From assembly GCA_026184775.1 (NCBI GenBank), contig JANCYW010000010.1:124001-188000 (forward strand): 64,000 nucleotides of DNA, in the 5' to 3' direction. Positions 1 to 64,000 of this stretch are shown piece by piece. Numbering within the stretch: the stretch's first letter is position 1; every line of letters begins with the position of its first letter. Position numbers and translations under genes: made by a program. The stretch is from Cyanidium caldarium (Eukaryota > Rhodophyta > Bangiophyceae > Cyanidiales > Cyanidiaceae). Below the pieces are notes generated by a model that was not told the DNA's origin, ran no database searches, and saw nothing but the letters and a program-made list of their open reading frames with translations.

Positions 1-1307
1 ACCTCGCTGAGGATGTCATCGAAATTGCGCGTCTTGATGCCGCTCGGTGTCGCGACGGTGTTGCCGTGCATCGGGTCGCACGACCAGGTGACGACGTGGC
101 CGGAGCGCCGCACAGCCTCGATAAGGCGCGGCAGGTGTTCGCGCACTTTGCCCGCGCCGACGCGGGTGATCAGGGTGATGCGTCCGGGCTCGTTGTTCGG
201 GTTGAGCGTGTCCAGCAGCTGCAGCAGCTCGGCATCGCTCAGCGTCGGGCCGCACTTGATGCCGATCGGATTGGCGATGCCGCGCAGAAACTCCACGTGC
301 GCGCCGTCCGGCTGACGGGTGCGATCGCCACACCACAGCATGTGCGCCGAGGTGGCGTAGTGCTTGCCGGTGATTTCGCAGCGGCGCACCAGCGCCTCCT
401 CGTATGGCAGCAGCAGCGCCTCGTGCGACACGAAAAACTCCGCCTGCCGCACCATCGGCGAGTCGGCCTGCAGACCACAGCTGGACATGAATTTCAGCGC
501 GTCGGTGATGCGGGTGGCATACTCCAGGAAGCGTTTCCCCTGCGGCGTACCGTTCACAAACTCCAAATTGATATCGTGGATGCGGTGCAGGTCCACAAAC
601 CCGCCATGCGCCAGCGACCGCACCAGATTGATGGTGGCGGTGCTCTGGTGATACGCCGTCAGCATGCGATGCGGGTCCGGCACGCGTGCCTCGGCGGTAA
701 ACTCCGGCCCGTTGATCATATCCCCACGGTAGGTGGGTAACTCCAACACCTTGTTCTTTTCGCGCTCCACCGGCGACGAGCGCGGTTTCGCGAATTGACC
801 GGCCATGCGCCCGATCTTCACCACCGGCAGCCCGAGCCCGTACATCAACATGATGCTCATCTGAATTAGGAGCAGGAACGTGTCGCGGATGTTTTCCCCG
901 CCGTACTTTTCAAACTCCGCGAAAGATTCGGCACAGTCACCGCCCTGCAGCACAAACGCCTCCCCGCGACTTGCCTTGGCGAGCAGGCTCTTCAGCTTTG
1001 CGCCCTCGCCGGTGTACACCAACGGCACCGACTTGCGCAACCGCTGCTCCACCCGCTCCAATTCGGCCTGGTCCGGGTAGTCGGGCACTTGTTTGATAGG
1101 CATCGTCCGCCACGATCCCGGCGACCACGGTCGTTGCTGATGTTTCCGCGGCGGTGCCGTTGTGGCCGTCATAGCCAGACGCGACCGCCACACCGCGTGG
1201 GAGGACGGCCGCCTCGCTGGGAACGCCGAAATCGAAGCGCCCACGCGCTGCTTCCGCCTAAGCTGGCCCCCCGGGGGCACAGCGAAGATGAAACTCAGGT
1301 TTGCCAT
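1..1307 (-). CDS. class II (plant-type) 3-deoxy-D-arabino-heptulosonate-7-phosphate synthase, plastid, 3' end cut by window
   Basis: First enzyme of the shikimate pathway; it condenses phosphoenolpyruvate and erythrose 4-phosphate. On the minus strand the frame gives, in order, the family hallmarks PWSPGSWR, PDYPDQAELERV, LQGGDCAESF, VVKIGRMAGQFAKPRSS, LPTYRGDMINGPEF, GGFVDLHRIHDINLEF, GIKCGPTL and WSCDPMHGNT. About 435 residues are present and the frame is still open at base 1, so roughly the last 80-100 residues are missing. I chose ATG 1307 because it adds an R/S-rich leader with an early Phe (MANLSFIFAV), as in red-algal plastid transit peptides. ATG 1172 would start just before the conserved core and cannot be excluded. 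Chorismate mutase, a later step of the pathway, lies at 44.6 kb. Confidence 0.93.
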   Translation of the reverse strand, partial: MANLSFIFAVPPGGQLRRKQRVGASISAFPARRPSSHAVWRSRLAMTATTAPPRKHQQRPWSPGSWRTMPIKQVPDYPDQAELERVEQRLRKSVPLVYTGEGAKLKSLLAKASRGEAFVLQGGDCAESFAEFEKYGGENIRDTFLLLIQMSIMLMYGLGLPVVKIGRMAGQFAKPRSSPVEREKNKVLELPTYRGDMINGPEFTAEARVPDPHRMLTAYHQSTATINLVRSLAHGGFVDLHRIHDINLEFVNGTPQGKRFLEYATRITDALKFMSSCGLQADSPMVRQAEFFVSHEALLLPYEEALVRRCEITGKHYATSAHMLWCGDRTRQPDGAHVEFLRGIANPIGIKCGPTLSDAELLQLLDTLNPNNEPGRITLITRVGAGKVREHLPRLIEAVRRSGHVVTWSCDPMHGNTVATPSGIKTRNFDDILSE

Positions 1308-1946
1308 AGAAGGCGCACCCGCACGGACGGTGTCGCGTCGTCGATGAGGCAGGGCGTCGAGGGGGAGGCGGCTGGGCGCTGAGAAAAAACGGCCGACGCC
1401 AACTACGCATCGCATTGAGAAAATCGGCGGCGATGGCTTCGACGATTTTCCAGCGCCCGGTCGCGCATCGCTGCAGGGCCCGAACGAAATCGGCCGGGGA
1501 ATCGCGCGCGGGGCGCCTCACAAGACGACCCACCCTGAAGACGCTGACGGCAGAGGGTGCTCTGTAGGCGTTGGGGACACCGGGTTGACTGCAACCGTGC
1601 GTGGACGGTTGGCCGGGACAGGAGTGGCGAGCATAATCAGATAGAACAGACGAGAGCAGGCGGAGCCGCAGGGTGTTTCTCGGAGGAGAGTCAAGGTTGG
1701 GCGGGTGGCTCGACTAGGGTGCGCGCGAGTGCCACGAGACCTGGCCACCGGTTGCAACGCGGAAACGGGCGAGCGAGGCGCCAGCAAGGCGCAACGACGG
1801 GAGTGCGACCAGTCGGGCAGGCGCGGCGCGCCCAGCAGCGACTGGGGGAGACGGGTTGTGACAGCCGCTGAGCGCTCACGAGGGTTGCGCGTTTTCGGCA
1901 TCTTTTTTTTTGAAAAGTCGCTGCGACCGACCCGAACGCCAACGCC
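1308..1946. other. divergent intergenic region
   Basis: Separates the head-to-head starts of DAHP synthase (minus) and the SANT-like gene (plus) and so probably holds both promoters. The only distinctive element is a run of nine T at 1903-1911, 36 bases before the ATG at 1947. Open frames here have no recognisable domain and look like noise. Confidence 0.5.
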
Positions 1947-2891
1947 ATGTCCATGAGCGAGGAGGAAATCGAAGCGCTGGGCGTGTTATCGGACGCGGCA
2001 CAGCAGGCGGCTGGGTTATCGGAGCAGCTGACTGAGACACTGCGCCGCGTCCGAGAGGTGGCCAACACGCCGGCCGGGGCGCGGGTGTTGCGGTCGGCGT
2101 GGGCGCCGTACGCGACCAAGATTTTGGAGGCGGCGCAGGCGGTGTTGCGCACGGCGCAAGTGACGCTGGAGGTGCACGCCAGCGAGCTTTTTGCGGACGG
2201 CGGCGCTATCGCGGCGTCGTTGGAGGTGGCGCACGGTGAGCGCGGGGGGCGACGCGCCGGTACCGCGGCGGCCGGCTCGCGCTCACCGCCACGGGCCGCG
2301 AAGAGGACTGGACGCGGCGCGGCAGGCGCTGAAATGGCGACGCTGACAGACGGTGCCGATCGCGTGGAGGAAGAGGAGGAAGAAGAAGAGGAGGGTGCGC
2401 CCGCGCCGATTGACCGGCGGCGCCCCGGCAGTGGCGCGGCGCTGACTACTTCTGTCAAAGCGCAACGGCACCGGTTCACCGACGCGGAAGATGCCATCTT
2501 CGAGCAGACCTACCGCGAGATGGCCCCGCGAGAACGCAGTCTATTCACTGTCGCGCGACAAGTGCGTGCCCGCCTGCCGCACGGGATGGAGCGCAAAGAG
2601 CGCGTGGTTTACAAACACCTGCTGCTGCTCAAGGAGAAACACAAGTGGTCGGCGCACGCCGGTGGGACCGCTCGCATGCCGCATGCGCCTGCGGCGACCG
2701 AGTCGCCCCAGCGGCATGGGGCCACGCGACAGCCCGACAGCACCGAGCTGATGATCGATGAAGAGCACGCCATGGCGCGCGACGCGGTCGACACGGCGCT
2801 CAGCGAGGACACCAGTGGCGGGTTGTCGTCCCGAAAAACGGGCGACAAAAAGGGCAAGGCCGCGGCACTCAGCAACATATGGTCGCTGTGA
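1947..2891 (+). CDS. hypothetical protein with a C-terminal SANT/Myb-like segment
   Basis: 314 residues, not recognised as a named family. The N-terminal ~85 residues are helical and acidic. A low-complexity stretch follows, with an uninterrupted acidic run (EEEEEEEEEE-type, about residues 132-142). The segment from about residue 172 (RHRFTDAEDAIFEQTYREM) to KHKWSAH, rich in aromatic and basic residues, resembles a single Myb/SANT-type helical domain. A nuclear, chromatin-linked role would fit but is inference only. The start MSMSEEE has a second Met two codons downstream. Codon use is GC3-rich like the neighbouring genes, which supports real coding. Confidence 0.7.
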   Translation: MSMSEEEIEALGVLSDAAQQAAGLSEQLTETLRRVREVANTPAGARVLRSAWAPYATKILEAAQAVLRTAQVTLEVHASELFADGGAIAASLEVAHGERGGRRAGTAAAGSRSPPRAAKRTGRGAAGAEMATLTDGADRVEEEEEEEEEGAPAPIDRRRPGSGAALTTSVKAQRHRFTDAEDAIFEQTYREMAPRERSLFTVARQVRARLPHGMERKERVVYKHLLLLKEKHKWSAHAGGTARMPHAPAATESPQRHGATRQPDSTELMIDEEHAMARDAVDTALSEDTSGGLSSRKTGDKKGKAAALSNIWSL

Positions 2892-3049
2892 CGCCCTGGA
2901 GCGGGAGAAGCAGCTCTGCCGCCGGGAGAAAAGAGATGAGGAGATCGGAGCGCTGCATCACTTGCTGAAAGCCTAAACCACGCTCCCGGAACTCTGGTAC
3001 GCCTCTGGGCGACTCCACAACCGTGAAGCACGTCCTTCGCGGTGGCGCA

Positions 3050-3205
3050 TCAAAAGTTCAGCTTGGTGCGACGCCAGTGTCGCCGCTTGCTGTTGAAGCG
3101 GATCTTGGTGTTCGACTTGAGACGATACCAATACGGCACCGGCCGATTTTGGTTGCGCTTCCTGGCCATCTTTTGCTTGATCTTGAAAGTCTTTTTCGAA
3201 GGCAT
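3050..3205 (-). CDS. RPL39: 60S ribosomal protein eL39
   Basis: A 51-residue basic protein encoded in one frame from ATG 3205 to TGA 3050. It begins [19 protein letters not shown], continues with [20 protein letters not shown] and ends [12 protein letters not shown]. This is the universal eL39 pattern ([25 protein letters not shown]) at the normal family length. eL39 lines the exit tunnel of the large ribosomal subunit. The gene has no intron and is divergent from eIF1A, 455 bases away, so the two translation genes may share a promoter region. It is easily missed because it is so short. Confidence 0.96.
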
Positions 3206-3660
3206 CGTGGAACCGGTACGCGTCGCGGAGGCACAACGAGGGCGCCCAAGGGGGTGCGCACGGAGAGGCGCCGCGCCGAGCGTCCCGCCGGAGCGGTCGA
3301 CGGCCCGGTCAGAAGGAAATTAGATGAAATGGGTCAATATTGTATGTCGAGGAAGACGGAGTCGGCTGTGCGAGGGCGTGGGAAACGCTGGCGCGTCGTC
3401 CCTTCGCTTTGTGTTGCGCACGACCAACGCGGTGGACAGCGGGTACGACTCCGTGAGGGGCATAGTGTTTTCGTCTGGCGGCGTTTGCTGACGCTCGTCA
3501 CCGACGGCAGTGCCACTGAGCAGACACTTTTGCACACAGCGCTAGATAAGCGGCGGATTTCGCGGCACGGCCTCCTGCCGCCGGAGTCGCCGCAGGTGAC
3601 ACTTGTGGGCGTGGCGGCGTGCCCGTCCAAGCAATTTGAGACGCACACATCCCCCTCCGT
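3206..3660. other. divergent promoter region between eL39 and eIF1A
   Basis: 455 bases between two head-to-head translation genes. No convincing reading frame or RNA gene is visible. Shared regulation is plausible from the arrangement alone; no motif was identified. Confidence 0.45.
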
Positions 3661-4411
3661 ATGGCCAAGAACAAGGGTAAGGGCGGCAAGAACCGCCGAC
3701 GGGGAAAGAATGAGAATGACGCTATGCGGCGGGAGGTGGACGTTAAGGAGGAGGGGCAAGGTAAGTGCACGCGATCGAGGGCGCTGCCTCAGGTAGCAAG
3801 GGCAACACAGAGTCGTGGCTTTCGTCGGGGCGCGAGTGATGAAGCGCCAAGTGCGTGCAACAACTTGCTGATGCGTGCAAGGCGCGCCGTGCGGAAAGGT
3901 ATTTTCTCGAAGAATTCCTCGTTTCTGACACCCAGACGACGACAGCCCGCCAGTGCCACGACTCAGCAACAGGCAACTAACCCATCGGGAATGGCTGGCG
4001 ACGCGCAAGGCGACCGGCCACCGTTCTACGTCTGCAGAATATGCACAGGTGCTGCGAATGCTGGGCAACGGACGCTGCGAGTTGTATTGTTTCGACGGCA
4101 TCAGGCGGCTGGGACATATCCGCGGCAAGATGCGGAAAAAGGTGTGGATCAACGTCGGTGATGTGGTGCTGGTGGGCTTGCGCGATTACCAGGACGACAA
4201 GTGCGACATCATCCTCAAGTACACGGCGGACGAGGCGCGTACCCTGCAGCGCAAAGGCGAGCTGCCCGACAACATCGTACTGAACGAGGGCACGGGCGAC
4301 GGCGGCGGTGCCGATGTGGAGTTCGATATCGAGATCGGAGAGGCCGAAGACGGCCTCGGAAAGCAGCCGAACCGAAGCGACATGCCCGAGTTGGACATCG
4401 ACGACATATGA
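3661..4411 (+). CDS. EIF1AX: translation initiation factor eIF1A (two exons: 3661-3760 and 4038-4411)
   Basis: eIF1A binds the ribosomal A site and works with eIF1 in scanning and start-codon choice. Exon 1 encodes [19 protein letters not shown] and ends with VDVKEEGQ plus one base. Exon 2 resumes at [20 protein letters not shown] and carries the OB-fold signature [20 protein letters not shown], then DEARTL and the acidic tail ending ELDIDDI. The spliced protein is 157 residues, normal for the family. The splice follows consensus: GTAAGT at 3761, AG at 4036-4037, and a likely branch site ACTAAC at 3976-3981. Neither exon alone gives a complete factor, so splicing is required. The intron carries a box C/D snoRNA candidate. 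This is the only spliceosomal intron I could recognise in the window. Confidence 0.96.
3761..4037 (+). other. spliceosomal intron of eIF1A
   Basis: 277 bases. The donor is GTAAGT, the acceptor CTGCAG, and ACTAAC at 3976-3981 matches the extended branch-point consensus used in intron-poor unicellular eukaryotes. It is phase 1 (after the first base of the Glu codon) and contains stop codons in the reading frame. Confidence 0.92.
3823..3938 (+). ncRNA. intronic box C/D snoRNA candidate targeting two 18S rRNA sites (snR57-like)
   Basis: Box C GTGATGA is at 3836-3842, box D' CTGA at 3868-3871 and box D CTGA at 3925-3928. Flanks can pair: CGTC 3823-3826 with GACG 3935-3938, and GGG 3827-3829 with CCC 3931-3933, with a bulged A. 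The guide before box D (3912-3923) is complementary to AACGAGGAATTC, a near-universal stretch of helix-rich 3' 18S rRNA. The box D+5 rule points to the G after AAC, by my count the G methylated in yeast by snR57 (Gm1572). The guide before D' (3856-3866) is complementary to AAGTTGTTGCA, also conserved 18S, pointing to the first U after AAG. The rRNA sequences are from memory. The C' box is not clear, and the gap between stem and box C is larger than usual. Confidence 0.75.
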
Positions 4412-4814
4412 GAGCAGCGGGAGAGAATGGAGCGCACAATGCTGACCGGTTAGAGCGACAGAACTGCGGATGCCAACGGGGGTGGTTGCGGTGGCCGGCC
4501 GCCGAACACGGACGCACGGAAAGCGCCACTGATGCAGCAACGATGACGCATGATGTGGTTAGGCGTGGCTGCCTGGGGTGGTCAGTTGGTTGCCCGCGGC
4601 ACCCGCTTTCGTCAGCGTGGGTAAAGCACAGTGTCATTCGGTTTCTGTCGGGATGTTGTTGCCTCTGCAGGTGCACGAAGCGTAGTGGGATCGTTCATGC
4701 CCGCGGGCGGCTTGTGGACGCACTCGCAACGTTCCGACGCCTCTGGCACATAGTTCGGTTCGCCGTGAAACCGATGAAGAACTCGCACCACCAACGACGG
4801 CAGACGAAGAGGCA
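4412..4814. other. intergenic region
   Basis: About 400 bases between eIF1A and the NDUFAF6-like gene, both on the plus strand. It should hold the eIF1A terminator and the next promoter. Two box C-like strings (ATGATG near 4549) have no box D at a useful distance. Nothing else is supported. Confidence 0.4.
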
Positions 4815-6077
4815 ATGGGAGACGATGAGAAGGGTGGCAATTTAGCTGCACGGAGCGCCACGCAGTTGCCTGCTTCAGCGGCGGCGCAATCATCCTTCCG
4901 TTTTCCTCCATCGTCTGAGCGTCGGCTCGCACCGCCGACGTCGCTGCTCTTGGCGTCTGCGCTAGTTAGCTCGGTGGCCAGGAACGACCCGAAGCTCCGG
5001 CACTCTCCACAAGGCGCCCATCGGTGGCACTCGGCAGAGGCACGCGCTCGAGCCGATGACGTCGACGCCGGGCTGGAACGCTTCTCGTTCCCGGCGCGCT
5101 CGGAGCCGCCGTTTGTCAACCCGTACACCGCTGCCCAGTCGGACTTTGAGCAGTGCCTGGCACAAGTGAAGCAGCACGACTACGAGCACTACCTGACGAA
5201 TCTGTTGCAGACGAGTCGAGAGGCACGGCTGGCACACGCGTCGCTGCGCGCGTTCCAGGTGCAACTGGCGCGCATCAAGGACTCGGTGTCGAACGAGGAC
5301 CTCGGACGGTTGCGGGTGGGTTTCTTTCGGTCGGCAGTGGAGGCGGTGTACGCCGAACCGCTATCGACGACGAGAAAGGCGCCGGTGGAGAGTCCGACGC
5401 TGCGGGCGCTGTGCGACACCGTGCAGCGATTTTCGCTGCCGCGCGAGCCGCTGGAGCGACTGATGGACGCCCGCGAAAACGACTTGGCGTACCCGCAGCC
5501 GGCCACCATGCAAGAGTTGGTGCAGTATGCCGAGGCGACACAGGGCGCACTGCTGGCGCTGCACGCTCGGGTGCTATGGACACTGGAACCGTCGCTTGGC
5601 GACGCCGACGCCGATCTGCAGCACGAGGCGGAGGTGGAGCTGATACGCGCCGTGGATCGCACCGCCGGTCGTGTCGGACGCGCCGCCGGGCTGGTGCGAG
5701 TATTGCAAGGCGTCCCGCATCACGCCGTCCGCCGACAGACGTATGTGCCGGCGTCGGTGATGCGCGAATGCGGCATCGGCGTGCGCGACATGCTGCGCGC
5801 GGAGGCAGGCGCGTCGACGGGCGTGCGCGAGGCGTTTCGACGCATAGCGCAGCACGCGCAGCAGTGTTTGGATGAGGCCCGCGCCGATACCCGATCGCGA
5901 GCGCACATCCCCCGCCGCACTCGCTTGGCGTTGCTCCTGCCCGCAGAGGTGTGTCGATGGTATTTGAGGGCGTTGCGCAAGTGCGACTACAACGCGTTCG
6001 ATCGGCGCCTGCAGGTGATGCCGTCGTTGCGGCTGCAGCTGGGCCTGCTACGACAGCGAATACTCGGCAGGTGGTGA
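4815..6077 (+). CDS. NDUFAF6: mitochondrial complex I assembly factor 6 homolog (squalene/phytoene synthase-like fold)
   Basis: 420 residues. From about residue 115 the protein follows NDUFAF6: DYEHYLTNLL, SLRAFQVQLARIKDSVS, RVGFFRSAVEAVY, REPLERLMDAREND, MQELVQYAEATQGALL, AAGLVRVLQGVPHHAVRR and VPASVM. These match the trans-isoprenyl synthase fold, but the Asp-rich catalytic motifs of true phytoene/squalene synthases (DxxxD) are not evident, as in NDUFAF6. The known role is assembly of the ND1 module of respiratory complex I in the mitochondrial matrix. The first ~80 residues are low-complexity, with Ala, Ser and Arg, and may include the targeting region. It is convergent with TOP6A, 105 bases between stop codons. 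Confidence 0.88.
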   Translation: MGDDEKGGNLAARSATQLPASAAAQSSFRFPPSSERRLAPPTSLLLASALVSSVARNDPKLRHSPQGAHRWHSAEARARADDVDAGLERFSFPARSEPPFVNPYTAAQSDFEQCLAQVKQHDYEHYLTNLLQTSREARLAHASLRAFQVQLARIKDSVSNEDLGRLRVGFFRSAVEAVYAEPLSTTRKAPVESPTLRALCDTVQRFSLPREPLERLMDARENDLAYPQPATMQELVQYAEATQGALLALHARVLWTLEPSLGDADADLQHEAEVELIRAVDRTAGRVGRAAGLVRVLQGVPHHAVRRQTYVPASVMRECGIGVRDMLRAEAGASTGVREAFRRIAQHAQQCLDEARADTRSRAHIPRRTRLALLLPAEVCRWYLRALRKCDYNAFDRRLQVMPSLRLQLGLLRQRILGRW

Positions 6078-6182
6078 GCGATGCAGGTGAGACGCGGCGG
6101 CGGGGCTTCACCCGCGCGGGATGGGTGTTGGAACAGACATAGGGGCCGACCCGGCCCGGTGAACTCCACTCGATCTCCTCGT

Positions 6183-7535
6183 TCACACCCAGTCTCCGGC
6201 GCGGATCTTCTGCGGCAGGTACACCTCGGTCAAGTACTGAAAGCCGAAACTGCTCAGCGCTTGTATTTCGGCCTTCTCTTTGCGCTTCACCATGAGCGAC
6301 AGCTCCCGATGCCACGCGGGGTTCTTTTTGATAAAGTCCTCCTCCAGCATGTCCTTACCGGTCTTGACATCGGTGTCACTCATCGGCAGACGGCACTGCT
6401 CGGGGATGCGATACTTGTCCAGGTCGGACGGGCGCACGCCGAGCCACTTGATGTCCGGGGTGGTCAGGTTGGCCGAGTCGTAACTCATGTTCTTGCTGCC
6501 GCTCATGTACACCGACAGAATCTTCAACCCGTACGGGTCGCTGTCCACCAGGCCGAGCACCGGAATGCGCAGCTCCTCCTTGAGGCGCTTGAGGAAGAGG
6601 CGCGTGCCCACGTCGGGCTGTCCCTTGGCGGTCACAATAATGCACTTGATGCGATTGTAGAAACGATCCTCGGCCAGTCGCATGAAAGCGGCATCCTTCT
6701 CCACCAGCAGGATAAACTCGGCGTCCGAGCGGATGTCGTGAATGCGGTCGGTGTACGGTGGTATGGCCTTGCCGCCCACACCCATGCGCGTGCAATCGAT
6801 GCGGTCGCCGTCTTCAACAAAAGACACACACCCGACCACGATGCCCTTTTCGGAGGCGACCACGTTGAGCGAGTTGCGCGTGCAGCCGACCAGGCAGGCG
6901 ACGTCGTTGAGCACGTCGTCGGACTCGTTCTGCGACTTGAACAGCTTGACGTCGGTGTAGAAGAGGTCGCGCTTGGTGGTGTGAATGTCGCGCGTGCACA
7001 GCTGGTGCACCAGCTGCATGACCCGCGTCATGATGGCGGTCTTGCGCACCGAGGCTACCGAGGCGAACGAGCGCACCGCCACGCCGTCCTTGAGCACGAT
7101 ACGCTCCAGCTCCTCGACGTACTCTTGGTTGCCGGCGGAGCGCCGCGGCACCACGTAAGACAGGCCGCGTCCGTCCAAGATGCTCAAGGCGGCATTGATG
7201 AGGGTGCGCTCCAGCTCGGTGACGACCTGTGTGGAGGGCAGCTCCAGCACTTGCTTGCGGGCGTTGCCCACGCCCAGGTCGGTCACGTCCCGCACCGACT
7301 CGACGCGCCGCCGCTTGGCCTCGATGCGCCCCTCGGTTTCTCGGCGCAGCTGACGCAGACTGCGGAGGAGCTCAGGGTCATGCAGCGGGTCGGTGGGCTG
7401 GGTGTGCAGCGACGAGGGTGCAGCTTTTGAGGTTTTGGCGCGCATGGCGGCGCGAGACGAACGCCAGCACAAGGGCGGCGAGAAAAACCCGCGCCGGGCG
7501 GAGAGAGATTCTAAAGCGCATTGAGGCGGTCGCAA
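6183..7535 (-). CDS. TOP6A: DNA topoisomerase VI subunit A (SPO11-3/RHL2 type)
   Basis: 450 residues that closely follow plant SPO11-3. The winged-helix part carries the nucleophilic Tyr in [14 protein letters not shown] (about residue 193). The Toprim domain has the metal-binding Glu in [18 protein letters not shown] and the acidic pair in [18 protein letters not shown]. The plant-type block [17 protein letters not shown] follows, and the C-terminus reads [16 protein letters not shown]. In plants this subunit pairs with TOP6B to decatenate chromosomes, notably during endoreduplication; it is not the meiotic SPO11. ATG 7535 gives a basic leader; Met31 (7445) is an equally reasonable start. 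No TOP6B is in this window. Confidence 0.93.
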
Positions 7536-8465
7536 GCACCAGAGGTGGCAGGAAATGGGTCACCGGACGGGGCATGGGTAAGCGGATGAGGAGTCTCTCA
7601 TGTCTAGGTGCGATCAGGAGAGGGCGCGTAGAACGGGCGGTCACGGGCCTCATGTCTCCTGCCCCACCGTGGACGCTTCGAAAGAGGACTGGGAAGTGTT
7701 GCAGCGACTTGTGTAGCTTTCAAAGTGCGCGCGAGAACGAGCAAGCCTCCCTGGGGACAGGCGACGAGACCACACGGAGTCGGTTGAGCTTCTCGAGACC
7801 TCGCGGCGTACCCTTGAAGCGGGCCGCACAAAAGTGATCCTCCAGCAGAACATGACGTTCCTCCCGCATACTGAAAATGCACCCACCCCCTCCACTTCGA
7901 GTCAGTTTCACCTTCGTCCTACTCATCCGCCGTTGACCCGTGACCGTTTCCTCTCAGCGCCCGCTCCGCAAGTCCGTGACCCCTTGCTGTCTGTGACCGT
8001 TATGACACGTCCCCGCCATTCAAACGCCCGCAACCGTTGCAGTCCCCTACCCGGTCCCTTGATTGTCGGCGGACACGCACGTCCCTTCGGCGCCGCCGTG
8101 CACCCCTCCGCGGCCGCGCCGCGCCATCGAATCGGGGGAACGTGCGAACCCGGAAACGTCCGAGATTCCGATTCGCGCCATGCCTAAGGGACGATTTCCT
8201 TCGGCGACATTCTGGAACGTGTCATCTGGCACGGCCGCGTTTGACCGCCCATTGCAGTCGGCAGACTGACGTTGGCGTCGGCGACGTTGGTGTTACGCAG
8301 GCCTCCACAACGGTGGACTTGTGTCCGCAAAGCCTGATCTCCTGAACTTTAAGCACTGCGCCTGTCGGTCAGCACTCGGGTTCACCACCTCCGCCACCGA
8401 GCAGATTCACCACCGAGCGATCCGTCTCCGCACTTTTCTCTCTCAACTCCCAACTTGCTGGCACC
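7536..8465. other. long divergent intergenic region
   Basis: 930 bases between the TOP6A and BAR-protein starts, one of the longest gaps here. No convincing coding frame or RNA fold is visible. The pyrimidine-rich part contains TGACCGTT twice (near 7941 and 7994) and related TGACCC(C) strings, possibly binding sites but untested. Small open frames here lack domains. Confidence 0.4.
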
Positions 8466-9491
8466 ATGTTTCACCGCATGAAAGTCGGACTGAAACAGTC
8501 CAAGGACACGGTGATGCGCGCCAAGCCGGCGAGCGCACCGGAGACGCGCTATCAGACGGCGCTGGAGTCGCTGAATTCGCTGGAGCGTACCGCCAAGAAG
8601 GTGCGCGAGAGCGTCGCCGCCAACGAACCCGCCTGGCGTGCGCTGCTGTCCAATATGGAAGACGTGACCGGATCGTTGCTGGGCATGTTCGGCGCCACCC
8701 ACCCGTTCTATGAGGCGGTGAACAGTCTGTCGTCGAGCGTGTCTGGTCTGGAGTCGCATCTGGTGTCACACGGTGTGCTACATATGGTGCACGGACGCGG
8801 AGCCGCAGGCGGCGGTGAGTTCACCGCTCCGCCGGCGATTGGCGTGCAGGGCGTGTTAACACAGATCGACGAGTACTTGCGCAAATGCAAAGACATGCGC
8901 AAACGGGCGCAAGCGTATGAGAAGGCGTTCGACGAGGTGAACTATTATTTGGGCAAGGTGGAGAAGCTGGAGGCCGCCCAGAAGAACAGCACCGAGCCGA
9001 ACACGCGCATCGAGCGCAACCGCCAAAAGTTGGTGGAGGCGCGCGAAAAGGCCGACGAGGCGTGCACCGTGTTCCGCCGCGGCGTGGAGACGCTGGAGCG
9101 CAACCGCGAGGTGGTGTTCTCGCGGACGTTGCTGGCTTTCGTCGCCGCACATTTGGTGGCGTTCCGGTATGCGCCGCTGGAGGAGCACGAGGAGACGCTG
9201 CAAGAACAGTACCGCGCGCGCTTTGGTGACGCCGACGACCTGCACCTGGACTGGACGGAACGCGGCGGTGCCAGCCCGGGCAGCAGCACCAACACGCGCC
9301 CGCTGGACCACAAGACTGGCACTGCACAGGTGGACAACAGCGGATACGAGTCGAATGAGGGCGCCTCGCGGGACGATCTGGGCGACGAGGAGCACCTCGA
9401 CATGTCCAACGTGAGCTTGCGTCATGACGAGCGCGATGGCCGTGGCGAGGCGCCGGTGTTTGGCGACCATGCGGGAGGCGCCGAGGCGTAA
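8466..9491 (+). CDS. BAR-domain protein
   Basis: 341 residues. The first ~245 residues form one long helical unit with the layout of a BAR domain: helix 1 around RYQTALESLNSLERTAKKVR, then a central segment (KCKDMRKRAQAYEKAFDEVN) and a long charged helix ending VVFSRTLLAFVAAHLVAFRY. This is typical of amphiphysin/arfaptin-like dimers that sense or shape membranes. The tail (from about 250) is acidic and low-complexity without an SH3 domain. Expected at curved membranes of the endocytic or Golgi system. The exact subfamily cannot be fixed by reading. The Met at 8466 is the natural start because the domain begins close to it. Confidence 0.75.
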   Translation: MFHRMKVGLKQSKDTVMRAKPASAPETRYQTALESLNSLERTAKKVRESVAANEPAWRALLSNMEDVTGSLLGMFGATHPFYEAVNSLSSSVSGLESHLVSHGVLHMVHGRGAAGGGEFTAPPAIGVQGVLTQIDEYLRKCKDMRKRAQAYEKAFDEVNYYLGKVEKLEAAQKNSTEPNTRIERNRQKLVEAREKADEACTVFRRGVETLERNREVVFSRTLLAFVAAHLVAFRYAPLEEHEETLQEQYRARFGDADDLHLDWTERGGASPGSSTNTRPLDHKTGTAQVDNSGYESNEGASRDDLGDEEHLDMSNVSLRHDERDGRGEAPVFGDHAGGAEA

Positions 9492-9633
9492 GGCGCGACG
9501 AGTCGCATCGGAAGCATTGAAGAGGAATATACGGTGAGCGGGGTCAGCGGGATTCGACGCCCCGGCGGACGTGGTGGGCGCGCAGTCGCACAGCTCCCGG
9601 TAAACATCGTTTATCCAGCCACCTCCTGCGCTA

Positions 9634-10140
9634 CTAGAATCTCTCCTCCAGCAAACCGTCTTTGATGTACAGAAATGTCGGGTAGTGGCCGTCGCCCTCG
9701 TACTTGGACAATACCAGCAACGCGTCCGGCTCGCAGGACGGCCCCATGTAAAACTCGTACTCGTCGAACTCCTTGAGCATCTTCGGCACCCACTCTTTCA
9801 TACCCGCCATGAAAGCCTCCACGCGAGCGGCGTTGTGCTCCTCTAGGTACTCTTTCACCCGCTTGAGGTACTTTTTGATGTAGCTCTGAAAGTCCTTCTT
9901 GGCCATGGGTATGCTCTGCAGCTTGAACGCGTCCACCACCACGTTGACCGTCTCCGGCGGGGCGCCGCCGGCGGCAGCGGCTGCATCTTCGTTGTTATCA
10001 GCGATGCCGTAATCGTCGCTGCCGGGCACGATGTTGTACGAGTCGCAGGCGAGTAGGAGGCCGTTCTCACGCTCGTGCACGTTTTTCATGCCGTCGGAGA
10101 GCAGCTCGTCCGAGGTGAAAATGTCTTTCCACACCAGCAT
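9634..10140 (-). CDS. TCTP: translationally controlled tumour protein (TCTP)
   Basis: 168 residues, the usual TCTP length, with the family's start (MLVWKDIFTSDELLSDGMK) and the body VVDAFKLQSIPMAKKDFQ, YIKKYLKRVKEYLEE, KMLKEFDEYEFYMGPSCEPD and the C-terminus YPTFLYIKDGLLEERF. TCTP is an abundant cytosolic protein implicated in growth control and Ca2+ binding. The frame extends upstream to 10329, but TCTP proteins begin at this Met, so the longer version is rejected. An Ala-rich insert (AAAAAGGAPPE) sits in the normally flexible loop. Confidence 0.95.
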   Translation of the reverse strand: MLVWKDIFTSDELLSDGMKNVHERENGLLLACDSYNIVPGSDDYGIADNNEDAAAAAGGAPPETVNVVVDAFKLQSIPMAKKDFQSYIKKYLKRVKEYLEEHNAARVEAFMAGMKEWVPKMLKEFDEYEFYMGPSCEPDALLVLSKYEGDGHYPTFLYIKDGLLEERF

Positions 10141-10818
10141 GATGCCTAAGGGTATGGCAGAGTCTTTTCGGAGGAGAGCGGTGTAGGCGAGATTGCGCTC
10201 TGTGCAGAGAGATCGGAGGGCGTCGCCGGGGAGCGGAACCGCCGTCGTCAGTCGGGAGCGATCGAAAGACGTCCTCTGTCGGACCGCGCTTCTGCAGGCC
10301 AGCCGTGCTTCCTGGTCGTTCTGTGACACACCAGGTCAGAGGCAGCGCGGACAGGAATGTCTAGCGCCGTCCTCGTGAAGCACTTGCGTGTCCTGCAAGG
10401 CCTCAAGGTCTACCGATCGGTGACCTATCCTCGAGCACGTTTTCTGGTGCGCACACCACCAGAGATGCCAACTGCGCTCGTCAGCGCTCTCTCCACCTCA
10501 CCAGAACGCGGTATGGATGATCGCGCCTGCGATCGGGGATCCTCTCACGACACTGAATCGGATGGCGCCGGCAGCGAAGTCGGTACGTCCGCGGCTGCTC
10601 CACAGCGACACAGCCACCACCGCCGATGCGCGCGCGGTTCCACGCCGAAACGACCGTTCGCGGCTCGTGACAAATCGAAGACGAGCAGACGTGACATTTC
10701 CAACGCGGCGGGAGGTCCGATGACGCTCGCGATGCGTCTCCAAGCGTGCGCTCGTGGCCGTGACCATTCCGCTCCCCCCCCCCCGCGCTCGTTCCAAACC
10801 TCTTCTCCCACGAATTTT
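10141..10818. other. divergent region with an open but probably non-coding leader
   Basis: Between TCTP (minus) and the small plus-strand gene at 10819. A frame is open from ATG 10357 through to 11286, but 10357-10818 contains a run of eleven C at 10774-10784 and composition unlike the coding neighbours. I treat it as promoter or 5' leader rather than protein. Confidence 0.4.
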
Positions 10819-11286
10819 ATGTCCTCAATACTGGCATCGTTGGCGGGGGCGGCGATAGGCGTGCAGGCGGCGTCTCTGTTGGTGGTGCGCGGGGCGGCCG
10901 ACCTGCAGCAAATCGGCGTGACGCGGCCGCTGTTGTGGAACGACGTGCTGGCGCGCCAGGGCACCTCGGTGCCGCGCAAGCCGTCCGCCGATGCCGACCA
11001 GGCGCGTGCCCGCGCGGCGGGTGTTTCCGGCAGGCCATCGGCGCCGGCCGGCATGGATGCCATCCTGGAGCGGGTACCGCGCAAGCGCAAGCCGTGGGAT
11101 TTGCAGGGCCAGTGGAAGGACAAGATAACACGCGGCCAGCAAGTGAGCAGCCCGTTCGGCTCGGCCGTGCCGCTGGAGGACGTGTTGTCCAGGGTGCCGG
11201 ATCGTAAGACTGGCGTCGGTGGTTCATGGGCGCGTTTGGAGCCGCGGCGCCCGGCCGGATTTGACAACCGCACCTTTACGGATTAG
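10819..11286 (+). CDS. small hypothetical protein, possibly membrane-anchored
   Basis: 155 residues, not recognised. It opens with a hydrophobic segment of about 20 residues (ILASLAGAAIGVQAASLLVV), then a hydrophilic part rich in Arg, Pro and Ala with APAGMDAILERVPRKRKPW and ends GFDNRTFTD. A single N-terminal membrane anchor or signal is likely. The start is uncertain: an upstream in-frame ATG at 10357 would give 309 residues, but the added part looks non-coding. Codon use after 10819 matches the neighbours. Confidence 0.55.
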   Translation: MSSILASLAGAAIGVQAASLLVVRGAADLQQIGVTRPLLWNDVLARQGTSVPRKPSADADQARARAAGVSGRPSAPAGMDAILERVPRKRKPWDLQGQWKDKITRGQQVSSPFGSAVPLEDVLSRVPDRKTGVGGSWARLEPRRPAGFDNRTFTD

Positions 11287-11440
11287 GGTGTGACACACAA
11301 GGGGGACGGGGTGGGAGGAGGTTACTGTCATCGGCGGTATCGCGTAAAATGCAGGCATTTTTGCGGAGGCATTCGCGGCGAGGCGCACACGGTGCCTCAT
11401 CGACATTCTCCCGCCGCTCCGCCTATCGTGTGGCACTCTC

Positions 11441-11851
11441 TCACTCGGTCACTTTCTGATCCTGCGTACCGCACTCTTCGGCGACTCCGTTGGCACCGTC
11501 TGCCGCCCCGTCCGGAGGCGCTCCCGTCTCCCTGCCCTCCCGCGTCGCCGCGTCCAACTCCATAATACCCTCCGGATTGGCATAGTCTTTGCCGCCGACC
11601 CACCACAGCCTCCGATCATTTTCAGCGGATCGGGCAGCGGCACCAAAGAGCGTGCGGTAGGCCGGAATTTGCGGCACGATGCGTTCCCGAATGTCGGGCG
11701 GCACTCCCTCGAACTCGTCCTCCTCCATGATCTCATAAAACGACTTGTTGAACGGCAAGCCCTTGCACATGGCAGGCCGCACCGCGGAGCATCGAGCGCT
11801 CCGCCGAGCGCACCTTCCCCGCGGCCAACTCGATGCCACAAAGGTTAACAT
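11441..11851 (-). CDS. small hypothetical protein, possibly mitochondrial
   Basis: 136 residues. An Arg/Ala/Ser-rich leader (MLTFVASSWPRGRCARRSAR) looks like a mitochondrial presequence. It is followed by a compact block (FNKSFYEIMEEDEF, PPDIRERIVPQIPAYRTLFG, RRLWWVGGKDYANPEGIMEL) that looks conserved and structured, then a low-complexity acidic tail. The size and leader suggest an accessory subunit of an organellar complex, but I cannot name it. It is convergent with the preceding plus-strand gene and divergent from the RRM gene. Confidence 0.55.
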   Translation of the reverse strand: MLTFVASSWPRGRCARRSARCSAVRPAMCKGLPFNKSFYEIMEEDEFEGVPPDIRERIVPQIPAYRTLFGAAARSAENDRRLWWVGGKDYANPEGIMELDAATREGRETGAPPDGAADGANGVAEECGTQDQKVTE

Positions 11852-12100
11852 GCTGCCGCATGCGCGCGGTACGCGACACGGGACGCGCGATAACCCGGAA
11901 ACACGTCGCTCGCATCGGCAGTCGTCCGCGAGTGCGTGCGCTGCGCGCGGTCCGGTCTGCAGCGACGGTGTTGGGCTCTCGAAGCGCGGTCACGGCGAGG
12001 CAGGGGTCTCTGGCGAGAGGAAGGTCGCAAACACTGCTGCAGGTGCACTTCTCTCAACGAGCGCCTCTCTCCAACTCTATTCTCGGCCACGACTGTCGCC

Positions 12101-12826
12101 ATGACCGAGTCGGATACGGCGAAGCACGCGGTGCTGGTGCAGAACCTGTCCGCCGACGTGACCAAGCAGACGCTGCTGGATTTCTTCTCGTTCTGCGGGG
12201 ACATTTCGATCATCAAACTGCGCAGGGCACAGGGCGCGACTGCCGAAGGGGCCGGCGATGACGGAGCGGCACTGGAGGCGCTGGTACAGTTCAGCACCGC
12301 GGCCGCGCAGAAGACGGCTTTGGTGTTGGATTCGGCCACCATCAAGAAGCGGCGGGTGAAGATCCGCGGGGTCGATCCGGGCGTGGCGGAGGCGTTTGTG
12401 GACGAGGTGGAGCACGGTGTGCCTGAGGCGGCGGCGGGCACTGTGGCCGATGGGCCCGACCGGCACTCGGATCGCGTGGGGCAACTGCGCGACGAGTTTG
12501 GCAACCTAGTGCACCGCGCGAGCAGCACGTGGCACGATTTTGACGAGCAGCACAGAATATCGGAGCGGGCGCGTGATCTCGGCGAGGTGACCCGCCGGAA
12601 GACGCAGCAGATCAACGAGCAGTACCGCATCAGTGATCGGGCGCGAGAGGGATGGTCGACCGCCAAACAGAAGAGCCACGAGTTGGACGAGCGGTGGCGG
12701 GTGTCGGAGCGCGCGCGCCAGGGCTGGGGGTCGCTCAAGTCGTCGATCTCGAAACTGGTACACGGTGACGAACGCAGCGGACCGAGCTCATCGGCAGGTC
12801 CGGACAGCCCTGCCCCGACCACTTGA
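12101..12826 (+). CDS. RRM-domain protein with C-terminal helical repeats (BPA1/ACD11-partner-like)
   Basis: 241 residues. The N-terminal RRM (residues 8-90) opens KHAVLVQNLSADVTKQTLLD and FFSFCGDISIIKL, with weak RNP motifs, as in plant proteins that bind ACD11 (BPA1 family). From about residue 140 there are three consecutive related segments: FDEQHRISERARDL, INEQYRISDRAREGW and LDERWRVSERARQGW, separated by Lys/Gln-rich helices. These repeats and the final SSISKLVHG suggest an amphipathic helical tail. A role in membrane trafficking or lipid-linked stress signalling is inference from plant relatives. Start chosen at ATG 12101 because the RRM begins there; the frame is open further upstream. 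Confidence 0.75.
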   Translation: MTESDTAKHAVLVQNLSADVTKQTLLDFFSFCGDISIIKLRRAQGATAEGAGDDGAALEALVQFSTAAAQKTALVLDSATIKKRRVKIRGVDPGVAEAFVDEVEHGVPEAAAGTVADGPDRHSDRVGQLRDEFGNLVHRASSTWHDFDEQHRISERARDLGEVTRRKTQQINEQYRISDRAREGWSTAKQKSHELDERWRVSERARQGWGSLKSSISKLVHGDERSGPSSSAGPDSPAPTT

Positions 12827-13110
12827 GAGACACCGAGAAGAGGAGTGGTGTTGGCGTGGGAGAGGAATGGAAGCGGGGAGACGTGGGCGCAGAGATTGTA
12901 GAGGCGCCGACGGGGTGTAGAATTCCTGTTGCCTCCGTAGCGCATGATAGCAGTGAGTGGTGCGTTTATGGGGAGGGCGCTCGAGTTGCCCGTGTCGTGT
13001 CTCCATCGGCACAGTGGCATAAATCGTTTCGGTTACCCAGCGGTTGCCGCGAACAGCCTCATGAACGACAATCGCCAGCCTCCAAACGGCATCGTCCAAG
13101 TGGGCGCGGC

Positions 13111-14790
13111 CTAGGCCGACCCGCCGTTCCCGCCCTGGCGACGAGACCGCATCGCGCCGTTCACCGCGTCGCGCCCGCTGCGGTTGCCGGCCCTGGGGTG
13201 ACGCCCGCGTTTCCCATGACGCGCCTCGTTCACCGCACCGGACGCATTCCGGCTTCGCGTGCTCGTCACTGCCGCCTCCTTGTCCTGAGATGACGACGAG
13301 GCGACATCGCCCACCAGATCGGCGGTGAACAGACGCTCGGCCTGCTCGCCGTGCGCCGCGTCCAAACCCAGAAAACTGCCCAGCGCCCCTAGATACCCAT
13401 CATGCATCAGGAACAGCGCCTGCATGCTGCGCTTGCTCCAAAACGCCACCGCATACGATATCGCCGCCACCGTGTACGGGTGCTCGCGCACAAAGCTGCC
13501 GCCAAAGTAAATGCGTGGCACCCGATGCAGCACCGCGTTCAGGTACGCCAGTTGTGCGATATTGAAGCCGATCATGCGCAACGCGCTCAGCGCCACGTCC
13601 TCGGCGTGAAAGTGTCGGCTGAAATACACATTGCTGAGGGTGCCGTGTGCTCGCCGCTCCAAACCCGTCCAACGCATGAAGCGGTTCAGCAGCGGCAGCG
13701 CCGCCAGCAAATTCAACAACAGCGACAGACAGCCGATCACGAAACGCCGCAGCTCGCGACGAAAGTTGGCCCATGTCGGCGGTGGCTCCTTGCGCATCGT
13801 CACTTTGCCGAACGAGGACGCGATCACGTTGGCGTCCAGTCCGAGCCGTTCGTACGCCCCGCCGTAAATGTCGCCCACCAGCATGTCCACCCGCGAGTTG
13901 TCGCCGCGCCGCGTCAACGCGATCACCTCGTCGAACGTCTTGCAGTTGGTAAGGATACGACACAAGCCCCAGAAAGTGCCCCCACCCAGCGACGACCCGC
14001 TGACGCGCTCGTACTCCCCAAAGCCGGTTACTTTGATAAAGCTCACCCCCGAGCCGATATGGCACAGCAGGTACGGAAACGGGTCCGGACGCGCGTCCCG
14101 GTACCGCCGCTGGATACTGGGGTTCGGCGAGCCGACCTGAGAGTGGGGCTCGATCGGGCAGGAGAACACCTCGTGCTCCACGTGCGTCAACAAAAAGTTG
14201 AGTCCGGCCACGGTGCAGGCCATCTCATCGCGCACGTTCAGCTCCACGCCGATGCCGCGAAACAGCTCGCGATACTTGTAGGCGCCGCCGCCGGTGGCCC
14301 GCACCACTCGCGGGCGGTCCGCGTCGGTCGACTTCCAGTTGGCCTGGATGAATTGCACGCACGCCTCGATGTTGCGCGTCTCGATGGCGAAAAAGTGCAG
14401 CGTGCCGCGCAGCTCGGGCACGTCAATAGACAGTGCCGACCGGAACGATGAGGCGGACGGATCCACGTAATCGATAATGAGCCGCGGGTTGCGCCGCTTT
14501 CTGCCGTACGGCTGAAGGTAGAGGATCTTGGCCAACGAGCCGCCGATATCGAACGCCAACGCGTTGGACTCGGCCAACAGGTCCACCCGTTCCAACACCG
14601 CCAACGCCGTCGTCTTGCGGACCAGCGTGGGCAACTGCGTTTTCACATCGGATCGTTTCTCGGTAGGCGGCGGTGGCGACGGCGGCATGTCTGGTGCATT
14701 CCACGCTCGAGGGGAGCGCGTGACGCGGTGGAACGGTCCGAGAGAGACGGCGGTAGCGCGTGGAAGACGCCGAGGAGCCGGGCAGCCCAA
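13111..14790 (-). CDS. PANK: pantothenate kinase, eukaryotic type II, with a hydrophobic insertion
   Basis: 559 residues. First step of coenzyme A synthesis: ATP-dependent phosphorylation of pantothenate. The ASKHA-fold kinase is clear: phosphate-1 loop AFDIGGSLAKILYL, ATGGGAYKYRELF, DEMACTVAGLNFLL, PYLLCHIGSGVSFIKV, SGSSLGGGTFWGLCRIL, DMLVGDIYGG, ASSFGK, RIYFGGSFVREHP and FWSKRSMQALFLMHDGYLGA. Between SSFGKVTMRKE and EDVALSALRMIGFNIAQ there are roughly 65 more residues than in animal or fungal enzymes, including a strongly hydrophobic stretch (FVIGCLSLLLNLLAALPLL, about residues 345-365). The C-terminus is Arg-rich and low-complexity. Start may be ATG 14688 instead, giving a 525-residue enzyme without the basic leader. 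PPCS of the same pathway lies at 20.6 kb. Confidence 0.93.
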   Translation of the reverse strand: MGCPAPRRLPRATAVSLGPFHRVTRSPRAWNAPDMPPSPPPPTEKRSDVKTQLPTLVRKTTALAVLERVDLLAESNALAFDIGGSLAKILYLQPYGRKRRNPRLIIDYVDPSASSFRSALSIDVPELRGTLHFFAIETRNIEACVQFIQANWKSTDADRPRVVRATGGGAYKYRELFRGIGVELNVRDEMACTVAGLNFLLTHVEHEVFSCPIEPHSQVGSPNPSIQRRYRDARPDPFPYLLCHIGSGVSFIKVTGFGEYERVSGSSLGGGTFWGLCRILTNCKTFDEVIALTRRGDNSRVDMLVGDIYGGAYERLGLDANVIASSFGKVTMRKEPPPTWANFRRELRRFVIGCLSLLLNLLAALPLLNRFMRWTGLERRAHGTLSNVYFSRHFHAEDVALSALRMIGFNIAQLAYLNAVLHRVPRIYFGGSFVREHPYTVAAISYAVAFWSKRSMQALFLMHDGYLGALGSFLGLDAAHGEQAERLFTADLVGDVASSSSQDKEAAVTSTRSRNASGAVNEARHGKRGRHPRAGNRSGRDAVNGAMRSRRQGGNGGSA

Positions 14791-15058
14791 GCTGCGAAAT
14801 TCTCCCCCGGTGAAAGACGGTAATCAGGTCACAACCAGCAGGCGTCGATTCCCTTCCAGTTGTCGCTTCAGAGCATTCCCGTCGGCCTCGACACCGTTCG
14901 CGGCTCGGCGTCCGTCCAGTGTCCTCTCGGCCGTTCGGCCACACCGCGCACAGCGGAGCGGCACGCTCGCGAATCGAAATCGTCGTCGCGGCGGCGCGGG
15001 AGAGGCTGTGTGCGCGACTTGACGTGAAGCGCACCGAACTCGCTTTCGGGGCGCCGAG

Positions 15059-15736
15059 ATGCTGCCGGATCGTTGGCAGCGACTGGAGGATGCGCAGCGA
15101 CGGGCGCAACGGTGGGCATCGTTGGAAGAGGCTCTGGAGCGGGCCATTCGAAGAGGTGAGGTGGAGCGGCAGCGACGACAGGGGCGACGGCCGTCGTCGG
15201 GGCCTGCAGCGGTGCATGAGGACGCAGCGAGTCCGGCACTGGAGTATTGGTGCGGGATGGTCGACGCCGGCTTGCCGCCATTCCTGCTGGCGGACAGTTT
15301 GGCAGCGTGCTTGTGGCGTGCAACGGGGAGGGAGTCATCGACGGCGCCGGTGCACGAACGGGTGCGGGCGAGTTGGCAGCGAGGGACGCGCGCGTCGCCC
15401 GTACAGGAGCGACTGGCTCGTGATCGGCAGTTGCAGGCGCTGGTGGCGCGGGCCCTGTTGCGACGAGCGACGCACGAAGGCGTGGCCGATGCCGAGCAAG
15501 AGCATCGCTGTGCTCGGGTGCTCGGCGAGCTCACCGGCGACACCGAGCTGGCGTCCGACGCACACCGCGAACGGGAGCGTGGAGGCGAGAGGGCGCGCGA
15601 AGCGGAGGCGGCCGATATGCGGGTGGTGCGGTTGCTGATGGAACCGCCCGCGGACCTTGTCGACCAGCTGATGGCCATCGGCAGTCCCGTCGCCCACGCA
15701 TACGCCAGTGCGTTGCGGGAAACCCCAGCACGATAA
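15059..15736 (+). CDS. hypothetical helical protein
   Basis: 225 residues rich in Arg, Ala, Glu and Leu, with no recognised domain. Predicted mostly helical: LEEALERAIRRGEVERQRRQ near the N-terminus, PALEYWCGMVDAGLPPFLLA in the middle and VRLLMEPPADLVDQLMAIGS near the C-terminus. The opposite strand also has a long open frame (14824-15852), but its Ser/Arg-rich composition is typical of an antisense shadow. I favour the plus strand because of GC3 bias and a balanced amino-acid composition. Confidence 0.55.
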   Translation: MLPDRWQRLEDAQRRAQRWASLEEALERAIRRGEVERQRRQGRRPSSGPAAVHEDAASPALEYWCGMVDAGLPPFLLADSLAACLWRATGRESSTAPVHERVRASWQRGTRASPVQERLARDRQLQALVARALLRRATHEGVADAEQEHRCARVLGELTGDTELASDAHRERERGGERAREAEAADMRVVRLLMEPPADLVDQLMAIGSPVAHAYASALRETPAR

Positions 15737-16065
15737 CAGGAAAGAGCGGCGGAGTCGTAGGAAGGGATGGCCGGTAGGTGATACCCGGAAATGGGGCAAC
15801 TCTGAAACGTGTGTCTCTGCACGGGCGACTCGGGTGTGCATACACCGCTCACCCGATCCTATGCCTCAGCACGCGTGCCTCCCGACTCGGCAACACGCTC
15901 CGACTTGCCCTACCCTTGCTGCTTGTGTCGCCGTCCACGAGATGCAAGTGTGGCATCCACTGCGGTCGTTGCATGTGCTGACCCCGAACCACCGATCTCG
16001 TTGCCGCAACGCCGAGAAGGGATCATCCGTCCGTCGCAGTCTGAAGAAAAGGCGACCAGCCGGAG
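15737..16065. other. intergenic region
   Basis: About 330 bases between two plus-strand genes. No RNA gene or coding frame can be supported. Confidence 0.4.
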
Positions 16066-17061
16066 ATGATAAGAGGCGCACAACTGGCCGTGCAAGACGG
16101 ACCGGACGCTATAGAGCACGATCCTTACGGGGGACACGAGGAGGGTTGTCGGTGGGTGTGCGCTACGTACAAGTACCACGGCGACGGCGTGCGCACCGGG
16201 GCGCTGGAGTTTTACGGCGCCGATGAGCGTCAGGTGCGTCGGGAGAGACGAGTGGAATGGGAGCCGCCAGTGGGTATACTGGACGTGCGATGGGCAGCGC
16301 CGGAGACGGTGGTGGTGGTGGCCGGCTCGGACGGATCCGTGTGGGAGGTGCAAAACGGAAAACCAGTTGCAGACGCCTGCACCCGTCTGTTATACAAAGA
16401 CGAACAGCGCGCACGAGTGACACTGTCGGTGGAGGTCGACAGAGGCTTGGACGGGGCAGGCGACCGGTGCGTCGCGACCTTTTCGGATGGTGCCGTCGGC
16501 GTGCTGCATCGCCAACGGCCGAGCCTAGAATGGTACGCCGAGCAAGCACATGCTGGTGAAGTGTGGTCGTGTGCGTTTCACCCGGACGCCCACGGCATCC
16601 TGAGCGGCGCTGACGACGGGTATGTGCGCGGCTGGGATGTGCGCCTCGCGAGCAAACGCGCCTCCAAGCGCCTGGAGTTGCGACCGCATCAGGGACTGGG
16701 CGTGACCAGTTTGCACGCTCTCAGCGCCACGCACTTTCTCACCGGCGGCTACGACGAGTGGTTGCGACTGTGGGACGAGCGCTGCTTGCAGCAACCGCTC
16801 GCCGCACTGCAGTTGCCTGGCGGCGTGTGGCGCATCCAATGCCGCGGAACGCAATGGCTGTGCGCTTGCATGCAGGGCGGTGCCGCCGCCGGGCAATGGG
16901 ATGGGGATGAGCTGCGGCTGGAGCAAGTATTGTCGATGGACACCGATGCGGAGCTGGTCTACGGGGTGGCCTGGCTGTGTGCAAGGGAGGGGGAGAAGGG
17001 GCCGGCTTGTGTCACGTCGTCCTTCTACGAGGGCACTCTGTGCCTGTGGCACAATCGTTGA
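16066..17061 (+). CDS. DPH7: diphthine methyltransferase/methylesterase DPH7 (WD40 protein)
   Basis: 331 residues forming a WD40 propeller. DPH7 removes the methyl ester from methylated diphthine on eEF2, the step before final amidation to diphthamide. Family-specific blocks are visible: HAGEVWSCAFHPDAHGILSG, DDGYVRGWDVR, FLTGGYDEWLRLWDERC, LPGGVWRIQC and, at the end, SSFYEGTLCLW. Both the length and the GGVWR signature fit DPH7/WDR85 better than a generic WD40 protein. No other diphthamide gene is in the window. The stop lies about 150 bases before the RAD51 paralog start. Confidence 0.88.
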   Translation: MIRGAQLAVQDGPDAIEHDPYGGHEEGCRWVCATYKYHGDGVRTGALEFYGADERQVRRERRVEWEPPVGILDVRWAAPETVVVVAGSDGSVWEVQNGKPVADACTRLLYKDEQRARVTLSVEVDRGLDGAGDRCVATFSDGAVGVLHRQRPSLEWYAEQAHAGEVWSCAFHPDAHGILSGADDGYVRGWDVRLASKRASKRLELRPHQGLGVTSLHALSATHFLTGGYDEWLRLWDERCLQQPLAALQLPGGVWRIQCRGTQWLCACMQGGAAAGQWDGDELRLEQVLSMDTDAELVYGVAWLCAREGEKGPACVTSSFYEGTLCLWHNR

Positions 17062-17208
17062 CGCAACACAATGGAGTGGTGTAGATACTTGTTTCCGAAA
17101 ACAACGCTCGACGCTTCGTCACCCGATCTTCGTGTTCGGTCTGTGGGAGCACCGGCGGTGGCGCTTGTTGTCCGCCTCAGCGAGCGACATCCCCAAGACG
17201 CGCGCAAC

Positions 17209-18066
17209 ATGACCGACCTATACCACATCCCGGGCGCCTGGAGTCTCATCTATCGTGAAGACGGCAAGCCGGATATCCGACGACATGTCTCAGAACAGCA
17301 ACAGCACGCTTCCGAGACCGATTCCACGCTTCCTCCCTCCCATCCACTGCGTCAGGTGTCGCTGGGCACGCCCGAGCTGAACACCCTCCTGGGCGGCGCC
17401 GGGATACCCTGCGGGTCGCTCACCGAACTGTGGGGACACGCGGGTGCCGGCAAGACTCGCATCGGCATTCAAGCGTGCATAGAGGCGGTGCGGGACGGCC
17501 AGTCTGCGGCTGTGTACATCGACACGGAGGGCGGGTTCAGCTGGGAGCGCTGGCAGCAATGGGGCGGCGGCCATACGCCTCCCGACGCGCTCCACGTTTA
17601 TCGGGTGTGGAGTTTGGCAGAACTGCTGGCGGCGCGATATGTAGTGGAGGAGGTGGTGATGGCGGCGCGAACCGGCACGGTGCGACTGGTGGTGCTGGAC
17701 AGCGTGGCGTTCCCGTTCCGGGCGCACGCCGCGGTGTCCCCGCGCACCCTGCTCACCTTTGCGGCCCAGTGGCAGCGCCTGGCGTACACGCACAACGTTG
17801 CGGTGTTGATGGTGAACCATTCCACCATCGGCGGCGAGCATCCCGGCCGGCTGCGATACACGCCCGCCCTCGGCCCGCTCTGGCAACACGTGTGTGCCCA
17901 CCGGATCTACGTGGCGCCAGGGTACGCGCGCGTAACCCAATCCGCCTTGTGCCCTGAACCGGACGCTGCCCCGATGCGTCCTACACAAGCATCTCTCGAT
18001 GAGCGCTCTCCTGCACATCATGCCGCGGCGGCCACGCCCAGTTTTCGCGGGTCACTGGCCGCATAA
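17209..18066 (+). CDS. RAD51 paralog (RAD51C/XRCC3-like RecA-fold ATPase)
   Basis: 285 residues. The RecA core has Walker A GHAGAGKTRIG (about residue 80) preceded by LNTLLGGAGIPCGSLTEL, Walker B RLVVLDSVAFPF, AVLMVNHST and a RAD51C-like PALGPLWQHVCAHRIYV. The N-terminal helix-hairpin-helix domain of RAD51 itself is absent, as in several paralogs. Paralogs of this kind help load RAD51 during homologous recombination repair. Which paralog cannot be settled by reading; RAD51C is my first guess. Start chosen at ATG 17209 (MTDLYHIPGA). Its last 49 bases overlap the 3' end of the convergent gamma-glutamyl transpeptidase. Confidence 0.82.
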   Translation: MTDLYHIPGAWSLIYREDGKPDIRRHVSEQQQHASETDSTLPPSHPLRQVSLGTPELNTLLGGAGIPCGSLTELWGHAGAGKTRIGIQACIEAVRDGQSAAVYIDTEGGFSWERWQQWGGGHTPPDALHVYRVWSLAELLAARYVVEEVVMAARTGTVRLVVLDSVAFPFRAHAAVSPRTLLTFAAQWQRLAYTHNVAVLMVNHSTIGGEHPGRLRYTPALGPLWQHVCAHRIYVAPGYARVTQSALCPEPDAAPMRPTQASLDERSPAHHAAAATPSFRGSLAA

Positions 18067-20285
18067 AGCGGGCCGCCGCCGCCGCCGACATCGGTCGCGT
18101 TCACCCGCCCGTCCCCCTGGTCTCTCCTGACGGACGCGCTGGTCGTCTGCCCGTTTTCCCAGTCGGCCAGGCCGGCACGTGGCCGGAACACCGCCTGCGC
18201 ACACCCCACCGCATTCTGGGTGTCGGCGTTGTCCTCCGCGCTGCTGCCGCTGCCACCAATAACATGTCCGATCTGTTGCAGATACGCACATTCCTCGGTC
18301 CATACAGCGGCAGCGGCGACCGCCTTCCCGCCCACCTTTTCGTAGAGCCGACACCGGTCGGTCAGCGCCTCGAACACCAACACATTCGGCAGCAGCTGGT
18401 GGTGCAGACGCGGATACGCCACCGCCGCGGCCACATCATCTCCCATGTCGATCGCGTTCAGCAGCACCTGCAGCGTCGATGAGATAATGCGCGGTCCGCC
18501 CGATGCGCCCACCACCAAAACCACCTCCCCGTTGCGCACCACCAGCGTCGGCGACATGGACGACAGCGGGCGCTTGCGCGGTGCCACCGCGTTGGCCACC
18601 GACGGCGCCAGTTCGAAGGCGTTGCTGTCGTTGCCCACCGCAAAGTCATCGATCTCGTCGTTGAGCACGAAACCGGCGGCGGTGCTGCGCAATTTGGCGC
18701 CAAACTCCAAGTTCACCGTGGAGGTCAGCGCCACCGCGTTGCCGGCCACGTCCATCACGCTGATATGCGTGGTACCGTGATCATCGGGCAGATGCTGCAG
18801 CGCGGCCTGCTGCTGTTGCAGGTAATAAGCCGGTTCGTGGGTGCGTCCGACGTCCCCGGCACTGCGCAGTCGCGCCGCCACATACTTGCTCAGCATTACC
18901 TGGCGCGCAAACGCGTCCGCGTCGGGCACAAACGCCGGATCGCCCAGGCGCGGCCGGTTGGCAAAACCGTACTTGAGCGCCTCCGCTAAAAGCTGGGCGC
19001 TCTGGCGCGAGTGTCCGCGTCGCCACAGCCCGAACCCCTCCAGCCAGTTGAGCGCCATGCCGATCACCGCACCGCCGGCGCTGGGCGGCGGTGCTCCGAT
19101 CACTTCGAAACCGCGGTAATAGCTGTACAGCGGTCGCCGATGCATGACCGTGTAGTTGCGCACATCCTCGGCGGTGAGCACGCCGCCGGCATCGCGCACC
19201 TCTTGTGCCAACGCATCCGCCATGTCGTGATACAAATACGACGCGCCTCGGCGGGCCACCTGAGTGAGAAACTCGGCCAGCGTCGGTTGCAGCAGCGGCT
19301 CGCCCTCGTGCAGCACCCGCTCGCGATCGGCATCACAGAACGCTTCGCACATGCTCGGCGAGTCCAGCACCTCTTGGCGGTTGTGTTGCAGCCGACGCGC
19401 CAACAGCACACTCACGGTGGCATTGTGCGCCAGCGGGATGACCGGTTGCACCACCGCCGACCACGGCAGCGAGCCGTATCGTTGATGCAGCCGCTCCAGG
19501 CCCGCCAGCTCGCCGGGCACGCCGATGGACAACGCGCCGCTGCGGGAGGCATCGGCACCGCGCGCCAGCAGCTGCGCCTCGGTGAGCGCGGCGGGCGCCA
19601 CCTCCCGTGCGTCGATGAATTCAGCGCTGCCGTTGCGCCAACGCACCAGCGCGAAGCAGCCGCCGCCCAGTCCGGAGGCGAACGGCGAGAGCACGCCTTG
19701 ACACAGCGCGGTGGTCACGGCGGCATCGGCGGCGTTGCCGTTCAGTTCGGAGAGCACGCTCAGGCCGAGCTGCGAGCACACCGCATTGTCGGCCGCAACG
19801 GCACCGTAGCGATCACCGCGCGCCAGCACACTGGCACCGAACGGCTGGAACGGTGTTGTTGCGGCGGTCGAGTCGGATGCGTCGGTCGTCGAGGCGGCGC
19901 CCAAGGCCGACCCGTCGGCGTCCGCACTGCCGCCGCCGCCGCTGCCGTCCGTGGAGGCCGCTGTCGCGGCCTTGGCGTCCGCCGAATCCGGTCGCTGGGT
20001 CTGGAATATGGCCGGCACCGTGAGGATGAGCGCCGCCAACAGCACCAACCCCATCAACACCGCGACGTACTGGATGAGCAGCCGCGGATCGCGTTCGCCC
20101 TGCCACCAGCTCGGCAGGGCGATGCGGTCGCGCTCCTCAATGAACGGCTCCTGTTGCCACTGGGCCTCCACGTCGTCCACCTGCTCGGTCCCCGCCGGCT
20201 GGTCGTTGCGTCGCTCATCGGTCAGCTTGACGCGCTCCGGATCGCTGTCGCGACGGGCGCGGCCCGTCCGACCCCGTCTGGCCAT
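18018..20285 (-). CDS. GGT: gamma-glutamyl transpeptidase, type II membrane protein
   Basis: 755 residues. A hydrophilic N-terminal ~65 residues is followed by one transmembrane segment (LLIQYVAVLMGLVLLAALIL, about 68-90), giving a type II topology with the enzyme outside the cytosol. The GGT fold has FASGLGGGCFALVRW, GVPGELAGLERLHQRYG, GAPPPSAGGAVIGMALN and the autoprocessing site DDHGTTHISVMD, where the second Thr region supplies the new N-terminal nucleophile (about residue 505). It continues NDEIDDFAVG, RPLSSMSPTLVV and GASGGPRIISSTLQVLLNAI. It hydrolyses or transfers the gamma-glutamyl group of glutathione. Convergent with the RAD51 paralog, with overlapping ends. The long plus-strand frames over it are shadows. 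Confidence 0.93.
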   Translation of the reverse strand: MARRGRTGRARRDSDPERVKLTDERRNDQPAGTEQVDDVEAQWQQEPFIEERDRIALPSWWQGERDPRLLIQYVAVLMGLVLLAALILTVPAIFQTQRPDSADAKAATAASTDGSGGGGSADADGSALGAASTTDASDSTAATTPFQPFGASVLARGDRYGAVAADNAVCSQLGLSVLSELNGNAADAAVTTALCQGVLSPFASGLGGGCFALVRWRNGSAEFIDAREVAPAALTEAQLLARGADASRSGALSIGVPGELAGLERLHQRYGSLPWSAVVQPVIPLAHNATVSVLLARRLQHNRQEVLDSPSMCEAFCDADRERVLHEGEPLLQPTLAEFLTQVARRGASYLYHDMADALAQEVRDAGGVLTAEDVRNYTVMHRRPLYSYYRGFEVIGAPPPSAGGAVIGMALNWLEGFGLWRRGHSRQSAQLLAEALKYGFANRPRLGDPAFVPDADAFARQVMLSKYVAARLRSAGDVGRTHEPAYYLQQQQAALQHLPDDHGTTHISVMDVAGNAVALTSTVNLEFGAKLRSTAAGFVLNDEIDDFAVGNDSNAFELAPSVANAVAPRKRPLSSMSPTLVVRNGEVVLVVGASGGPRIISSTLQVLLNAIDMGDDVAAAVAYPRLHHQLLPNVLVFEALTDRCRLYEKVGGKAVAAAAVWTEECAYLQQIGHVIGGSGSSAEDNADTQNAVGCAQAVFRPRAGLADWENGQTTSASVRRDQGDGRVNATDVGGGGGPLYAASDPRKLGVAAAA

Positions 20286-20625
20286 GCCGGAGAGATGGCA
20301 TCAACGGCAGGGAGCGTTTCGGAGGACAGCAAAGCGTAGCGATCGCCCTGCTGGTGTTTCTGGGGGATGATCCCTGCCGATGAGGTCTCACGCAGTGCTG
20401 CTCGAGGTTGCGCACGAGCGTTGCTCCTGCAGAAGCAGAACGGTCGTCGATGGACGGACCGCAAGAACCGTGTCAGGAGAGCGCACGAGAGGGCAGCAAC
20501 CGGAGGTGTCTTGCGTGTCTACCACAAGTGGCCGAGAAGAAGGACGGTATCGAGGGTGCGTCATATAGCTCCAATGCCCCGCAACGCTATCCGTCGTGGC
20601 CACGCTACCGCCATCGCTCCCTCTA
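20286..20625. other. intergenic region
   Basis: 340 bases between GGT start and PPCS stop, both on the minus strand. It should hold the GGT promoter. No RNA or coding feature is supported. Confidence 0.4.
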
Positions 20626-21606
20626 TCATCGAGCACTCCCCTGTGATACGTGTCGTCCATGCGCTGCTACGACCGCATCCACAATACGGGCCTCCAGTTC
20701 CGTCTCCTCAGCGTCATGCTCCAAGATGCGCTGCTTGCCACCACTGTACAATGTCACCGCCTGTCGGCGCGTGTGCAGCAAGTTGCCTACCACCATGTCC
20801 ACTCCGTAGCGGTGCAGGGCACGGGTGGCGCGCGCCTGCAAGACGGCCGCATCGGTCTCCAGCTTGAACGACACCAGCAGTGCCTGCGGTGCCCAGTGGT
20901 GGCGCAGCCGGCCCAGCAATTTGGGCACCGGCTGCAGTTGCAGCTGCACCGGGCCGCCATCGGAGGCCATCTTGTGCGGTGGCAGGCGGTCGAGCGGAAC
21001 ATAAAAGTCGGATACCGCCGCGGACAGGTAAAGCACTGCGCTTCGGCCCGCCGCTGCCAATGCGCGTGCCACCTCGCGCAGACCGCACAGGTACTCGAAC
21101 ACAGTCTCGAACGGCAGCGCCAGCAGTCGCCGTTCCGCCACGCAAGCGCCGTACCGTTCGATGGCGACCACCATCCGTTGGTATTCTTTGCGGTCCGCCG
21201 GAGTATACTGCAGCGACGCGCCGTCGTCGGCCACTTGCAGCGCTGCGGCCGGCGCCCGGGTTATGGCCGCGAAATGTCGCTGATACGCCTCGGCCGAGCC
21301 GCTCCGATACAAAAACACCACCGCATATCCGTGCGCCATCAAGTACTCCACCGACGCAGCACCACGCTGACCGGTAGAGAAATTGTCCAAGAAACGCACC
21401 GCGTTGCCTTCCAGCGGCGCCCGGGTGCCACCAGAGGTCACCAGGGCCACCCGACGCCCGGCACCGACCTGCGCTTGCACAAACGGCAGCACGCGCTCCC
21501 GCACCTCCTGCAGCCACTCCGAAACGCAACTTGCCCACTCATCTAGTACCCGTTCCACACTCGCGTGCTCTCCGTCCCGGCCCTCTTCCCCTCCACACTC
21601 TCCCAT
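20626..21606 (-). CDS. PPCS: phosphopantothenate-cysteine ligase (eukaryotic PPCS)
   Basis: 326 residues. Second step of coenzyme A synthesis: joins 4'-phosphopantothenate to cysteine. The eukaryotic PPCS pattern is clear: RRVALVTSGGTRAPLE, NAVRFLDNFSTGQRGA, SVEYLMAHGYAVVFLYR, VLYLSAAVSDFYVP, LLVSFKLETD, LHRYGVDMVVGNLL and the C-terminal TELEARIVDAVVAAH. The frame stays open to 22401, but that would run across the Lon gene start region. ATG 21606 gives a normal-length enzyme and leaves a 160-base divergent spacer to Lon. Together with pantothenate kinase (13.1 kb) the window holds two CoA-pathway genes. Confidence 0.93.
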   Translation of the reverse strand: MGECGGEEGRDGEHASVERVLDEWASCVSEWLQEVRERVLPFVQAQVGAGRRVALVTSGGTRAPLEGNAVRFLDNFSTGQRGAASVEYLMAHGYAVVFLYRSGSAEAYQRHFAAITRAPAAALQVADDGASLQYTPADRKEYQRMVVAIERYGACVAERRLLALPFETVFEYLCGLREVARALAAAGRSAVLYLSAAVSDFYVPLDRLPPHKMASDGGPVQLQLQPVPKLLGRLRHHWAPQALLVSFKLETDAAVLQARATRALHRYGVDMVVGNLLHTRRQAVTLYSGGKQRILEHDAEETELEARIVDAVVAAHGRHVSQGSAR

Positions 21607-21766
21607 TTCAAGCACCTCCTCCCCCTCCTCTGTGCAGCTCGTCCCGGCAACGCGCGCTGGACGTTCTCGCGAGGTGTTCGGCCTCGCCGGACGACCGACG
21701 CGGATTCCGCGGCAGCGCGCGTCGCCGGTCGTCGTGTGTGTCCGGCACACCGACTCTGGAGCGTGA

Positions 21767-24592
21767 ATGTCGTGGACGCGAGGGGTGCTGTGGGGGTGTC
21801 GACACTGGGCGCCACTGGTGCGGGAATGGCGTGCTGGTGGCAGTGTCCATGAAGGACTTGCTGGAGTCAACTGGGCGGAATGGGCGACTGGCAGCGGTCG
21901 TCCGACGCTGCGGCTTCGGTGGCCGTGGGGCCGCGACAACGCAAGCAGCAGCCGACGCGGTCTGAGCACCACGGCGTCGGACGGGCGGAGTGCATCGGAG
22001 AGCCGTTCGTCACCGCCTGCCTCCTCATCGGCGGATTCCTCACCGCCGCCGGTGGTGCAGCGGGTGCCGTTTCGGCGCATGGACTTGCCGTGCGTACCGT
22101 TGTATCGAAGGCCACTGTTTCCGGGCATCGTAGCGCCTATTCTGGTGCAAGATGCCGCCGCCTGTGAGGCGTTTTTGTCGTTGAAAGACGGTGGCAACCG
22201 GTACGCGGGGCTGTTTCTGCACCGCCAGGCGGGGCAGGTGCGGCGGCAGCTGGGCGAGGCCGACGAGGCGTCGACGCCGCCGCCGCCGCCCGATAGCGTC
22301 GGTGCGGGCGCTCCCGACCCGGAGCTGCTATACAAAGTGGGTGTCATCGGGGAGCTGTTGCGGGTGGTGCCGCGGCCGAAAGGCCTCGAGCTCACCTTCA
22401 TGTGTCATCATCGCATCCGCAGCCTGGGCGCGGTGCGTAAGGAGGCGCTGCTCTTTCTGAACACCGAGCCGATCGTGGAGGAGCGTGTCGAGCCGACCAC
22501 CTCCATCCGCGCCTACTCGCTGGCGGTTGTGGAGACGCTGAGAGAGTTGCTATCGGCGGGGTCGCTGTACAAGGAGCAGCTGGAGCTGCTGCTCGAGTCG
22601 GTGGACGTGAACAACCCGTACCACCTGGCGGACCTGGGCGCGTGCCTGTCCTCCACTGCCGAGCCGGCGGTGCTGCAGGAGGTGCTCGAGGAACCCATTC
22701 TGGAGGAGCGACTCAGCAAGACGCTGGCGCTGCTCAAGTCGGAGCTGGAGACCATCCGGGTGCAGCGCAAGATCAACAAGCAGATCGAGGAGAACGTTTC
22801 CAACGCGCAGCGCAAATTCTTCCTCAACGAGCAGCTCAAGTACATCAAGAAGGAGCTCGGGTTGGAGCGAGACGAGAAGGAGTCGGTGCGGGCCAAGTTT
22901 CGGCAACGCCTCGAGGGTCGCACCGTGCCACCGCACGCCGCGGCCGTCATCGACGAGGAGCTGCAGAAACTCGGCGCGCTCGATCCGGCCAGCTCCGAAT
23001 ACAACGTCACCCGCAACTACCTGGACTGGCTGACGGCGCTGCCCTGGGGCGTCTATTCGGTGGACCATCTGGACCCGGACCGCGTGCGCGCCGTGCTCGA
23101 CGACGACCACTACGGACTGGAGGACGTGAAACGCCGCGTGCAGGAGTTCGTCGCGGTCGGTCAACTGCGCGGTACGGTGGTCGGCAAGATCCTGCTACTG
23201 AGTGGACCGCCCGGCGTGGGCAAGACCACCATCGGGCGCTCCATCGCGCGTGCCATCGGCCGCAAGCTGTACCGCTTCTCGGTGGGCGGCATGAGCGATG
23301 TGGCCGAGATCAAGGGCCACCGCCGCACGTACGTCGGCGCCATGCCCGGCAAGTTCATCCAGGCGCTCAAGGCGAGCCAGACGCAGAACCCGCTCATCCT
23401 CATCGACGAGATCGACAAGCTGGGGCGCGGCTGGCAGGGCGACCCGGCGTCGGCACTGCTGGAGGCGCTGGACCCGGAACAGAACAGCGGCTTTTTGGAC
23501 CACTATCTGGACGTGCCGGTGGACTTGAGCAAGGCGCTGTTTATCTGTACGGCCAACGTGACCGACACCATCCCGGCACCGCTGTACGACCGCATGGAGA
23601 ACATCTCGCTGCCCGGATACATCACCGAGGAGAAGGTGGCCATCGCGCGGCGGCATCTGGTGCCGCAAGCCCGCAAAGACGCCGGCCTCACCGCCAAACA
23701 GTTTGTGGTGCGCGATAGCGCGCTGAAGACGCTGGCGAAGGATTATTGTCGCGAGGCGGGCGTGCGCAGTCTGCAGAAGCACATCGACAAGCTGTCCCGG
23801 CGGTCGGCGCTGCAGATCGTGAAGCACGAGTCGGAGCAGCTGGTGGTGGGCAGCGAGTCGTTGCCGACGCTGCTGGGCAAACCGCAGTACGGCAACGAGC
23901 TGGTGTTCAAGAAGCTGCCGCGCGGTGTGGCCCGCGGCCTGGCGTGGACCCCGCTCGGCGGCGCGGTGCTGTACGTGGAGAGCATCGAAGTGGGCAGCGG
24001 CGGCGGTTTGGGCACCGACAGCGCCCGCTTGCACACCACCGGACAGATCGGCGACGTGATGCGGGAGAGCAGCGAGATCGCCTTGTCGTTCGCCCGCCGC
24101 TTTCTGACGGAGAGGGAGCCGGCGAACCGCTTCTTCGAACGCGGATACGTGCACATGCACGTGCCCGAAGGCGCCACCCCGAAAGACGGCCCTTCGGCCG
24201 GATGCACCATGGTGACCAGTCTGTTGTCGTTGGCGTCGAACCGGACGGTGGCCAGCGATCTGGCCATGACGGGCGAGATCACCCTGACCGGGCGGGTGTT
24301 GCCGGTGGGCGGCATTCGGGAGAAGGTGGTGGCGGCCAAGCGCGCCGGGTTGAAGTGGGTGCTGTTGCCGGCGATGAATGCGCGCGACTGGGACGAGTTA
24401 CCGGGGTATGTGCGCGACGGACTGCGCGTCGCGTTTGCCGATACGTACGACGACGTGTATCGGATGGCGTTCGAGGGCGGTGCGGAGAAGGTATCGGTCC
24501 GGGAAGGGGAGACGGCGGCCGCGGCGGCGGCGGCGGCGACAGCGGCAGCAACGGCCGCCCGGCCTTTGGGGGAATCGTTTACCGCCCCGTGA
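21767..24592 (+). CDS. LON1: mitochondrial Lon protease
   Basis: 941 residues. An Arg/Ser/Trp-rich leader of about 100 residues is followed by the substrate-binding domain (LPCVPLYRRPLFPGIVAPIL). The AAA+ module has Walker A LSGPPGVGKTTIGRSIARA (about residue 480), then KGHRRTYVGAMPGKFIQAL, Walker B NPLILIDEIDKL and QNSGFLDHYLDVPVDLSKAL. The serine protease domain has the nucleophile in PKDGPSAGCTMVTSLLS (about 809) and the Lys of the Ser-Lys dyad near GGIREKVVAAKRAGLK. It degrades damaged and unassembled matrix proteins. The C-terminal ~30 residues are Ala-rich low complexity. The start could lie at a later Met. Its last 14 bases overlap the convergent POLE gene. Confidence 0.95.
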   Translation: MSWTRGVLWGCRHWAPLVREWRAGGSVHEGLAGVNWAEWATGSGRPTLRLRWPWGRDNASSSRRGLSTTASDGRSASESRSSPPASSSADSSPPPVVQRVPFRRMDLPCVPLYRRPLFPGIVAPILVQDAAACEAFLSLKDGGNRYAGLFLHRQAGQVRRQLGEADEASTPPPPPDSVGAGAPDPELLYKVGVIGELLRVVPRPKGLELTFMCHHRIRSLGAVRKEALLFLNTEPIVEERVEPTTSIRAYSLAVVETLRELLSAGSLYKEQLELLLESVDVNNPYHLADLGACLSSTAEPAVLQEVLEEPILEERLSKTLALLKSELETIRVQRKINKQIEENVSNAQRKFFLNEQLKYIKKELGLERDEKESVRAKFRQRLEGRTVPPHAAAVIDEELQKLGALDPASSEYNVTRNYLDWLTALPWGVYSVDHLDPDRVRAVLDDDHYGLEDVKRRVQEFVAVGQLRGTVVGKILLLSGPPGVGKTTIGRSIARAIGRKLYRFSVGGMSDVAEIKGHRRTYVGAMPGKFIQALKASQTQNPLILIDEIDKLGRGWQGDPASALLEALDPEQNSGFLDHYLDVPVDLSKALFICTANVTDTIPAPLYDRMENISLPGYITEEKVAIARRHLVPQARKDAGLTAKQFVVRDSALKTLAKDYCREAGVRSLQKHIDKLSRRSALQIVKHESEQLVVGSESLPTLLGKPQYGNELVFKKLPRGVARGLAWTPLGGAVLYVESIEVGSGGGLGTDSARLHTTGQIGDVMRESSEIALSFARRFLTEREPANRFFERGYVHMHVPEGATPKDGPSAGCTMVTSLLSLASNRTVASDLAMTGEITLTGRVLPVGGIREKVVAAKRAGLKWVLLPAMNARDWDELPGYVRDGLRVAFADTYDDVYRMAFEGGAEKVSVREGETAAAAAAAATAAATAARPLGESFTAP

Positions 24593-27500
24593 TCGGCAGG
24601 ATCGTCGACAGACATGGCAGGCGATGCTGCCGGACGCAATGACGCAGCGCCGACAGCAGCACCGCGGGATCCAGCGGCGCGACGCGTCGATCCACCGTGT
24701 ACGTCCCGGTGCATTCGCAGGCGGTGCTGAGATGGCGCGCGGCGGTCGTACCGCAGCGCTCACAGCGCAACTCGCGCGTCAAATAGGCGCGCACCCACCC
24801 CTGCAGCCATTGTGAGAGCGCCGCGTCCATCACCGCGTCGGGCACACGCTGTCCGCACTGGTCGCAGTGGTAGGGCAGGAGGCAGCATTCGCGGAGGCGA
24901 TGCGTCGTCAGCACCACCGATTGCAGGCCGCGGCAGGCCGGACACACTACAGGCAACGCAGTGGCCGCCGCCGGGGTATAACCCGGCGACGTCACCGCCT
25001 GTCGCCCCAACTCGCCGCCGAGGCTCTTGCGCAGCGCGTGCAGCAGCGGCTGGGCGGTGTCCTGCCAGGCCGGCTCTAGCGCCAACACCCGCAGCACTTG
25101 CACCGCTACCGTCTGCGCCGCATCCACACCCTGCGCCTCCCGCACTTGCTGCACCGCGTCCAGGGCGGCTTCGAGGAAATGCGGTGGCAACGGCTCGCCG
25201 GCGTGCACTCGCGCCCGCTTTCCGGCACCTCCACCGACGCCGGGTGTTTCCGTCTCGAGTCGAGGCGCTGTTATCGCTTCCTCCGCCTCCTGCATACCAT
25301 CCGACAAGATCGCCACCAACAGCGCCAACAACGTCTGATAGGCCGGCTCTGCCAAATCGCTGGCCGCATCCCAGCGACACTGCCACCGGCCCGTCGCACA
25401 AGCATCGGACGCGGGGGTATCCTCAGCGGCAATGCAGCCGACGTAATGCCACCGATCCAGCCACAGCAGCGCCTCCCGCTGCTGAGCGCGCGGGTAGAGT
25501 CGCATCGACCGGAACATCGGCTGCGTCTGCAGCGACTCCGCCATAAACCGTCCATACTCCAGCGCGTCGCGCAGCCGTCGATGTGGCGTGGCCAGCAACA
25601 GCCGCGTCACCGACGCGTACACCACCGGCGCGTTCATGCCCTGCAGCGCCGACTGCACGCTCCAGAACATCTTGCTGAGCAGGTGCTCGAAGCGGCGCTG
25701 CAGCGTCGAGTGATGCAGGCGCGCCTCGCCACCCGCCAGCCAACGGTGCAGGTGCGCCAGCAGCAGCGCGGCAGCTGGTGAGCGTTGGGCAGCTGCGGCC
25801 CACTGCCCCACCAACGGTCGCAACACCTCGGTGAGCAGCGGATCGGGCGGTACGTCGGCGCCTTCGGCCGCGCACAGCGTCTCCAGGTGCAGCAGCGCCG
25901 CCAGCGGCATGTCATGCACGTCGATCTCCAAGACGACGCCGCGGTGCACCGTCGGATGACACACCTCCAGCGCGTGCTCTAGGGCCGGGGCGGTGTCGTC
26001 TTCGGCGGACACGGCGGCGGCGGCGTCCTCGGCGGTGAGCGGCGCCACGTCCGGCACCATCTGGCGCTGCAGCATCTGTCGCGCCACCAGCACATCCACG
26101 GCGTACAGCGACGCATCGGCCGGCAGATCACATAGGGGTACGTTGGCAAACGCCGACAGCTGCTGTCGCACGCCCGACGTGGCCGTTGTTGTCGCCGCCG
26201 AGCGGAGACGTTGCAGCGCTCGCCGCAGCGCTACCATCTCCCACCCGGTGGGCGGCAAGCGGTCATCGTCGCCGACAGCGAACGGCACGCTCGCCACCGG
26301 GTATTCGTTCAGACTGGGCACGCGACGACGCAACGCGCGCCCCTCCACGGGCGCCTGCAACAGTATTGCCACCGGTCGACGGGGCGCACCGGCCGCCGGT
26401 ATTGCTGCGGCGGCGGCATGTCCCAGTTGCCGATACGCCTCCGCTTTGGTCGCACACAACACCAACTGCACACCTAGAGGACGGGGAGCGTCGTCGCTGG
26501 CCTCCGTCGCCACTGGGACGGAGGCCAACGGGTCGTCTGCTAACATCAGTCTTACCGTCTGCTCCACTGGGCCGACCAGTTCGCCTTGACGCAGCCGCGT
26601 GCCCACCAGCACCACCCGACACGAATCCGGCGTCAGCCAACACCACACGCCGCGCTGCGATGCGTCCGCCGCCCACACACCGTACAACCGATACCACTGC
26701 ATGGAGGCGGCGACGTTCGTTATCGGCGCCTCGCCGCAACGTTCCAGGTCGTCCAACTGCACGCCGTGGCGCAGCAGATCGGCTGCACTGCGTTGCAGTA
26801 GGTGCGGTAGCGGTCGACACGCCGCCCCGATCTGCGCGTGCGCCAGCAACTGCAGCGACACGCGTACGCCGTACACCGCCTGCATCTGGTGACCGTGCCA
26901 CAGCCAAGCCGCCCGCAATGCGGCCGCGGCCGCCGGGGTGCGGAACGCCTCCTCGTCCATCTCCAGGCCGTACAGCAGCGACGAGGATGACAACGTCTCG
27001 CCGTGCGGCAACTGCAGCGGAGTGGCGACCGGCTGGCCTAGCGGCGCGTTCGGCGGTAGACGGTAGTGGAAGTAGAGTCGCCGCGGCACCGTCAGCGGTA
27101 TTGACAACATGCGCTGACCGTCTAGCACCGCCCAGAGGCGATACCGACCGGGTCGCTCCGCGGCCGACACCGCCAGCAGGTGCCATCGCTGGGCCAGCGC
27201 CGGATGCGCGCTCCACAACGCCGCACCGTAACGGGTGCGCGGCGCGCCGTCGCGACGCTGTGCTGCCTGCTGCAGCCAACGACGCCAAGCCGGTTTGGCC
27301 CGTCGTCGCAACCATTGCCGATAATCGGCCGTCGGATGCAACGTCTCCGACGCGTCCGAGCGGGCAGCATCCGCGGCAGGTGTTGCAGTACTCGTCGTCG
27401 TCGCCGATACCACCAACGACCGCGATACGCTCGCCCGTGACTGCACGGCTACCCCTGCAGCGGCCCAACCGCCCTCCATGCCGGGCACTTGCTCCAAGTC

Positions 27501-30500
27501 GGGCGGCTGACTTTCCGACTTGCCACCACCGAAGAATCCGGTGATCTTCGCCTGTCGACCGGCATCGCCCGCCTCCCGCAACCGCTTCACCATCCACTCC
27601 GGGTGGACGACGCGCGGCACCGGGTTGCGCACGCCCTGAAAGGCCGCCGGCAGGGTGATCAATTTCTGCACCGCGCTGGACAGTCGCATCCGATAGTAGT
27701 CCCAGTCGAGCACTTCGCGCAGCTCGAACAGCGGCTCGCGCAACCACCTCAGCATCCGCTGCCGGCGGATCGGCGTCGGCGACGAGAACACCTGCACCGG
27801 AATAGCCCGCTCGGTCACCTGCGCTCCCGCCGGCCGGCTCGCGATGACGTACTGACAGACGAGGCCGCGGTCACGCACCATCTGCGGTCCAAGCAGCTCC
27901 TCGATGCGCTTGGCGCAGGTGATGGCACTGCTCTTCTGACCGGCGCGCAGGTAATCCGCCAGCGGTTTGCTCATGGTGTTCTGCTCGGCGAGCAGGTCGA
28001 TCAGTTCCACGTCGGTCAGGGATGCGCCGCGGCTCTCCAACACGTCCAGCCACTGGTTGGCTGTCTGGGCGACGGCGCCGTAACACGCCTCGATGCTGTC
28101 GCCGTCGAGGAAACGGCGGAACAGTTCGCCCTGGAACACCTTGATGAGTTTCAGCTCACCGCGGCGCTTCAGCTCGAAGCCTTTCAGCTCGGCCAGGCGG
28201 CCGTCCGGGTGGAATACCGCGTAGCGCTTCTTGATGCTCCTGCCCTCCTCCTTGCTGGCCGGCAGGATCATCGCCCGGTACGGCCCGTCCATCTCGAAGG
28301 AGAGGGTGCACTCGGAGCGCACTGAATAGCGCTGCGTATCGGACGCCCGGTCTTGGTACTGGTGGTTGGTAAAGTGGCGCGCCACGTCGGCGTTGATGGA
28401 CGCGCACAGGTACGAGAACGACAGCTGCCGGCCGTCGCGCAGCTGCAGGGTGTACTGGTCGGGGAACGAAGCCGGGACGGCGCACCAGATGCCGTCGGTG
28501 TCCAGCTCCAGCGCCACGCCGATGTCGTCGATGAGCTCGCGCGCCCGCCGGATGATGTGCGCGCCGGTGTGCGTCACCACGCCGGCCATCTCCATCGAAT
28601 ACCAGCGCGCTGCTCGCCGCATCACGTAGCCGTAGAACGAGTTGAGGATGCACTTGTGCGCCAGCTGCAGAGAGTCGTACAGCACGCACATGTTGCGCGC
28701 CTCGGCCGAGTCACCCTCGTCCACTTCGCGCCGCCACCGCTTCAGCAGCCGCTTGTACTGGTAGCGGCGATCGCGGAACGCCCGCACCGTGTCCACATAG
28801 AAAGGGTTCTCGCGCTGGCAGATCCACGCCTCGCGCGTCTGCTCCGCCGTCTGCAACGTCTTGCGATGCACCCGCATGCAGTAATCGCGCAGCCGCCGCT
28901 TGAACAGGGCGGAGGCCGCTTCGGGTGCGACCGCGTCGCCGCGTAAACGCCGGCTCTGCAGCGTCGCCGACACCGACGCCTGCACGCTGCGCACTTCGCC
29001 GCCCGACGCCGGATAGTACTCGCCGCGCCACACCCAACGCATCTTGCGCTGACAGTCTGAGGTGCCGTTGTAATCGCACGCCGCACATTGCGCCCGGGTG
29101 ACACAGGCGTGCGGCTGCAGCCGGTTGGTGAGAATGATGTTCGGGTACATGGCGCCCACGTCCAGGTGGTACAACAGCGGCAGCTCATCGCGCTCCGGTC
29201 GCCGTCGCAGCGCCTCGAGTCGCTGCTGAATAGCCGCGCGCACCTCGTCGTAGTTGAGCACGTCGGCCAGCGGGGCACGGCATTCCACCTCCACTGCAAA
29301 GCGCAACACCGCGTCCAGCTCGCGCTGCAGTCGATCCAACGTCGCCGGGCAGGTGACAAACCGCAGCGGCAGATCTGAGCGGAACACGCCCGACCGCAAC
29401 GCTTCCACGTGGCCGCCAATGTACGTCTCCTGCTCCAGCACGTGGTCCTCGAATAGCGGCACCTCGCCGTCGCCGGAGTGCTTGTTGGGTGCGACGATAT
29501 GGCGCCGCCGCGCCTCACACATCAGCAAATTCTCGCACAGCGTGCCGGAGCCCTTGCGCAACACGTCGTCAGGCCCCAGCGGCAGGATGTTGCACAGCGA
29601 GAAGATGAACGGATGCACGTAGCGCATATACAAATAGTAGGTGCACACCGCGTCCGATACCGAGTAGGCGGCCAGCTCCTGCGGGCGCGACCGCGCCGCC
29701 GGCACCATCTCCTCGGGGTGGAGTTCGTGCGGCTCAAAGCCGAGCAGCGTGCGGGTGACCGCTTTCAGGCCGCGCGAGCCCTGCGGCAAGTAGCTGTCGC
29801 GGTTGACCCAGTGCAGGCAGTCCATGTGGATGGCGCTGCGGCCGCGGCACTCACCGCGGCGCCCCGAAAAGGCGATGCCCGCCTCGTGCAACATACGCAA
29901 GCCGTGCCGGGAGGCGCGCGCCTGCAAAAACGGCCAATCGAAGTTGTCGCCGTTGTAGGTCACCAGCACCCGCGGCCGCGCCCGTCGCACCTCGGCGAAG
30001 AAGCGCAACAAGAGGGCCCGCTCGTCGGCCTCGTTGAACACCACAAACTCCCCGGGAAATTCCCTCCGCGGCGTGTACTCAAAGTCGCAGATGTCGGCGG
30101 CGACCACCTCGCGGTTGATGCCGAGATAACCGCGGCCGTCCACCATCCACGATATCATCATCACCTGGTCGTGTTGCGCATCGGGAAACTTGAGTGGCGC
30201 CTTGGTGCACTCGATATCGAACGCCAACACGCAGGGAGTGGCACGTTCCACGAGCTCGGGCACCACCTGCAGCTGCGCCGAGTGGCCGTCCAGCGCTGGC
30301 TGCACGCGGTACCAGTAACCGCAGCGCACCTCGTGGTCGATGGCCACGCGTGTCACGTACGGCACGTCGTATTCGCGGGCGTCGACGATCGACTCGAAGG
30401 GTGAGGCGCGACCGAGCGCGGGGCCGCGGCGATCGGCGTCCGGCACCGTGCGCAGCGGCTGTCGCGCTCGCTTCCGCGCCCGCGCCACGTACGGCGCCAC

Positions 30501-31160
30501 GAATGAGCGGATGCGTACCAGCTCGTCGGTGGTGAACGTCTCCACCTGCAGGAAGGTGCGCTTCTCCTGGGATGCCAGGTGGTTCAGCACATCCAAGTCC
30601 TCCAGCTCCACCAGTCGTATGGCGTGTATGCTGTCGATAAACTCGCGCTGCAACGCCGACTCCACTTCACGCTCGGTGCCCGGCTCGCACGCCACGTAAA
30701 AATATGGCCGTACCACCAGCGTGGCGCGAAAGTCGCCTCCCAGCTCATCGCCCGACACGAAGAACAGATCGACACCGCTCACCGGTCGCCGACGCATCGG
30801 GTCGTGCACCAGACAGCCGACCATGTTCACCAACCAGCCTAGCCGTTCGGCCGTCGGTCCGCCGACGCGAATCACGCGCATCGGCTCGAAGCCAAACGTC
30901 CGGTCCAGCCGCTCCGTCTCCTCGCGCACCTCTCGGTAAGCGCCGTGCGCGCCCACCCCCATGGCCTGTTCCGCCTGATGCAGCTCCATTTCATCGTCGC
31001 GCACCTCCTCGGAGCCGTCGGGTGCCTCCGCCGCTTCCTCAAGCGGTCCGCTGCTGTCCCGCGGAGGCGCAGGCGGATGGCGCTGCCAGCCGCGGCCACC
31101 GCCAGCGCTTCGGTAACGCTGACGCCCTGCAGCTTGCATACCTCTATTCCCAGTTTGCAT
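24579..31160 (-). CDS. POLE: DNA polymerase epsilon catalytic subunit
   Basis: 2193 residues in one uninterrupted frame; the leading-strand replicative polymerase. The exonuclease domain has Exo I FDIECTKAPLKFP (about residue 317), then VTYNGDNFDWPFLQARASRH and SDAVCTYYLYM. Polymerase motif A is exactly POLE-like, HLDVGAMYPNIILTNRLQP (about 670). Motif C is LELDTDGIW (about 887), with DTDG as typical of this subfamily. The C-terminal half is the inactive second polymerase-exonuclease module, ending in two zinc-binding clusters: CPACRG...YHCDQCG and RCERCG...CECTGTY. The length is close to yeast and human enzymes. An alternative start is Met8. An E2F-type site lies about 105 bases upstream. 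Long antisense frames (for example 26186-27544) are shadows. Confidence 0.97.
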   Translation of the reverse strand: MQTGNRGMQAAGRQRYRSAGGGRGWQRHPPAPPRDSSGPLEEAAEAPDGSEEVRDDEMELHQAEQAMGVGAHGAYREVREETERLDRTFGFEPMRVIRVGGPTAERLGWLVNMVGCLVHDPMRRRPVSGVDLFFVSGDELGGDFRATLVVRPYFYVACEPGTEREVESALQREFIDSIHAIRLVELEDLDVLNHLASQEKRTFLQVETFTTDELVRIRSFVAPYVARARKRARQPLRTVPDADRRGPALGRASPFESIVDAREYDVPYVTRVAIDHEVRCGYWYRVQPALDGHSAQLQVVPELVERATPCVLAFDIECTKAPLKFPDAQHDQVMMISWMVDGRGYLGINREVVAADICDFEYTPRREFPGEFVVFNEADERALLLRFFAEVRRARPRVLVTYNGDNFDWPFLQARASRHGLRMLHEAGIAFSGRRGECRGRSAIHMDCLHWVNRDSYLPQGSRGLKAVTRTLLGFEPHELHPEEMVPAARSRPQELAAYSVSDAVCTYYLYMRYVHPFIFSLCNILPLGPDDVLRKGSGTLCENLLMCEARRRHIVAPNKHSGDGEVPLFEDHVLEQETYIGGHVEALRSGVFRSDLPLRFVTCPATLDRLQRELDAVLRFAVEVECRAPLADVLNYDEVRAAIQQRLEALRRRPERDELPLLYHLDVGAMYPNIILTNRLQPHACVTRAQCAACDYNGTSDCQRKMRWVWRGEYYPASGGEVRSVQASVSATLQSRRLRGDAVAPEAASALFKRRLRDYCMRVHRKTLQTAEQTREAWICQRENPFYVDTVRAFRDRRYQYKRLLKRWRREVDEGDSAEARNMCVLYDSLQLAHKCILNSFYGYVMRRAARWYSMEMAGVVTHTGAHIIRRARELIDDIGVALELDTDGIWCAVPASFPDQYTLQLRDGRQLSFSYLCASINADVARHFTNHQYQDRASDTQRYSVRSECTLSFEMDGPYRAMILPASKEEGRSIKKRYAVFHPDGRLAELKGFELKRRGELKLIKVFQGELFRRFLDGDSIEACYGAVAQTANQWLDVLESRGASLTDVELIDLLAEQNTMSKPLADYLRAGQKSSAITCAKRIEELLGPQMVRDRGLVCQYVIASRPAGAQVTERAIPVQVFSSPTPIRRQRMLRWLREPLFELREVLDWDYYRMRLSSAVQKLITLPAAFQGVRNPVPRVVHPEWMVKRLREAGDAGRQAKITGFFGGGKSESQPPDLEQVPGMEGGWAAAGVAVQSRASVSRSLVVSATTTSTATPAADAARSDASETLHPTADYRQWLRRRAKPAWRRWLQQAAQRRDGAPRTRYGAALWSAHPALAQRWHLLAVSAAERPGRYRLWAVLDGQRMLSIPLTVPRRLYFHYRLPPNAPLGQPVATPLQLPHGETLSSSSLLYGLEMDEEAFRTPAAAAALRAAWLWHGHQMQAVYGVRVSLQLLAHAQIGAACRPLPHLLQRSAADLLRHGVQLDDLERCGEAPITNVAASMQWYRLYGVWAADASQRGVWCWLTPDSCRVVLVGTRLRQGELVGPVEQTVRLMLADDPLASVPVATEASDDAPRPLGVQLVLCATKAEAYRQLGHAAAAAIPAAGAPRRPVAILLQAPVEGRALRRRVPSLNEYPVASVPFAVGDDDRLPPTGWEMVALRRALQRLRSAATTTATSGVRQQLSAFANVPLCDLPADASLYAVDVLVARQMLQRQMVPDVAPLTAEDAAAAVSAEDDTAPALEHALEVCHPTVHRGVVLEIDVHDMPLAALLHLETLCAAEGADVPPDPLLTEVLRPLVGQWAAAAQRSPAAALLLAHLHRWLAGGEARLHHSTLQRRFEHLLSKMFWSVQSALQGMNAPVVYASVTRLLLATPHRRLRDALEYGRFMAESLQTQPMFRSMRLYPRAQQREALLWLDRWHYVGCIAAEDTPASDACATGRWQCRWDAASDLAEPAYQTLLALLVAILSDGMQEAEEAITAPRLETETPGVGGGAGKRARVHAGEPLPPHFLEAALDAVQQVREAQGVDAAQTVAVQVLRVLALEPAWQDTAQPLLHALRKSLGGELGRQAVTSPGYTPAAATALPVVCPACRGLQSVVLTTHRLRECCLLPYHCDQCGQRVPDAVMDAALSQWLQGWVRAYLTRELRCERCGTTAARHLSTACECTGTYTVDRRVAPLDPAVLLSALRHCVRQHRLPCLSTILPITGR

Positions 31161-31821
31161 AACGCGTGCACTATCTATGAAGTGTCGACAGCGCGCGTCA
31201 TTTCAACCCCCGGCGGTGCCCATCACCTCCCGCGGCGCAGTCCGTAGCGACGGGACGCGCGCGCGCGCCAAAACCGCCCCGCCGCATCGGCGCGCGCGTT
31301 CGGTTGCGGATCGCGCCGCGGCGATGCCCACCCGGGCAGGTGGCGTGCGCCTCCGCGAAAAGGAGCGAGGAACCGTGACAAGCGCTGCTATTCCCGCCAG
31401 ACATCATGTCGAGCACAGCGTATGCAGGGCTGAATGCCGACGTGCCTGGAGCGTCGTTCATGCATGTCTAGGAGCGACGACGGCGACGACGACGAAGAAG
31501 AAGAAGAAGGACGCGCGCGCTCGCAGTGCACATCGATACATCCCTACGGACAACCCGCAGACACCCGAGCAGACACCTTCAACGCGCTTCATGGTCGGTT
31601 GTTTCTGCAACCGGGCATGCTCCGTCTCGTCCAAGTCGTGCATGCATGCTGCGGCTCGCGATCGGCACGATTCTGTTTCCGCCTCGGGCGCGAGGGTGTA
31701 CCCCGCGGGACGGTCGTGGGTGCTCTCGCTGACCCTCGAACTGCCTGTCGCAGCGTGCGCTCATCACAACGCGAGCGCGCACACACGATTGCGTCCTCCC
31801 CAGTAACCTGCCGGTGCTTGC
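31161..31821. other. divergent intergenic region upstream of POLE and eIF2D
   Basis: About 660 bases. Contains an E2F-like motif at 31265-31273 within an alternating GC tract, and a short GAA-rich microsatellite near 31493-31510. No coding frame with a recognisable domain was found. Confidence 0.5.
31265..31273 (-). promoter_or_regulatory. E2F-type site upstream of POLE
   Basis: Read on the POLE strand this is TTTTGGCGC, matching the E2F/DP consensus TTTSSCGC, followed by alternating GC. It lies about 105 bases upstream of the POLE ATG. E2F sites in front of DNA replication genes are common in plants, algae and animals. The match is short, so chance occurrence in GC-rich DNA is possible. Confidence 0.5.
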
Positions 31822-33597
31822 ATGGTGGTGTGGAAGCGCGCGGAAGTGTCTGCCAGCAACCCGGTGCGCAGCTCCGATGTGCGCAAGCTGCGTCAAGAGC
31901 TACAGACACAGCACGGAGACTGGATCCGCGACGAAGATGTAGAGGCGCTGCTGCCGGCGTCTAAATCGACCAACTTCACGTTGGCCAAAGTGTCGTCGCC
32001 CAAAGCGACAGTGTACCTGGTGGACGGCGAGCCGATCCTGTTCCAGCTGTCCAAATCCGATGCGCTGCTGCCGACGGTGTACGCGCTGTGGCGCGTGCCG
32101 CACTGGCCATGCCTGGAGACCATCGGCGAGGTGAGCAAGTTCTTGCTGAGCGGTGCGGATCTGATGGGTCCGGGCGTGTTTCGCGACGGCAGCGTCGACG
32201 AGTGGGAGGAGCATCAAGTGCGTGCGGTGCGGGTGCGCGGCAACCGCTACCCGTTTGCCGTCGGGCACACCGCGTGCAGTTCGCGCTCGCTGCGCAGCAC
32301 CGAGAAAGGGAAGGCGCTCGTGGTGGAGCACTTGGTCGGCGACGCGCTGTGGGAGCTGGGCTCGCGCGCCCTGCCCAACGACGGCTTTCGCCTGGGCGAA
32401 GCGATTTTGCCCGCGGAGGAGGAGGAGGAGCAGGAAGAGGAACGAGCACCCGTTGGTGATGGTGATGCGCCCATGGTGGCCGCAGCGGCCGCTGCTGTCG
32501 CGCCGGATGCGGCGGCGGATGGTGACGGCGATGAGGCGATGGAGGCGCTCGCCGAGTCGCTACCGAGCAAGATCGACCTCACCGAGGCAACGCCGCCGTC
32601 GTCGGATATGTCGCCGGACGAGCTGTTGCTGCACTGCTTTTTGCAGGCGCTAACCACCCACCCGGAGGTGCCGCTGCCGATCGATGCGAGCAAGTTCTAC
32701 ATGGAGTGCGTGGTGCCAGCGCGGCCGCCGGGCACGACGTTGGACGTCAAGGCCACCTCGTACAAGAAGTTGGGCGGTTTCCTCAAGGCGATGGCCAAGC
32801 GAAAGTTGATCAAAATCAAAGATCAGCGCGGGGTGATCCTGCTGGCCGAGGTGGACCGCTCGCACGAGCTGTTGCGCTCGTTTCAACCGAGCCGCCAATC
32901 GGCGGCCAACGCTACGACTGCCGCGGCGCGGGATAACGGTAACGGGACCGCGGCGAACGCCATCCGGGTGCAAGAGTGGCTCAAGCCGCGCGCTGCCCAG
33001 CAGGCGCTCTTCCAGCAAGCGCCCGACATGGAACGCATTGCGGAAGCTCCCGCAGGCATGTATACCGCGGAGGAGGTGGCGCACGTCGTGGAGCAGCACG
33101 TGCGCCAACAAGGTCTGGGCGGTGGCCAAAGCGGCGTGGTGCGACTCGATGAGGTGCTGCGAGAGAGTGTGCGGCGTTCTGGCGGCACACCGCCCGACGA
33201 GCTGAGCTGGGCGGAGCTGAAACGCGCCGTCACGGACGCCATGGAAGTACATCACTGCATCGGGGAGGGTGGCAGACTGCATCGCGGTCGCGCCGAACCC
33301 GTACGCATCATCGTGGAGGACCGCCAGGGCGGGCGTAAGCACGTCACCCGCATCCAACGAGTGAGCGCCTACGGCATCGACGATCAGGCGTTCGCCACCG
33401 ATGCGCAGCGCAAGTTTGCCGCCGCGGCCACCGTGGCCGAAATACCCGGCAGCGCCAAGAAGGGCGGCACCGCTGCTACCGAAGTGGTCATTCAAGGCGC
33501 TTTCGCGGAGGAGATGCATGAGTTTTTGTGTCGGGAGTACGGCGTGCCGCGCAAGTGGTGCGACGTGAGCGACAAGCGCAAGAAACGGGTGAAATAG
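31822..33597 (+). CDS. EIF2D: translation initiation factor eIF2D (ligatin)
   Basis: 591 residues with the eIF2D order of domains. The N-terminal region has SDVRKLRQELQTQHGDW, then TVYLVDGEPILFQL and PTVYALWRVPHWPCLETI. The PUA domain around GADLMGPGVFRDG ends RGNRYPFAVGHTACSS. A low-complexity acidic linker (about 195-250) follows. The SWIB/MDM2-like domain is near IDASKFYMECVVPARPPGTT and YKKLGGFLKAMAKRKLIKIK. The C-terminal SUI1 domain has KHVTRIQRVSAYGIDDQAF and EVVIQGAFAEEMHEFLCREY. eIF2D promotes GTP-independent tRNA delivery and recycling of post-termination 40S subunits. Confidence 0.93.
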   Translation: MVVWKRAEVSASNPVRSSDVRKLRQELQTQHGDWIRDEDVEALLPASKSTNFTLAKVSSPKATVYLVDGEPILFQLSKSDALLPTVYALWRVPHWPCLETIGEVSKFLLSGADLMGPGVFRDGSVDEWEEHQVRAVRVRGNRYPFAVGHTACSSRSLRSTEKGKALVVEHLVGDALWELGSRALPNDGFRLGEAILPAEEEEEQEEERAPVGDGDAPMVAAAAAAVAPDAAADGDGDEAMEALAESLPSKIDLTEATPPSSDMSPDELLLHCFLQALTTHPEVPLPIDASKFYMECVVPARPPGTTLDVKATSYKKLGGFLKAMAKRKLIKIKDQRGVILLAEVDRSHELLRSFQPSRQSAANATTAAARDNGNGTAANAIRVQEWLKPRAAQQALFQQAPDMERIAEAPAGMYTAEEVAHVVEQHVRQQGLGGGQSGVVRLDEVLRESVRRSGGTPPDELSWAELKRAVTDAMEVHHCIGEGGRLHRGRAEPVRIIVEDRQGGRKHVTRIQRVSAYGIDDQAFATDAQRKFAAAATVAEIPGSAKKGGTAATEVVIQGAFAEEMHEFLCREYGVPRKWCDVSDKRKKRVK

Positions 33598-33985
33598 GGC
33601 AGGGACCCGTTCGAGCACCGGGAGCGATAGCCAAGAGGGCGCATGGCGCCGTCTGCCGGTCACCGAAGATGGGGGTCGGTGCAGCGCAACCCGGTGTACC
33701 GCTTTCCAAGGCTGTGGAGGGGATCGTAAACTTTCGGAAGAGCACTGTCAACGTCACATGAACTGTGCATCATCCCGCGCGCCCTTGTATGGGTTGGGCG
33801 CTTGCTCGAGCATCGACAGTATGCGCCAGCATATGTTGTTCACGTCCGCACGCTCGTCCCTGCCGACTCCGCGTCCCTGCCGTTGACGCGCTCCCCCGCC
33901 GAGAATTGCCTGAGACGGTTTCGGTTCTGGACGGGACGTTCGGTTGAGGACTTCATCCCGTCGAATGCCTCCCACCAGAACCGTG
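33598..33985. other. intergenic region
   Basis: About 390 bases between eIF2D and the thioredoxin gene. The thioredoxin frame is open from 33944, so its true start and promoter boundary are uncertain. Nothing else is recognised. Confidence 0.35.
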
Positions 33986-34552
33986 ATGGCGTTTGCTGCG
34001 CAGCTGTCCGTGCGACCGGTGCGCCGTGCTGCCAAGGCGACGACGGCGTCGTGCGTGAAGATGGCCGCCGCAGCCGGAGGGAACCGGTGGGGCGCGGTGC
34101 GCATCCCGCCGGCGGGCGCGTTTGCCGCGACGTCTCGACGGTTGCGAACCGATCCACCGCTGTGCCGCCCGGCGCGACTGCACTCTGTGCGTATGGCGCT
34201 CAAGGCGGAGAGCGTGACGGATGACACGTTCGAGGCGGAGGTGTTGCAGTCGTCGCAGCCGGTATTGGTGGATTTTTATGCGACCTGGTGCGGGCCGTGC
34301 AAGCTCATCGCCCCGCTGATCGACTGGGCCGCGAGCGAGTTTGCTGGCAAGCTGAAAGTGTTCAAGTTTAATACCGACGAGAATCCCAAGCACGTCCGCG
34401 ACTACAATATCTACGGCTTGCCGACGCTGGTGATCTTCCGCGACGGGCAGGTGGTCGCACAGCACGAGGGCGCCCTGGGCAAAGGGCCGCTCACCCAGTT
34501 TTTGGCGAAGCACCTGCCGGACCTGGTGCCGTCCGGTGGACCGGCGAGTTGA
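33986..34552 (+). CDS. plastid thioredoxin, y-type
   Basis: 188 residues from the chosen start. The C-terminal ~108 residues are a thioredoxin with the active site FYATWCGPCKLIAP and cis-Pro in YGLPTLVIF. The stretch VAQHEGALGK resembles the EGAL of plant thioredoxin y rather than the m, f or h types. The N-terminal ~80 residues are rich in Arg, Ala, Ser and Thr, beginning MAFAAQLSVRPVRRAAK, with Phe at position 3, as expected for a red-algal plastid transit peptide. Two in-frame upstream ATGs (33944, 33965) are alternatives. Y-type thioredoxins reduce peroxiredoxins and other antioxidant targets in the stroma. Confidence 0.85.
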   Translation: MAFAAQLSVRPVRRAAKATTASCVKMAAAAGGNRWGAVRIPPAGAFAATSRRLRTDPPLCRPARLHSVRMALKAESVTDDTFEAEVLQSSQPVLVDFYATWCGPCKLIAPLIDWAASEFAGKLKVFKFNTDENPKHVRDYNIYGLPTLVIFRDGQVVAQHEGALGKGPLTQFLAKHLPDLVPSGGPAS

Positions 34553-34854
34553 GGAACGGGAGGGGAGGTGTGTGCGCGCACACAGAGGCCGAGGGAGTTT
34601 AAACGAGCGTCTGGGTGTGTATCGGTAGAGCGGGCGCACACCGACTTGGTGCCCAGCTGCCCGTCCTCGTTGATGTCCTCTGCAGTTCTGTAGTCGCCGG
34701 ACCTCCGCTCTGGTCCACCGCACCGGATATCTGCGGACGTTCAGCCGTCGCGTGCGGGACGTTCCATGCGCACAATCGGCCCGTCTCGTGTTTTGCGTTT
34801 CTGCCTCGAGGCGGTCGGGAAGTCGCATCGCCTGACCCAATTTCGCGGCCCGCT

Positions 34855-35592
34855 ATGGAGGATGCGCTGCGGGATGTGTCCGACCGATTCGAATCCGCTC
34901 GACGAGGTCGGTTGGAGACGGAGACGGGCACGCTGCTGCAGTCGGCGCGCCAGACCGCTGGGGCATCGTCGCTGCCTGAGTGGGAGCAGGTGGTATACGA
35001 CGCCATGGAGGCGGTGCAGTCCGAGTGGGAGCACAACGAGCGAGAGCTGTTGAAAGAACTGCAGGAGACTGCGGCCAAGTATTTGACGGAGGCCGAAGGC
35101 GAGCTGGAGGAGGCGCGCGTGCGCAACACGCAATTGTTGCAGGAGGTGGCCGACGGGCGGCGACGGGTGCGCGACTTGGAGGATGAGCTGCGAGTGGCGC
35201 GGGAACAAGCGGAACAGGCGGTGGCGCTATCGACCCTGAGTATTCGCGATGAGGGCACCGGGGAGGGCGGCAGCGGCGACATCAGTCTGCGGGAGGAGTT
35301 CGAACGCATGAAGCAGCAACTGATGCGCATCCAGGAGACGTCGCTGCAGGCGCTGCGCGACGAGCTGAAACGCGTCAAGCAAGAGGCGGCCGCCCGCGAG
35401 GACGCACTGATTCGCCAATTAGCGCATCTGAAGACCGAACTGGCGGTAGCGCGCACCGACGGCGAGCTGTCTGAACACCAGCGCCGTCGACTGCAGGATG
35501 CCATCCTGGCCACGGAGGCGGATGCGCCCTCGGGCACCAACGGCGCAACGCCCTCCGGCAAATCATCCCGCAAGAACCGTAAAAGTAGATAG
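34855..35592 (+). CDS. coiled-coil protein of unknown function
   Basis: 245 residues, nearly all helical and charged. Heptad-like spacing runs from about residue 40 to 220, for example EWEHNERELLKELQETAAKY, VRDLEDELRVAREQAEQAVA and LREEFERMKQQLMRIQETSL. A glycine-rich break (EGTGEGGSGD) divides it into two coils. It ends in a Ser/Lys/Arg-rich tail. No catalytic or named domain is seen; a structural or tethering role is a guess. ATG 34855 starts the coil-containing protein, and the frame is open upstream to 34615 without sense-like composition. Confidence 0.7.
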   Translation: MEDALRDVSDRFESARRGRLETETGTLLQSARQTAGASSLPEWEQVVYDAMEAVQSEWEHNERELLKELQETAAKYLTEAEGELEEARVRNTQLLQEVADGRRRVRDLEDELRVAREQAEQAVALSTLSIRDEGTGEGGSGDISLREEFERMKQQLMRIQETSLQALRDELKRVKQEAAAREDALIRQLAHLKTELAVARTDGELSEHQRRRLQDAILATEADAPSGTNGATPSGKSSRKNRKSR

Positions 35593-35842
35593 CCATTCCA
35601 TAGGTGGAGGACGAAAGCGTCGGGTATCCGTGAAACCTGAACGACACGCGAGGGGAAGCGTCGTGCAGGCCACCGCCTCGGCGGCGCCGTCCGTTTCACC
35701 CGTTCCGGTAGCGTTGACGCTCTCTCATTACACGCTGGTGTTTACGGCACGGACCGGCAGCAGGCCAATTGGGTGCGGTGCGTGCAGTCGAATCGGATTG
35801 ATGGGTTCGTCGGACGCACCAACTGCAAGTTTTGTGCCTCCT

Positions 35843-38800
35843 ATGAATGCGGTAGGGCGCGCGACGATCTGGCTGCGCGCTCGGCTGCCGTCGACGAGGA
35901 TCCCTTGTCGCGCGCGACCCTCGGTTGTGCGGTGGGGAGCGCCTCTCGCACGATGTCCGCGACCGATGCTGAACGCTCGACGGCTGGGGCTGCAACATTT
36001 ACGAGCCTCGGCGTCCGCTTCGGATGGGCCGTCGTCGGCCGCTCGGTCGACATCAACCGCACCCGCCAACGCCGCAGAACCGGCCGCCAATGCGACAGAG
36101 GCCGTTCCAGCGCCCGGATTCCGCTTCGTGCAACAGGTGGCGGATATCGCCGAGTACGAGCTGTGCTCCAACCGTCTGCGCGTGCTGTTGAAGCGCGACG
36201 GCTCGGCGCCGGTGGCCACCGTGATGGTCACCTACCACGTCGGCTCGCGAAACGAGGCCGCCGGCCACACCGGCAGCACGCACCTCCTGGAGCATCTCAT
36301 GTTCAAGGGCTCTCAGCACTACCACAAGGAGAACGGCCGGCCGATATGGACCGTGCTGCAAAATGTGGGCGCGCAGGTGAACGCCACCACCTGGTTCGAC
36401 CGCACCAACTACTACGCCACGCTGCCGTCGGACTTTATCGAGGAGGCCATCGCCATCGAGGCGGACCGCATGCGCCGCGCGCTGTTACGCCCGGCCGATC
36501 TCGAGTCCGAGCTGACGGTGGTGCGCAACGAGTACGACCGCGGCGAGAACGACAACTTCCAGGCGCTCGACCAGCAGCTCTGGGCCACCGCCTACCAGGC
36601 ACATCCGTATCACCATCCGACCATCGGCTGGCGGGATGATATCGAAAACGCCACTGCCGCCTCCCTGCGCCAATTCTACGACACCTACTACCACCCGAAC
36701 AACGCCACGCTCTCCATTATCGGCGACTTTCCGGACACCGCCACGGTGTTGCGGTGGGTGCGGGACCACTTTGGCGCGCACCCGCCATCGTCGCACTGCA
36801 TCGAGTCGCGACAGCGGGTGCCACAGGAGCCGACGCAGCGCGGTCCGCGGCGGTTGGTGCTGCGCCGCAGCGGCCGCGAGAGCATCGTCGGCATCGCCTT
36901 CAAGTCGCCGGCCGGTCTGCATCCGGACGCGCCCGCGCTGATGGTGTTGTCGGCGGCGCTGGCGGGCGGCAAGTCCAGCCGCCTCTATCGACACATTGTG
37001 GATCCGGGACTGGCCACGCACGTGGCCGCGTGGGATAGTGCGCTGCGCGACCCCGGCCTCTTCTGCGTGTACGCGTTCATGATGCCCGGCGCTGATCACG
37101 CCGACATGGAGCGACGACTGTGGCAGCAATTGCAAGAGGTGCAGCGCGATGGCATCGATGCCGAGGAGCTGCAGCGGGCCAAGTCGCAAATGAACGCCTA
37201 CCTCAAGTACTCGCGCGACGGCACGTACGGCGTGGCCGACGGCCTCAACGAGGCGCTGGCCATGGGCGACTGGACGGCGTACTGTCGGAACCGGGTGAGC
37301 CATGTGCGCGTCGAGGATGTGCAGCAGGTGGCGTGTCGCTACCTGCAAGAGGACAGCAGCAGCACCGGCTGGTTCGTGCCGCTGCCCACGGCGGATGCCG
37401 CGTCCACCGAGGCGGACGCACCGGCGGAGGCGGTGGACGAGCCCGCGGTGGTGTCGAGGCGCGCACTGGAGGAGGCCAGCACCTCGATGGCGCTGCAACA
37501 GCTGGAGGCGATGCAGGCGGCACCGACCGCCATGCCCGTTCGACGCCACACGCCGGCCTCGGCGGCCAGGGCCACGGCAGCGGGGCGTGCTCAGGTGGCG
37601 TCGCAAGTGGCGGTACAACCGCTGTTCGGCGGTGACCTGCAGTTGCTGACGCTGCCCACCCCGGTGGACGAGGTGGTGACGGTGGTGGGTTCGCTGGCCG
37701 GCGGCACCGACCACGGCGACGCCGATCCATTCCGCTCCCTGATGGTGGCCAATATGGTGGGCGACATGCTGGCCGAGGGCTCGCAGCGCCACGACAAATT
37801 CCAACTGGCCGAGCGGCTGGAGAACGTCGGCGCCGGCCTGCGCTTCTCGGTGCTGCGCAACCGCCTGCGTTTCCAGGCGCGCTGTCTGCGACCAGATCTA
37901 GAGCTGGTGACCGGCGCCGTGGCCGAGCAGCTCACGGAACCGCGCTTCGATGCCACCGACTTTGAGAACACCCGTCAGCGTTATGTGGGCGACCTCGAGT
38001 CGGCCAAGGAGAGCACCGGCCGGCGCGCCGAAGAGCTCTTCCTGAATGCGGTGTACCCGCGCGACCACCCGAATTACGCCCACAGCACCGAGGAGCTGAT
38101 CGAGTCGCTCCACGCGCTGCGACTTCCACAGGTGCAGGCGTTCTGGGAGCGGTACGGATTGGGCAGCGAGGCGCGCGTCATTGCCGTCGGCGACGTGGAG
38201 GCGTCTTCGGTGCGACAGCTGTGGGAGCGTCATTTTCGCGGTGGATGGCGCCGCACCCAGTTCGCCGCGCAGTTGTCGCCGGCGCGCACGGCATATGAAC
38301 GCGCCGCCGTGGCCAATTTTGCGGTGGAGCGCAGCGCCCCGCCGCCCTCGGCCTGGCACACCTACGCGCTGCCCGACAAACCCAGCGTCGAGGTGCACAT
38401 CGGGCAGACGGTGGGCATCAGCAACGACCACCCGGATTATTACGCGTTGGCCATGGCGGTGTTTATTCTGGGTGGCAATTTCTCGTCGCGGCTCATGCAG
38501 CGGGTGCGCGACGAGCAGGGGCTCACATACGGCATCGGCGCGGCGGTGGAGGGCGCCGAACTGGGCACCGACGGTTTCTGGCGCGTCGTGGGCACCTTTG
38601 GCACATCGCAGCTGCAGCGTGGAGTGCAGGCCACTGCCGATGAGATTCGTCGCTGGTACGACGAGGGCGTCAGCCGAGCCGAACTGGACGCCAAGAAGGC
38701 CACGGTGTACGGCGGGTATCAGGTGGGTCTGGCGAGCACGCGCGGTTTGGCGAGTGTCATCGCCGACGCGCTCGATGACCACCGGCCGCTACACTGGGTT

Positions 38801-38911
38801 GACGAGTACACGGAGCGCATCGGCGCGCTCGAGGTGGAGCAGGTGAACGCGGCCATGCGCCGATGGATCGACCCGAACCAGTTGGTCATCGCCGCCGCCG
38901 GCCAACTCTAA
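35843..38911 (+). CDS. M16 family zinc metallopeptidase, two-module, organelle-targeted
   Basis: 1022 residues from the chosen start. An Arg-rich amphipathic leader (MNAVGRATIWLRARLPSTR) suggests mitochondrial or plastid import. The first M16 module has the inverted zinc motif in THLLEHLMFKGSQHY and the downstream metal-binding Glu in LESELTVVRNEYDRGEN. The second module (about residue 590 onward) lacks HxxEH, as in the inactive half of pitrilysin-type enzymes, but keeps DEQGLTYGIGA. A low-complexity Ala-rich linker separates them. It resembles bacterial/cyanobacterial two-domain zinc proteases more than PreP. ATG 35801 is an alternative start; the frame is open back to 35498, inside the previous gene. 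Confidence 0.87.
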   Translation: MNAVGRATIWLRARLPSTRIPCRARPSVVRWGAPLARCPRPMLNARRLGLQHLRASASASDGPSSAARSTSTAPANAAEPAANATEAVPAPGFRFVQQVADIAEYELCSNRLRVLLKRDGSAPVATVMVTYHVGSRNEAAGHTGSTHLLEHLMFKGSQHYHKENGRPIWTVLQNVGAQVNATTWFDRTNYYATLPSDFIEEAIAIEADRMRRALLRPADLESELTVVRNEYDRGENDNFQALDQQLWATAYQAHPYHHPTIGWRDDIENATAASLRQFYDTYYHPNNATLSIIGDFPDTATVLRWVRDHFGAHPPSSHCIESRQRVPQEPTQRGPRRLVLRRSGRESIVGIAFKSPAGLHPDAPALMVLSAALAGGKSSRLYRHIVDPGLATHVAAWDSALRDPGLFCVYAFMMPGADHADMERRLWQQLQEVQRDGIDAEELQRAKSQMNAYLKYSRDGTYGVADGLNEALAMGDWTAYCRNRVSHVRVEDVQQVACRYLQEDSSSTGWFVPLPTADAASTEADAPAEAVDEPAVVSRRALEEASTSMALQQLEAMQAAPTAMPVRRHTPASAARATAAGRAQVASQVAVQPLFGGDLQLLTLPTPVDEVVTVVGSLAGGTDHGDADPFRSLMVANMVGDMLAEGSQRHDKFQLAERLENVGAGLRFSVLRNRLRFQARCLRPDLELVTGAVAEQLTEPRFDATDFENTRQRYVGDLESAKESTGRRAEELFLNAVYPRDHPNYAHSTEELIESLHALRLPQVQAFWERYGLGSEARVIAVGDVEASSVRQLWERHFRGGWRRTQFAAQLSPARTAYERAAVANFAVERSAPPPSAWHTYALPDKPSVEVHIGQTVGISNDHPDYYALAMAVFILGGNFSSRLMQRVRDEQGLTYGIGAAVEGAELGTDGFWRVVGTFGTSQLQRGVQATADEIRRWYDEGVSRAELDAKKATVYGGYQVGLASTRGLASVIADALDDHRPLHWVDEYTERIGALEVEQVNAAMRRWIDPNQLVIAAAGQL

Positions 38912-38960
38912 AGCGAGGATGCGGAATCAGGAGAAGAGGATGGACGGGCTGACGCTGCCC

Positions 38961-39614
38961 TCATTCAGGCGCTCGGTGCTGGCGCAGTTCGGTGGAGCTC
39001 GAGTCCCATCGAAAACGATCTTCGGGGATGGCGCTGAAGAGCGCCTCGTATCCGAGCGGCAGCGGCACGTCCTGGAGCGTCCGGTAGGGTGCACGCGCCT
39101 TGTCCGTCGTCGTGCAGTGCTGATCGAGGCGTCCGGCCACCAGAAAACGACATCGATGCTGGCGAATGGTGTCGAGCGCCTCGCGCAGGCGTCGCTCACA
39201 GTTTCCGTAGTACTTGGGGTCCACCAGGCGCACGGCAGTGTCGTGACCGATCACCCACACCCGTCCGGGCAGCACGGTCGCTTTCTCGGTGAATAGCGGC
39301 GCCCGAGTGAGGGTGACGGCGGTGGGGCGGTCGATAAACTGGGCGACGCGCTCAGCGAGCGCCTCCGCCGATAGCACGCCCTTGTCCACGTTGCTTACGG
39401 ATAATTCATAGCCAGCGCTGGTATCCGTACCGATCATATGCCGGGCGGCGTCCAGCAACAGCCGGTGTCCGTCGTGTAGCGGGTTGAACGCGCCCGGCAA
39501 CAGTATCAGCGGCGCGGCGTCCAGGGCAGCACTCCACTGCCGCAGTTGCGGCAGGTATGTGTACCGCGAGAGGGACTCATCTCGAAGGAAGCGCAGTGCC
39601 TCTAACGCAGTCAT
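38961..39614 (-). CDS. nucleotidylyltransferase-superfamily protein
   Basis: 217 residues from ATG 39614. The Rossmann-like nucleotidylyltransferase signature is clear: LILLPGAFNPLHDGHRLLLD (HxGH-type motif) and near the C-terminus RWDSSSTELR, like the ISSTxxR motif. A central segment has TEKATVLPGRVWVIGHDTAV. This superfamily includes nicotinamide-nucleotide and pantetheine-phosphate adenylyltransferases, but the substrate cannot be told from the sequence. A plant family of unassigned proteins has the same layout. The frame extends upstream to 39833 with a low-complexity leader. Given the two CoA genes nearby, PPAT activity is worth testing but is not supported by specific residues. Confidence 0.75.
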   Translation of the reverse strand: MTALEALRFLRDESLSRYTYLPQLRQWSAALDAAPLILLPGAFNPLHDGHRLLLDAARHMIGTDTSAGYELSVSNVDKGVLSAEALAERVAQFIDRPTAVTLTRAPLFTEKATVLPGRVWVIGHDTAVRLVDPKYYGNCERRLREALDTIRQHRCRFLVAGRLDQHCTTTDKARAPYRTLQDVPLPLGYEALFSAIPEDRFRWDSSSTELRQHRAPE

Positions 39615-40192
39615 GATGGTAGAAAGTGCGTCGAGGGAAAGAGAGCAGGACCGGTTGCAGTTAGCAGTGCGCTTGGGATTGGGTGGTGGCGGCGAGGAGG
39701 TGGCGAGCGCTGACCGCTGAGCGTCCACGGACGCCTCTGGCCGTGGTCGACCCGCCCGACAGTGTTCTTTCAGGCACTCTCCGATGCATCTCTCACTGGC
39801 GACGTGTCGAGAATATTCCCCTCCAGCAGACAAGGATACGCAGCCACTTTCATGGCACTATCAGTTTAGAGAAGGGAGAGCGGGAGGCGCGTGCGGGCAT
39901 GCCCGACCCGCCGCCCTGCGGCACCGTCTGCTGGGTCTTGTCCCGAGGTATCACCCGTGGTCGCGTCATCTGGTGGTAAGCGACGCTGGCCAGATCGCCC
40001 AGACGAATAAACCCGTGAAAGTGGTCTCAATGCGTCCGCCGGCGGTGCCCGTATCGCCACGGGCAGCGCTCCCCGAACAGGCCTCTCACGGCAGGCCCTG
40101 ATACACACCCAAACCGCTTCCCCCGCGCCGCCCCTCTGTCTTGGCTATCCTTCCACCGCCCGCTATCGTCCCATGACCTCCCGCCCTGCATC
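39615..40192. other. intergenic region
   Basis: About 580 bases between two minus-strand genes. If the nucleotidylyltransferase starts at 39833 the gap is shorter. No RNA or coding feature is supported. Confidence 0.35.
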
Positions 40193-41314
40193 CTAACCCT
40201 CCAGCGCCGCCGCCCCGCCGACAATCTCCGCCAGCTCCGCCGTGATCAGCGCCTGCCGCGCACGGTTGTACGACAAGTTCAGCTCCTGCGTCAGTGACTT
40301 GGCGTTGTCGCTGGCGCTCGACATGGCCGACATGCGCGCTGCCAGCTCTGCCGCCACCGACTCTTGCAGCGTGCGCAACAACTGTCCGTTAAAGTAGAGC
40401 GGCAGAATGGCGGTCAGCAACTGCACCGGATCTTGCTCGAAGATCATGTCGGGTGAGAGTTCGCTCCCCTCGTGCGACCTCTCCTGAAAGGTAGTCTTCA
40501 CCGCAAACTTGCCTTTCTCGGTGGTGAGCTGGAAGATCTCGTCGCCCTCACTCTCCAGACCGGCCGGCGCCAGCGGCAACATGGTGCGGATGCTCGCTTT
40601 CGAGCTCAGCAGCGACACAAAACGCGTGTACAGCAGCTCCACGCGTTGAACCTCGTCGCCCAGAAAGTCGGCCAGCAGGGTGTCCGCAATCTCCTGTGCC
40701 TGCCGCGCCGTCGGTTGCTGCTTGCACAAGAATGACCGGCGCACCGATAGTTCGCGGCGCTTCGCCCACTGTATTAACTTGTTGCCGATGAGCACCAAAT
40801 CGTAGTCCAAACCCTGTTCTGTCAGCTCGTGGATGCGCGACTGCAGCCTCTTGATCATCGACGTGTTGTAGGCGCCGCACAGTCCGCGGTCGCCACTGAT
40901 GGCCACCAGCAACACCTTACGGATCGGCCGCTGTTTCAGCATCGGCAAGTCCAAATAGTCCGCCGTGTTCATGCGGTGCAACAGACTGCCGAGCACTTTC
41001 TGCAACTCCTCCGAGAACGGACGCGTACGCAACACTGCGTCCTGGGCGCGACGCACCTTCGCAGCCGACACCAACCGCATAGCCTCGGTGATCTTCTGGG
41101 TGCTCTTCACGACGCGCAAACGTTGTCGCAACGGGGCCGTCTTGGCGTTCATGACCAGCGAACCCAAACCGCCGCCGCCCGCAGCCAACGGGACGCCGCC
41201 GACCCGCCACGCCACCCCATCGGCGCGCTCACCGGGCAACGCGGGAGTGAACGCGCCCACACGCCGGCTCGCCCGCAATCCCGAAAATGACGTGACAAAG
41301 GCCGTCGCCGTCAT
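40193..41314 (-). CDS. ATPC: plastid ATP synthase gamma subunit
   Basis: 373 residues. The central-stalk rotor subunit of CF1: LRQRLRVVKSTQKITEAMRL, VSAAKVRRAQDAV, LLVAISGDRGLCGAYNT and the C-terminal helix SSASDNAKSLTQELNLSYNR, RARQALITAELAEIVGGAAA. The segment PLAPAGLESEGDEIFQLTTE, KGKFAVKTTF aligns with the chloroplast, not mitochondrial, subunit. It lacks the nine-residue Cys-containing insert (EICDINGKC type) that gives thiol control in green plants, as known for red algae. The start MTATAFVTSFSGLRASRR gives a Phe-containing transit peptide. The frame is open upstream to 41515. Divergent from VPS26. Confidence 0.93.
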   Translation of the reverse strand: MTATAFVTSFSGLRASRRVGAFTPALPGERADGVAWRVGGVPLAAGGGGLGSLVMNAKTAPLRQRLRVVKSTQKITEAMRLVSAAKVRRAQDAVLRTRPFSEELQKVLGSLLHRMNTADYLDLPMLKQRPIRKVLLVAISGDRGLCGAYNTSMIKRLQSRIHELTEQGLDYDLVLIGNKLIQWAKRRELSVRRSFLCKQQPTARQAQEIADTLLADFLGDEVQRVELLYTRFVSLLSSKASIRTMLPLAPAGLESEGDEIFQLTTEKGKFAVKTTFQERSHEGSELSPDMIFEQDPVQLLTAILPLYFNGQLLRTLQESVAAELAARMSAMSSASDNAKSLTQELNLSYNRARQALITAELAEIVGGAAALEG

Positions 41315-41569
41315 GGGGTATTGCCAGGGGCGACGCGTTGCACGAGCAGCGGGTGCCCCCGAGGCGAAACGAGCGGCAACAGCCGGCGCGCAGCGCCGAC
41401 GGCGCGTCGATGTTTCGATCGGTCTGTACCGAATTGTATCATTTCCGGAGTCGATGTCGAGGCGGACTTGGCGCCCGACTCGGTTCGGGTGCGCCTGCTC
41501 GGACATTCCTCCCATGCCCGCGCTTCATCGCCTTCGCCGTCGCCTTTTCACGCGGGCACCTTCTCTCGA

Positions 41570-42466
41570 ATGAATGCGGCGCTGGAGGTGCTTGGCGTCA
41601 GCAGCCCGTGCGTTGTCTCGGTGGAGCTGGACGCTGGGGAACACCGCCGAGTGGACGCCCGGCGGCGACCGATATACGCGCCTGCGGAGACGGTGTCCGG
41701 CACGGTGAGCGTACGGGTGAAGAGTGGTCGGCCGCTGGCGCACCGCGGCATTCAGATCGAGTGCGTTGGATTCATCGATGGGTTGCGCGGTCGCCGTCAC
41801 ACCCGACAGGAGCTGCTGTCGGTGGGTCTGCGGTGCGAGGAGGCTGACGTTATTCCGGCGGGGGAGGTGCGGCGATATCCGTTCGCCTTTGTGGATATCG
41901 ACAAGCCGTACGACACCTACGACGGCATCAACGTGCGTCTGCGATACGCGGTCCGGGTGACCGTACAGCGCCCGCAGCCTTACCATCCCATCGTCGAGGA
42001 GTGCGACCTGGCGGTGCAGCAGGCGACACCGCCGCCCGACCTGAACCCGTCCATCCGCATGGAGGTGGGCATCGAGGATGTGCTGCATATCGAGTTCGAG
42101 TACAGCCACAGCAATTTCCACTTGAAGGACGTGGTCATCGGCAAGATTTATTTCTTGCTGGTGCGCGTCAAGATCAAACGCATGGAGATCGAGATACGAC
42201 GCCGCGAGAACGTGCGCGGCCTGCACAGCGAGCTGGAGACCGTGGCCAAGTACGAGGTCATGGACGGCGCGCCGGTGCGTGGCGAGAGCATTCCGGTGCG
42301 CCTGTTCTTGGCGCAGTATCCCACGCTGACACCGACCTACCGTTCGGTGGCCGGCGTGTTCACCGTCAAGTACTTTCTGAACCTGGTGATGATCGACGAA
42401 GACGACCGCCGATACTGGAAACAGCACGAAGTGTTCCTGTGGCGCGACGCCAAGGACATGGCCTGA
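41570..42466 (+). CDS. VPS26: retromer subunit VPS26
   Basis: 298 residues with an arrestin-like fold. VPS26 is a core subunit of retromer, which retrieves receptors from endosomes. Family blocks: LAHRGIQIECVGFIDG, YPFAFVDIDKPYDTYDGINV, RLRYAVRVTVQRPQPYHPIV, LHIEFEYSHSNFHLKDVVIG, KIYFLLVRVKIKRMEIEIRR, GESIPVRLFLAQYPTLTPTY and YFLNLVMIDEDDRRYWKQHE. The length matches the family. Chosen start ATG 41570 (MNAALEVLG); the frame is open upstream into the divergent spacer shared with plastid ATP synthase gamma. A snoRNA candidate lies just downstream on the other strand. Confidence 0.95.
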   Translation: MNAALEVLGVSSPCVVSVELDAGEHRRVDARRRPIYAPAETVSGTVSVRVKSGRPLAHRGIQIECVGFIDGLRGRRHTRQELLSVGLRCEEADVIPAGEVRRYPFAFVDIDKPYDTYDGINVRLRYAVRVTVQRPQPYHPIVEECDLAVQQATPPPDLNPSIRMEVGIEDVLHIEFEYSHSNFHLKDVVIGKIYFLLVRVKIKRMEIEIRRRENVRGLHSELETVAKYEVMDGAPVRGESIPVRLFLAQYPTLTPTYRSVAGVFTVKYFLNLVMIDEDDRRYWKQHEVFLWRDAKDMA

Positions 42467-42534
42467 GGCGGGTCGTGTGGCGGCGGCGGCGGCGAGGACG
42501 CAGATGCTGGCAGCGTGGGCATCTTGATGGGCGT

Positions 42535-42631
42535 GGCGCGCATCAGAAATATGCTTGTCTATTGTGTGCTCATCACCGATAACTCCTCAGGGTGAGCTGA
42601 GTATAAACAGCGCTCATCATGTGCAACCGCC
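42535..42631 (-). ncRNA. SNORD27: box C/D snoRNA, U27/snR74-like, predicted to guide 18S rRNA methylation at A27/A28
   Basis: Read on the minus strand: box C ATGATGA (42614-42620), D' CTGA (42587-42590), C' GTGATGA (42570-42576) and D CTGA (42543-42546), all perfect matches. The ends pair: GGCG (42628-42631) with CGCC (42535-42538) and GCA (42622-42624) with TGC (42540-42542). The guide before box D is complementary over 12 bases to ATATGCTTGTCT, near the 5' end of 18S rRNA. The fifth base upstream of D faces the A in CAT-A-TGC, which is human Am27 and yeast Am28, the sites of U27 (SNORD27) and snR74. The D' guide target was not identified. Independent gene or 3' UTR origin is unknown. Confidence 0.9.
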
Positions 42632-43081
42632 ACGATAACCCGTCCAGATCGCCCCTCACCTACCTCGAGCGACAGATGGAACGTTTGAGAGAGGGCCGGA
42701 GACAACGAGCGGTTGTCGTCCTGCCCAAAGAGCACTCTCCCGTCAGGATCGGGCGGTGCACCATCGTACGCCCTCGGTGAGTGCGGTTGACGACTCTCAC
42801 CTATTGTCTCAACCTAGATCCCCGCGAGACATCCTCTTCCATTCTCGCTCTACCTCCCCAGGTTCCTTCCTGGCCTCTTCTGGTGACGGTCATCACACGA
42901 GGCAGCACCGTGCACAAGTCCCCGGCACGAACCGCAACGCGGCGCACAATCCGGTGGTCCGCGCGGGCAATCTCTATCCGCGTGCTCGCCCGCACCCACC
43001 AACCGCCTGGTTGTGGGTTGCACTGGCGTCGCAGTGATATTGAGTACGCTTCGGACGACACGTCTTCACCCCATCAATTTC
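42632..43081. other. intergenic region
   Basis: 450 bases between the snoRNA candidate and the helical-protein gene. A second GTGATGA on the minus strand at 42889-42895 has no box D within range. The frame of the next gene is open from 43013. Confidence 0.35.
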
Positions 43082-43723
43082 ATGGCGGCGACCGAGAGCC
43101 TCTTTCAGCAGTTGTCGGCCTCGTTACGGGAGCGATTCACCAAAAACTCACCACCCAAGCTGCGCGACTTTCGCCGGCTGGTGCAGGCGGCGCAGAGCCG
43201 GCAGGAGGTGGACACAGTGTTCCAGCTGCAGCACGAATACCACAAGCGGTTCCGGCCGCTGGATCGACATACGTGGACGGTGATGGTGGAGGCGTGCTTG
43301 CGGGCGGGCGCTCGCGAGCGCATCGTAGACGTGTTACGACGACCGGGCGAGTACGGCTGGCCGGGCCTGCTCACGTCGGCCGCGCTGCGCAAGGTGGTGC
43401 CGCAGGTGAGCAGCGTGGAAGAGCTCGATCGATTCGTGGAGTCGTGCCGGGAGGGGAAGGTGTTGAGGGCGCGGCTGACCTCGGACGTTTTACGGCGGTA
43501 CCTCCAGTTGGGCGATGTGTCGCGCGCGGAAGCGTTGGTGCGCAGTTGCCCGCCGGAGACTGTGCGGCCGTCGCACTTCACGGCAGTCGCCTGGGCGCTC
43601 CATCGAGAGCAGCAGCGCGACAAGTTGGAGGGCCTGGTGGCGGTCATGCAGGCGGCATCGTGCGCTCCCAACGTCGGCCTGAAAAAGTTGCTGCAGGCGA
43701 ACGCCGCCGTAGGAGGTGGTTAG
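43082..43723 (+). CDS. hypothetical helical-repeat protein (PPR-like)
   Basis: 213 residues, entirely helical. The pattern of paired helices with conserved-looking small and aromatic positions (RPLDRHTWTVMVEACLRAGA, RARLTSDVLRRYLQLGDVSR and RPSHFTAVAWALHREQQRDK) recalls pentatricopeptide-type repeats, but no repeat is strong enough to be sure. An organellar RNA-binding role is therefore tentative. ATG 43082 gives MAATESLFQQL; the earlier Met at 43013 adds MGCTGVAVILSTLRTTR, which could be a targeting leader. Convergent with TRAP-gamma, 46 bases between stops. Confidence 0.6.
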   Translation: MAATESLFQQLSASLRERFTKNSPPKLRDFRRLVQAAQSRQEVDTVFQLQHEYHKRFRPLDRHTWTVMVEACLRAGARERIVDVLRRPGEYGWPGLLTSAALRKVVPQVSSVEELDRFVESCREGKVLRARLTSDVLRRYLQLGDVSRAEALVRSCPPETVRPSHFTAVAWALHREQQRDKLEGLVAVMQAASCAPNVGLKKLLQANAAVGGG

Positions 43724-43769
43724 GCAGGTGCTGCTGCGGCCACTCCCTCGTGGCGCGCCTGCCATCGGT

Positions 43770-44261
43770 CTACGCTGTGCCGTGGGCGCGCTGGCGAGCC
43801 GCCGTCGCATTCAAGTACACAAACGCCGCCGATAAACTCGACGACAGCAGCCAGTTCACCGCGTCCGGCACCTGCCCGTTCAACAAGATATTCCCCAGCA
43901 GCGCTGCCGTCCCCAGATACAACAGGTTGTTGTAGAACAGGCTGAACGCGGTCGCCGCCGATCCGAGCGCCCGCTCCGCCGGCTCGGCGCCCTTGCGCTC
44001 CAGCCGTATCAACCGCGCCAACCGCATCCTCTTGTGTGCAGCCACCAACAGCGGCAACGACACCACCAGTGACACCGCCAGTGCTCCTTGCGTCAGCGGA
44101 TCGCGCCGCGACAACCCAAACACCGGCTCGTACCAGCTCAGCAGCGGCACGAACCACAACGCCAGCCCATCAAACCCATATAGCACACTCTGTCTCCAGC
44201 CGGCACCGGCACCATACTGTTGCAGTGCCTTTTCAAACTCGCGATCGTCCTCCGTGTCCAT
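43770..44261 (-). CDS. SSR3: translocon-associated protein gamma subunit (TRAP-gamma/SSR3)
   Basis: 163 residues, four likely transmembrane segments in two pairs: GLALWFVPLLSWYEPVF, LAVSLVVSLPLLVAA, LFYNNLLYLGTAALLGNILL and AVNWLLSSSLSAAFVYL. The best family marker is ATAFSLFYNNLLYLGT followed by VNWLLSSSLSAA, which aligns with the ATTFSIFYNN...VNYILSISASS of animal and plant TRAP-gamma. The cytosolic loop between pairs is basic. TRAP assists Sec61-dependent protein entry into the ER. Length is slightly below the ~185 residues of animals because of a shorter loop. Confidence 0.85.
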   Translation of the reverse strand: MDTEDDREFEKALQQYGAGAGWRQSVLYGFDGLALWFVPLLSWYEPVFGLSRRDPLTQGALAVSLVVSLPLLVAAHKRMRLARLIRLERKGAEPAERALGSAATAFSLFYNNLLYLGTAALLGNILLNGQVPDAVNWLLSSSLSAAFVYLNATAARQRAHGTA

Positions 44262-44630
44262 GACACCGTGTTTGGGAGAGGGAGGAGCGGTTTACGACAC
44301 CTGGCGAGGGAGCGCCAGAGACGAACCGTTCCGGCAGCGTTTGGCAGCGGGTTCGGCCGATCGCGGCGCTGAGGCAGAACGGTTTTGGCGGGTTGTCCAC
44401 AACACCGAGGCCCCTACACGGCGGCAAGGGGAAAGAGAGCGGACACACGAAGTGCAGTGCATCGAGGGAGCGCATGGGGACTGAGGCGTGCGTCGGGCGA
44501 TGGAGCGGGTTCTTTCGTGACTGAGCAGACCGCAGCCGGGAGTGCCCGAGCACCGCAAGGCGGTTGCAGGGCGTTGTGTGCCGAACGGGGCGTCAGCTAG
44601 CGGGCCGGGTTGGCGGTGCGGTGTGGGATT
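44262..44630. other. divergent intergenic region
   Basis: Separates the starts of TRAP-gamma (minus) and chorismate mutase (plus). No motif or RNA gene is supported. Confidence 0.35.
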
Positions 44631-45626
44631 ATGAGTGTGGACGGGCTGGCGTGCAGTTTCGTTTGCGGCGTCGCGGGCTTAGGCAAATCTTCGCAGCGGG
44701 CAGGCCGGAGGTGCCAAACAGCAGCCGCGGTCGACGCGCGAGGACGGTGGGCGCGGTGGCCGCCACGTCGCCGAGCGGGTCCGGCAGCGGCGGGAGCGGC
44801 ACATCGTCTGGGGGGCGCGCGATTCATGTTCAGTGCGTTGGCCACTTTGGAACTTGATCAACTGCGCAGCAAGTTGATTCGGCAGGAGGAGACGATCATA
44901 TTCGCGCTGATCGAGCGCGCGCAATTCAAGACCAACCGCATCATCTACCGCAGAGACGAGCACTTTTTCCGCATACCCAACTTTGAGGGCTCGTTCTTAG
45001 AATATCTGCTGTCGGAGACGGAAAAGCTGCATGCGCGGGTGCGACGGTACACCGCGCCGGACGAGTATGCCTTCTTCCCGGAGCAGCTGCCCGCTCCCAT
45101 CCTACCACCGCTACAAGAGGAGCGGGTGCTGCATCCCAACGACGTCAACGTGAATGCACGCATTCTGCGGCTGTATATTGATCACGTGGTGCCGCGGGTG
45201 ACCGAGGCCGGCGACGACAAGAACTACGGCTCGTCGGCGGTGAACGACGTCACCTGCCTGCAGGCCATCAGCAAGCGCATTCATTACGGCAAATTCGTGG
45301 CCGAGGCCAAATTCCGCGCCGATCCCGAGCTGTACACCAAACTGATCCGGCGGCAGGATCGGCAGGCGATCGAAGAGCAGCTGACCGATCGGGAGGTGGA
45401 GGCGCAGCTGCTGCGTCGCGTGGAGATCAAAGCGACCACCTACGGGCAAGAGGCTACCGCGCGCGGTTATGCCACGCTGGCGGCCTCGCCGAACCGGGAG
45501 GCCGACGGCGACACTGGAGACGAGTGTCGCCGCTTCGCCCGTCTGCTGGCGCAGATCTATGCCGACTGGATCATCCCGCTCACCAAAGAAGTGGAGGTGG
45601 CGTATCTGCTGCAACGAATGTCGTGA
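44631..45626 (+). CDS. chorismate mutase, eukaryotic AroQ type, plastid-targeted
   Basis: 331 residues. Converts chorismate to prephenate, the branch point to phenylalanine and tyrosine. The all-helical eukaryotic enzyme starts near residue 70: ELDQLRSKLIRQEETIIFAL, IERAQFKTNRIIY, FLEYLLSETEKLHARVRRY, PDEYAFFPEQLPAPILPPL, LPRV-like DHVVPRVTEAGDDKNYGSSA, DVTCLQAISKRIHYGKFVAE, AKFR and WIIPLTKEVEVAYLLQRM. The catalytic Arg and Lys are in RSKLIRQEE and KRIHYGKFVAEAKF. The N-terminal ~70 residues, with an early Phe (MSVDGLACSFVCG) and many Ala/Arg/Ser, look like a transit peptide. ATG 44610 is seven codons upstream. Shares the pathway with DAHP synthase at the left edge. Confidence 0.93.
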   Translation: MSVDGLACSFVCGVAGLGKSSQRAGRRCQTAAAVDARGRWARWPPRRRAGPAAAGAAHRLGGARFMFSALATLELDQLRSKLIRQEETIIFALIERAQFKTNRIIYRRDEHFFRIPNFEGSFLEYLLSETEKLHARVRRYTAPDEYAFFPEQLPAPILPPLQEERVLHPNDVNVNARILRLYIDHVVPRVTEAGDDKNYGSSAVNDVTCLQAISKRIHYGKFVAEAKFRADPELYTKLIRRQDRQAIEEQLTDREVEAQLLRRVEIKATTYGQEATARGYATLAASPNREADGDTGDECRRFARLLAQIYADWIIPLTKEVEVAYLLQRMS

Positions 45627-45826
45627 ATTGGTAGGAGGTGTATTAAGGGATTTGTCGATGTTGATGCGGTGAGGGCACTCGAACGCTCTATGGTGTCTCT
45701 CACCAGACGAGACATTTTCGACAGCCTGTCGGCGCCGATGCGACCAACACCCTCCAGCGCTCCGCCATACCTCCCGCAGCGACGCACACCTCTACTTCAC
45801 GCGTCACCGTTTTCATCCCGCATCCC

Positions 45827-47311
45827 TCACACGCGCAAGACGCCAGCCGCCGCGCCGCGCTCACACGCGTCTAACAGTTCCCGTCGAGACTCCAGCGCCG
45901 GCCACACGTGCTCTTTCAAAAAGTCGTCCACTTGTTCCGGCGCGCGGCCGATAAACAGCGCTCCGTCGCACAGCCCATCGAGGCTGTCGTGCACGGCGGC
46001 GAAGCGCGCATCGCTGCGCACGCGTTCCAGCAAGTCGTTTTCCAGGCCGTCCTGCTTGACCCGCCGGCCAGCGGCCACGCTGTGTTGCCGCAGCGCCTCG
46101 TGCAGCGTCTGCCGATCGCCACCAGCCTGTACCGCTCTCATCAATATGTGCTCGGTGGCCATAAACGGCAGCTCCTCGCGCAAGTGTTTGCGAATCACGT
46201 TGGGGTACACCACCAACCCGCGGCTCACGTTCAGCACTAGCTGCAGAATCGCATCGGTGGCCAGAAACGCCTCGCTGATGGCAAGCCGTCGGTTGGCCGA
46301 GTCATCCAACGTGCGCTCCAGCCACTGCGTGCTCGCGGTCTCGGCCGGGTTCAGCAGCAGCGTCTGCAGAAAGCGCGCCAAACTGTTGATGCGCTCCGAG
46401 CGCATCGGGTTGCGCTTGTATGCCATCGCCGAGCTGCCCACCTGCTCCACCTCAAACGGCTCCTCGACCTCCTTCAAGTGCTGCAGCAGCCGCACGTCGT
46501 GCGCAAACTTGGCGGCCGACTGACCCACTCCCGCCAGCGCCGCCAACACCACAAAGTCCTGCTTGCGCGGGTACGTCTGCCCGGTGACCGGGAACACCTG
46601 CGCAAAGCCCATCTTGCGGGTGACCACCTCGTCCAGCTGCTTCACCTTGTCGTGATCGCCGTGGAACAGCGCTAGGAACGATGCTTGCGTGCCGGTGGTG
46701 CCCTTGACGCCGCGAAACCGCAGCGACGCGGCCGCCGCCTCTAACTGCAGGGCGTCCATCATCAGGTCCTGAATCCACAGACAGGCACGCTTGCCGACGG
46801 TGGTCGGCTGTGCCGCCTGAAAATGGGTGTAGGCCAGCGTGGCCAAATCGCGATACCGTCCAGCGAACTCTGCCAGCGCCCGTATCGCCAACCATAACGT
46901 CGGCGACAGCAGCTCCAGCGCCCGCCGCTGCTGCACCAGCTCGGAGTTGTCGGTCACGAAGCACGAAGTGGCGCCCAAGTGGATGATAGGCCGCGCCACC
47001 GGCACCTGATCGCCCAGCGCGTGCACGTGCGCCATCACGTCGTGCCGCAACCGCTTTTCGTAGGCGGCCGCCTCGCGCAGCGGCAGCGGATAGTGCGGGT
47101 CGGCCGCCTCGCGCAGCGCTCGCACCTGCGCCTCAGTAATATCCAAACCGAGTTCGCGCTCTGATTCGGCCAGCACGTACCACAGTTGGCGCCAGGTGCG
47201 GAATCGCGCTTCGTCGGCAAAGTTGCTCCGCATCGCTGCCGAAGCGTACCGCGTCGATAGCGGCGAAACGTAGTTCGGCGCCGGCGGATCAGGCACGCCG
47301 TCCATCTGCAT
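45827..47311 (-). CDS. ADSL: adenylosuccinate lyase
   Basis: 494 residues, close to the animal-type enzyme. It acts twice in purine synthesis: on SAICAR and on adenylosuccinate. Visible hallmarks are PIIHLGATSCFVTDNSEL, LATLAYTHFQAAQPTTVGKR, RGVKGTTGTQASFLALF, the superfamily signature VGSSAMAYKRNPMRSERINS (mobile catalytic loop) and SQWLERTLDDSANRR-like TQWLERTLDDSANRRLAISE. The frame runs upstream to 47548, but the enzyme begins at MQMDGVPDPPAPNYVSPLST, RYAS, so ATG 47311 is preferred. No operon-like neighbour; its promoter faces the tRNA-Asn gene. Confidence 0.95.
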   Translation of the reverse strand: MQMDGVPDPPAPNYVSPLSTRYASAAMRSNFADEARFRTWRQLWYVLAESERELGLDITEAQVRALREAADPHYPLPLREAAAYEKRLRHDVMAHVHALGDQVPVARPIIHLGATSCFVTDNSELVQQRRALELLSPTLWLAIRALAEFAGRYRDLATLAYTHFQAAQPTTVGKRACLWIQDLMMDALQLEAAAASLRFRGVKGTTGTQASFLALFHGDHDKVKQLDEVVTRKMGFAQVFPVTGQTYPRKQDFVVLAALAGVGQSAAKFAHDVRLLQHLKEVEEPFEVEQVGSSAMAYKRNPMRSERINSLARFLQTLLLNPAETASTQWLERTLDDSANRRLAISEAFLATDAILQLVLNVSRGLVVYPNVIRKHLREELPFMATEHILMRAVQAGGDRQTLHEALRQHSVAAGRRVKQDGLENDLLERVRSDARFAAVHDSLDGLCDGALFIGRAPEQVDDFLKEHVWPALESRRELLDACERGAAAGVLRV

Positions 47312-47662
47312 GAGGAATGAAGCGAATGGAAAGTGCGGGCGGTAGAACGGCTGCTGCGGGCGACGAGCGCAACGCGGATCAATGGCCTGAAAGGGCAGCC
47401 ACAGCTGGCGCGGTCGACCGATCGAGCGGTTGGTAGGGGCGATCGCGAACGCCGGTCGCTCCGAAAGCATACTCCGCTGCCCGCGCCCAGCCACGTGCCA
47501 CAGCTGGCAAGTGTCGTATTGTATCCAGCGCTTGCGCTTCCCGGGCACAAGGTCGTGCCTCCAGGCACTCGCTGCCGTCGAACGTTTTCACAGCAGAACC
47601 CCCACTCGCACGATCGCTTTAAGGAATGTTTCGAGTGACGGGAGACTGCTGTCGGGCGCCGA
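47312..47662. other. divergent region between ADSL and tRNA-Asn
   Basis: 350 bases. Holds the ADSL promoter and the tRNA 5' flank. A frame continuous with ADSL covers part of it but adds no conserved sequence. Confidence 0.4.
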
Positions 47663-47758
47663 GGTGGTATAGCTCAGTTGGTTTAGAGCGTGCGGCTGTT
47701 ACGCGCGTGAGCGCATACGGACACCGCAAGGTCGAGAGTTCAAGCCTCTCTACCACCG
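47663..47758 (+). tRNA. tRNA-Asn (GUU) with a 21-base intron
   Basis: All arms pair: acceptor GGTGGTA (47663-47669) with TACCACC (47751-47757), D stem GCTC/GAGC, anticodon stem TGCGG (47691-47695) with CCGCA (47724-47728), and T stem GAGAG/CTCTC around TTCAAGC. Removing 47702-47722 gives the loop CTGTTAA with anticodon GTT. The intron therefore sits at the canonical 37/38 position. The discriminator base is G, as for tRNA-Asn. A T5 run at 47767-47771 shortly downstream should terminate Pol III. Confidence 0.95.
47702..47722 (+). other. tRNA-Asn intron (position 37/38)
   Basis: 21 bases, starting CGCGCGTGAGCGC, just after A37. It can fold back on itself (GCGCG with CGC-rich part) next to the anticodon stem, as expected for a bulge-helix-bulge or endonuclease-cut intron. 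Confidence 0.85.
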
Positions 47759-47838
47759 CACCGGGCTTTTTGCCCCAGGATGCGACGGGAGGGTCGCCAG
47801 CGCAAGCCTCTCTGCCACCGCACCGGACTTTTTACCCA
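47741..47838 (+). repeat. tandem copy of the tRNA-Asn 3' end plus terminator
   Basis: The segment 47741-47776 (from the T loop through acceptor strand, CCA-like tail and T run) recurs with three base differences at 47803-47838, offset 62 bases. The second copy lacks the 5' half of the tRNA, so it cannot be a functional tRNA. It is a duplicated 3' tail with its own T5 run. Confidence 0.85.
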
Positions 47839-47979
47839 GAGTTACAATCGATGGGCAGGGAATTCCATTCTCGTCACGAACGCGCTGATCTTATCGCCTC
47901 GACTTGGGGATATCAGGAAATGGCACGGGCATCTTCCCGTGCCTCCTACAAAAATGCCCAAACATTATTACGGTTAGGC

Positions 47980-49404
47980 TCAGGGGGCATAGTCGCGTAG
48001 CACGCTGGCCAGGCTTGGGTGGCGCAGCTTGCGCAGAGCGCGCGCCTCGATCAGTCGCACGGTACGCACCGAGACCGCAAAACGCCTCCCGATCTCCTCC
48101 ATGCTGAGCGGACGACCGTCCACAGTGATACCATAACGCAGGCGCAGCACCTCGCGCTCACGATACGGCAACGTTTGCAGCGCGCACTCGATGTCCTCGC
48201 GCATGCAGGCGCGCTCCAGCGCCGACTCTGGGTTCTCCGTCGGCGACTCCACCATGTGCGCCAGGGTGAGCGGCTTTTTGGGATCGCGCGAGAAAGTGTG
48301 CAGCCGCGTACCCAGAGGCGTGTCGCTCTCCAGGCTGACCGTCTCCGTCTCGCGCACTTGTTGTTGCACTTTCTGGATCCGCTTCAGGGGAATGTTAGCG
48401 GCGGCGGCGATATCCGCATCGGTCGGCATGCGGTTGCTGCGCTCGATGAGCTTCTGACGCGTGCGACAGATAATGCGCAGCGTCTCGTTGATATGGTTGG
48501 GCAGGCGGATCGGGCGGGAGCTCTCCAAAATGCAGCGTTGAATGGCTTGCCGAATCCACCACGTGGCATAGGTGGAGAACTTGAAGCCTCTGCTGGCATC
48601 GAACTTTTCCGCCGCGCGAATCAGGCCCAGCGCGCCCTCTTGAACCAGATCATTAAACGATACGCCGTGCGTCGGCTGGATGCGCAGCTTCCAAGCGCCC
48701 ACGTTGGATGTCTCGTCTTTGGCCTCTTCACGAAACTTCCAACGCGTGCGCATCACCGCGTTCGATTTGTACCGCGAGGCGATCGCCACCACCAGACGCA
48801 AGTTGGCCGACACCAACCGCTCGCGCGCGGCACGGCCACTGTTCAGTCGCTCTTGCAGCTGCTCGAGCGTCAGGCTGGCCGCATCAGCCCATTCTTGTTG
48901 GGTCGGCTCGTGGCCAAGCTCGGCGGATAGCTTCAGCCGCATGTCCTCCAAGGTCACAAACGCGCGCACCGCTCGCGAAAGCTCGATCACCTGCTCGTCG
49001 CTCAGGCGTGTCACTCGCCGGATATCTCGCAAGTACGCGTTGACACATGCGTTACGTGTCGACGGTGTACCTGGCGATCTGGCACTGTAGTGGCGCACGT
49101 GCACCTTGCCGCCTGCGTCCTCTTCGATGCCCGCGTCCACGGGCAGCACCTGGGTCGGCAATGTGGCTAACGTGGTGCCGTCCACACCATACCCAAAGTT
49201 GAACCGCGCCAAATGACCGGCCGCCACAGCCATGAGTAACGACGATGCGCGCCTGCCACCGAAAGCAGCTGCTGACGGCCGCGTGCCGCACGCTTGTCCC
49301 AACCACTTGCACTGACGAGCGGTGCCCGCCATCTGCTCGGCACCTCTCCGCCCAACCACGCCCCGGCGCGACCAGTTGGCAACAAACATGTCGCCCAGCG
49401 TCAC
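47980..49404 (-). CDS. SIG: nuclear-encoded plastid RNA polymerase sigma-70 factor
   Basis: 474 residues. Directs the bacterial-type plastid RNA polymerase to promoters. Sigma regions are clear: 1.2 (YLRDIRRVTRLSDEQVIELS), 2.1 (VSANLRLVVAIASRYKS), 2.2-2.4 (DLVQEGALGLIRAAEKFDAS, RGFKFSTYATWWIRQAIQR), 3 (RPIRLPNHINETLR) and 4.2 (LPYREREVLRLRYGITVDGR, SMEEIGRRFAVSVRTVRLIE). Between 2.1 and 2.2 (about residues 207-238) there is an extra basic stretch of about 30 residues that replaces the usual few-residue turn before GVSFNDL. The first ~100 residues are a transit-peptide-like leader plus linker. The start is uncertain; later Mets exist. Confidence 0.93.
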   Translation of the reverse strand: MTLGDMFVANWSRRGVVGRRGAEQMAGTARQCKWLGQACGTRPSAAAFGGRRASSLLMAVAAGHLARFNFGYGVDGTTLATLPTQVLPVDAGIEEDAGGKVHVRHYSARSPGTPSTRNACVNAYLRDIRRVTRLSDEQVIELSRAVRAFVTLEDMRLKLSAELGHEPTQQEWADAASLTLEQLQERLNSGRAARERLVSANLRLVVAIASRYKSNAVMRTRWKFREEAKDETSNVGAWKLRIQPTHGVSFNDLVQEGALGLIRAAEKFDASRGFKFSTYATWWIRQAIQRCILESSRPIRLPNHINETLRIICRTRQKLIERSNRMPTDADIAAAANIPLKRIQKVQQQVRETETVSLESDTPLGTRLHTFSRDPKKPLTLAHMVESPTENPESALERACMREDIECALQTLPYREREVLRLRYGITVDGRPLSMEEIGRRFAVSVRTVRLIEARALRKLRHPSLASVLRDYAP

Positions 49405-50052
49405 AGGCCGTTGTCGCGCTTTTCACGCACCGCGGTACGCCGCTCAGCCGTCCAGGCGTTCACCACCGCTCGGGTGCACCTGCCAGTCACCTGGGGTGCC
49501 TCGCGAACCTGCGCCACTTGTCGCTCTCCGCGCAGCTTCCGTGCCGCGCCTCGTGCTGCAGCAATCAAGACGCTCCTTAAAACTGCGCTGCGGTCACCAG
49601 TAACCACGTCGCCTGCGGAATGGGGAGTGCTCCACGGCTTGCGCTGCCCTCCCGGGGAGCAGCAGAACGCATCTCCAGCGGCCGGTCGCTGCTGCCGTCC
49701 GCGGGTTCGAGCTCCCGGAGCGCCTGAGAATCTAGGACAATTGCGGACAGAAGAAAGGGGAAACGTGAGGGTGTCGCCGTACGACGGGTGCCGAAATCCC
49801 GAGGAAATGGGGCGGAGATTCCAAGGGTGCCCTCACGTTCTTGCGCAGGCTCTCGTGGGACTCCGGGCGTTCCGCAAAGCACCATTTGTGGCGCTCATCA
49901 TCCACCAGAACAGCAGACTACCGTCCAGCGCGATGCATGGGACGAAGTTTCCGAGCCAGGCACGGCATCCTGGCGCGTGCTCCTCGGCTGTCTCGAGCTT
50001 ACATCTCCCTCAGCGTTGGCGGCCGCATATTCACCGCCAAACGTTGATCATT
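49405..50052. other. intergenic region
   Basis: About 650 bases between the sigma factor start and the alpha-actinin-like stop, both minus strand. Overlapping frames on both strands have no domain. A T-arm-like string near 49701-49717 does not pair as a tRNA. Nothing is supported. Confidence 0.4.
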
Positions 50053-51624
50053 TTACACATCCGACGATTTCATAGTCTCCCCGCCCTGCACGCGTCGCAG
50101 AAACTCCGCCAAATCCACCGCCTGCACGGGCCGCGATGGCGGCCGCCCCTCTGTCGGCACCGGCGCCGCATCCACATCGATGCCCAGAGCGGCAGCGGCG
50201 CCACGGAATTCGTGGTTCGACAAGAGTCCGTCGTGGTCGCGGTCGAATTTGCGAAACACTTTGCGCGCCTCGCGCAGCGCTGTCACATCCTCCAAAAAAC
50301 GTTGCCACGCATCGCCCAGGCGCGCTTGCACTGCGACGGACGGCGCGACTTCGTGCTCATCGACATCGCGGCCCTGCTGAGCGCTCTCTAACACTTGGCG
50401 CATCCACGCCCACACGCTCTCATACTCGTCTTGCTGTTGCAGCAGTTGTCGGCGTTCCGATAACAGCTGTGTCACCGCCTCGTGTTGCTCGCGCAGACAG
50501 GCGCCGATGCTGTCAACGCAGGCCACCAGTTGGCGCGCAGCCCGTTCGAGCTCGTCGTGAGTGGTGGCAGTGCGCACCTCGTCCTCCAGGCGATCCAGCA
50601 GGCACCGCTGTTCATCAAGGCGTTGTTGCTGCTCGAGCTGGTTCCGCAACGTCGTCGCCTGCTCGTCATCATCGAGTTCGGCTAGCAGCGCCGTGATAGT
50701 CTCTGGTGGGCGCCGCTGTTCGATCCAATGGCGCGCCCGGGCAGCTTGCACGCGCCGCCTCTCGCGCACGCTCTGTTGTCGCAACACTTGCGGCAACTCC
50801 TTGCCCTCCGGTGGGATGTACGCCGGCATCCGATGCTGCCACAATACGCTCTGCAGTTCATAGTAGGCGGCGACGTCACCCTCCTCCTCATAACGCTGCG
50901 CCAGCAGTTGAATGTGCTCTTGCAGTGCCGCGGCGCTGCGCTGTTTGGCGGACTGGCCCTCACGCGCCGCCACCCGAAAGAATTGAGAGACGTAGGTCAT
51001 GATGGCGCGCTCGTCGGGCATGTCCTCGCCCACCACATCGCTCACGTCGATCAGTGGCGGAATGCCGAGCTCGTCGTGAGCTGCCTCGATGACCCGATGC
51101 CAACGCTCCGCCGGCTGGCGCCAGCTCTCGTACTCGCGCAGCGCCTCCAGTCCCGGGCGCAACGACAGCACGATCTGACACAGCGCACGGCCATCTTGGA
51201 AACTCTTGCGAAAGTTGAGCACCGGCGGCGTGGTGCGCTGTTGGCACCACAATAGCAAACCCTCCTTGGCACTCCAATCGGACTCGTTGCCGATCTCGCT
51301 GCAGATCAGCGCCCACAAAAGCGCCAGCAACAGCTTTTCGTTGCCGTCCACAATATCTTCAGCGCTGATGTTCACCAACTTGACGTTGGGCAGCCGCTCG
51401 TGAATGTACTGCAGCGCCGTGGCCACCTGCTGCAGCGCCCGTATCCGGTTGGGCACGCGCTGCGGCGAGTGCGGCACCGGTCCGCCGCAAAGGATCTCCA
51501 GCAGCTCACAGAGGAAAAATCCGTCCTGGAACTCGCGCACCAACTCGCCTTCGGATGGGATGGAGAGTTCGCGCTCGGCGAGGCGCAGATTCACCCAGCG
51601 ATAGAAGGTTTTGGTGCTGCTCAT
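50053..51624 (-). CDS. alpha-actinin-like protein (two CH domains, coiled coil, EF-hand)
   Basis: 523 residues. Two calponin-homology domains occupy the first ~235 residues: TFYRWVNLRLAERELSIPSE, FQDGFFLCELLEILCGG, VKLVNISAEDIVDGNEKLLL then the second, EGLLLWCQQRTTPPVLNFRK, SFQDGRALCQIVLSLRPG. This tandem is the actin-binding module of alpha-actinin and fimbrin-type proteins. A Gln/Arg/Glu-rich coil (about 235-440) replaces most of the usual spectrin repeats. Near the C-terminus one EF-hand loop, DRDHDGLLSNHEF, has all Ca2+ ligands. Shorter than classical alpha-actinin (~890) and close to the single-repeat protozoan type. It suggests Ca2+-regulated actin bundling. Confidence 0.88.
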   Translation of the reverse strand: MSSTKTFYRWVNLRLAERELSIPSEGELVREFQDGFFLCELLEILCGGPVPHSPQRVPNRIRALQQVATALQYIHERLPNVKLVNISAEDIVDGNEKLLLALLWALICSEIGNESDWSAKEGLLLWCQQRTTPPVLNFRKSFQDGRALCQIVLSLRPGLEALREYESWRQPAERWHRVIEAAHDELGIPPLIDVSDVVGEDMPDERAIMTYVSQFFRVAAREGQSAKQRSAAALQEHIQLLAQRYEEEGDVAAYYELQSVLWQHRMPAYIPPEGKELPQVLRQQSVRERRRVQAARARHWIEQRRPPETITALLAELDDDEQATTLRNQLEQQQRLDEQRCLLDRLEDEVRTATTHDELERAARQLVACVDSIGACLREQHEAVTQLLSERRQLLQQQDEYESVWAWMRQVLESAQQGRDVDEHEVAPSVAVQARLGDAWQRFLEDVTALREARKVFRKFDRDHDGLLSNHEFRGAAAALGIDVDAAPVPTEGRPPSRPVQAVDLAEFLRRVQGGETMKSSDV

Positions 51625-52175
51625 CAGGGGAATTAGGAGAGAAAACGGGGAGACGAGGAGGGTCGCTCAGCCGACGAGCTTGCGCTCAATCCGCAAGACG
51701 CTGCAGATACCAAAGGCCTCACAGAGCGCCCAACAAGATGACGATACTATGGTGACGATCGTGTCGGTCGAATGACCCTGAGAACGGCGTGTTCCTGACA
51801 CTCTCGCACGGGACGAACGGCGAACGCGCTCGGCGTTGCCGGTTGTGGTTCGCGCGCGATGGAGCGCAAGACGTCTTTCGTCGGATCATCCAGCCATCTC
51901 CTCCGCACCGACCCAGACGCTCGGCACGTTCGGCGGCATATACCAGGGCCGAGGCAACGTGGACGGAACCTGTCGACCCGCTTCGACGGTGTGTTCTCCT
52001 TCTTCCACCGCCTGCGGCGTTCACGCATTTCGGGTTCTACTGGTCCGCCGAGGCACCCTCGAGTCACTGACAAACTCTCCCGTCATCATCTTGAAGCACC
52101 CTAGCGGACACCCGCGTGTACACCCTCTGAACACGCCCGTTATCGCCAGAGACTGTGCTGCACCCACCTCCCCCC
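51625..52175. other. divergent intergenic region
   Basis: 550 bases between the alpha-actinin-like start and the CHD gene start. It holds both promoters. Box C/D-like strings near 51735-51799 and a perfect minus-strand ATGATGA near 52085 lack proper partner boxes. Confidence 0.4.
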
Positions 52176-55100
52176 ATGGCACGTAGCGGCCGACTGCGCC
52201 GGGCGCGGGAGGGCGACGACGACAGCGACAGCGCCGATGCGAGTGGGGACGCAACCGGGCCGGTGACGCTGCGGGTGGTGGGGTCGGCCACGGACGGCAC
52301 GGAGGGTATGAACGCGTCGTCGCGGCAGCTGCGGTCGCGACGGGAGCGCAGGGCGCGCGCGCCGTGGTTGGAGTCGGAGGGATCGGGCGCGGACGAGTCG
52401 GCGACGACCGATCGGCAGCGGGGGCGCGCGTCCACCGGCAACAGCACCTCGAGCGTGGACGACTGGGGTAGCGACGACGGCGGCAGTAGCAACGTGAGCC
52501 GGTTGGCAGCGGTCCCTTTCACGCCTGGCGAAAGCATGAGTATGGAGCGCATTTTGGCGCGCCGGGTGCGCCGCCTCACGCCCAAGGAGGTCGGACTGAC
52601 AGACGGCGGAGACGGTGGCAGCAATGACGGTGTCGCGGGACCCGGTGTGCTGGAGCGTCACGCCGACGCCTCGCGCGAGTCGCACTTGTCGGCCGACCGC
52701 CACCACCTGCCCACCGTGGAGGAGTTTCTGATCAAATACAAGGGCCTCTCGTACATCCATTGCGAGTGGGTGCGCGAGGAGTTCATCCTGCGGCAGCCCA
52801 ACGGCAAGCAGCGCCTGCAGCGGTTCCTGCTCAAAGAGCAGCAGGAGGTGTCGCGTCGCGGTCTGGCCACCGCGGGCGCCGCCGACGAGGACCACGACGA
52901 GGAGGACGAGGCCATCGCCGAGGACTGGGTCACGGTGGACCGCATTCTGGCGGAGCACCGGGGCCCCGACGGCGCTGTGCAGTATCTGGTCAAGTGGTGC
53001 TCGCTGGGTTACGACGAATGCACTTGGGAGCACGATTTCGATGTGCAGGACGATCTGAAAGTGCAGGAGTTTCGCGAGCGCAACCGCAAGCCGCCGGATG
53101 TGGCGTTTCGGCGCCCGCCGCGCCCGCCGCCCTCGGCGTACCAGCAGCTGCCGAACCCGGACTTTAAGAACGACGGCGAGCTGCGTGACTACCAGCTCGA
53201 GGGCTTCAACTGGTTGGTGCACTGCTGGTACAAGCGCCAGAGCTCCATCCTGGCCGACGAGATGGGGCTCGGCAAGACCATTCAGACGGTGTCACTGCTG
53301 TATCACCTGTGGCGGAACGAGGGCGTGCGCGGGCCGTTCCTGGTCGTGGCACCGCTGTCCACACTGGGCCATTGGAAGCGCGAGTTCGAGACCTGGACCG
53401 ACATGAACGTGATCGTATTTCATGGCAACGCGCAGGCGCGCGAGGTGATCCTGCAGTACGAGTGGACGTATCCGGGCTGCTCGCGCAAGTCGCCTTTCTA
53501 CAAGTGGCAGACGCTGATCACCACCTACGAGACGGTGCTACAAGAGGGCAACCGCTTGCGCAGCATCGACTGGGCAGCGGTAGTGGTCGACGAGGCGCAC
53601 CGCCTCAAGAACCGGCAGTCGAAACTGGCGGACGAGCTGTCCAGCCTGCGGTCGGATCACCGGCTGCTGCTGACTGGCACGCCGCTGCAAAACAACGCGC
53701 TGGAGCTGTTCGCGCTGCTACATTTTCTGGAGCCCGAGCGCTTCTCCAACGAGCGCCTCTTTCAGGAGTCATTCGGCGACATCCGCGACGCCGAGTCGGT
53801 GGAGCGCCTCAAAGCCACGCTGCGGCCGTTTCTGTTGCGCCGCCTGAAAGAGGACGTGGAGCGCGGCATCCCGCCCAAAGAGGAGACCATCATCAGCGTG
53901 GAGCTGACGCGCACCCAGAAGAAGTGGTATCGGGCGATGTACGAGCAGAACTTTGCGTTTCTGGAGCACAGCACCCGGCGCAACAACGTGGGCAACCTGC
54001 GCAATATCGTGATGGAGTTGCGCAAGTGCTGCAATCATCCGTACCTCATACGTGGCGTGGAAGAGATCGAGACGCAGAACGTGGCCGCGCAGGGCGAGGA
54101 GTCGCTGATGCATCACCTGATTCAGGCGTCGGGCAAGTTGGTGCTGGTGGACAAGCTGTTACCGATGCTGAAGGACAAGGGCCACCGCGTGCTGATCTTT
54201 TCGCAGATGATCCGGGTGTTGGACTTTCTGGAGGATTATCTGCAGTATCGCCGGTATCAGTACGAGCGCATCGATGGGCGGGTGCGTGGCAACGAGCGCC
54301 AACAGTCCATCGACCGGTTCCAGCGCGACTCGGACAAGTTTGTGTTTCTGCTGTGCACGCGCGCCGGCGGCCAAGGCATCAACCTCACCGTGGCGGACAC
54401 GGTGATCATTTTCGACAGCGACTGGAACCCGCAGAACGATGTGCAGGCGCAGGCGCGCTGTCATCGCATCGGCCAGGAGAAGGATGTCAACGTGTATCGG
54501 TTGATCACCCGTGGCACGTACGAGGAGGAGATGTTCGACCGCGCCAGCAAGAAACTCGGGCTGGATCAGGCGGTGCTGCAGAACATGGGCATCGGCGACC
54601 GTGACAACGTCTTCTCGGCGATGGGGCGCGACGACATCAACCGGCTGCTGCGACGCGGCGCGTACGACGTTTTCAACGAGGACGACTCGGCGGCCGACGC
54701 TTTCACCACCGACAACATCGAGAACATCATGGCGCGGCGCACCAAGACGGTGAAGACCGGCGCAGCCGAGGCGGGTCCGTCGGCGTTCTCCAAGGCCACG
54801 TTTGCGGCCGAGGCGGATGTAGACAGGAGTTGGCTGAACGACAAGAACTTTTGGGCCAATCTGATGCCCCAAGCGGCCGCCGCCCCCGACCCCAACATCG
54901 TTCAGGAGCCGCGCCGCCGCCGCCAAGTGCAGCGCTTCCAGCCGGGCGATTCATCCGAGGACGACAGCGACGACGGCGAGTCGGGCGGCGACGATACCGA
55001 GACCGCCGAGGACAATGTCGGCCCGGATGGCCGGCGCCTCTGGAACAAGTCGGAGCGCCACCGGCTGCAGCGCGCCCTGCTCATGTGTGGCTACGGCGAT

Positions 55101-58037
55101 TGGGCCAAGCTGGTGCAGCGGATATCGCGCCCGCAGCGTAACGTGCCGCCGCGCACCGAGTTTGAAGTGGAGCGGGCAGCGCGCGCCTGGCTGCGCCTCG
55201 TGGCCGAGCACTCGGCGGCGGCGCTGGTGGCCGGCGACGGCGCCTCGCCCGAGGACCAGGAGCAGCTGGCGCAAATACGCCTGGCCAAGATGCGCGAGGA
55301 GAAGCGGGTGGTGGATCTGGCGTTCCAGCCGTGGATCGACGAGGCCACCGGCGAGGTAGTGGACGAGTCGTTCACCGAGCCGATCTTCTCGGAGGACGCC
55401 TACCTGGACCACATCGAGCGCATCGGCTACAACTGGATCGAGCGCCTGGAGAACCTGGAGGAGCTCAAGGAGCTGGTGCGCGGCGGGGAACTCGATGGCG
55501 ACATACCCGAGATTCAGGCCAGCGGCAACCAGGCGGTGCCCGAGTGGTGGGACGAGGCGTTCGACCGGGCGCTGATCCTGGGCACGTATCGCCACGGCTT
55601 TGCGCAGTACGATAAGATGCGCCGCGACCCAGAGCTGCACTTTTTCGGGCGCGTGGCGCCGCTGCCGATGCCCGAGCAATTCGAGGGCGGTGCCGAGGAG
55701 CGCCAAGAGCGCGCCGCCGCGTGGCAAGCCGTCGACGAGCTGTACTGGAAGCTTGCCGCCGAGCTCGGTCTGAGCGAGGAGGAGTTGTACGCCCGCGAGA
55801 TGCCCCCGATGCAGCTGCTGAACACGCGCATGAAGAAGCTGATGCGCGCTTTTCTGCGCGAGCGCCGTCGGCAGCAGCACAAACGACGCCGCACCGAACT
55901 GGCCGAGGAGCGCGCCCGCCAGCGCGAGGAGTACTACAACGCGCGCCTGCAGCAGCGCGAGGCCGCCGAGCGCGAGCGCGTGGCGCGCTTTGAGGCGCAT
56001 GCGCAGCGCTGGCCCAAGACCGAGAAGCACGCCTTTGCGCGCGTGCTGTCGCAGATTGGCGGCATGGTGTTCGACACCGACGGCCAAATCGACTGGAGCG
56101 TGTATCGCGAGCGCTGTCAGCTGACGCGCAAGTACGACTTTACCATCGAGCGGTACATGATCGAGTTTATGGCGCTGTGTCGTCAGTTTTTGGTGGATAG
56201 CGACGGCGCGGAGAGCACGCTCGGACACGACCTCGACGAGCCACTGCAGGTGGCGATGGCGTGGCGCAATCAGCAGATGGCTGGGCGCGTTCACGAGATC
56301 GACCGGGCGGTGGCGGCCGGCGAGCAGCCGCTAGCGCGAGCGTATGCGCTGCGCGAGGCGCTGCAGCCGCCCAAACTGACCGACTTTGCGGCGGAGGAGA
56401 TGAGCGAGGCGCGCTCGCTGCTCTTCTTCGCCAAGCGGTTGGCGGAGCGGGCGCGCATGTTGCATTTCATCCGGGTGCACGTGGCGCCCGAGCTGCACAA
56501 GCTGGATGTGTGCGAGCGCATGGAGGCGATGGTGATCCCGCCGCGGCACGACCTGATGCCCTCGTGGTGGTCGGCGGCCGAGGCGCACGACGTGGCGCTG
56601 CTGCACGGCATCGTGCGACACGGGTTCGACGCGGTGGCGATCGCCACCGACCCGCAGCTGCCGTTCCGGGAGGTGTGTGTGCAGGCGGTGTTGCAGGGGA
56701 GACGCCGCGATCACCCCGATGAGGAGTGCCGCGCCGAGCATCTGACGGCGGAGGACATCGCTGCCGCGTTCCCCAAGGACAAGGGCGTGTTTCTGCGCGG
56801 TCGTGTCGCCGCCAGCACGTTGTTGAGCGCGCGCACTGCCGCCGCGGCCGCGGCGCTGAGCGGTGCGCCGGTGCTGGGCGGCGGCGGCGGCAGTACGATG
56901 GTGAACGGGGTGACGCGGGTGTACGCCGCGCCCGACGGCATGCCGGTGCGCGCCGCCTCCGACGACGCCTTTGATGCGATCGACGGCGAGGCGATCAACT
57001 GTTCGATGCTGACGCTGTTGCGGCAGCTGAAAAAGGGCTCGGAGCCGGAGGCGGCGGCGATGGCCGCGGCGCAGCTGCCAGCGCTGCTGCCGACGCTGAA
57101 CCGCGCGCTGATATGCACGCGCACGCGCGAGGCGCTGGCCCGCCTGCCGCCGCCGCCGCGCATGTTGCCTCTGGCGAGCGCGCTGGACGGCAGCGGCAAG
57201 GTCGACGTGGAGGCGGGCGCCACGGCCCTGTCGCCACCGCCACCGCCGCCAGCGCCTGCGATGACGACCGCGTCGTCGACCGCGCTATCGCCAGCGGTAC
57301 CACCGCCCGCGGCCCATCGGCGCGCACCGCCGGGTCCGTCCCTACCGAAACATCCGCGGCGGTCGCAGCTGCACAAACTGTCCCGCGACGAGCACGGTCA
57401 CATCCGCCTGCCGTTCTACATCGGAGTGGTGCTGCGCATCGAGTCGCTCGGCCGCGTCGACCGGCGCGACGGCTTCCACAACGAGCGCGCCATCTACCCG
57501 ATCGGCTTTCGGTCGGTGCGCCAGTACATCAGCTGCCGCGACATCTCGCGCACCACCGAATACGTGTGCGAGATCCTGGACGGCGGCGGTGAGGACGGCC
57601 AGGCGCCGCTGTTCCGCGTCACTTGTGCCGACATGCCGGAACGGCCTTTCGTGGACAAGTCACCCAGCGGCTGCTGGACACAGGTGATGAAGGCGGTGCG
57701 CGATGCGACACCCGTCGGCAAGCAGCGGCTGCATGTGACCGTGAGCGGACCGGAGTACTTCGGCTTGTCGCAGCCGGTCGTGGAGGAACTGCTGCAGGAG
57801 CTGCCCGGCGCCGACCAGCTGAAACACTACAAGCGCAAGGAGTTTTTGCCGCCGGAGTCGCAACCGGCTACGCCGCAAGACTCGCAACGCTCCCCGGCTG
57901 AAAGCGCGAGGGAGCACACGCCGGCCGACGAGGCGATGCCGTCGGCCGCAGAGGAAGATATGGAGATGGTGGCTGATGAGGAGGAGAAAGGTGGACCCGA
58001 CGACCGCAGCCGTATTCGTATCAAGTTGTTGCCGTGA
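52176..58037 (+). CDS. CHD-family chromatin remodeller (CHD6-9/kismet-like) with C-terminal FYRN and FYRC domains
   Basis: 1953 residues in one frame. An acidic, Ser-rich N-terminus precedes two chromodomains (EEFLIKYKGLSYIHCEWVRE at ~180 and YLVKWCSLGYDECTWEHDFD at ~275). The SNF2 ATPase has DEMGLGKTIQTVSLLYHLWR (~361), VVDEAHRLKN (~470), LTGTPLQNNALELF and the helicase C block GGQGINLTVADTVIIFDSDW, QARCHRIGQEKDVNVYRL. Beyond it are a SANT-like segment (~945) and two CHD7-type blocks, WWDEAFDRALILGTYRHGFA (~1125) and PSWWSAAEAHDVALLHGIVR (~1460). The end (~1740-1890) is FYRN (YPIGFRSVRQYISCRD, ...LFRVTC) plus FYRC (SPSGCWTQVMKAV, GLSQPVVEELLQELPGADQL). FYR domains normally mark MLL/TBRG1-like histone-modifier proteins. 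Upstream in-frame ATG at 52155. Confidence 0.93.
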   Translation: MARSGRLRRAREGDDDSDSADASGDATGPVTLRVVGSATDGTEGMNASSRQLRSRRERRARAPWLESEGSGADESATTDRQRGRASTGNSTSSVDDWGSDDGGSSNVSRLAAVPFTPGESMSMERILARRVRRLTPKEVGLTDGGDGGSNDGVAGPGVLERHADASRESHLSADRHHLPTVEEFLIKYKGLSYIHCEWVREEFILRQPNGKQRLQRFLLKEQQEVSRRGLATAGAADEDHDEEDEAIAEDWVTVDRILAEHRGPDGAVQYLVKWCSLGYDECTWEHDFDVQDDLKVQEFRERNRKPPDVAFRRPPRPPPSAYQQLPNPDFKNDGELRDYQLEGFNWLVHCWYKRQSSILADEMGLGKTIQTVSLLYHLWRNEGVRGPFLVVAPLSTLGHWKREFETWTDMNVIVFHGNAQAREVILQYEWTYPGCSRKSPFYKWQTLITTYETVLQEGNRLRSIDWAAVVVDEAHRLKNRQSKLADELSSLRSDHRLLLTGTPLQNNALELFALLHFLEPERFSNERLFQESFGDIRDAESVERLKATLRPFLLRRLKEDVERGIPPKEETIISVELTRTQKKWYRAMYEQNFAFLEHSTRRNNVGNLRNIVMELRKCCNHPYLIRGVEEIETQNVAAQGEESLMHHLIQASGKLVLVDKLLPMLKDKGHRVLIFSQMIRVLDFLEDYLQYRRYQYERIDGRVRGNERQQSIDRFQRDSDKFVFLLCTRAGGQGINLTVADTVIIFDSDWNPQNDVQAQARCHRIGQEKDVNVYRLITRGTYEEEMFDRASKKLGLDQAVLQNMGIGDRDNVFSAMGRDDINRLLRRGAYDVFNEDDSAADAFTTDNIENIMARRTKTVKTGAAEAGPSAFSKATFAAEADVDRSWLNDKNFWANLMPQAAAAPDPNIVQEPRRRRQVQRFQPGDSSEDDSDDGESGGDDTETAEDNVGPDGRRLWNKSERHRLQRALLMCGYGDWAKLVQRISRPQRNVPPRTEFEVERAARAWLRLVAEHSAAALVAGDGASPEDQEQLAQIRLAKMREEKRVVDLAFQPWIDEATGEVVDESFTEPIFSEDAYLDHIERIGYNWIERLENLEELKELVRGGELDGDIPEIQASGNQAVPEWWDEAFDRALILGTYRHGFAQYDKMRRDPELHFFGRVAPLPMPEQFEGGAEERQERAAAWQAVDELYWKLAAELGLSEEELYAREMPPMQLLNTRMKKLMRAFLRERRRQQHKRRRTELAEERARQREEYYNARLQQREAAERERVARFEAHAQRWPKTEKHAFARVLSQIGGMVFDTDGQIDWSVYRERCQLTRKYDFTIERYMIEFMALCRQFLVDSDGAESTLGHDLDEPLQVAMAWRNQQMAGRVHEIDRAVAAGEQPLARAYALREALQPPKLTDFAAEEMSEARSLLFFAKRLAERARMLHFIRVHVAPELHKLDVCERMEAMVIPPRHDLMPSWWSAAEAHDVALLHGIVRHGFDAVAIATDPQLPFREVCVQAVLQGRRRDHPDEECRAEHLTAEDIAAAFPKDKGVFLRGRVAASTLLSARTAAAAAALSGAPVLGGGGGSTMVNGVTRVYAAPDGMPVRAASDDAFDAIDGEAINCSMLTLLRQLKKGSEPEAAAMAAAQLPALLPTLNRALICTRTREALARLPPPPRMLPLASALDGSGKVDVEAGATALSPPPPPPAPAMTTASSTALSPAVPPPAAHRRAPPGPSLPKHPRRSQLHKLSRDEHGHIRLPFYIGVVLRIESLGRVDRRDGFHNERAIYPIGFRSVRQYISCRDISRTTEYVCEILDGGGEDGQAPLFRVTCADMPERPFVDKSPSGCWTQVMKAVRDATPVGKQRLHVTVSGPEYFGLSQPVVEELLQELPGADQLKHYKRKEFLPPESQPATPQDSQRSPAESAREHTPADEAMPSAAEEDMEMVADEEEKGGPDDRSRIRIKLLP

Positions 58038-58220
58038 GCCGGACCACTCGGTGCGTGATGGAAACCAGCGACAGTCGTGCTTGTGGGACGGAGTCGGAGG
58101 CGGTTCATCGGAGAAAGGTGTTGCGGAGGAGCGGGGACGTCGTGGTCGACCTTTCGACAAAGTGGTGCGACGCGGTGTCTGGTCGGACGGAGGCGGTCAT
58201 AAACGAGTTGACCCGGTGTC

Positions 58221-59564
58221 ATGCATCAGACCTACCGGGACGCGGCTCAGGTGCTGGCTTGCGTGGCCCGCGGACAAGGCAGCCTGAAGCAGGTGCTGTA
58301 CGCGCAGCGGGTGCGGCTAGGGCGGCGGTGGCGGGCGGTGTACGCCCTGGCCACGGAAACGTACCGCCACCAGCACGAACTGGAGCGGTGGCTGCGGGAA
58401 CGTCTGGTGGGCGAGTGGCGAGACGACGGCGAGGTGGTCCAGGCGGCCGTTAGCGGTCCTGAACGCTCGGCGCACTGGCTGCTGTTCGTGGTGCTGAACG
58501 AGTGGCGATATGGGCGCGGCCGGCTGCTGCCGGCGCGGGGAGCGCGCACTCGCCGATGGACGGAGCGGTTGCAGGGTATCCCACAGGGAGAAAATACAAC
58601 GGAGCCGTCAGAAGAAGCGACAGCCCACCGGAAGCGGCGAGTTGACCCGGTGGAGACAGCGGCCGCTGCTCCCCGCACTTTCCTGTGCGTCAATCGATTG
58701 CGATACACGCCAGGCACCGGCGGCGGTGACGCACCGGGGCATGTAGACATTCCACCGCAGACCGTCCCCGACGCGCACTGGCCGCAGTATATCTGGCGGA
58801 GCACGGCACCGCGCGCGCAGCTGTTACAGCATCCGCGGGTGCGGGACATCTCGTGGATCGTACAGGACAAGGGTGCATGCATGGCGGTGATCGCGTTGGA
58901 TGCGCAGCCAGGCTGGCATGTTGTGGATGCGTGCGCGGCGCCCGGCAACAAGAGCATCCAACTGGCGGGTTCGGTGGGCGCGCACGGCCGGGTGGACGCG
59001 TTCGAGCGCGATCCACAACGTTGCGCCCTTTTGCGGCAAAGAGTGGGCGCGGCCGGCGCGGCCGCCATCGTACACGTTCATAGTGGCGACTTTCTGGCAG
59101 CGCATGCCGAGCACGAGCCGCGCTGGGCCACCGCTGAGGCCGTCGTGGTGGACCCGACGTGTTCGGGTTCGGGGCGGGCAGAAGAGCGGCCCATCGGTGA
59201 GGAGTACGATCAGACGCGGCTAGTACGACTGGCCGCCTTCCAAACGCGCCTGCTATGCCACGCACTCACCGCCTTTCCCCACGCGCTACGCGTGGTCTAC
59301 TCTACCTGCAGCGTGTTCGAGCGTGAGAACGAGCAAGTGGTGGCGGCGGCGCTAGCGCACCCCACCGTGCACTCCGTCTGGCAGCTAGCACCGGCGCTGC
59401 CATCGTGGCCTATCCGCGGGTGCCTCGGCATGCGCGAAGCGGTTCGAGTGCCCGCGTATGCGGGGAGGGCAACCATCCGAGCAGACGTGACGACCGACTC
59501 GGAATATGCCAGTCGCAGTGCCCACTTTATCGCGCTGCTGCAGCGTCGAACAACTGGAGTATGA
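58221..59564 (+). CDS. NSUN5: rRNA cytosine-C5 methyltransferase NSUN5 (Rcm1)
   Basis: 447 residues. NSUN5/Rcm1 methylates one cytosine of the large-subunit rRNA. An N-terminal helical domain (YRDAAQVLACVARGQGSLKQ) is followed by a low-complexity linker, then the SAM-dependent fold: HVVDACAAPGNKSIQLAGSV, VDAFERDPQRC, EAVVVDPTCSGSGRA and RVVYSTCSVFERENEQVV. The catalytic Cys is in the PTCSGSG motif, and the second Cys (TCSV) is conserved in the RCMT family. The order fits NSUN5 better than NOP2 or NSUN2. It follows the CHD gene by 183 bases on the same strand. Confidence 0.9.
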   Translation: MHQTYRDAAQVLACVARGQGSLKQVLYAQRVRLGRRWRAVYALATETYRHQHELERWLRERLVGEWRDDGEVVQAAVSGPERSAHWLLFVVLNEWRYGRGRLLPARGARTRRWTERLQGIPQGENTTEPSEEATAHRKRRVDPVETAAAAPRTFLCVNRLRYTPGTGGGDAPGHVDIPPQTVPDAHWPQYIWRSTAPRAQLLQHPRVRDISWIVQDKGACMAVIALDAQPGWHVVDACAAPGNKSIQLAGSVGAHGRVDAFERDPQRCALLRQRVGAAGAAAIVHVHSGDFLAAHAEHEPRWATAEAVVVDPTCSGSGRAEERPIGEEYDQTRLVRLAAFQTRLLCHALTAFPHALRVVYSTCSVFERENEQVVAAALAHPTVHSVWQLAPALPSWPIRGCLGMREAVRVPAYAGRATIRADVTTDSEYASRSAHFIALLQRRTTGV

Positions 59565-59762
59565 AATGCTGTTTCACGGACGTTCTCCCTACATCTCCCT
59601 CTACTCCTCCTGTTGCGTCCTCTGTGCTGCTCTCTTGCCGTTCGTGGTGACCGATGCACGCGCGCATGTGCCGCTGGCGATCCCGCGCCTGCTGGCTGCG
59701 TTCGCTGGTGGTTCTCTCGCTCGTGCAACCGTTCCAGCGGGTCATCGCCTCGATACGCCAAG

Positions 59763-59796
59763 CACACACACACACACTCTCTCTCTCGCTCGCTCG
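59763..59796. repeat. dinucleotide microsatellite
   Basis: (CA)7 at 59763-59776, directly followed by (CT)5 at 59777-59786 and a CGCT-type tract to 59796. It lies in the short leader between NSUN5 and the WDR33 ATG, about 20-55 bases before the start. Confidence 0.9.
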
Positions 59797-59818
59797 CCTG
59801 CGCTGTGGAACAACCGGC

Positions 59819-61339
59819 ATGGACATGAAGAGAGCGGCACGGGCGCCGCCGGAACGAGACGCCATCCCCGAGGACCGGCGCGTCAAGTACGTGGTGCAGC
59901 AACATGGGGAGATCTTCGACGGGAAGCGGCTGCGGCGAGCGATGGTCCGCAAGACGGTGGACTACCAGGCGGCGGCGGCACGCTGGCTGCTGGACCGCCG
60001 GTGGCAGCGGGACGCCACTTGGGCGCCGCCGTGGCAGCCGAGTCCGGAGTACGTGTACTCGCTGTACCCGCCGTGCGCGCCGGCCTGTCGGGCGCAGCCG
60101 GTGGTCGACGCCTGCACGCGGTTCGTGCACCACGCGCAGAACAAGCAGCGCTGCGCCATCAACGTGTGCCGTTGGACGCCCGAGTCACGGCGGCTGATCA
60201 CCGGGGCATCCACCGGCGAGTTCACTCTGTGGAACGGGTTGACGTTCAATTTCGAGACCATCCTGCTGGCGCATAACGTGGCGGTGCGCTGCATGCAGTG
60301 GAGTCACGACGGCAAGTGGATGGTGACGGCGGACCAGTCGGGACTGGTGAAGTACTGGTTGAGCAACCTGAATCACCTGAAGGTGTTCCGCGCGCACCAG
60401 GAGTGTATTCGAGATCTGTCATTTGCGCCCAGCGATGCCAAGCTGGTCACCTGCGCCGACGACCAGACCATCCGGGTGTGGGACTTTGAGTCGCCGACGA
60501 CGCGCGCTAACGAGGTGGACGGCACCCCGGAGCGCATCTTGCGCGGCCACGGCTGGGACGTGCGCTCGGTGCACTGGCATCCGAGCAAGCCGCTTTTGGC
60601 ATCGGGCAGCAAGGACTCGCTGGTGAAGATATGGGACCCGAAGACCGGCAAATGCCTCACCACGTTGCACGGCCACAAGAGCGCCGTGGTGAAAGTGCGC
60701 TGGAATCCGTTGAACGGCAACTACTTGCTGAGCGGGTCGCGGGATCAGTCGATCAAGCTGTTTGATATCCGCATGATGCGCGAAGTGCAGGCGTTTCGCG
60801 GGCATCCGCGCGAGGTGACCACGCTGGCGTGGCATCCGCTGCAGGAGGACGCGTTCGCCAGCGGCGGTTACGATGGCTCGATGTTGTTCTGGGTGGTGGG
60901 CCGCGAGGAGCCGGTGGCGCAGGTGCTCAACGCGCACCACAGCCAGGTGTGGGATCTTGATTGGCATCCGCTCGGACATATGATCGTCTCGGCCAGCAAC
61001 GACACCTACACGCGTTTCTGGGCGCGACCGCGGCCGGGCGACCGCATGACCGATCGGTATCAGCGGGGGAGTGCGCGTTGGGAGTCGCTGCGTGTGGATA
61101 TTGACGAGGACGACGAGCTGATTTCAGAGCTGCAAGAGTGGGCACTGCTGCAAGCCAGCGCCAACGCCGGCGACCAGCAAGCGCACTTTGAGGCCACCGT
61201 GGGCAGGACCGGCGGCGGCAGTGGTGGTGGGCATATGGCGCCCGATGCGGCCATCGTGAATCAGCACGTCAATATCATTCGACGCCAGCGGGCGCCGTCG
61301 CGCACGCCACCCGGTCTGAACGTATCGGCATCGAGCTGA
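59819..61339 (+). CDS. WDR33: polyadenylation factor WDR33 (FY/Pfs2)
   Basis: 506 residues. Core subunit of the cleavage and polyadenylation specificity factor that recognises AAUAAA with CPSF30. The N-terminal segment (DGKRLRRAMVRKTVDYQAAA) is the family's own marker, followed by seven WD40 repeats, for example GASTGEFTLWNGLTFNFETI, LLAHNVAVRCMQWSHDGKWM, LTTLHGHKSAVVKVRWNPLN and GHPREVTTLAWHPLQEDAFA. The C-terminus is short, without the collagen-like or PPLPP extensions of animal WDR33 and plant FY, so it resembles yeast Pfs2. The frame is open upstream to 59654; ATG 59819 starts the conserved protein. Confidence 0.93.
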   Translation: MDMKRAARAPPERDAIPEDRRVKYVVQQHGEIFDGKRLRRAMVRKTVDYQAAAARWLLDRRWQRDATWAPPWQPSPEYVYSLYPPCAPACRAQPVVDACTRFVHHAQNKQRCAINVCRWTPESRRLITGASTGEFTLWNGLTFNFETILLAHNVAVRCMQWSHDGKWMVTADQSGLVKYWLSNLNHLKVFRAHQECIRDLSFAPSDAKLVTCADDQTIRVWDFESPTTRANEVDGTPERILRGHGWDVRSVHWHPSKPLLASGSKDSLVKIWDPKTGKCLTTLHGHKSAVVKVRWNPLNGNYLLSGSRDQSIKLFDIRMMREVQAFRGHPREVTTLAWHPLQEDAFASGGYDGSMLFWVVGREEPVAQVLNAHHSQVWDLDWHPLGHMIVSASNDTYTRFWARPRPGDRMTDRYQRGSARWESLRVDIDEDDELISELQEWALLQASANAGDQQAHFEATVGRTGGGSGGGHMAPDAAIVNQHVNIIRRQRAPSRTPPGLNVSASS

Positions 61340-61556
61340 AGAGGAGAGGGCGATGGGGATGCGCCCTCGGGTGGTCATAAAAACCAACCTACTTGAACAG
61401 TCGACACGCGGTACGTCGGGACATGCCGCCTCGTGTGGGACGCTTGCATCGGAGGCCGTCGCGGATCACTGCCGCGCGTGACATCGGCGGAATCGCACAC
61501 TCCATCGCGCGGACTTGGCACCAGCGTGCAACCGGGAGGTGAATTGTCTCACGGCC

Positions 61557-64000
61557 ATGGCTTTCGTGTCCCTTCCAGGTCTGATCTACCGTGCAAGTAC
61601 CCCTGCAGTTCGCGTGTCGGATAGGGCACGGCTGGGCTGGAGTCGGAGTGCGTGGTTGCCGCGTTGGCGGCAGTCGTTCTCCCGCAGCAGTCGGCTGGAG
61701 GTGAATGGGGGGCGGCGGCGGTCGGCGTTCCGCAACCAGCAACCCAACGGCGGCGACGGATTGAGGCGGGTGATGAGCTCGGCCAGTGCATCGTCGGGCA
61801 CGGCTGCGGGGGCGATGCAGTCGCCGGTCAGCGTCTCTGTGCCGGAGCGCCGCGTGGGTGATGTGGTGCACGGCTTTCGGCTGGAGCGCGACGAGTGGCT
61901 GCCGGACGTGCGCTCGCACGTGCGCCTCTATCGGCACCAGCAGCTGGGAACGGAACTGGTGTCGGTGACGGCGGACGATGAGAACAAGACGTTCGGGGTG
62001 GCGTTCCGCACGCCGCCGTCCGACTCGCGCGGCGTGGCCCACATCCTGGAGCACTCGGTGTTGTGCGGATCGCGCAAGTATCCGGTGAAAGAGCCGTTCG
62101 TCGAACTGCTCAAGGCGTCGCTGAACACGTTTCTGAATGCGATGACTTTCCCGGACAAGACGTGCTATCCGGTGGCTAGTACCAACGTGGCCGACTTTTA
62201 CAACCTGGTCGACGTCTACATGGATGCGGTGTTCTTCCCGCGGCTGACGCCGGACGTGCTGGCGCAAGAGGGCCACCACGTGGAGCTCGACGACGTGCAC
62301 GGCGAGATGAGCTTCAAGGGAGTGGTGTACAACGAGATGAAGGGTGTCTATTCGTCGCCGGAAAGCGTGCTGATGACCCGCAGCCAGCAGGTGCTTTTCC
62401 CGGACACGGTGTACGGCCACGAGAGCGGCGGTGATCCGGGCGAGATACCCGACCTGACCTGGGAACAGTTTCAGCAGTTTCACGAGCGCTTCTACCACCC
62501 GAGCAATGCGCGGCTGTGGTTCTACGGTGATGACCCGGAGGACATGCGGCTGGGCAAGGCGTCCGAGTTTCTCGACGACTACATCGCCATGAGGCAGCGG
62601 CAGGGCAAGTCGCTCACGGTAGATGTGAGCGCGTCGCGCATTCCATTGCAGCCGCGGTTTAGTGCCCCGCGCGCGGTGGAGTTTCCGTACGACGCTGACG
62701 ACAAGGGCAAGTACCTGGCGACGGTGAATTGGATGTTGCACGGCACCACCACCGAGGTCGATCTGGAGCGTATGATGGCGCTGCTGGTGTTGGATCACCT
62801 GTTGCTGGGCACGTCGGCGTCGCCACTGCGCAAGGCGCTGATCGATGCGGACATCGGGGAGGACGTGCTGGGACCGGGGCTGGAGACCGAACTGTTGCAG
62901 ATGACCTACAGCGTGGGCATGAAGGGTCTGGCGTCCGCGGCGACGGTGGATCGCATGGAGCAGATCGTGCACGGCACACTGCGCTCGCTGGCGGAAGGGG
63001 CGCTCACCGAGGATCTGGTGCTGTCGTCGCTGAACACGGTGGAGTTTCGACTGCGCGAGAACAACACCGGCGCGTTCCCCAAGGGCCTGGCGCTGATGCT
63101 GCGCTCGCTGTCCACCTGGCTGCACGACGATGACCCGACCAAACTGCTGCGTTTTGAGCGCCCGCTGCAGGCGCTTCGGCAGCGTCTGCAGGCCGGGGAG
63201 GACGTTTTCCAGCAGCTGATTCGCCGCGAGCTGCTGGACAACCCGCATCGAGTGCGCGTAACGCTGCGGCCGGACCCGGAGATGGCGAAGCGCATGCGCG
63301 CTGCCGAGCGCGCCCGCCTGGATGCGTTGCGCGCCAAGATGGGCGAGCCGGAGCTGCAATCGCTGGTGCAGGACACGCAGCGGCTACGGGCCAAGCAGGA
63401 GGCGCCGGATCCGCCCGAGGCGCTGGCCAAGATTCCGGTGCTGCACGTGGCCGATCTGGAGCCGCGCGTCAAGACGGTGCCGCGGAAGGTGATCCGCGAG
63501 CACGCCGACGTGCAGGTGTTGTGGCATCCTCTGGCCACCAACGGGGTAGTGTATGCGGATGTAGGACTGGATTGGAGCCGGCTGCCGGCGGATCTGCTAC
63601 CGTTCATGGGCATCTACGCGGAGGCGTTGCTGGAGATGGGTACACAGCGCCAGGATTACGTGTCGCTGCAGCGGCGCATCGGACGGTACACCGGTGGCAT
63701 TCGTCCGGTGGTGTACGTGTCGCAGCAGGTGGACGAGCGCGGTCGCGGCGCGGTGGTGCAGCGCCTGTTCCTGCGCGGCAAGGCGATGGTGAATCAGACC
63801 GGCGATCTGCTGCAGATCGTGTCCGAGGTGTTGAACGAACCGCGCTGGGACAACCGCGAGCGCCTCCGCCAGCTGGTGATGGAAGAAAAGGCCGGGTTGG
63901 AGGCGCGGCTGGTCACCAGCGGACATGTGGTGGTGGCCAATCGGCTGCGGGCGCAGTACCGGGTGAGCGATTGGATGAGCGAGCAGATGGGCGGTATCTC
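61557..64000 (+). CDS. PREP: presequence protease PreP (M16C), 3' end cut by window
   Basis: At least 814 residues, open at the right edge; the family is about 1000-1080, so roughly 200-260 are missing. The leader (MAFVSLPGLIYRASTPAVRV, Arg/Ser-rich, early Phe) suggests plastid or dual import. The M16C zinc site is VAHILEHSVLCGSRKYPVKE, with downstream Glu in FKGVVYNEMKGVYSSPESV. Other PreP blocks are EPFVELLKASLNTFLNAMTF, PDKTCYPVASTN and VYGHESGGDP. PreP degrades cleaved targeting peptides in mitochondria and plastids. ATG 61557 is in frame with the active site without stops. The 656-codon frame on the opposite strand (61389-63359) is a His/Arg-rich shadow. Confidence 0.95.
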   Translation, partial: MAFVSLPGLIYRASTPAVRVSDRARLGWSRSAWLPRWRQSFSRSSRLEVNGGRRRSAFRNQQPNGGDGLRRVMSSASASSGTAAGAMQSPVSVSVPERRVGDVVHGFRLERDEWLPDVRSHVRLYRHQQLGTELVSVTADDENKTFGVAFRTPPSDSRGVAHILEHSVLCGSRKYPVKEPFVELLKASLNTFLNAMTFPDKTCYPVASTNVADFYNLVDVYMDAVFFPRLTPDVLAQEGHHVELDDVHGEMSFKGVVYNEMKGVYSSPESVLMTRSQQVLFPDTVYGHESGGDPGEIPDLTWEQFQQFHERFYHPSNARLWFYGDDPEDMRLGKASEFLDDYIAMRQRQGKSLTVDVSASRIPLQPRFSAPRAVEFPYDADDKGKYLATVNWMLHGTTTEVDLERMMALLVLDHLLLGTSASPLRKALIDADIGEDVLGPGLETELLQMTYSVGMKGLASAATVDRMEQIVHGTLRSLAEGALTEDLVLSSLNTVEFRLRENNTGAFPKGLALMLRSLSTWLHDDDPTKLLRFERPLQALRQRLQAGEDVFQQLIRRELLDNPHRVRVTLRPDPEMAKRMRAAERARLDALRAKMGEPELQSLVQDTQRLRAKQEAPDPPEALAKIPVLHVADLEPRVKTVPRKVIREHADVQVLWHPLATNGVVYADVGLDWSRLPADLLPFMGIYAEALLEMGTQRQDYVSLQRRIGRYTGGIRPVVYVSQQVDERGRGAVVQRLFLRGKAMVNQTGDLLQIVSEVLNEPRWDNRERLRQLVMEEKAGLEARLVTSGHVVVANRLRAQYRVSDWMSEQMGGI

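Follow-up and report, generated by a model that had tools for sequence, protein, structure and literature searches.

We have analysed a 64 kb stretch of the genome of Cyanidium caldarium (contig 10, positions 124001-188000), referred to here as the window, in which the gene for eIF1A is interrupted by a single intron. The genome assembly comprises 8,787,356 bases in 20 contigs, and the G+C content of the window is 65.2%. The published description of strain 063 E5 gives 8.79 Mb in 20 contigs, a GC content of 65.7% and 44 introns in 41 genes (PMC13353863); in another account the intron count of this strain is 44 in the table and 46 in the text (PMC9812998). The eIF1A coding sequence lies on the forward strand and consists of exon 1 (3661..3760), placed by translation and alignment, and exon 2 (4038..4411), placed by alignment and by its match to the Pfam eIF-1a domain. 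The intervening 277-nt intron (3761..4037, phase 1) has a GTAAGT 5' splice site, the branch region CAACTAAC at 3974-3981 and a CAG 3' end. After splicing the gene encodes a protein of 157 amino acids, which matches Pfam eIF-1a and for which C. merolae provided the best match in a protein search. In the alignment of the spliced product with the eIF1A proteins of C. merolae (75%), Galdieria yellowstonensis and Pyropia the exon junction is free of gaps, which bears out the original prediction of a single intron. The GTAAGTG and ACTAACC signals of this intron recur in other introns of the C. caldarium genome, and the sole genomic match to the intron sequence as a whole is the intron itself. The frame of exon 1 runs without a stop through the whole intron (window 3661-4161), so that translation without splicing could yield a frame-shifted variant of 166 amino acids. 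Between its splice signals the intron is no more stable than shuffled sequence (z 0.27).

Judged by its anatomy, the eIF1A intron holds a genuine double-guide box C/D snoRNA gene, which lies on the sense strand and wholly inside this spliceosomal intron of a protein gene. Box C (GTGATGA, an exact RUGAUGA) is found at 3836-3842, box D' (CTGA) at 3868-3871 and box D (CTGA) at 3925-3928; all three boxes had been predicted from the sequence and are where they were said to be, with C near the 5' end and D near the 3' end. A candidate box C' (GTGCGGA, 3889..3895), chosen by eye, is weak and agrees with RUGAUGA in 5/7 positions. Folding suggests a probable extent of 3822..3942 for the snoRNA, including a possible external stem of 6 bp (3822-3827/3937-3942). 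The stem adjoining the C and D boxes is imperfect. The possible external stem is not significant, since 530 of 5000 shuffled flanks form one of equal length, and the ends of the snoRNA are accordingly approximate. About 50 nt separate box D from the branch A.

The guides were compared with a working copy of the yeast 18S rRNA (1800 nt), which may differ from the 18S of C. caldarium; this reference agrees with 18 of 18 Nm sites on a working list of yeast sites. Pattern and DNA searches of the C. caldarium genome gave no 18S, a viral-contig scan with a conserved 18S pattern gave none either, and the rDNA unit reached through its 5.8S reads N at the expected place of the 18S. Numbers and guide names of yeast sites follow the working list except where a paper is cited, and human sites were excluded from the evidence. 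The D guide (3912..3923, guide positions 2-13) pairs with this yeast 18S over 12 bp and the D' guide (3856..3866, guide positions 2-12) over 11 bp, both with no mismatch and no G-U pair, and these counts are the same as those originally given. By the D+5 rule the D guide points to G1572 and the D' guide to U608 in yeast numbering. Gm1572 of yeast 18S is listed with snR57 (PMC5199042), and the original assignment of the D guide to the snR57 site was right. On these matches the D guide has a yeast-like site, and neither list consulted offers a counterpart for the D' site: U608 is absent from our working list of yeast sites, and its Arabidopsis equivalent, about position 612 by offset, is absent from the Arabidopsis table of PMC8053127. 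The original prediction was also correct in equating the D' site with no known site, as far as these yeast and Arabidopsis lists extend.

The probability of obtaining such an arrangement by chance was assessed with dinucleotide shuffles of the eIF1A intron, in which a C box together with a D guide of at least 10 bp was counted. When 18S and 25S were both used as targets, at least one guide was found in 0 of 60,000 shuffles in the first run and in 6 of 120,000 in the second (6 of 180,000 together), and two guides were found in none of the 180,000. Against 18S alone, one guide was obtained in 2 and two guides in 0 of 20,000 shuffles. Shuffled versions of the window (40 shuffles) gave 0.075, 0.0 and 0.025 matches to 18S per 64 kb at thresholds of at least 9, 10 and 11 bp, respectively, and the strict test returned no C/D RNA in 200 kb of other sequence from the same genome, where shuffling predicts 0.4 at 9 bp. 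Anatomy and statistics together strongly support the double-guide box C/D snoRNA that had been proposed. No Rfam family matches the intron at threshold; the best score was for SNORD82 (15 bits, E 4.7), from which we infer no kinship with that family.

When the window was scanned with 18S and 25S, the eIF1A locus was found together with one further C/D RNA. This second double-guide snoRNA is located on the reverse strand at 42543..42620, separate from the eIF1A locus and with no intron signal. Its boxes are C (ATGATGA, 42620-42614), D' (CTGA, 42590-42587), a perfect C' (GTGATGA, 42576-42570) and D (CTGA, 42546-42543). The D guide pairs over 12 bp and is directed to 18S A28, which we take to be the yeast snR74 (U27) site; the D' guide, with 10 Watson-Crick pairs and one G-U, is directed to 25S A2946, presumably the yeast snR71 (U29) site. 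Rfam matches to SNORD27 (E 0.017) and snR71 (E 0.89) fall below threshold. There is no GTRWGY site within 500 nt upstream, so this snoRNA looks like a gene of its own. The guides to 25S A2946 and 18S A28, which belong to separate RNAs in yeast and human, are here united in one RNA. In the Arabidopsis table A28 is given with U27 and A2947 with U29 (PMC8053127). The window also contains an apparently intron-containing tRNA-Asn(GTT) of 97 nt (47663-47759).

The whole genome was then searched for C/D RNAs with the pattern TGATGA-gap-CTGA-gap-CTGA, followed by guide scoring. This pattern occurs in 29 places, as against 6 for the reversed pattern. All of these places, 27 outside the window and 2 inside it, were scored for guides, and a place was accepted with a score of at least 11, or of at least 9 at a listed yeast site; the rule was set after the scores had been seen, and location was not used. 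Six of the 29 were accepted as C/D RNAs. Among the 23 that were dropped the top scores are 10.5 (L045) and 10.0 (L049), neither of them at a yeast site on our list. The accepted RNAs include the one in the eIF1A intron (18S G1572 and U608) and the second RNA of the window (25S A2946 and 18S A28; 42543..42620, minus strand). A third, C3, is directed to 25S G2240, not a listed yeast site, by 12 pairs and one G-U. C4 is directed to 25S A1133, which we take to be the snR61 site, and has an Rfam match to snR61 below threshold (E 0.73). C6 carries guides to 25S C2959, presumably the snR73 site, and to 18S C1215. The weakest of those accepted, C12 (L055, score 9.0), is directed to 25S U2729, which is on our list of yeast sites, and has a partial Rfam match to SNORD41 (E 2.5). 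By offset, the 18S C1215 target of C6 is Arabidopsis C1219, the site of SnoR166 (PMC8053127).

Three of these six RNAs are intronic: that of eIF1A, C3, which lies in an intron of a gene with a Cns1/TTC4 Wheel domain (TTC4/CNS1-like), and C6, which lies in an ETF-beta intron. The three introns share the signals GTAAGTGCA and ACTAACC. Since introns make up at most 0.18% of the genome, the probability that random placement would put three of six in introns is about 1e-7. None of the other three RNAs has a GTAAGT within 500 nt upstream; looser GT-type sites are found upstream of two of them, where a weak intron is possible.

Candidate introns were identified throughout the genome with the pattern GTAAGT-gap-ACTAAC, the spacing of 40-342 nt being divided into five classes. 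The number of matches per class was 10, 2, 7, 10 and 2 (31 in total), and that for the reversed pattern was 7, 11, 11, 15 and 14 (58 in total). Because these counts show no enrichment over the controls, each match was judged singly by its spliced frames and domains. One match was dropped because it takes in two short introns in the gene for an ABC transporter, which left 20 long candidates, with at least 100 nt between the 5' site and the branch, and ten short ones (50-88 nt). A Pfam domain crosses the junction in 11 of the 20 long candidates, with the 3' end chosen by eye; the other nine are less certain. The genes of the former group are those for eIF1A and TTC4/CNS1-like (by few residues only), ETF-beta, a RuvX-like protein, histone deacetylase, ribosomal L29, a class I tRNA synthetase, a DEAD helicase, HisG, a WD40 protein and chaperonin Cpn60/TCP-1. 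L063, L064 and L068 give no clear reading frame after splicing and are doubtful as introns. Measured from 5' site to branch, the candidates apparently form two groups, one at 50-88 nt and the other at about 180-335 nt; two doubtful candidates (117 and 154 nt) lie outside them. GTAAGTG and ACTAACC are the signals in most candidate introns.

RNA genes may be present in several of the long introns. A guide of at least 10 Watson-Crick pairs, accompanied by a D or D' box and an upstream C-like box, was found in 6 of the 18 long introns tested (eIF1A, L052, L054, L065, L068 and L071), against a shuffle background with a mean of 0.07 and a maximum of 2 in 300 rounds. The guide in L065, whose D' box is written ATGA, is directed to 18S G1428, presumably the snR56 site, and that in L068 to 18S G1268, which is not a listed yeast site. 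L071 (G000 C12:216805-217048), situated between GTAAGT and ACTAAC signals, has a guide to 18S C414, which we take to be the U14 site, as well as 7 nt that match the other target region of U14, its second, and an Rfam match to SNORD14 below threshold (E 0.03). The RNA predicted in L071 is thus U14-like; U14 is essential in yeast. In the WD40 gene, the intron L069 displays 13 Watson-Crick pairs and one G-U at 25S G908, presumably the snR60 site, with a C box matching in 6/7 positions; the score for this intron tolerates G-U and is without a shuffle background. With L069 included, a guided D or D' box is found in 7 of the 20 long introns, one of them U14-like. A perfect C box is present on the sense strand in 8 of the 20 and on the antisense strand in none, with 0.58 expected from 200 kb of genome. 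The C box is perfect in L058, L060 and L064, which have no convincing guide. In L056, L059, L061, L062, L080 and L081 neither a perfect C box nor a guide was found, and none of these passed the H/ACA tests.

Two other long introns, L067 (HisG) and L070 (Cpn60/TCP-1), look H/ACA-like and are possible sources of H/ACA RNAs. Each has two hairpins with an H box and an ACA and is better than 40 of 40 shuffles; random genome segments matched L067 in 0 and L070 in 2 of 500 cases. In a stricter first test L067 passed, L068 passed weakly and L070 failed, and in a relaxed test all three passed. L068 was discounted as an H/ACA candidate (-50.8), as values down to -50 occur in 22 of 500 random segments. 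L066 is strongly folded (z -2.83) and failed the H/ACA test.

The explanation that best fits these observations, and one that we hold with high confidence, is that the eIF1A intron carries a two-guide C/D snoRNA gene whose product is processed from the intron lariat and guides methylation of 18S rRNA. Transcription of the eIF1A pre-mRNA would co-produce the snoRNA, and the intron would then be spliced out. After debranching and exonuclease trimming, the snoRNA would be protected by the core C/D proteins, and fibrillarin would then methylate 18S at G1572, specified by the D guide, and probably also at U608, specified by the D' guide. The intron, its boxes, the pairing of its guides with yeast 18S, the statistics and the like arrangement in other introns of this genome are observed; expression, lariat processing, RNP assembly and both methylations are inferred.

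Three other explanations were considered. The intron might be an ordinary spliced intron in which letters resembling the boxes, and complementarity to a conserved 18S stretch, have arisen by accident, and the lack of any Rfam match above threshold would suit such an origin; the shuffle tests, the second snoRNA of the window and the genome surveys nevertheless make it very improbable. A less drastic alternative is that the C/D snoRNA is genuine but that only its D guide (G1572) works, in which case the D' match would be due to chance or would serve as a minor stabilising pairing. The degenerate C' box points in this direction, as does the absence of U608 from the yeast list and of its equivalent from the Arabidopsis table. 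However, 11 uninterrupted pairs starting at guide position 2 beside a perfect D' box are rare by chance, and both guides of the second C/D RNA in the window fall on listed yeast sites; we regard a single working guide as rather unlikely.

It is also conceivable, though we think it improbable, that the intron harbours a real snoRNA and yet persists for unrelated reasons, through slow intron loss, chance or effects on eIF1A expression. The ten candidate introns of 50-88 nt are too short to contain such an RNA and yet persist, three of the accepted C/D RNAs have no intron signal, and, as the eIF1A intron is open in frame, retained transcripts could encode an altered protein. Against this reading stands the strong enrichment of guides and C boxes in the long introns, where the C boxes are on the sense strand only.

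These observations also bear on the original suggestion, which stands in part, that the intron has been kept for the sake of a needed RNA inside it. In its favour, three of the six accepted C/D RNAs are intronic and several other long introns contain guides; against it, short introns persist, three C/D RNAs have no intron signal and some long introns gave no RNA that we could recognise. The suggestion is supported for part of the long introns; it is plausible and now has several of them behind it instead of one. With less certainty, RNA cargo may be one reason why the eIF1A intron and several other long introns survive in an almost intronless genome. The short introns and the three C/D RNAs without an intron signal indicate that cargo is not the sole reason for intron persistence, and the latter RNAs also indicate that introns are not the sole source of snoRNAs. 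The Cyanidiales have lost nearly all their introns and much of the spliceosome. We propose tentatively, at somewhat less than even odds, that a large share of the long introns surviving in this group are snoRNA hosts, for C/D RNAs (including a U14-like RNA) and H/ACA RNAs, and that making RNAs for the modification and processing of the ribosome would be a main reason that splicing has been kept at all. If true, this would explain why most intron-containing genes are common to several genera. Such sharing among three genera has been reported, together with the suggestion of essential intron roles, in a paper that nowhere uses the word snoRNA in its main text (PMC13353863, 2026). C. merolae has been reported to be without U1 snRNA (PMC8831791, PMC6461891). 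Among the matches listed in our literature search, which covered titles and the beginnings of abstracts of freely accessible papers, there was no paper on snoRNAs in cyanidialean introns. Why the last introns of intron-poor genomes are kept is an old open question, for which guide RNAs in several introns provide a concrete cause that can be tested; C. merolae, which is genetically tractable, belongs to this group of algae.

Among known systems, the closest parallel is with yeast snR57, which targets the same 18S nucleotide as the D guide of the eIF1A-intron snoRNA by the D+5 rule. The algal RNA differs from snR57 in its second guide (U608), in its location in an eIF1A intron and in having no Rfam match at threshold. 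It would do the job of snR57 and may, but need not, descend from it; no covariance model of a known snoRNA family matches the eIF1A intron at gathering score. Fungal snR57 is part of a snR57-snR55-snR61 cluster, which is intronic in some lineages (PMC3596301). Arabidopsis 18S is methylated at A1579 (SnoR8) and U615 (SnoR13), according to the table of PMC8053127. The SnoR8 site is in the same 18S stretch as the target of the D guide, but by offset the methylated A adjoins the equivalent of G1572 and is not the G itself. Similarly, the D' guide pairs with the stretch that holds the SnoR13 site, which corresponds by offset to yeast U611, three nucleotides 3' of U608. In its position inside a host intron the eIF1A-intron snoRNA is like the intron-encoded C/D snoRNAs of vertebrates and yeast. 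Unlike the hosts of those snoRNAs, the eIF1A gene belongs to a genome with only about 44 introns (PMC13353863).
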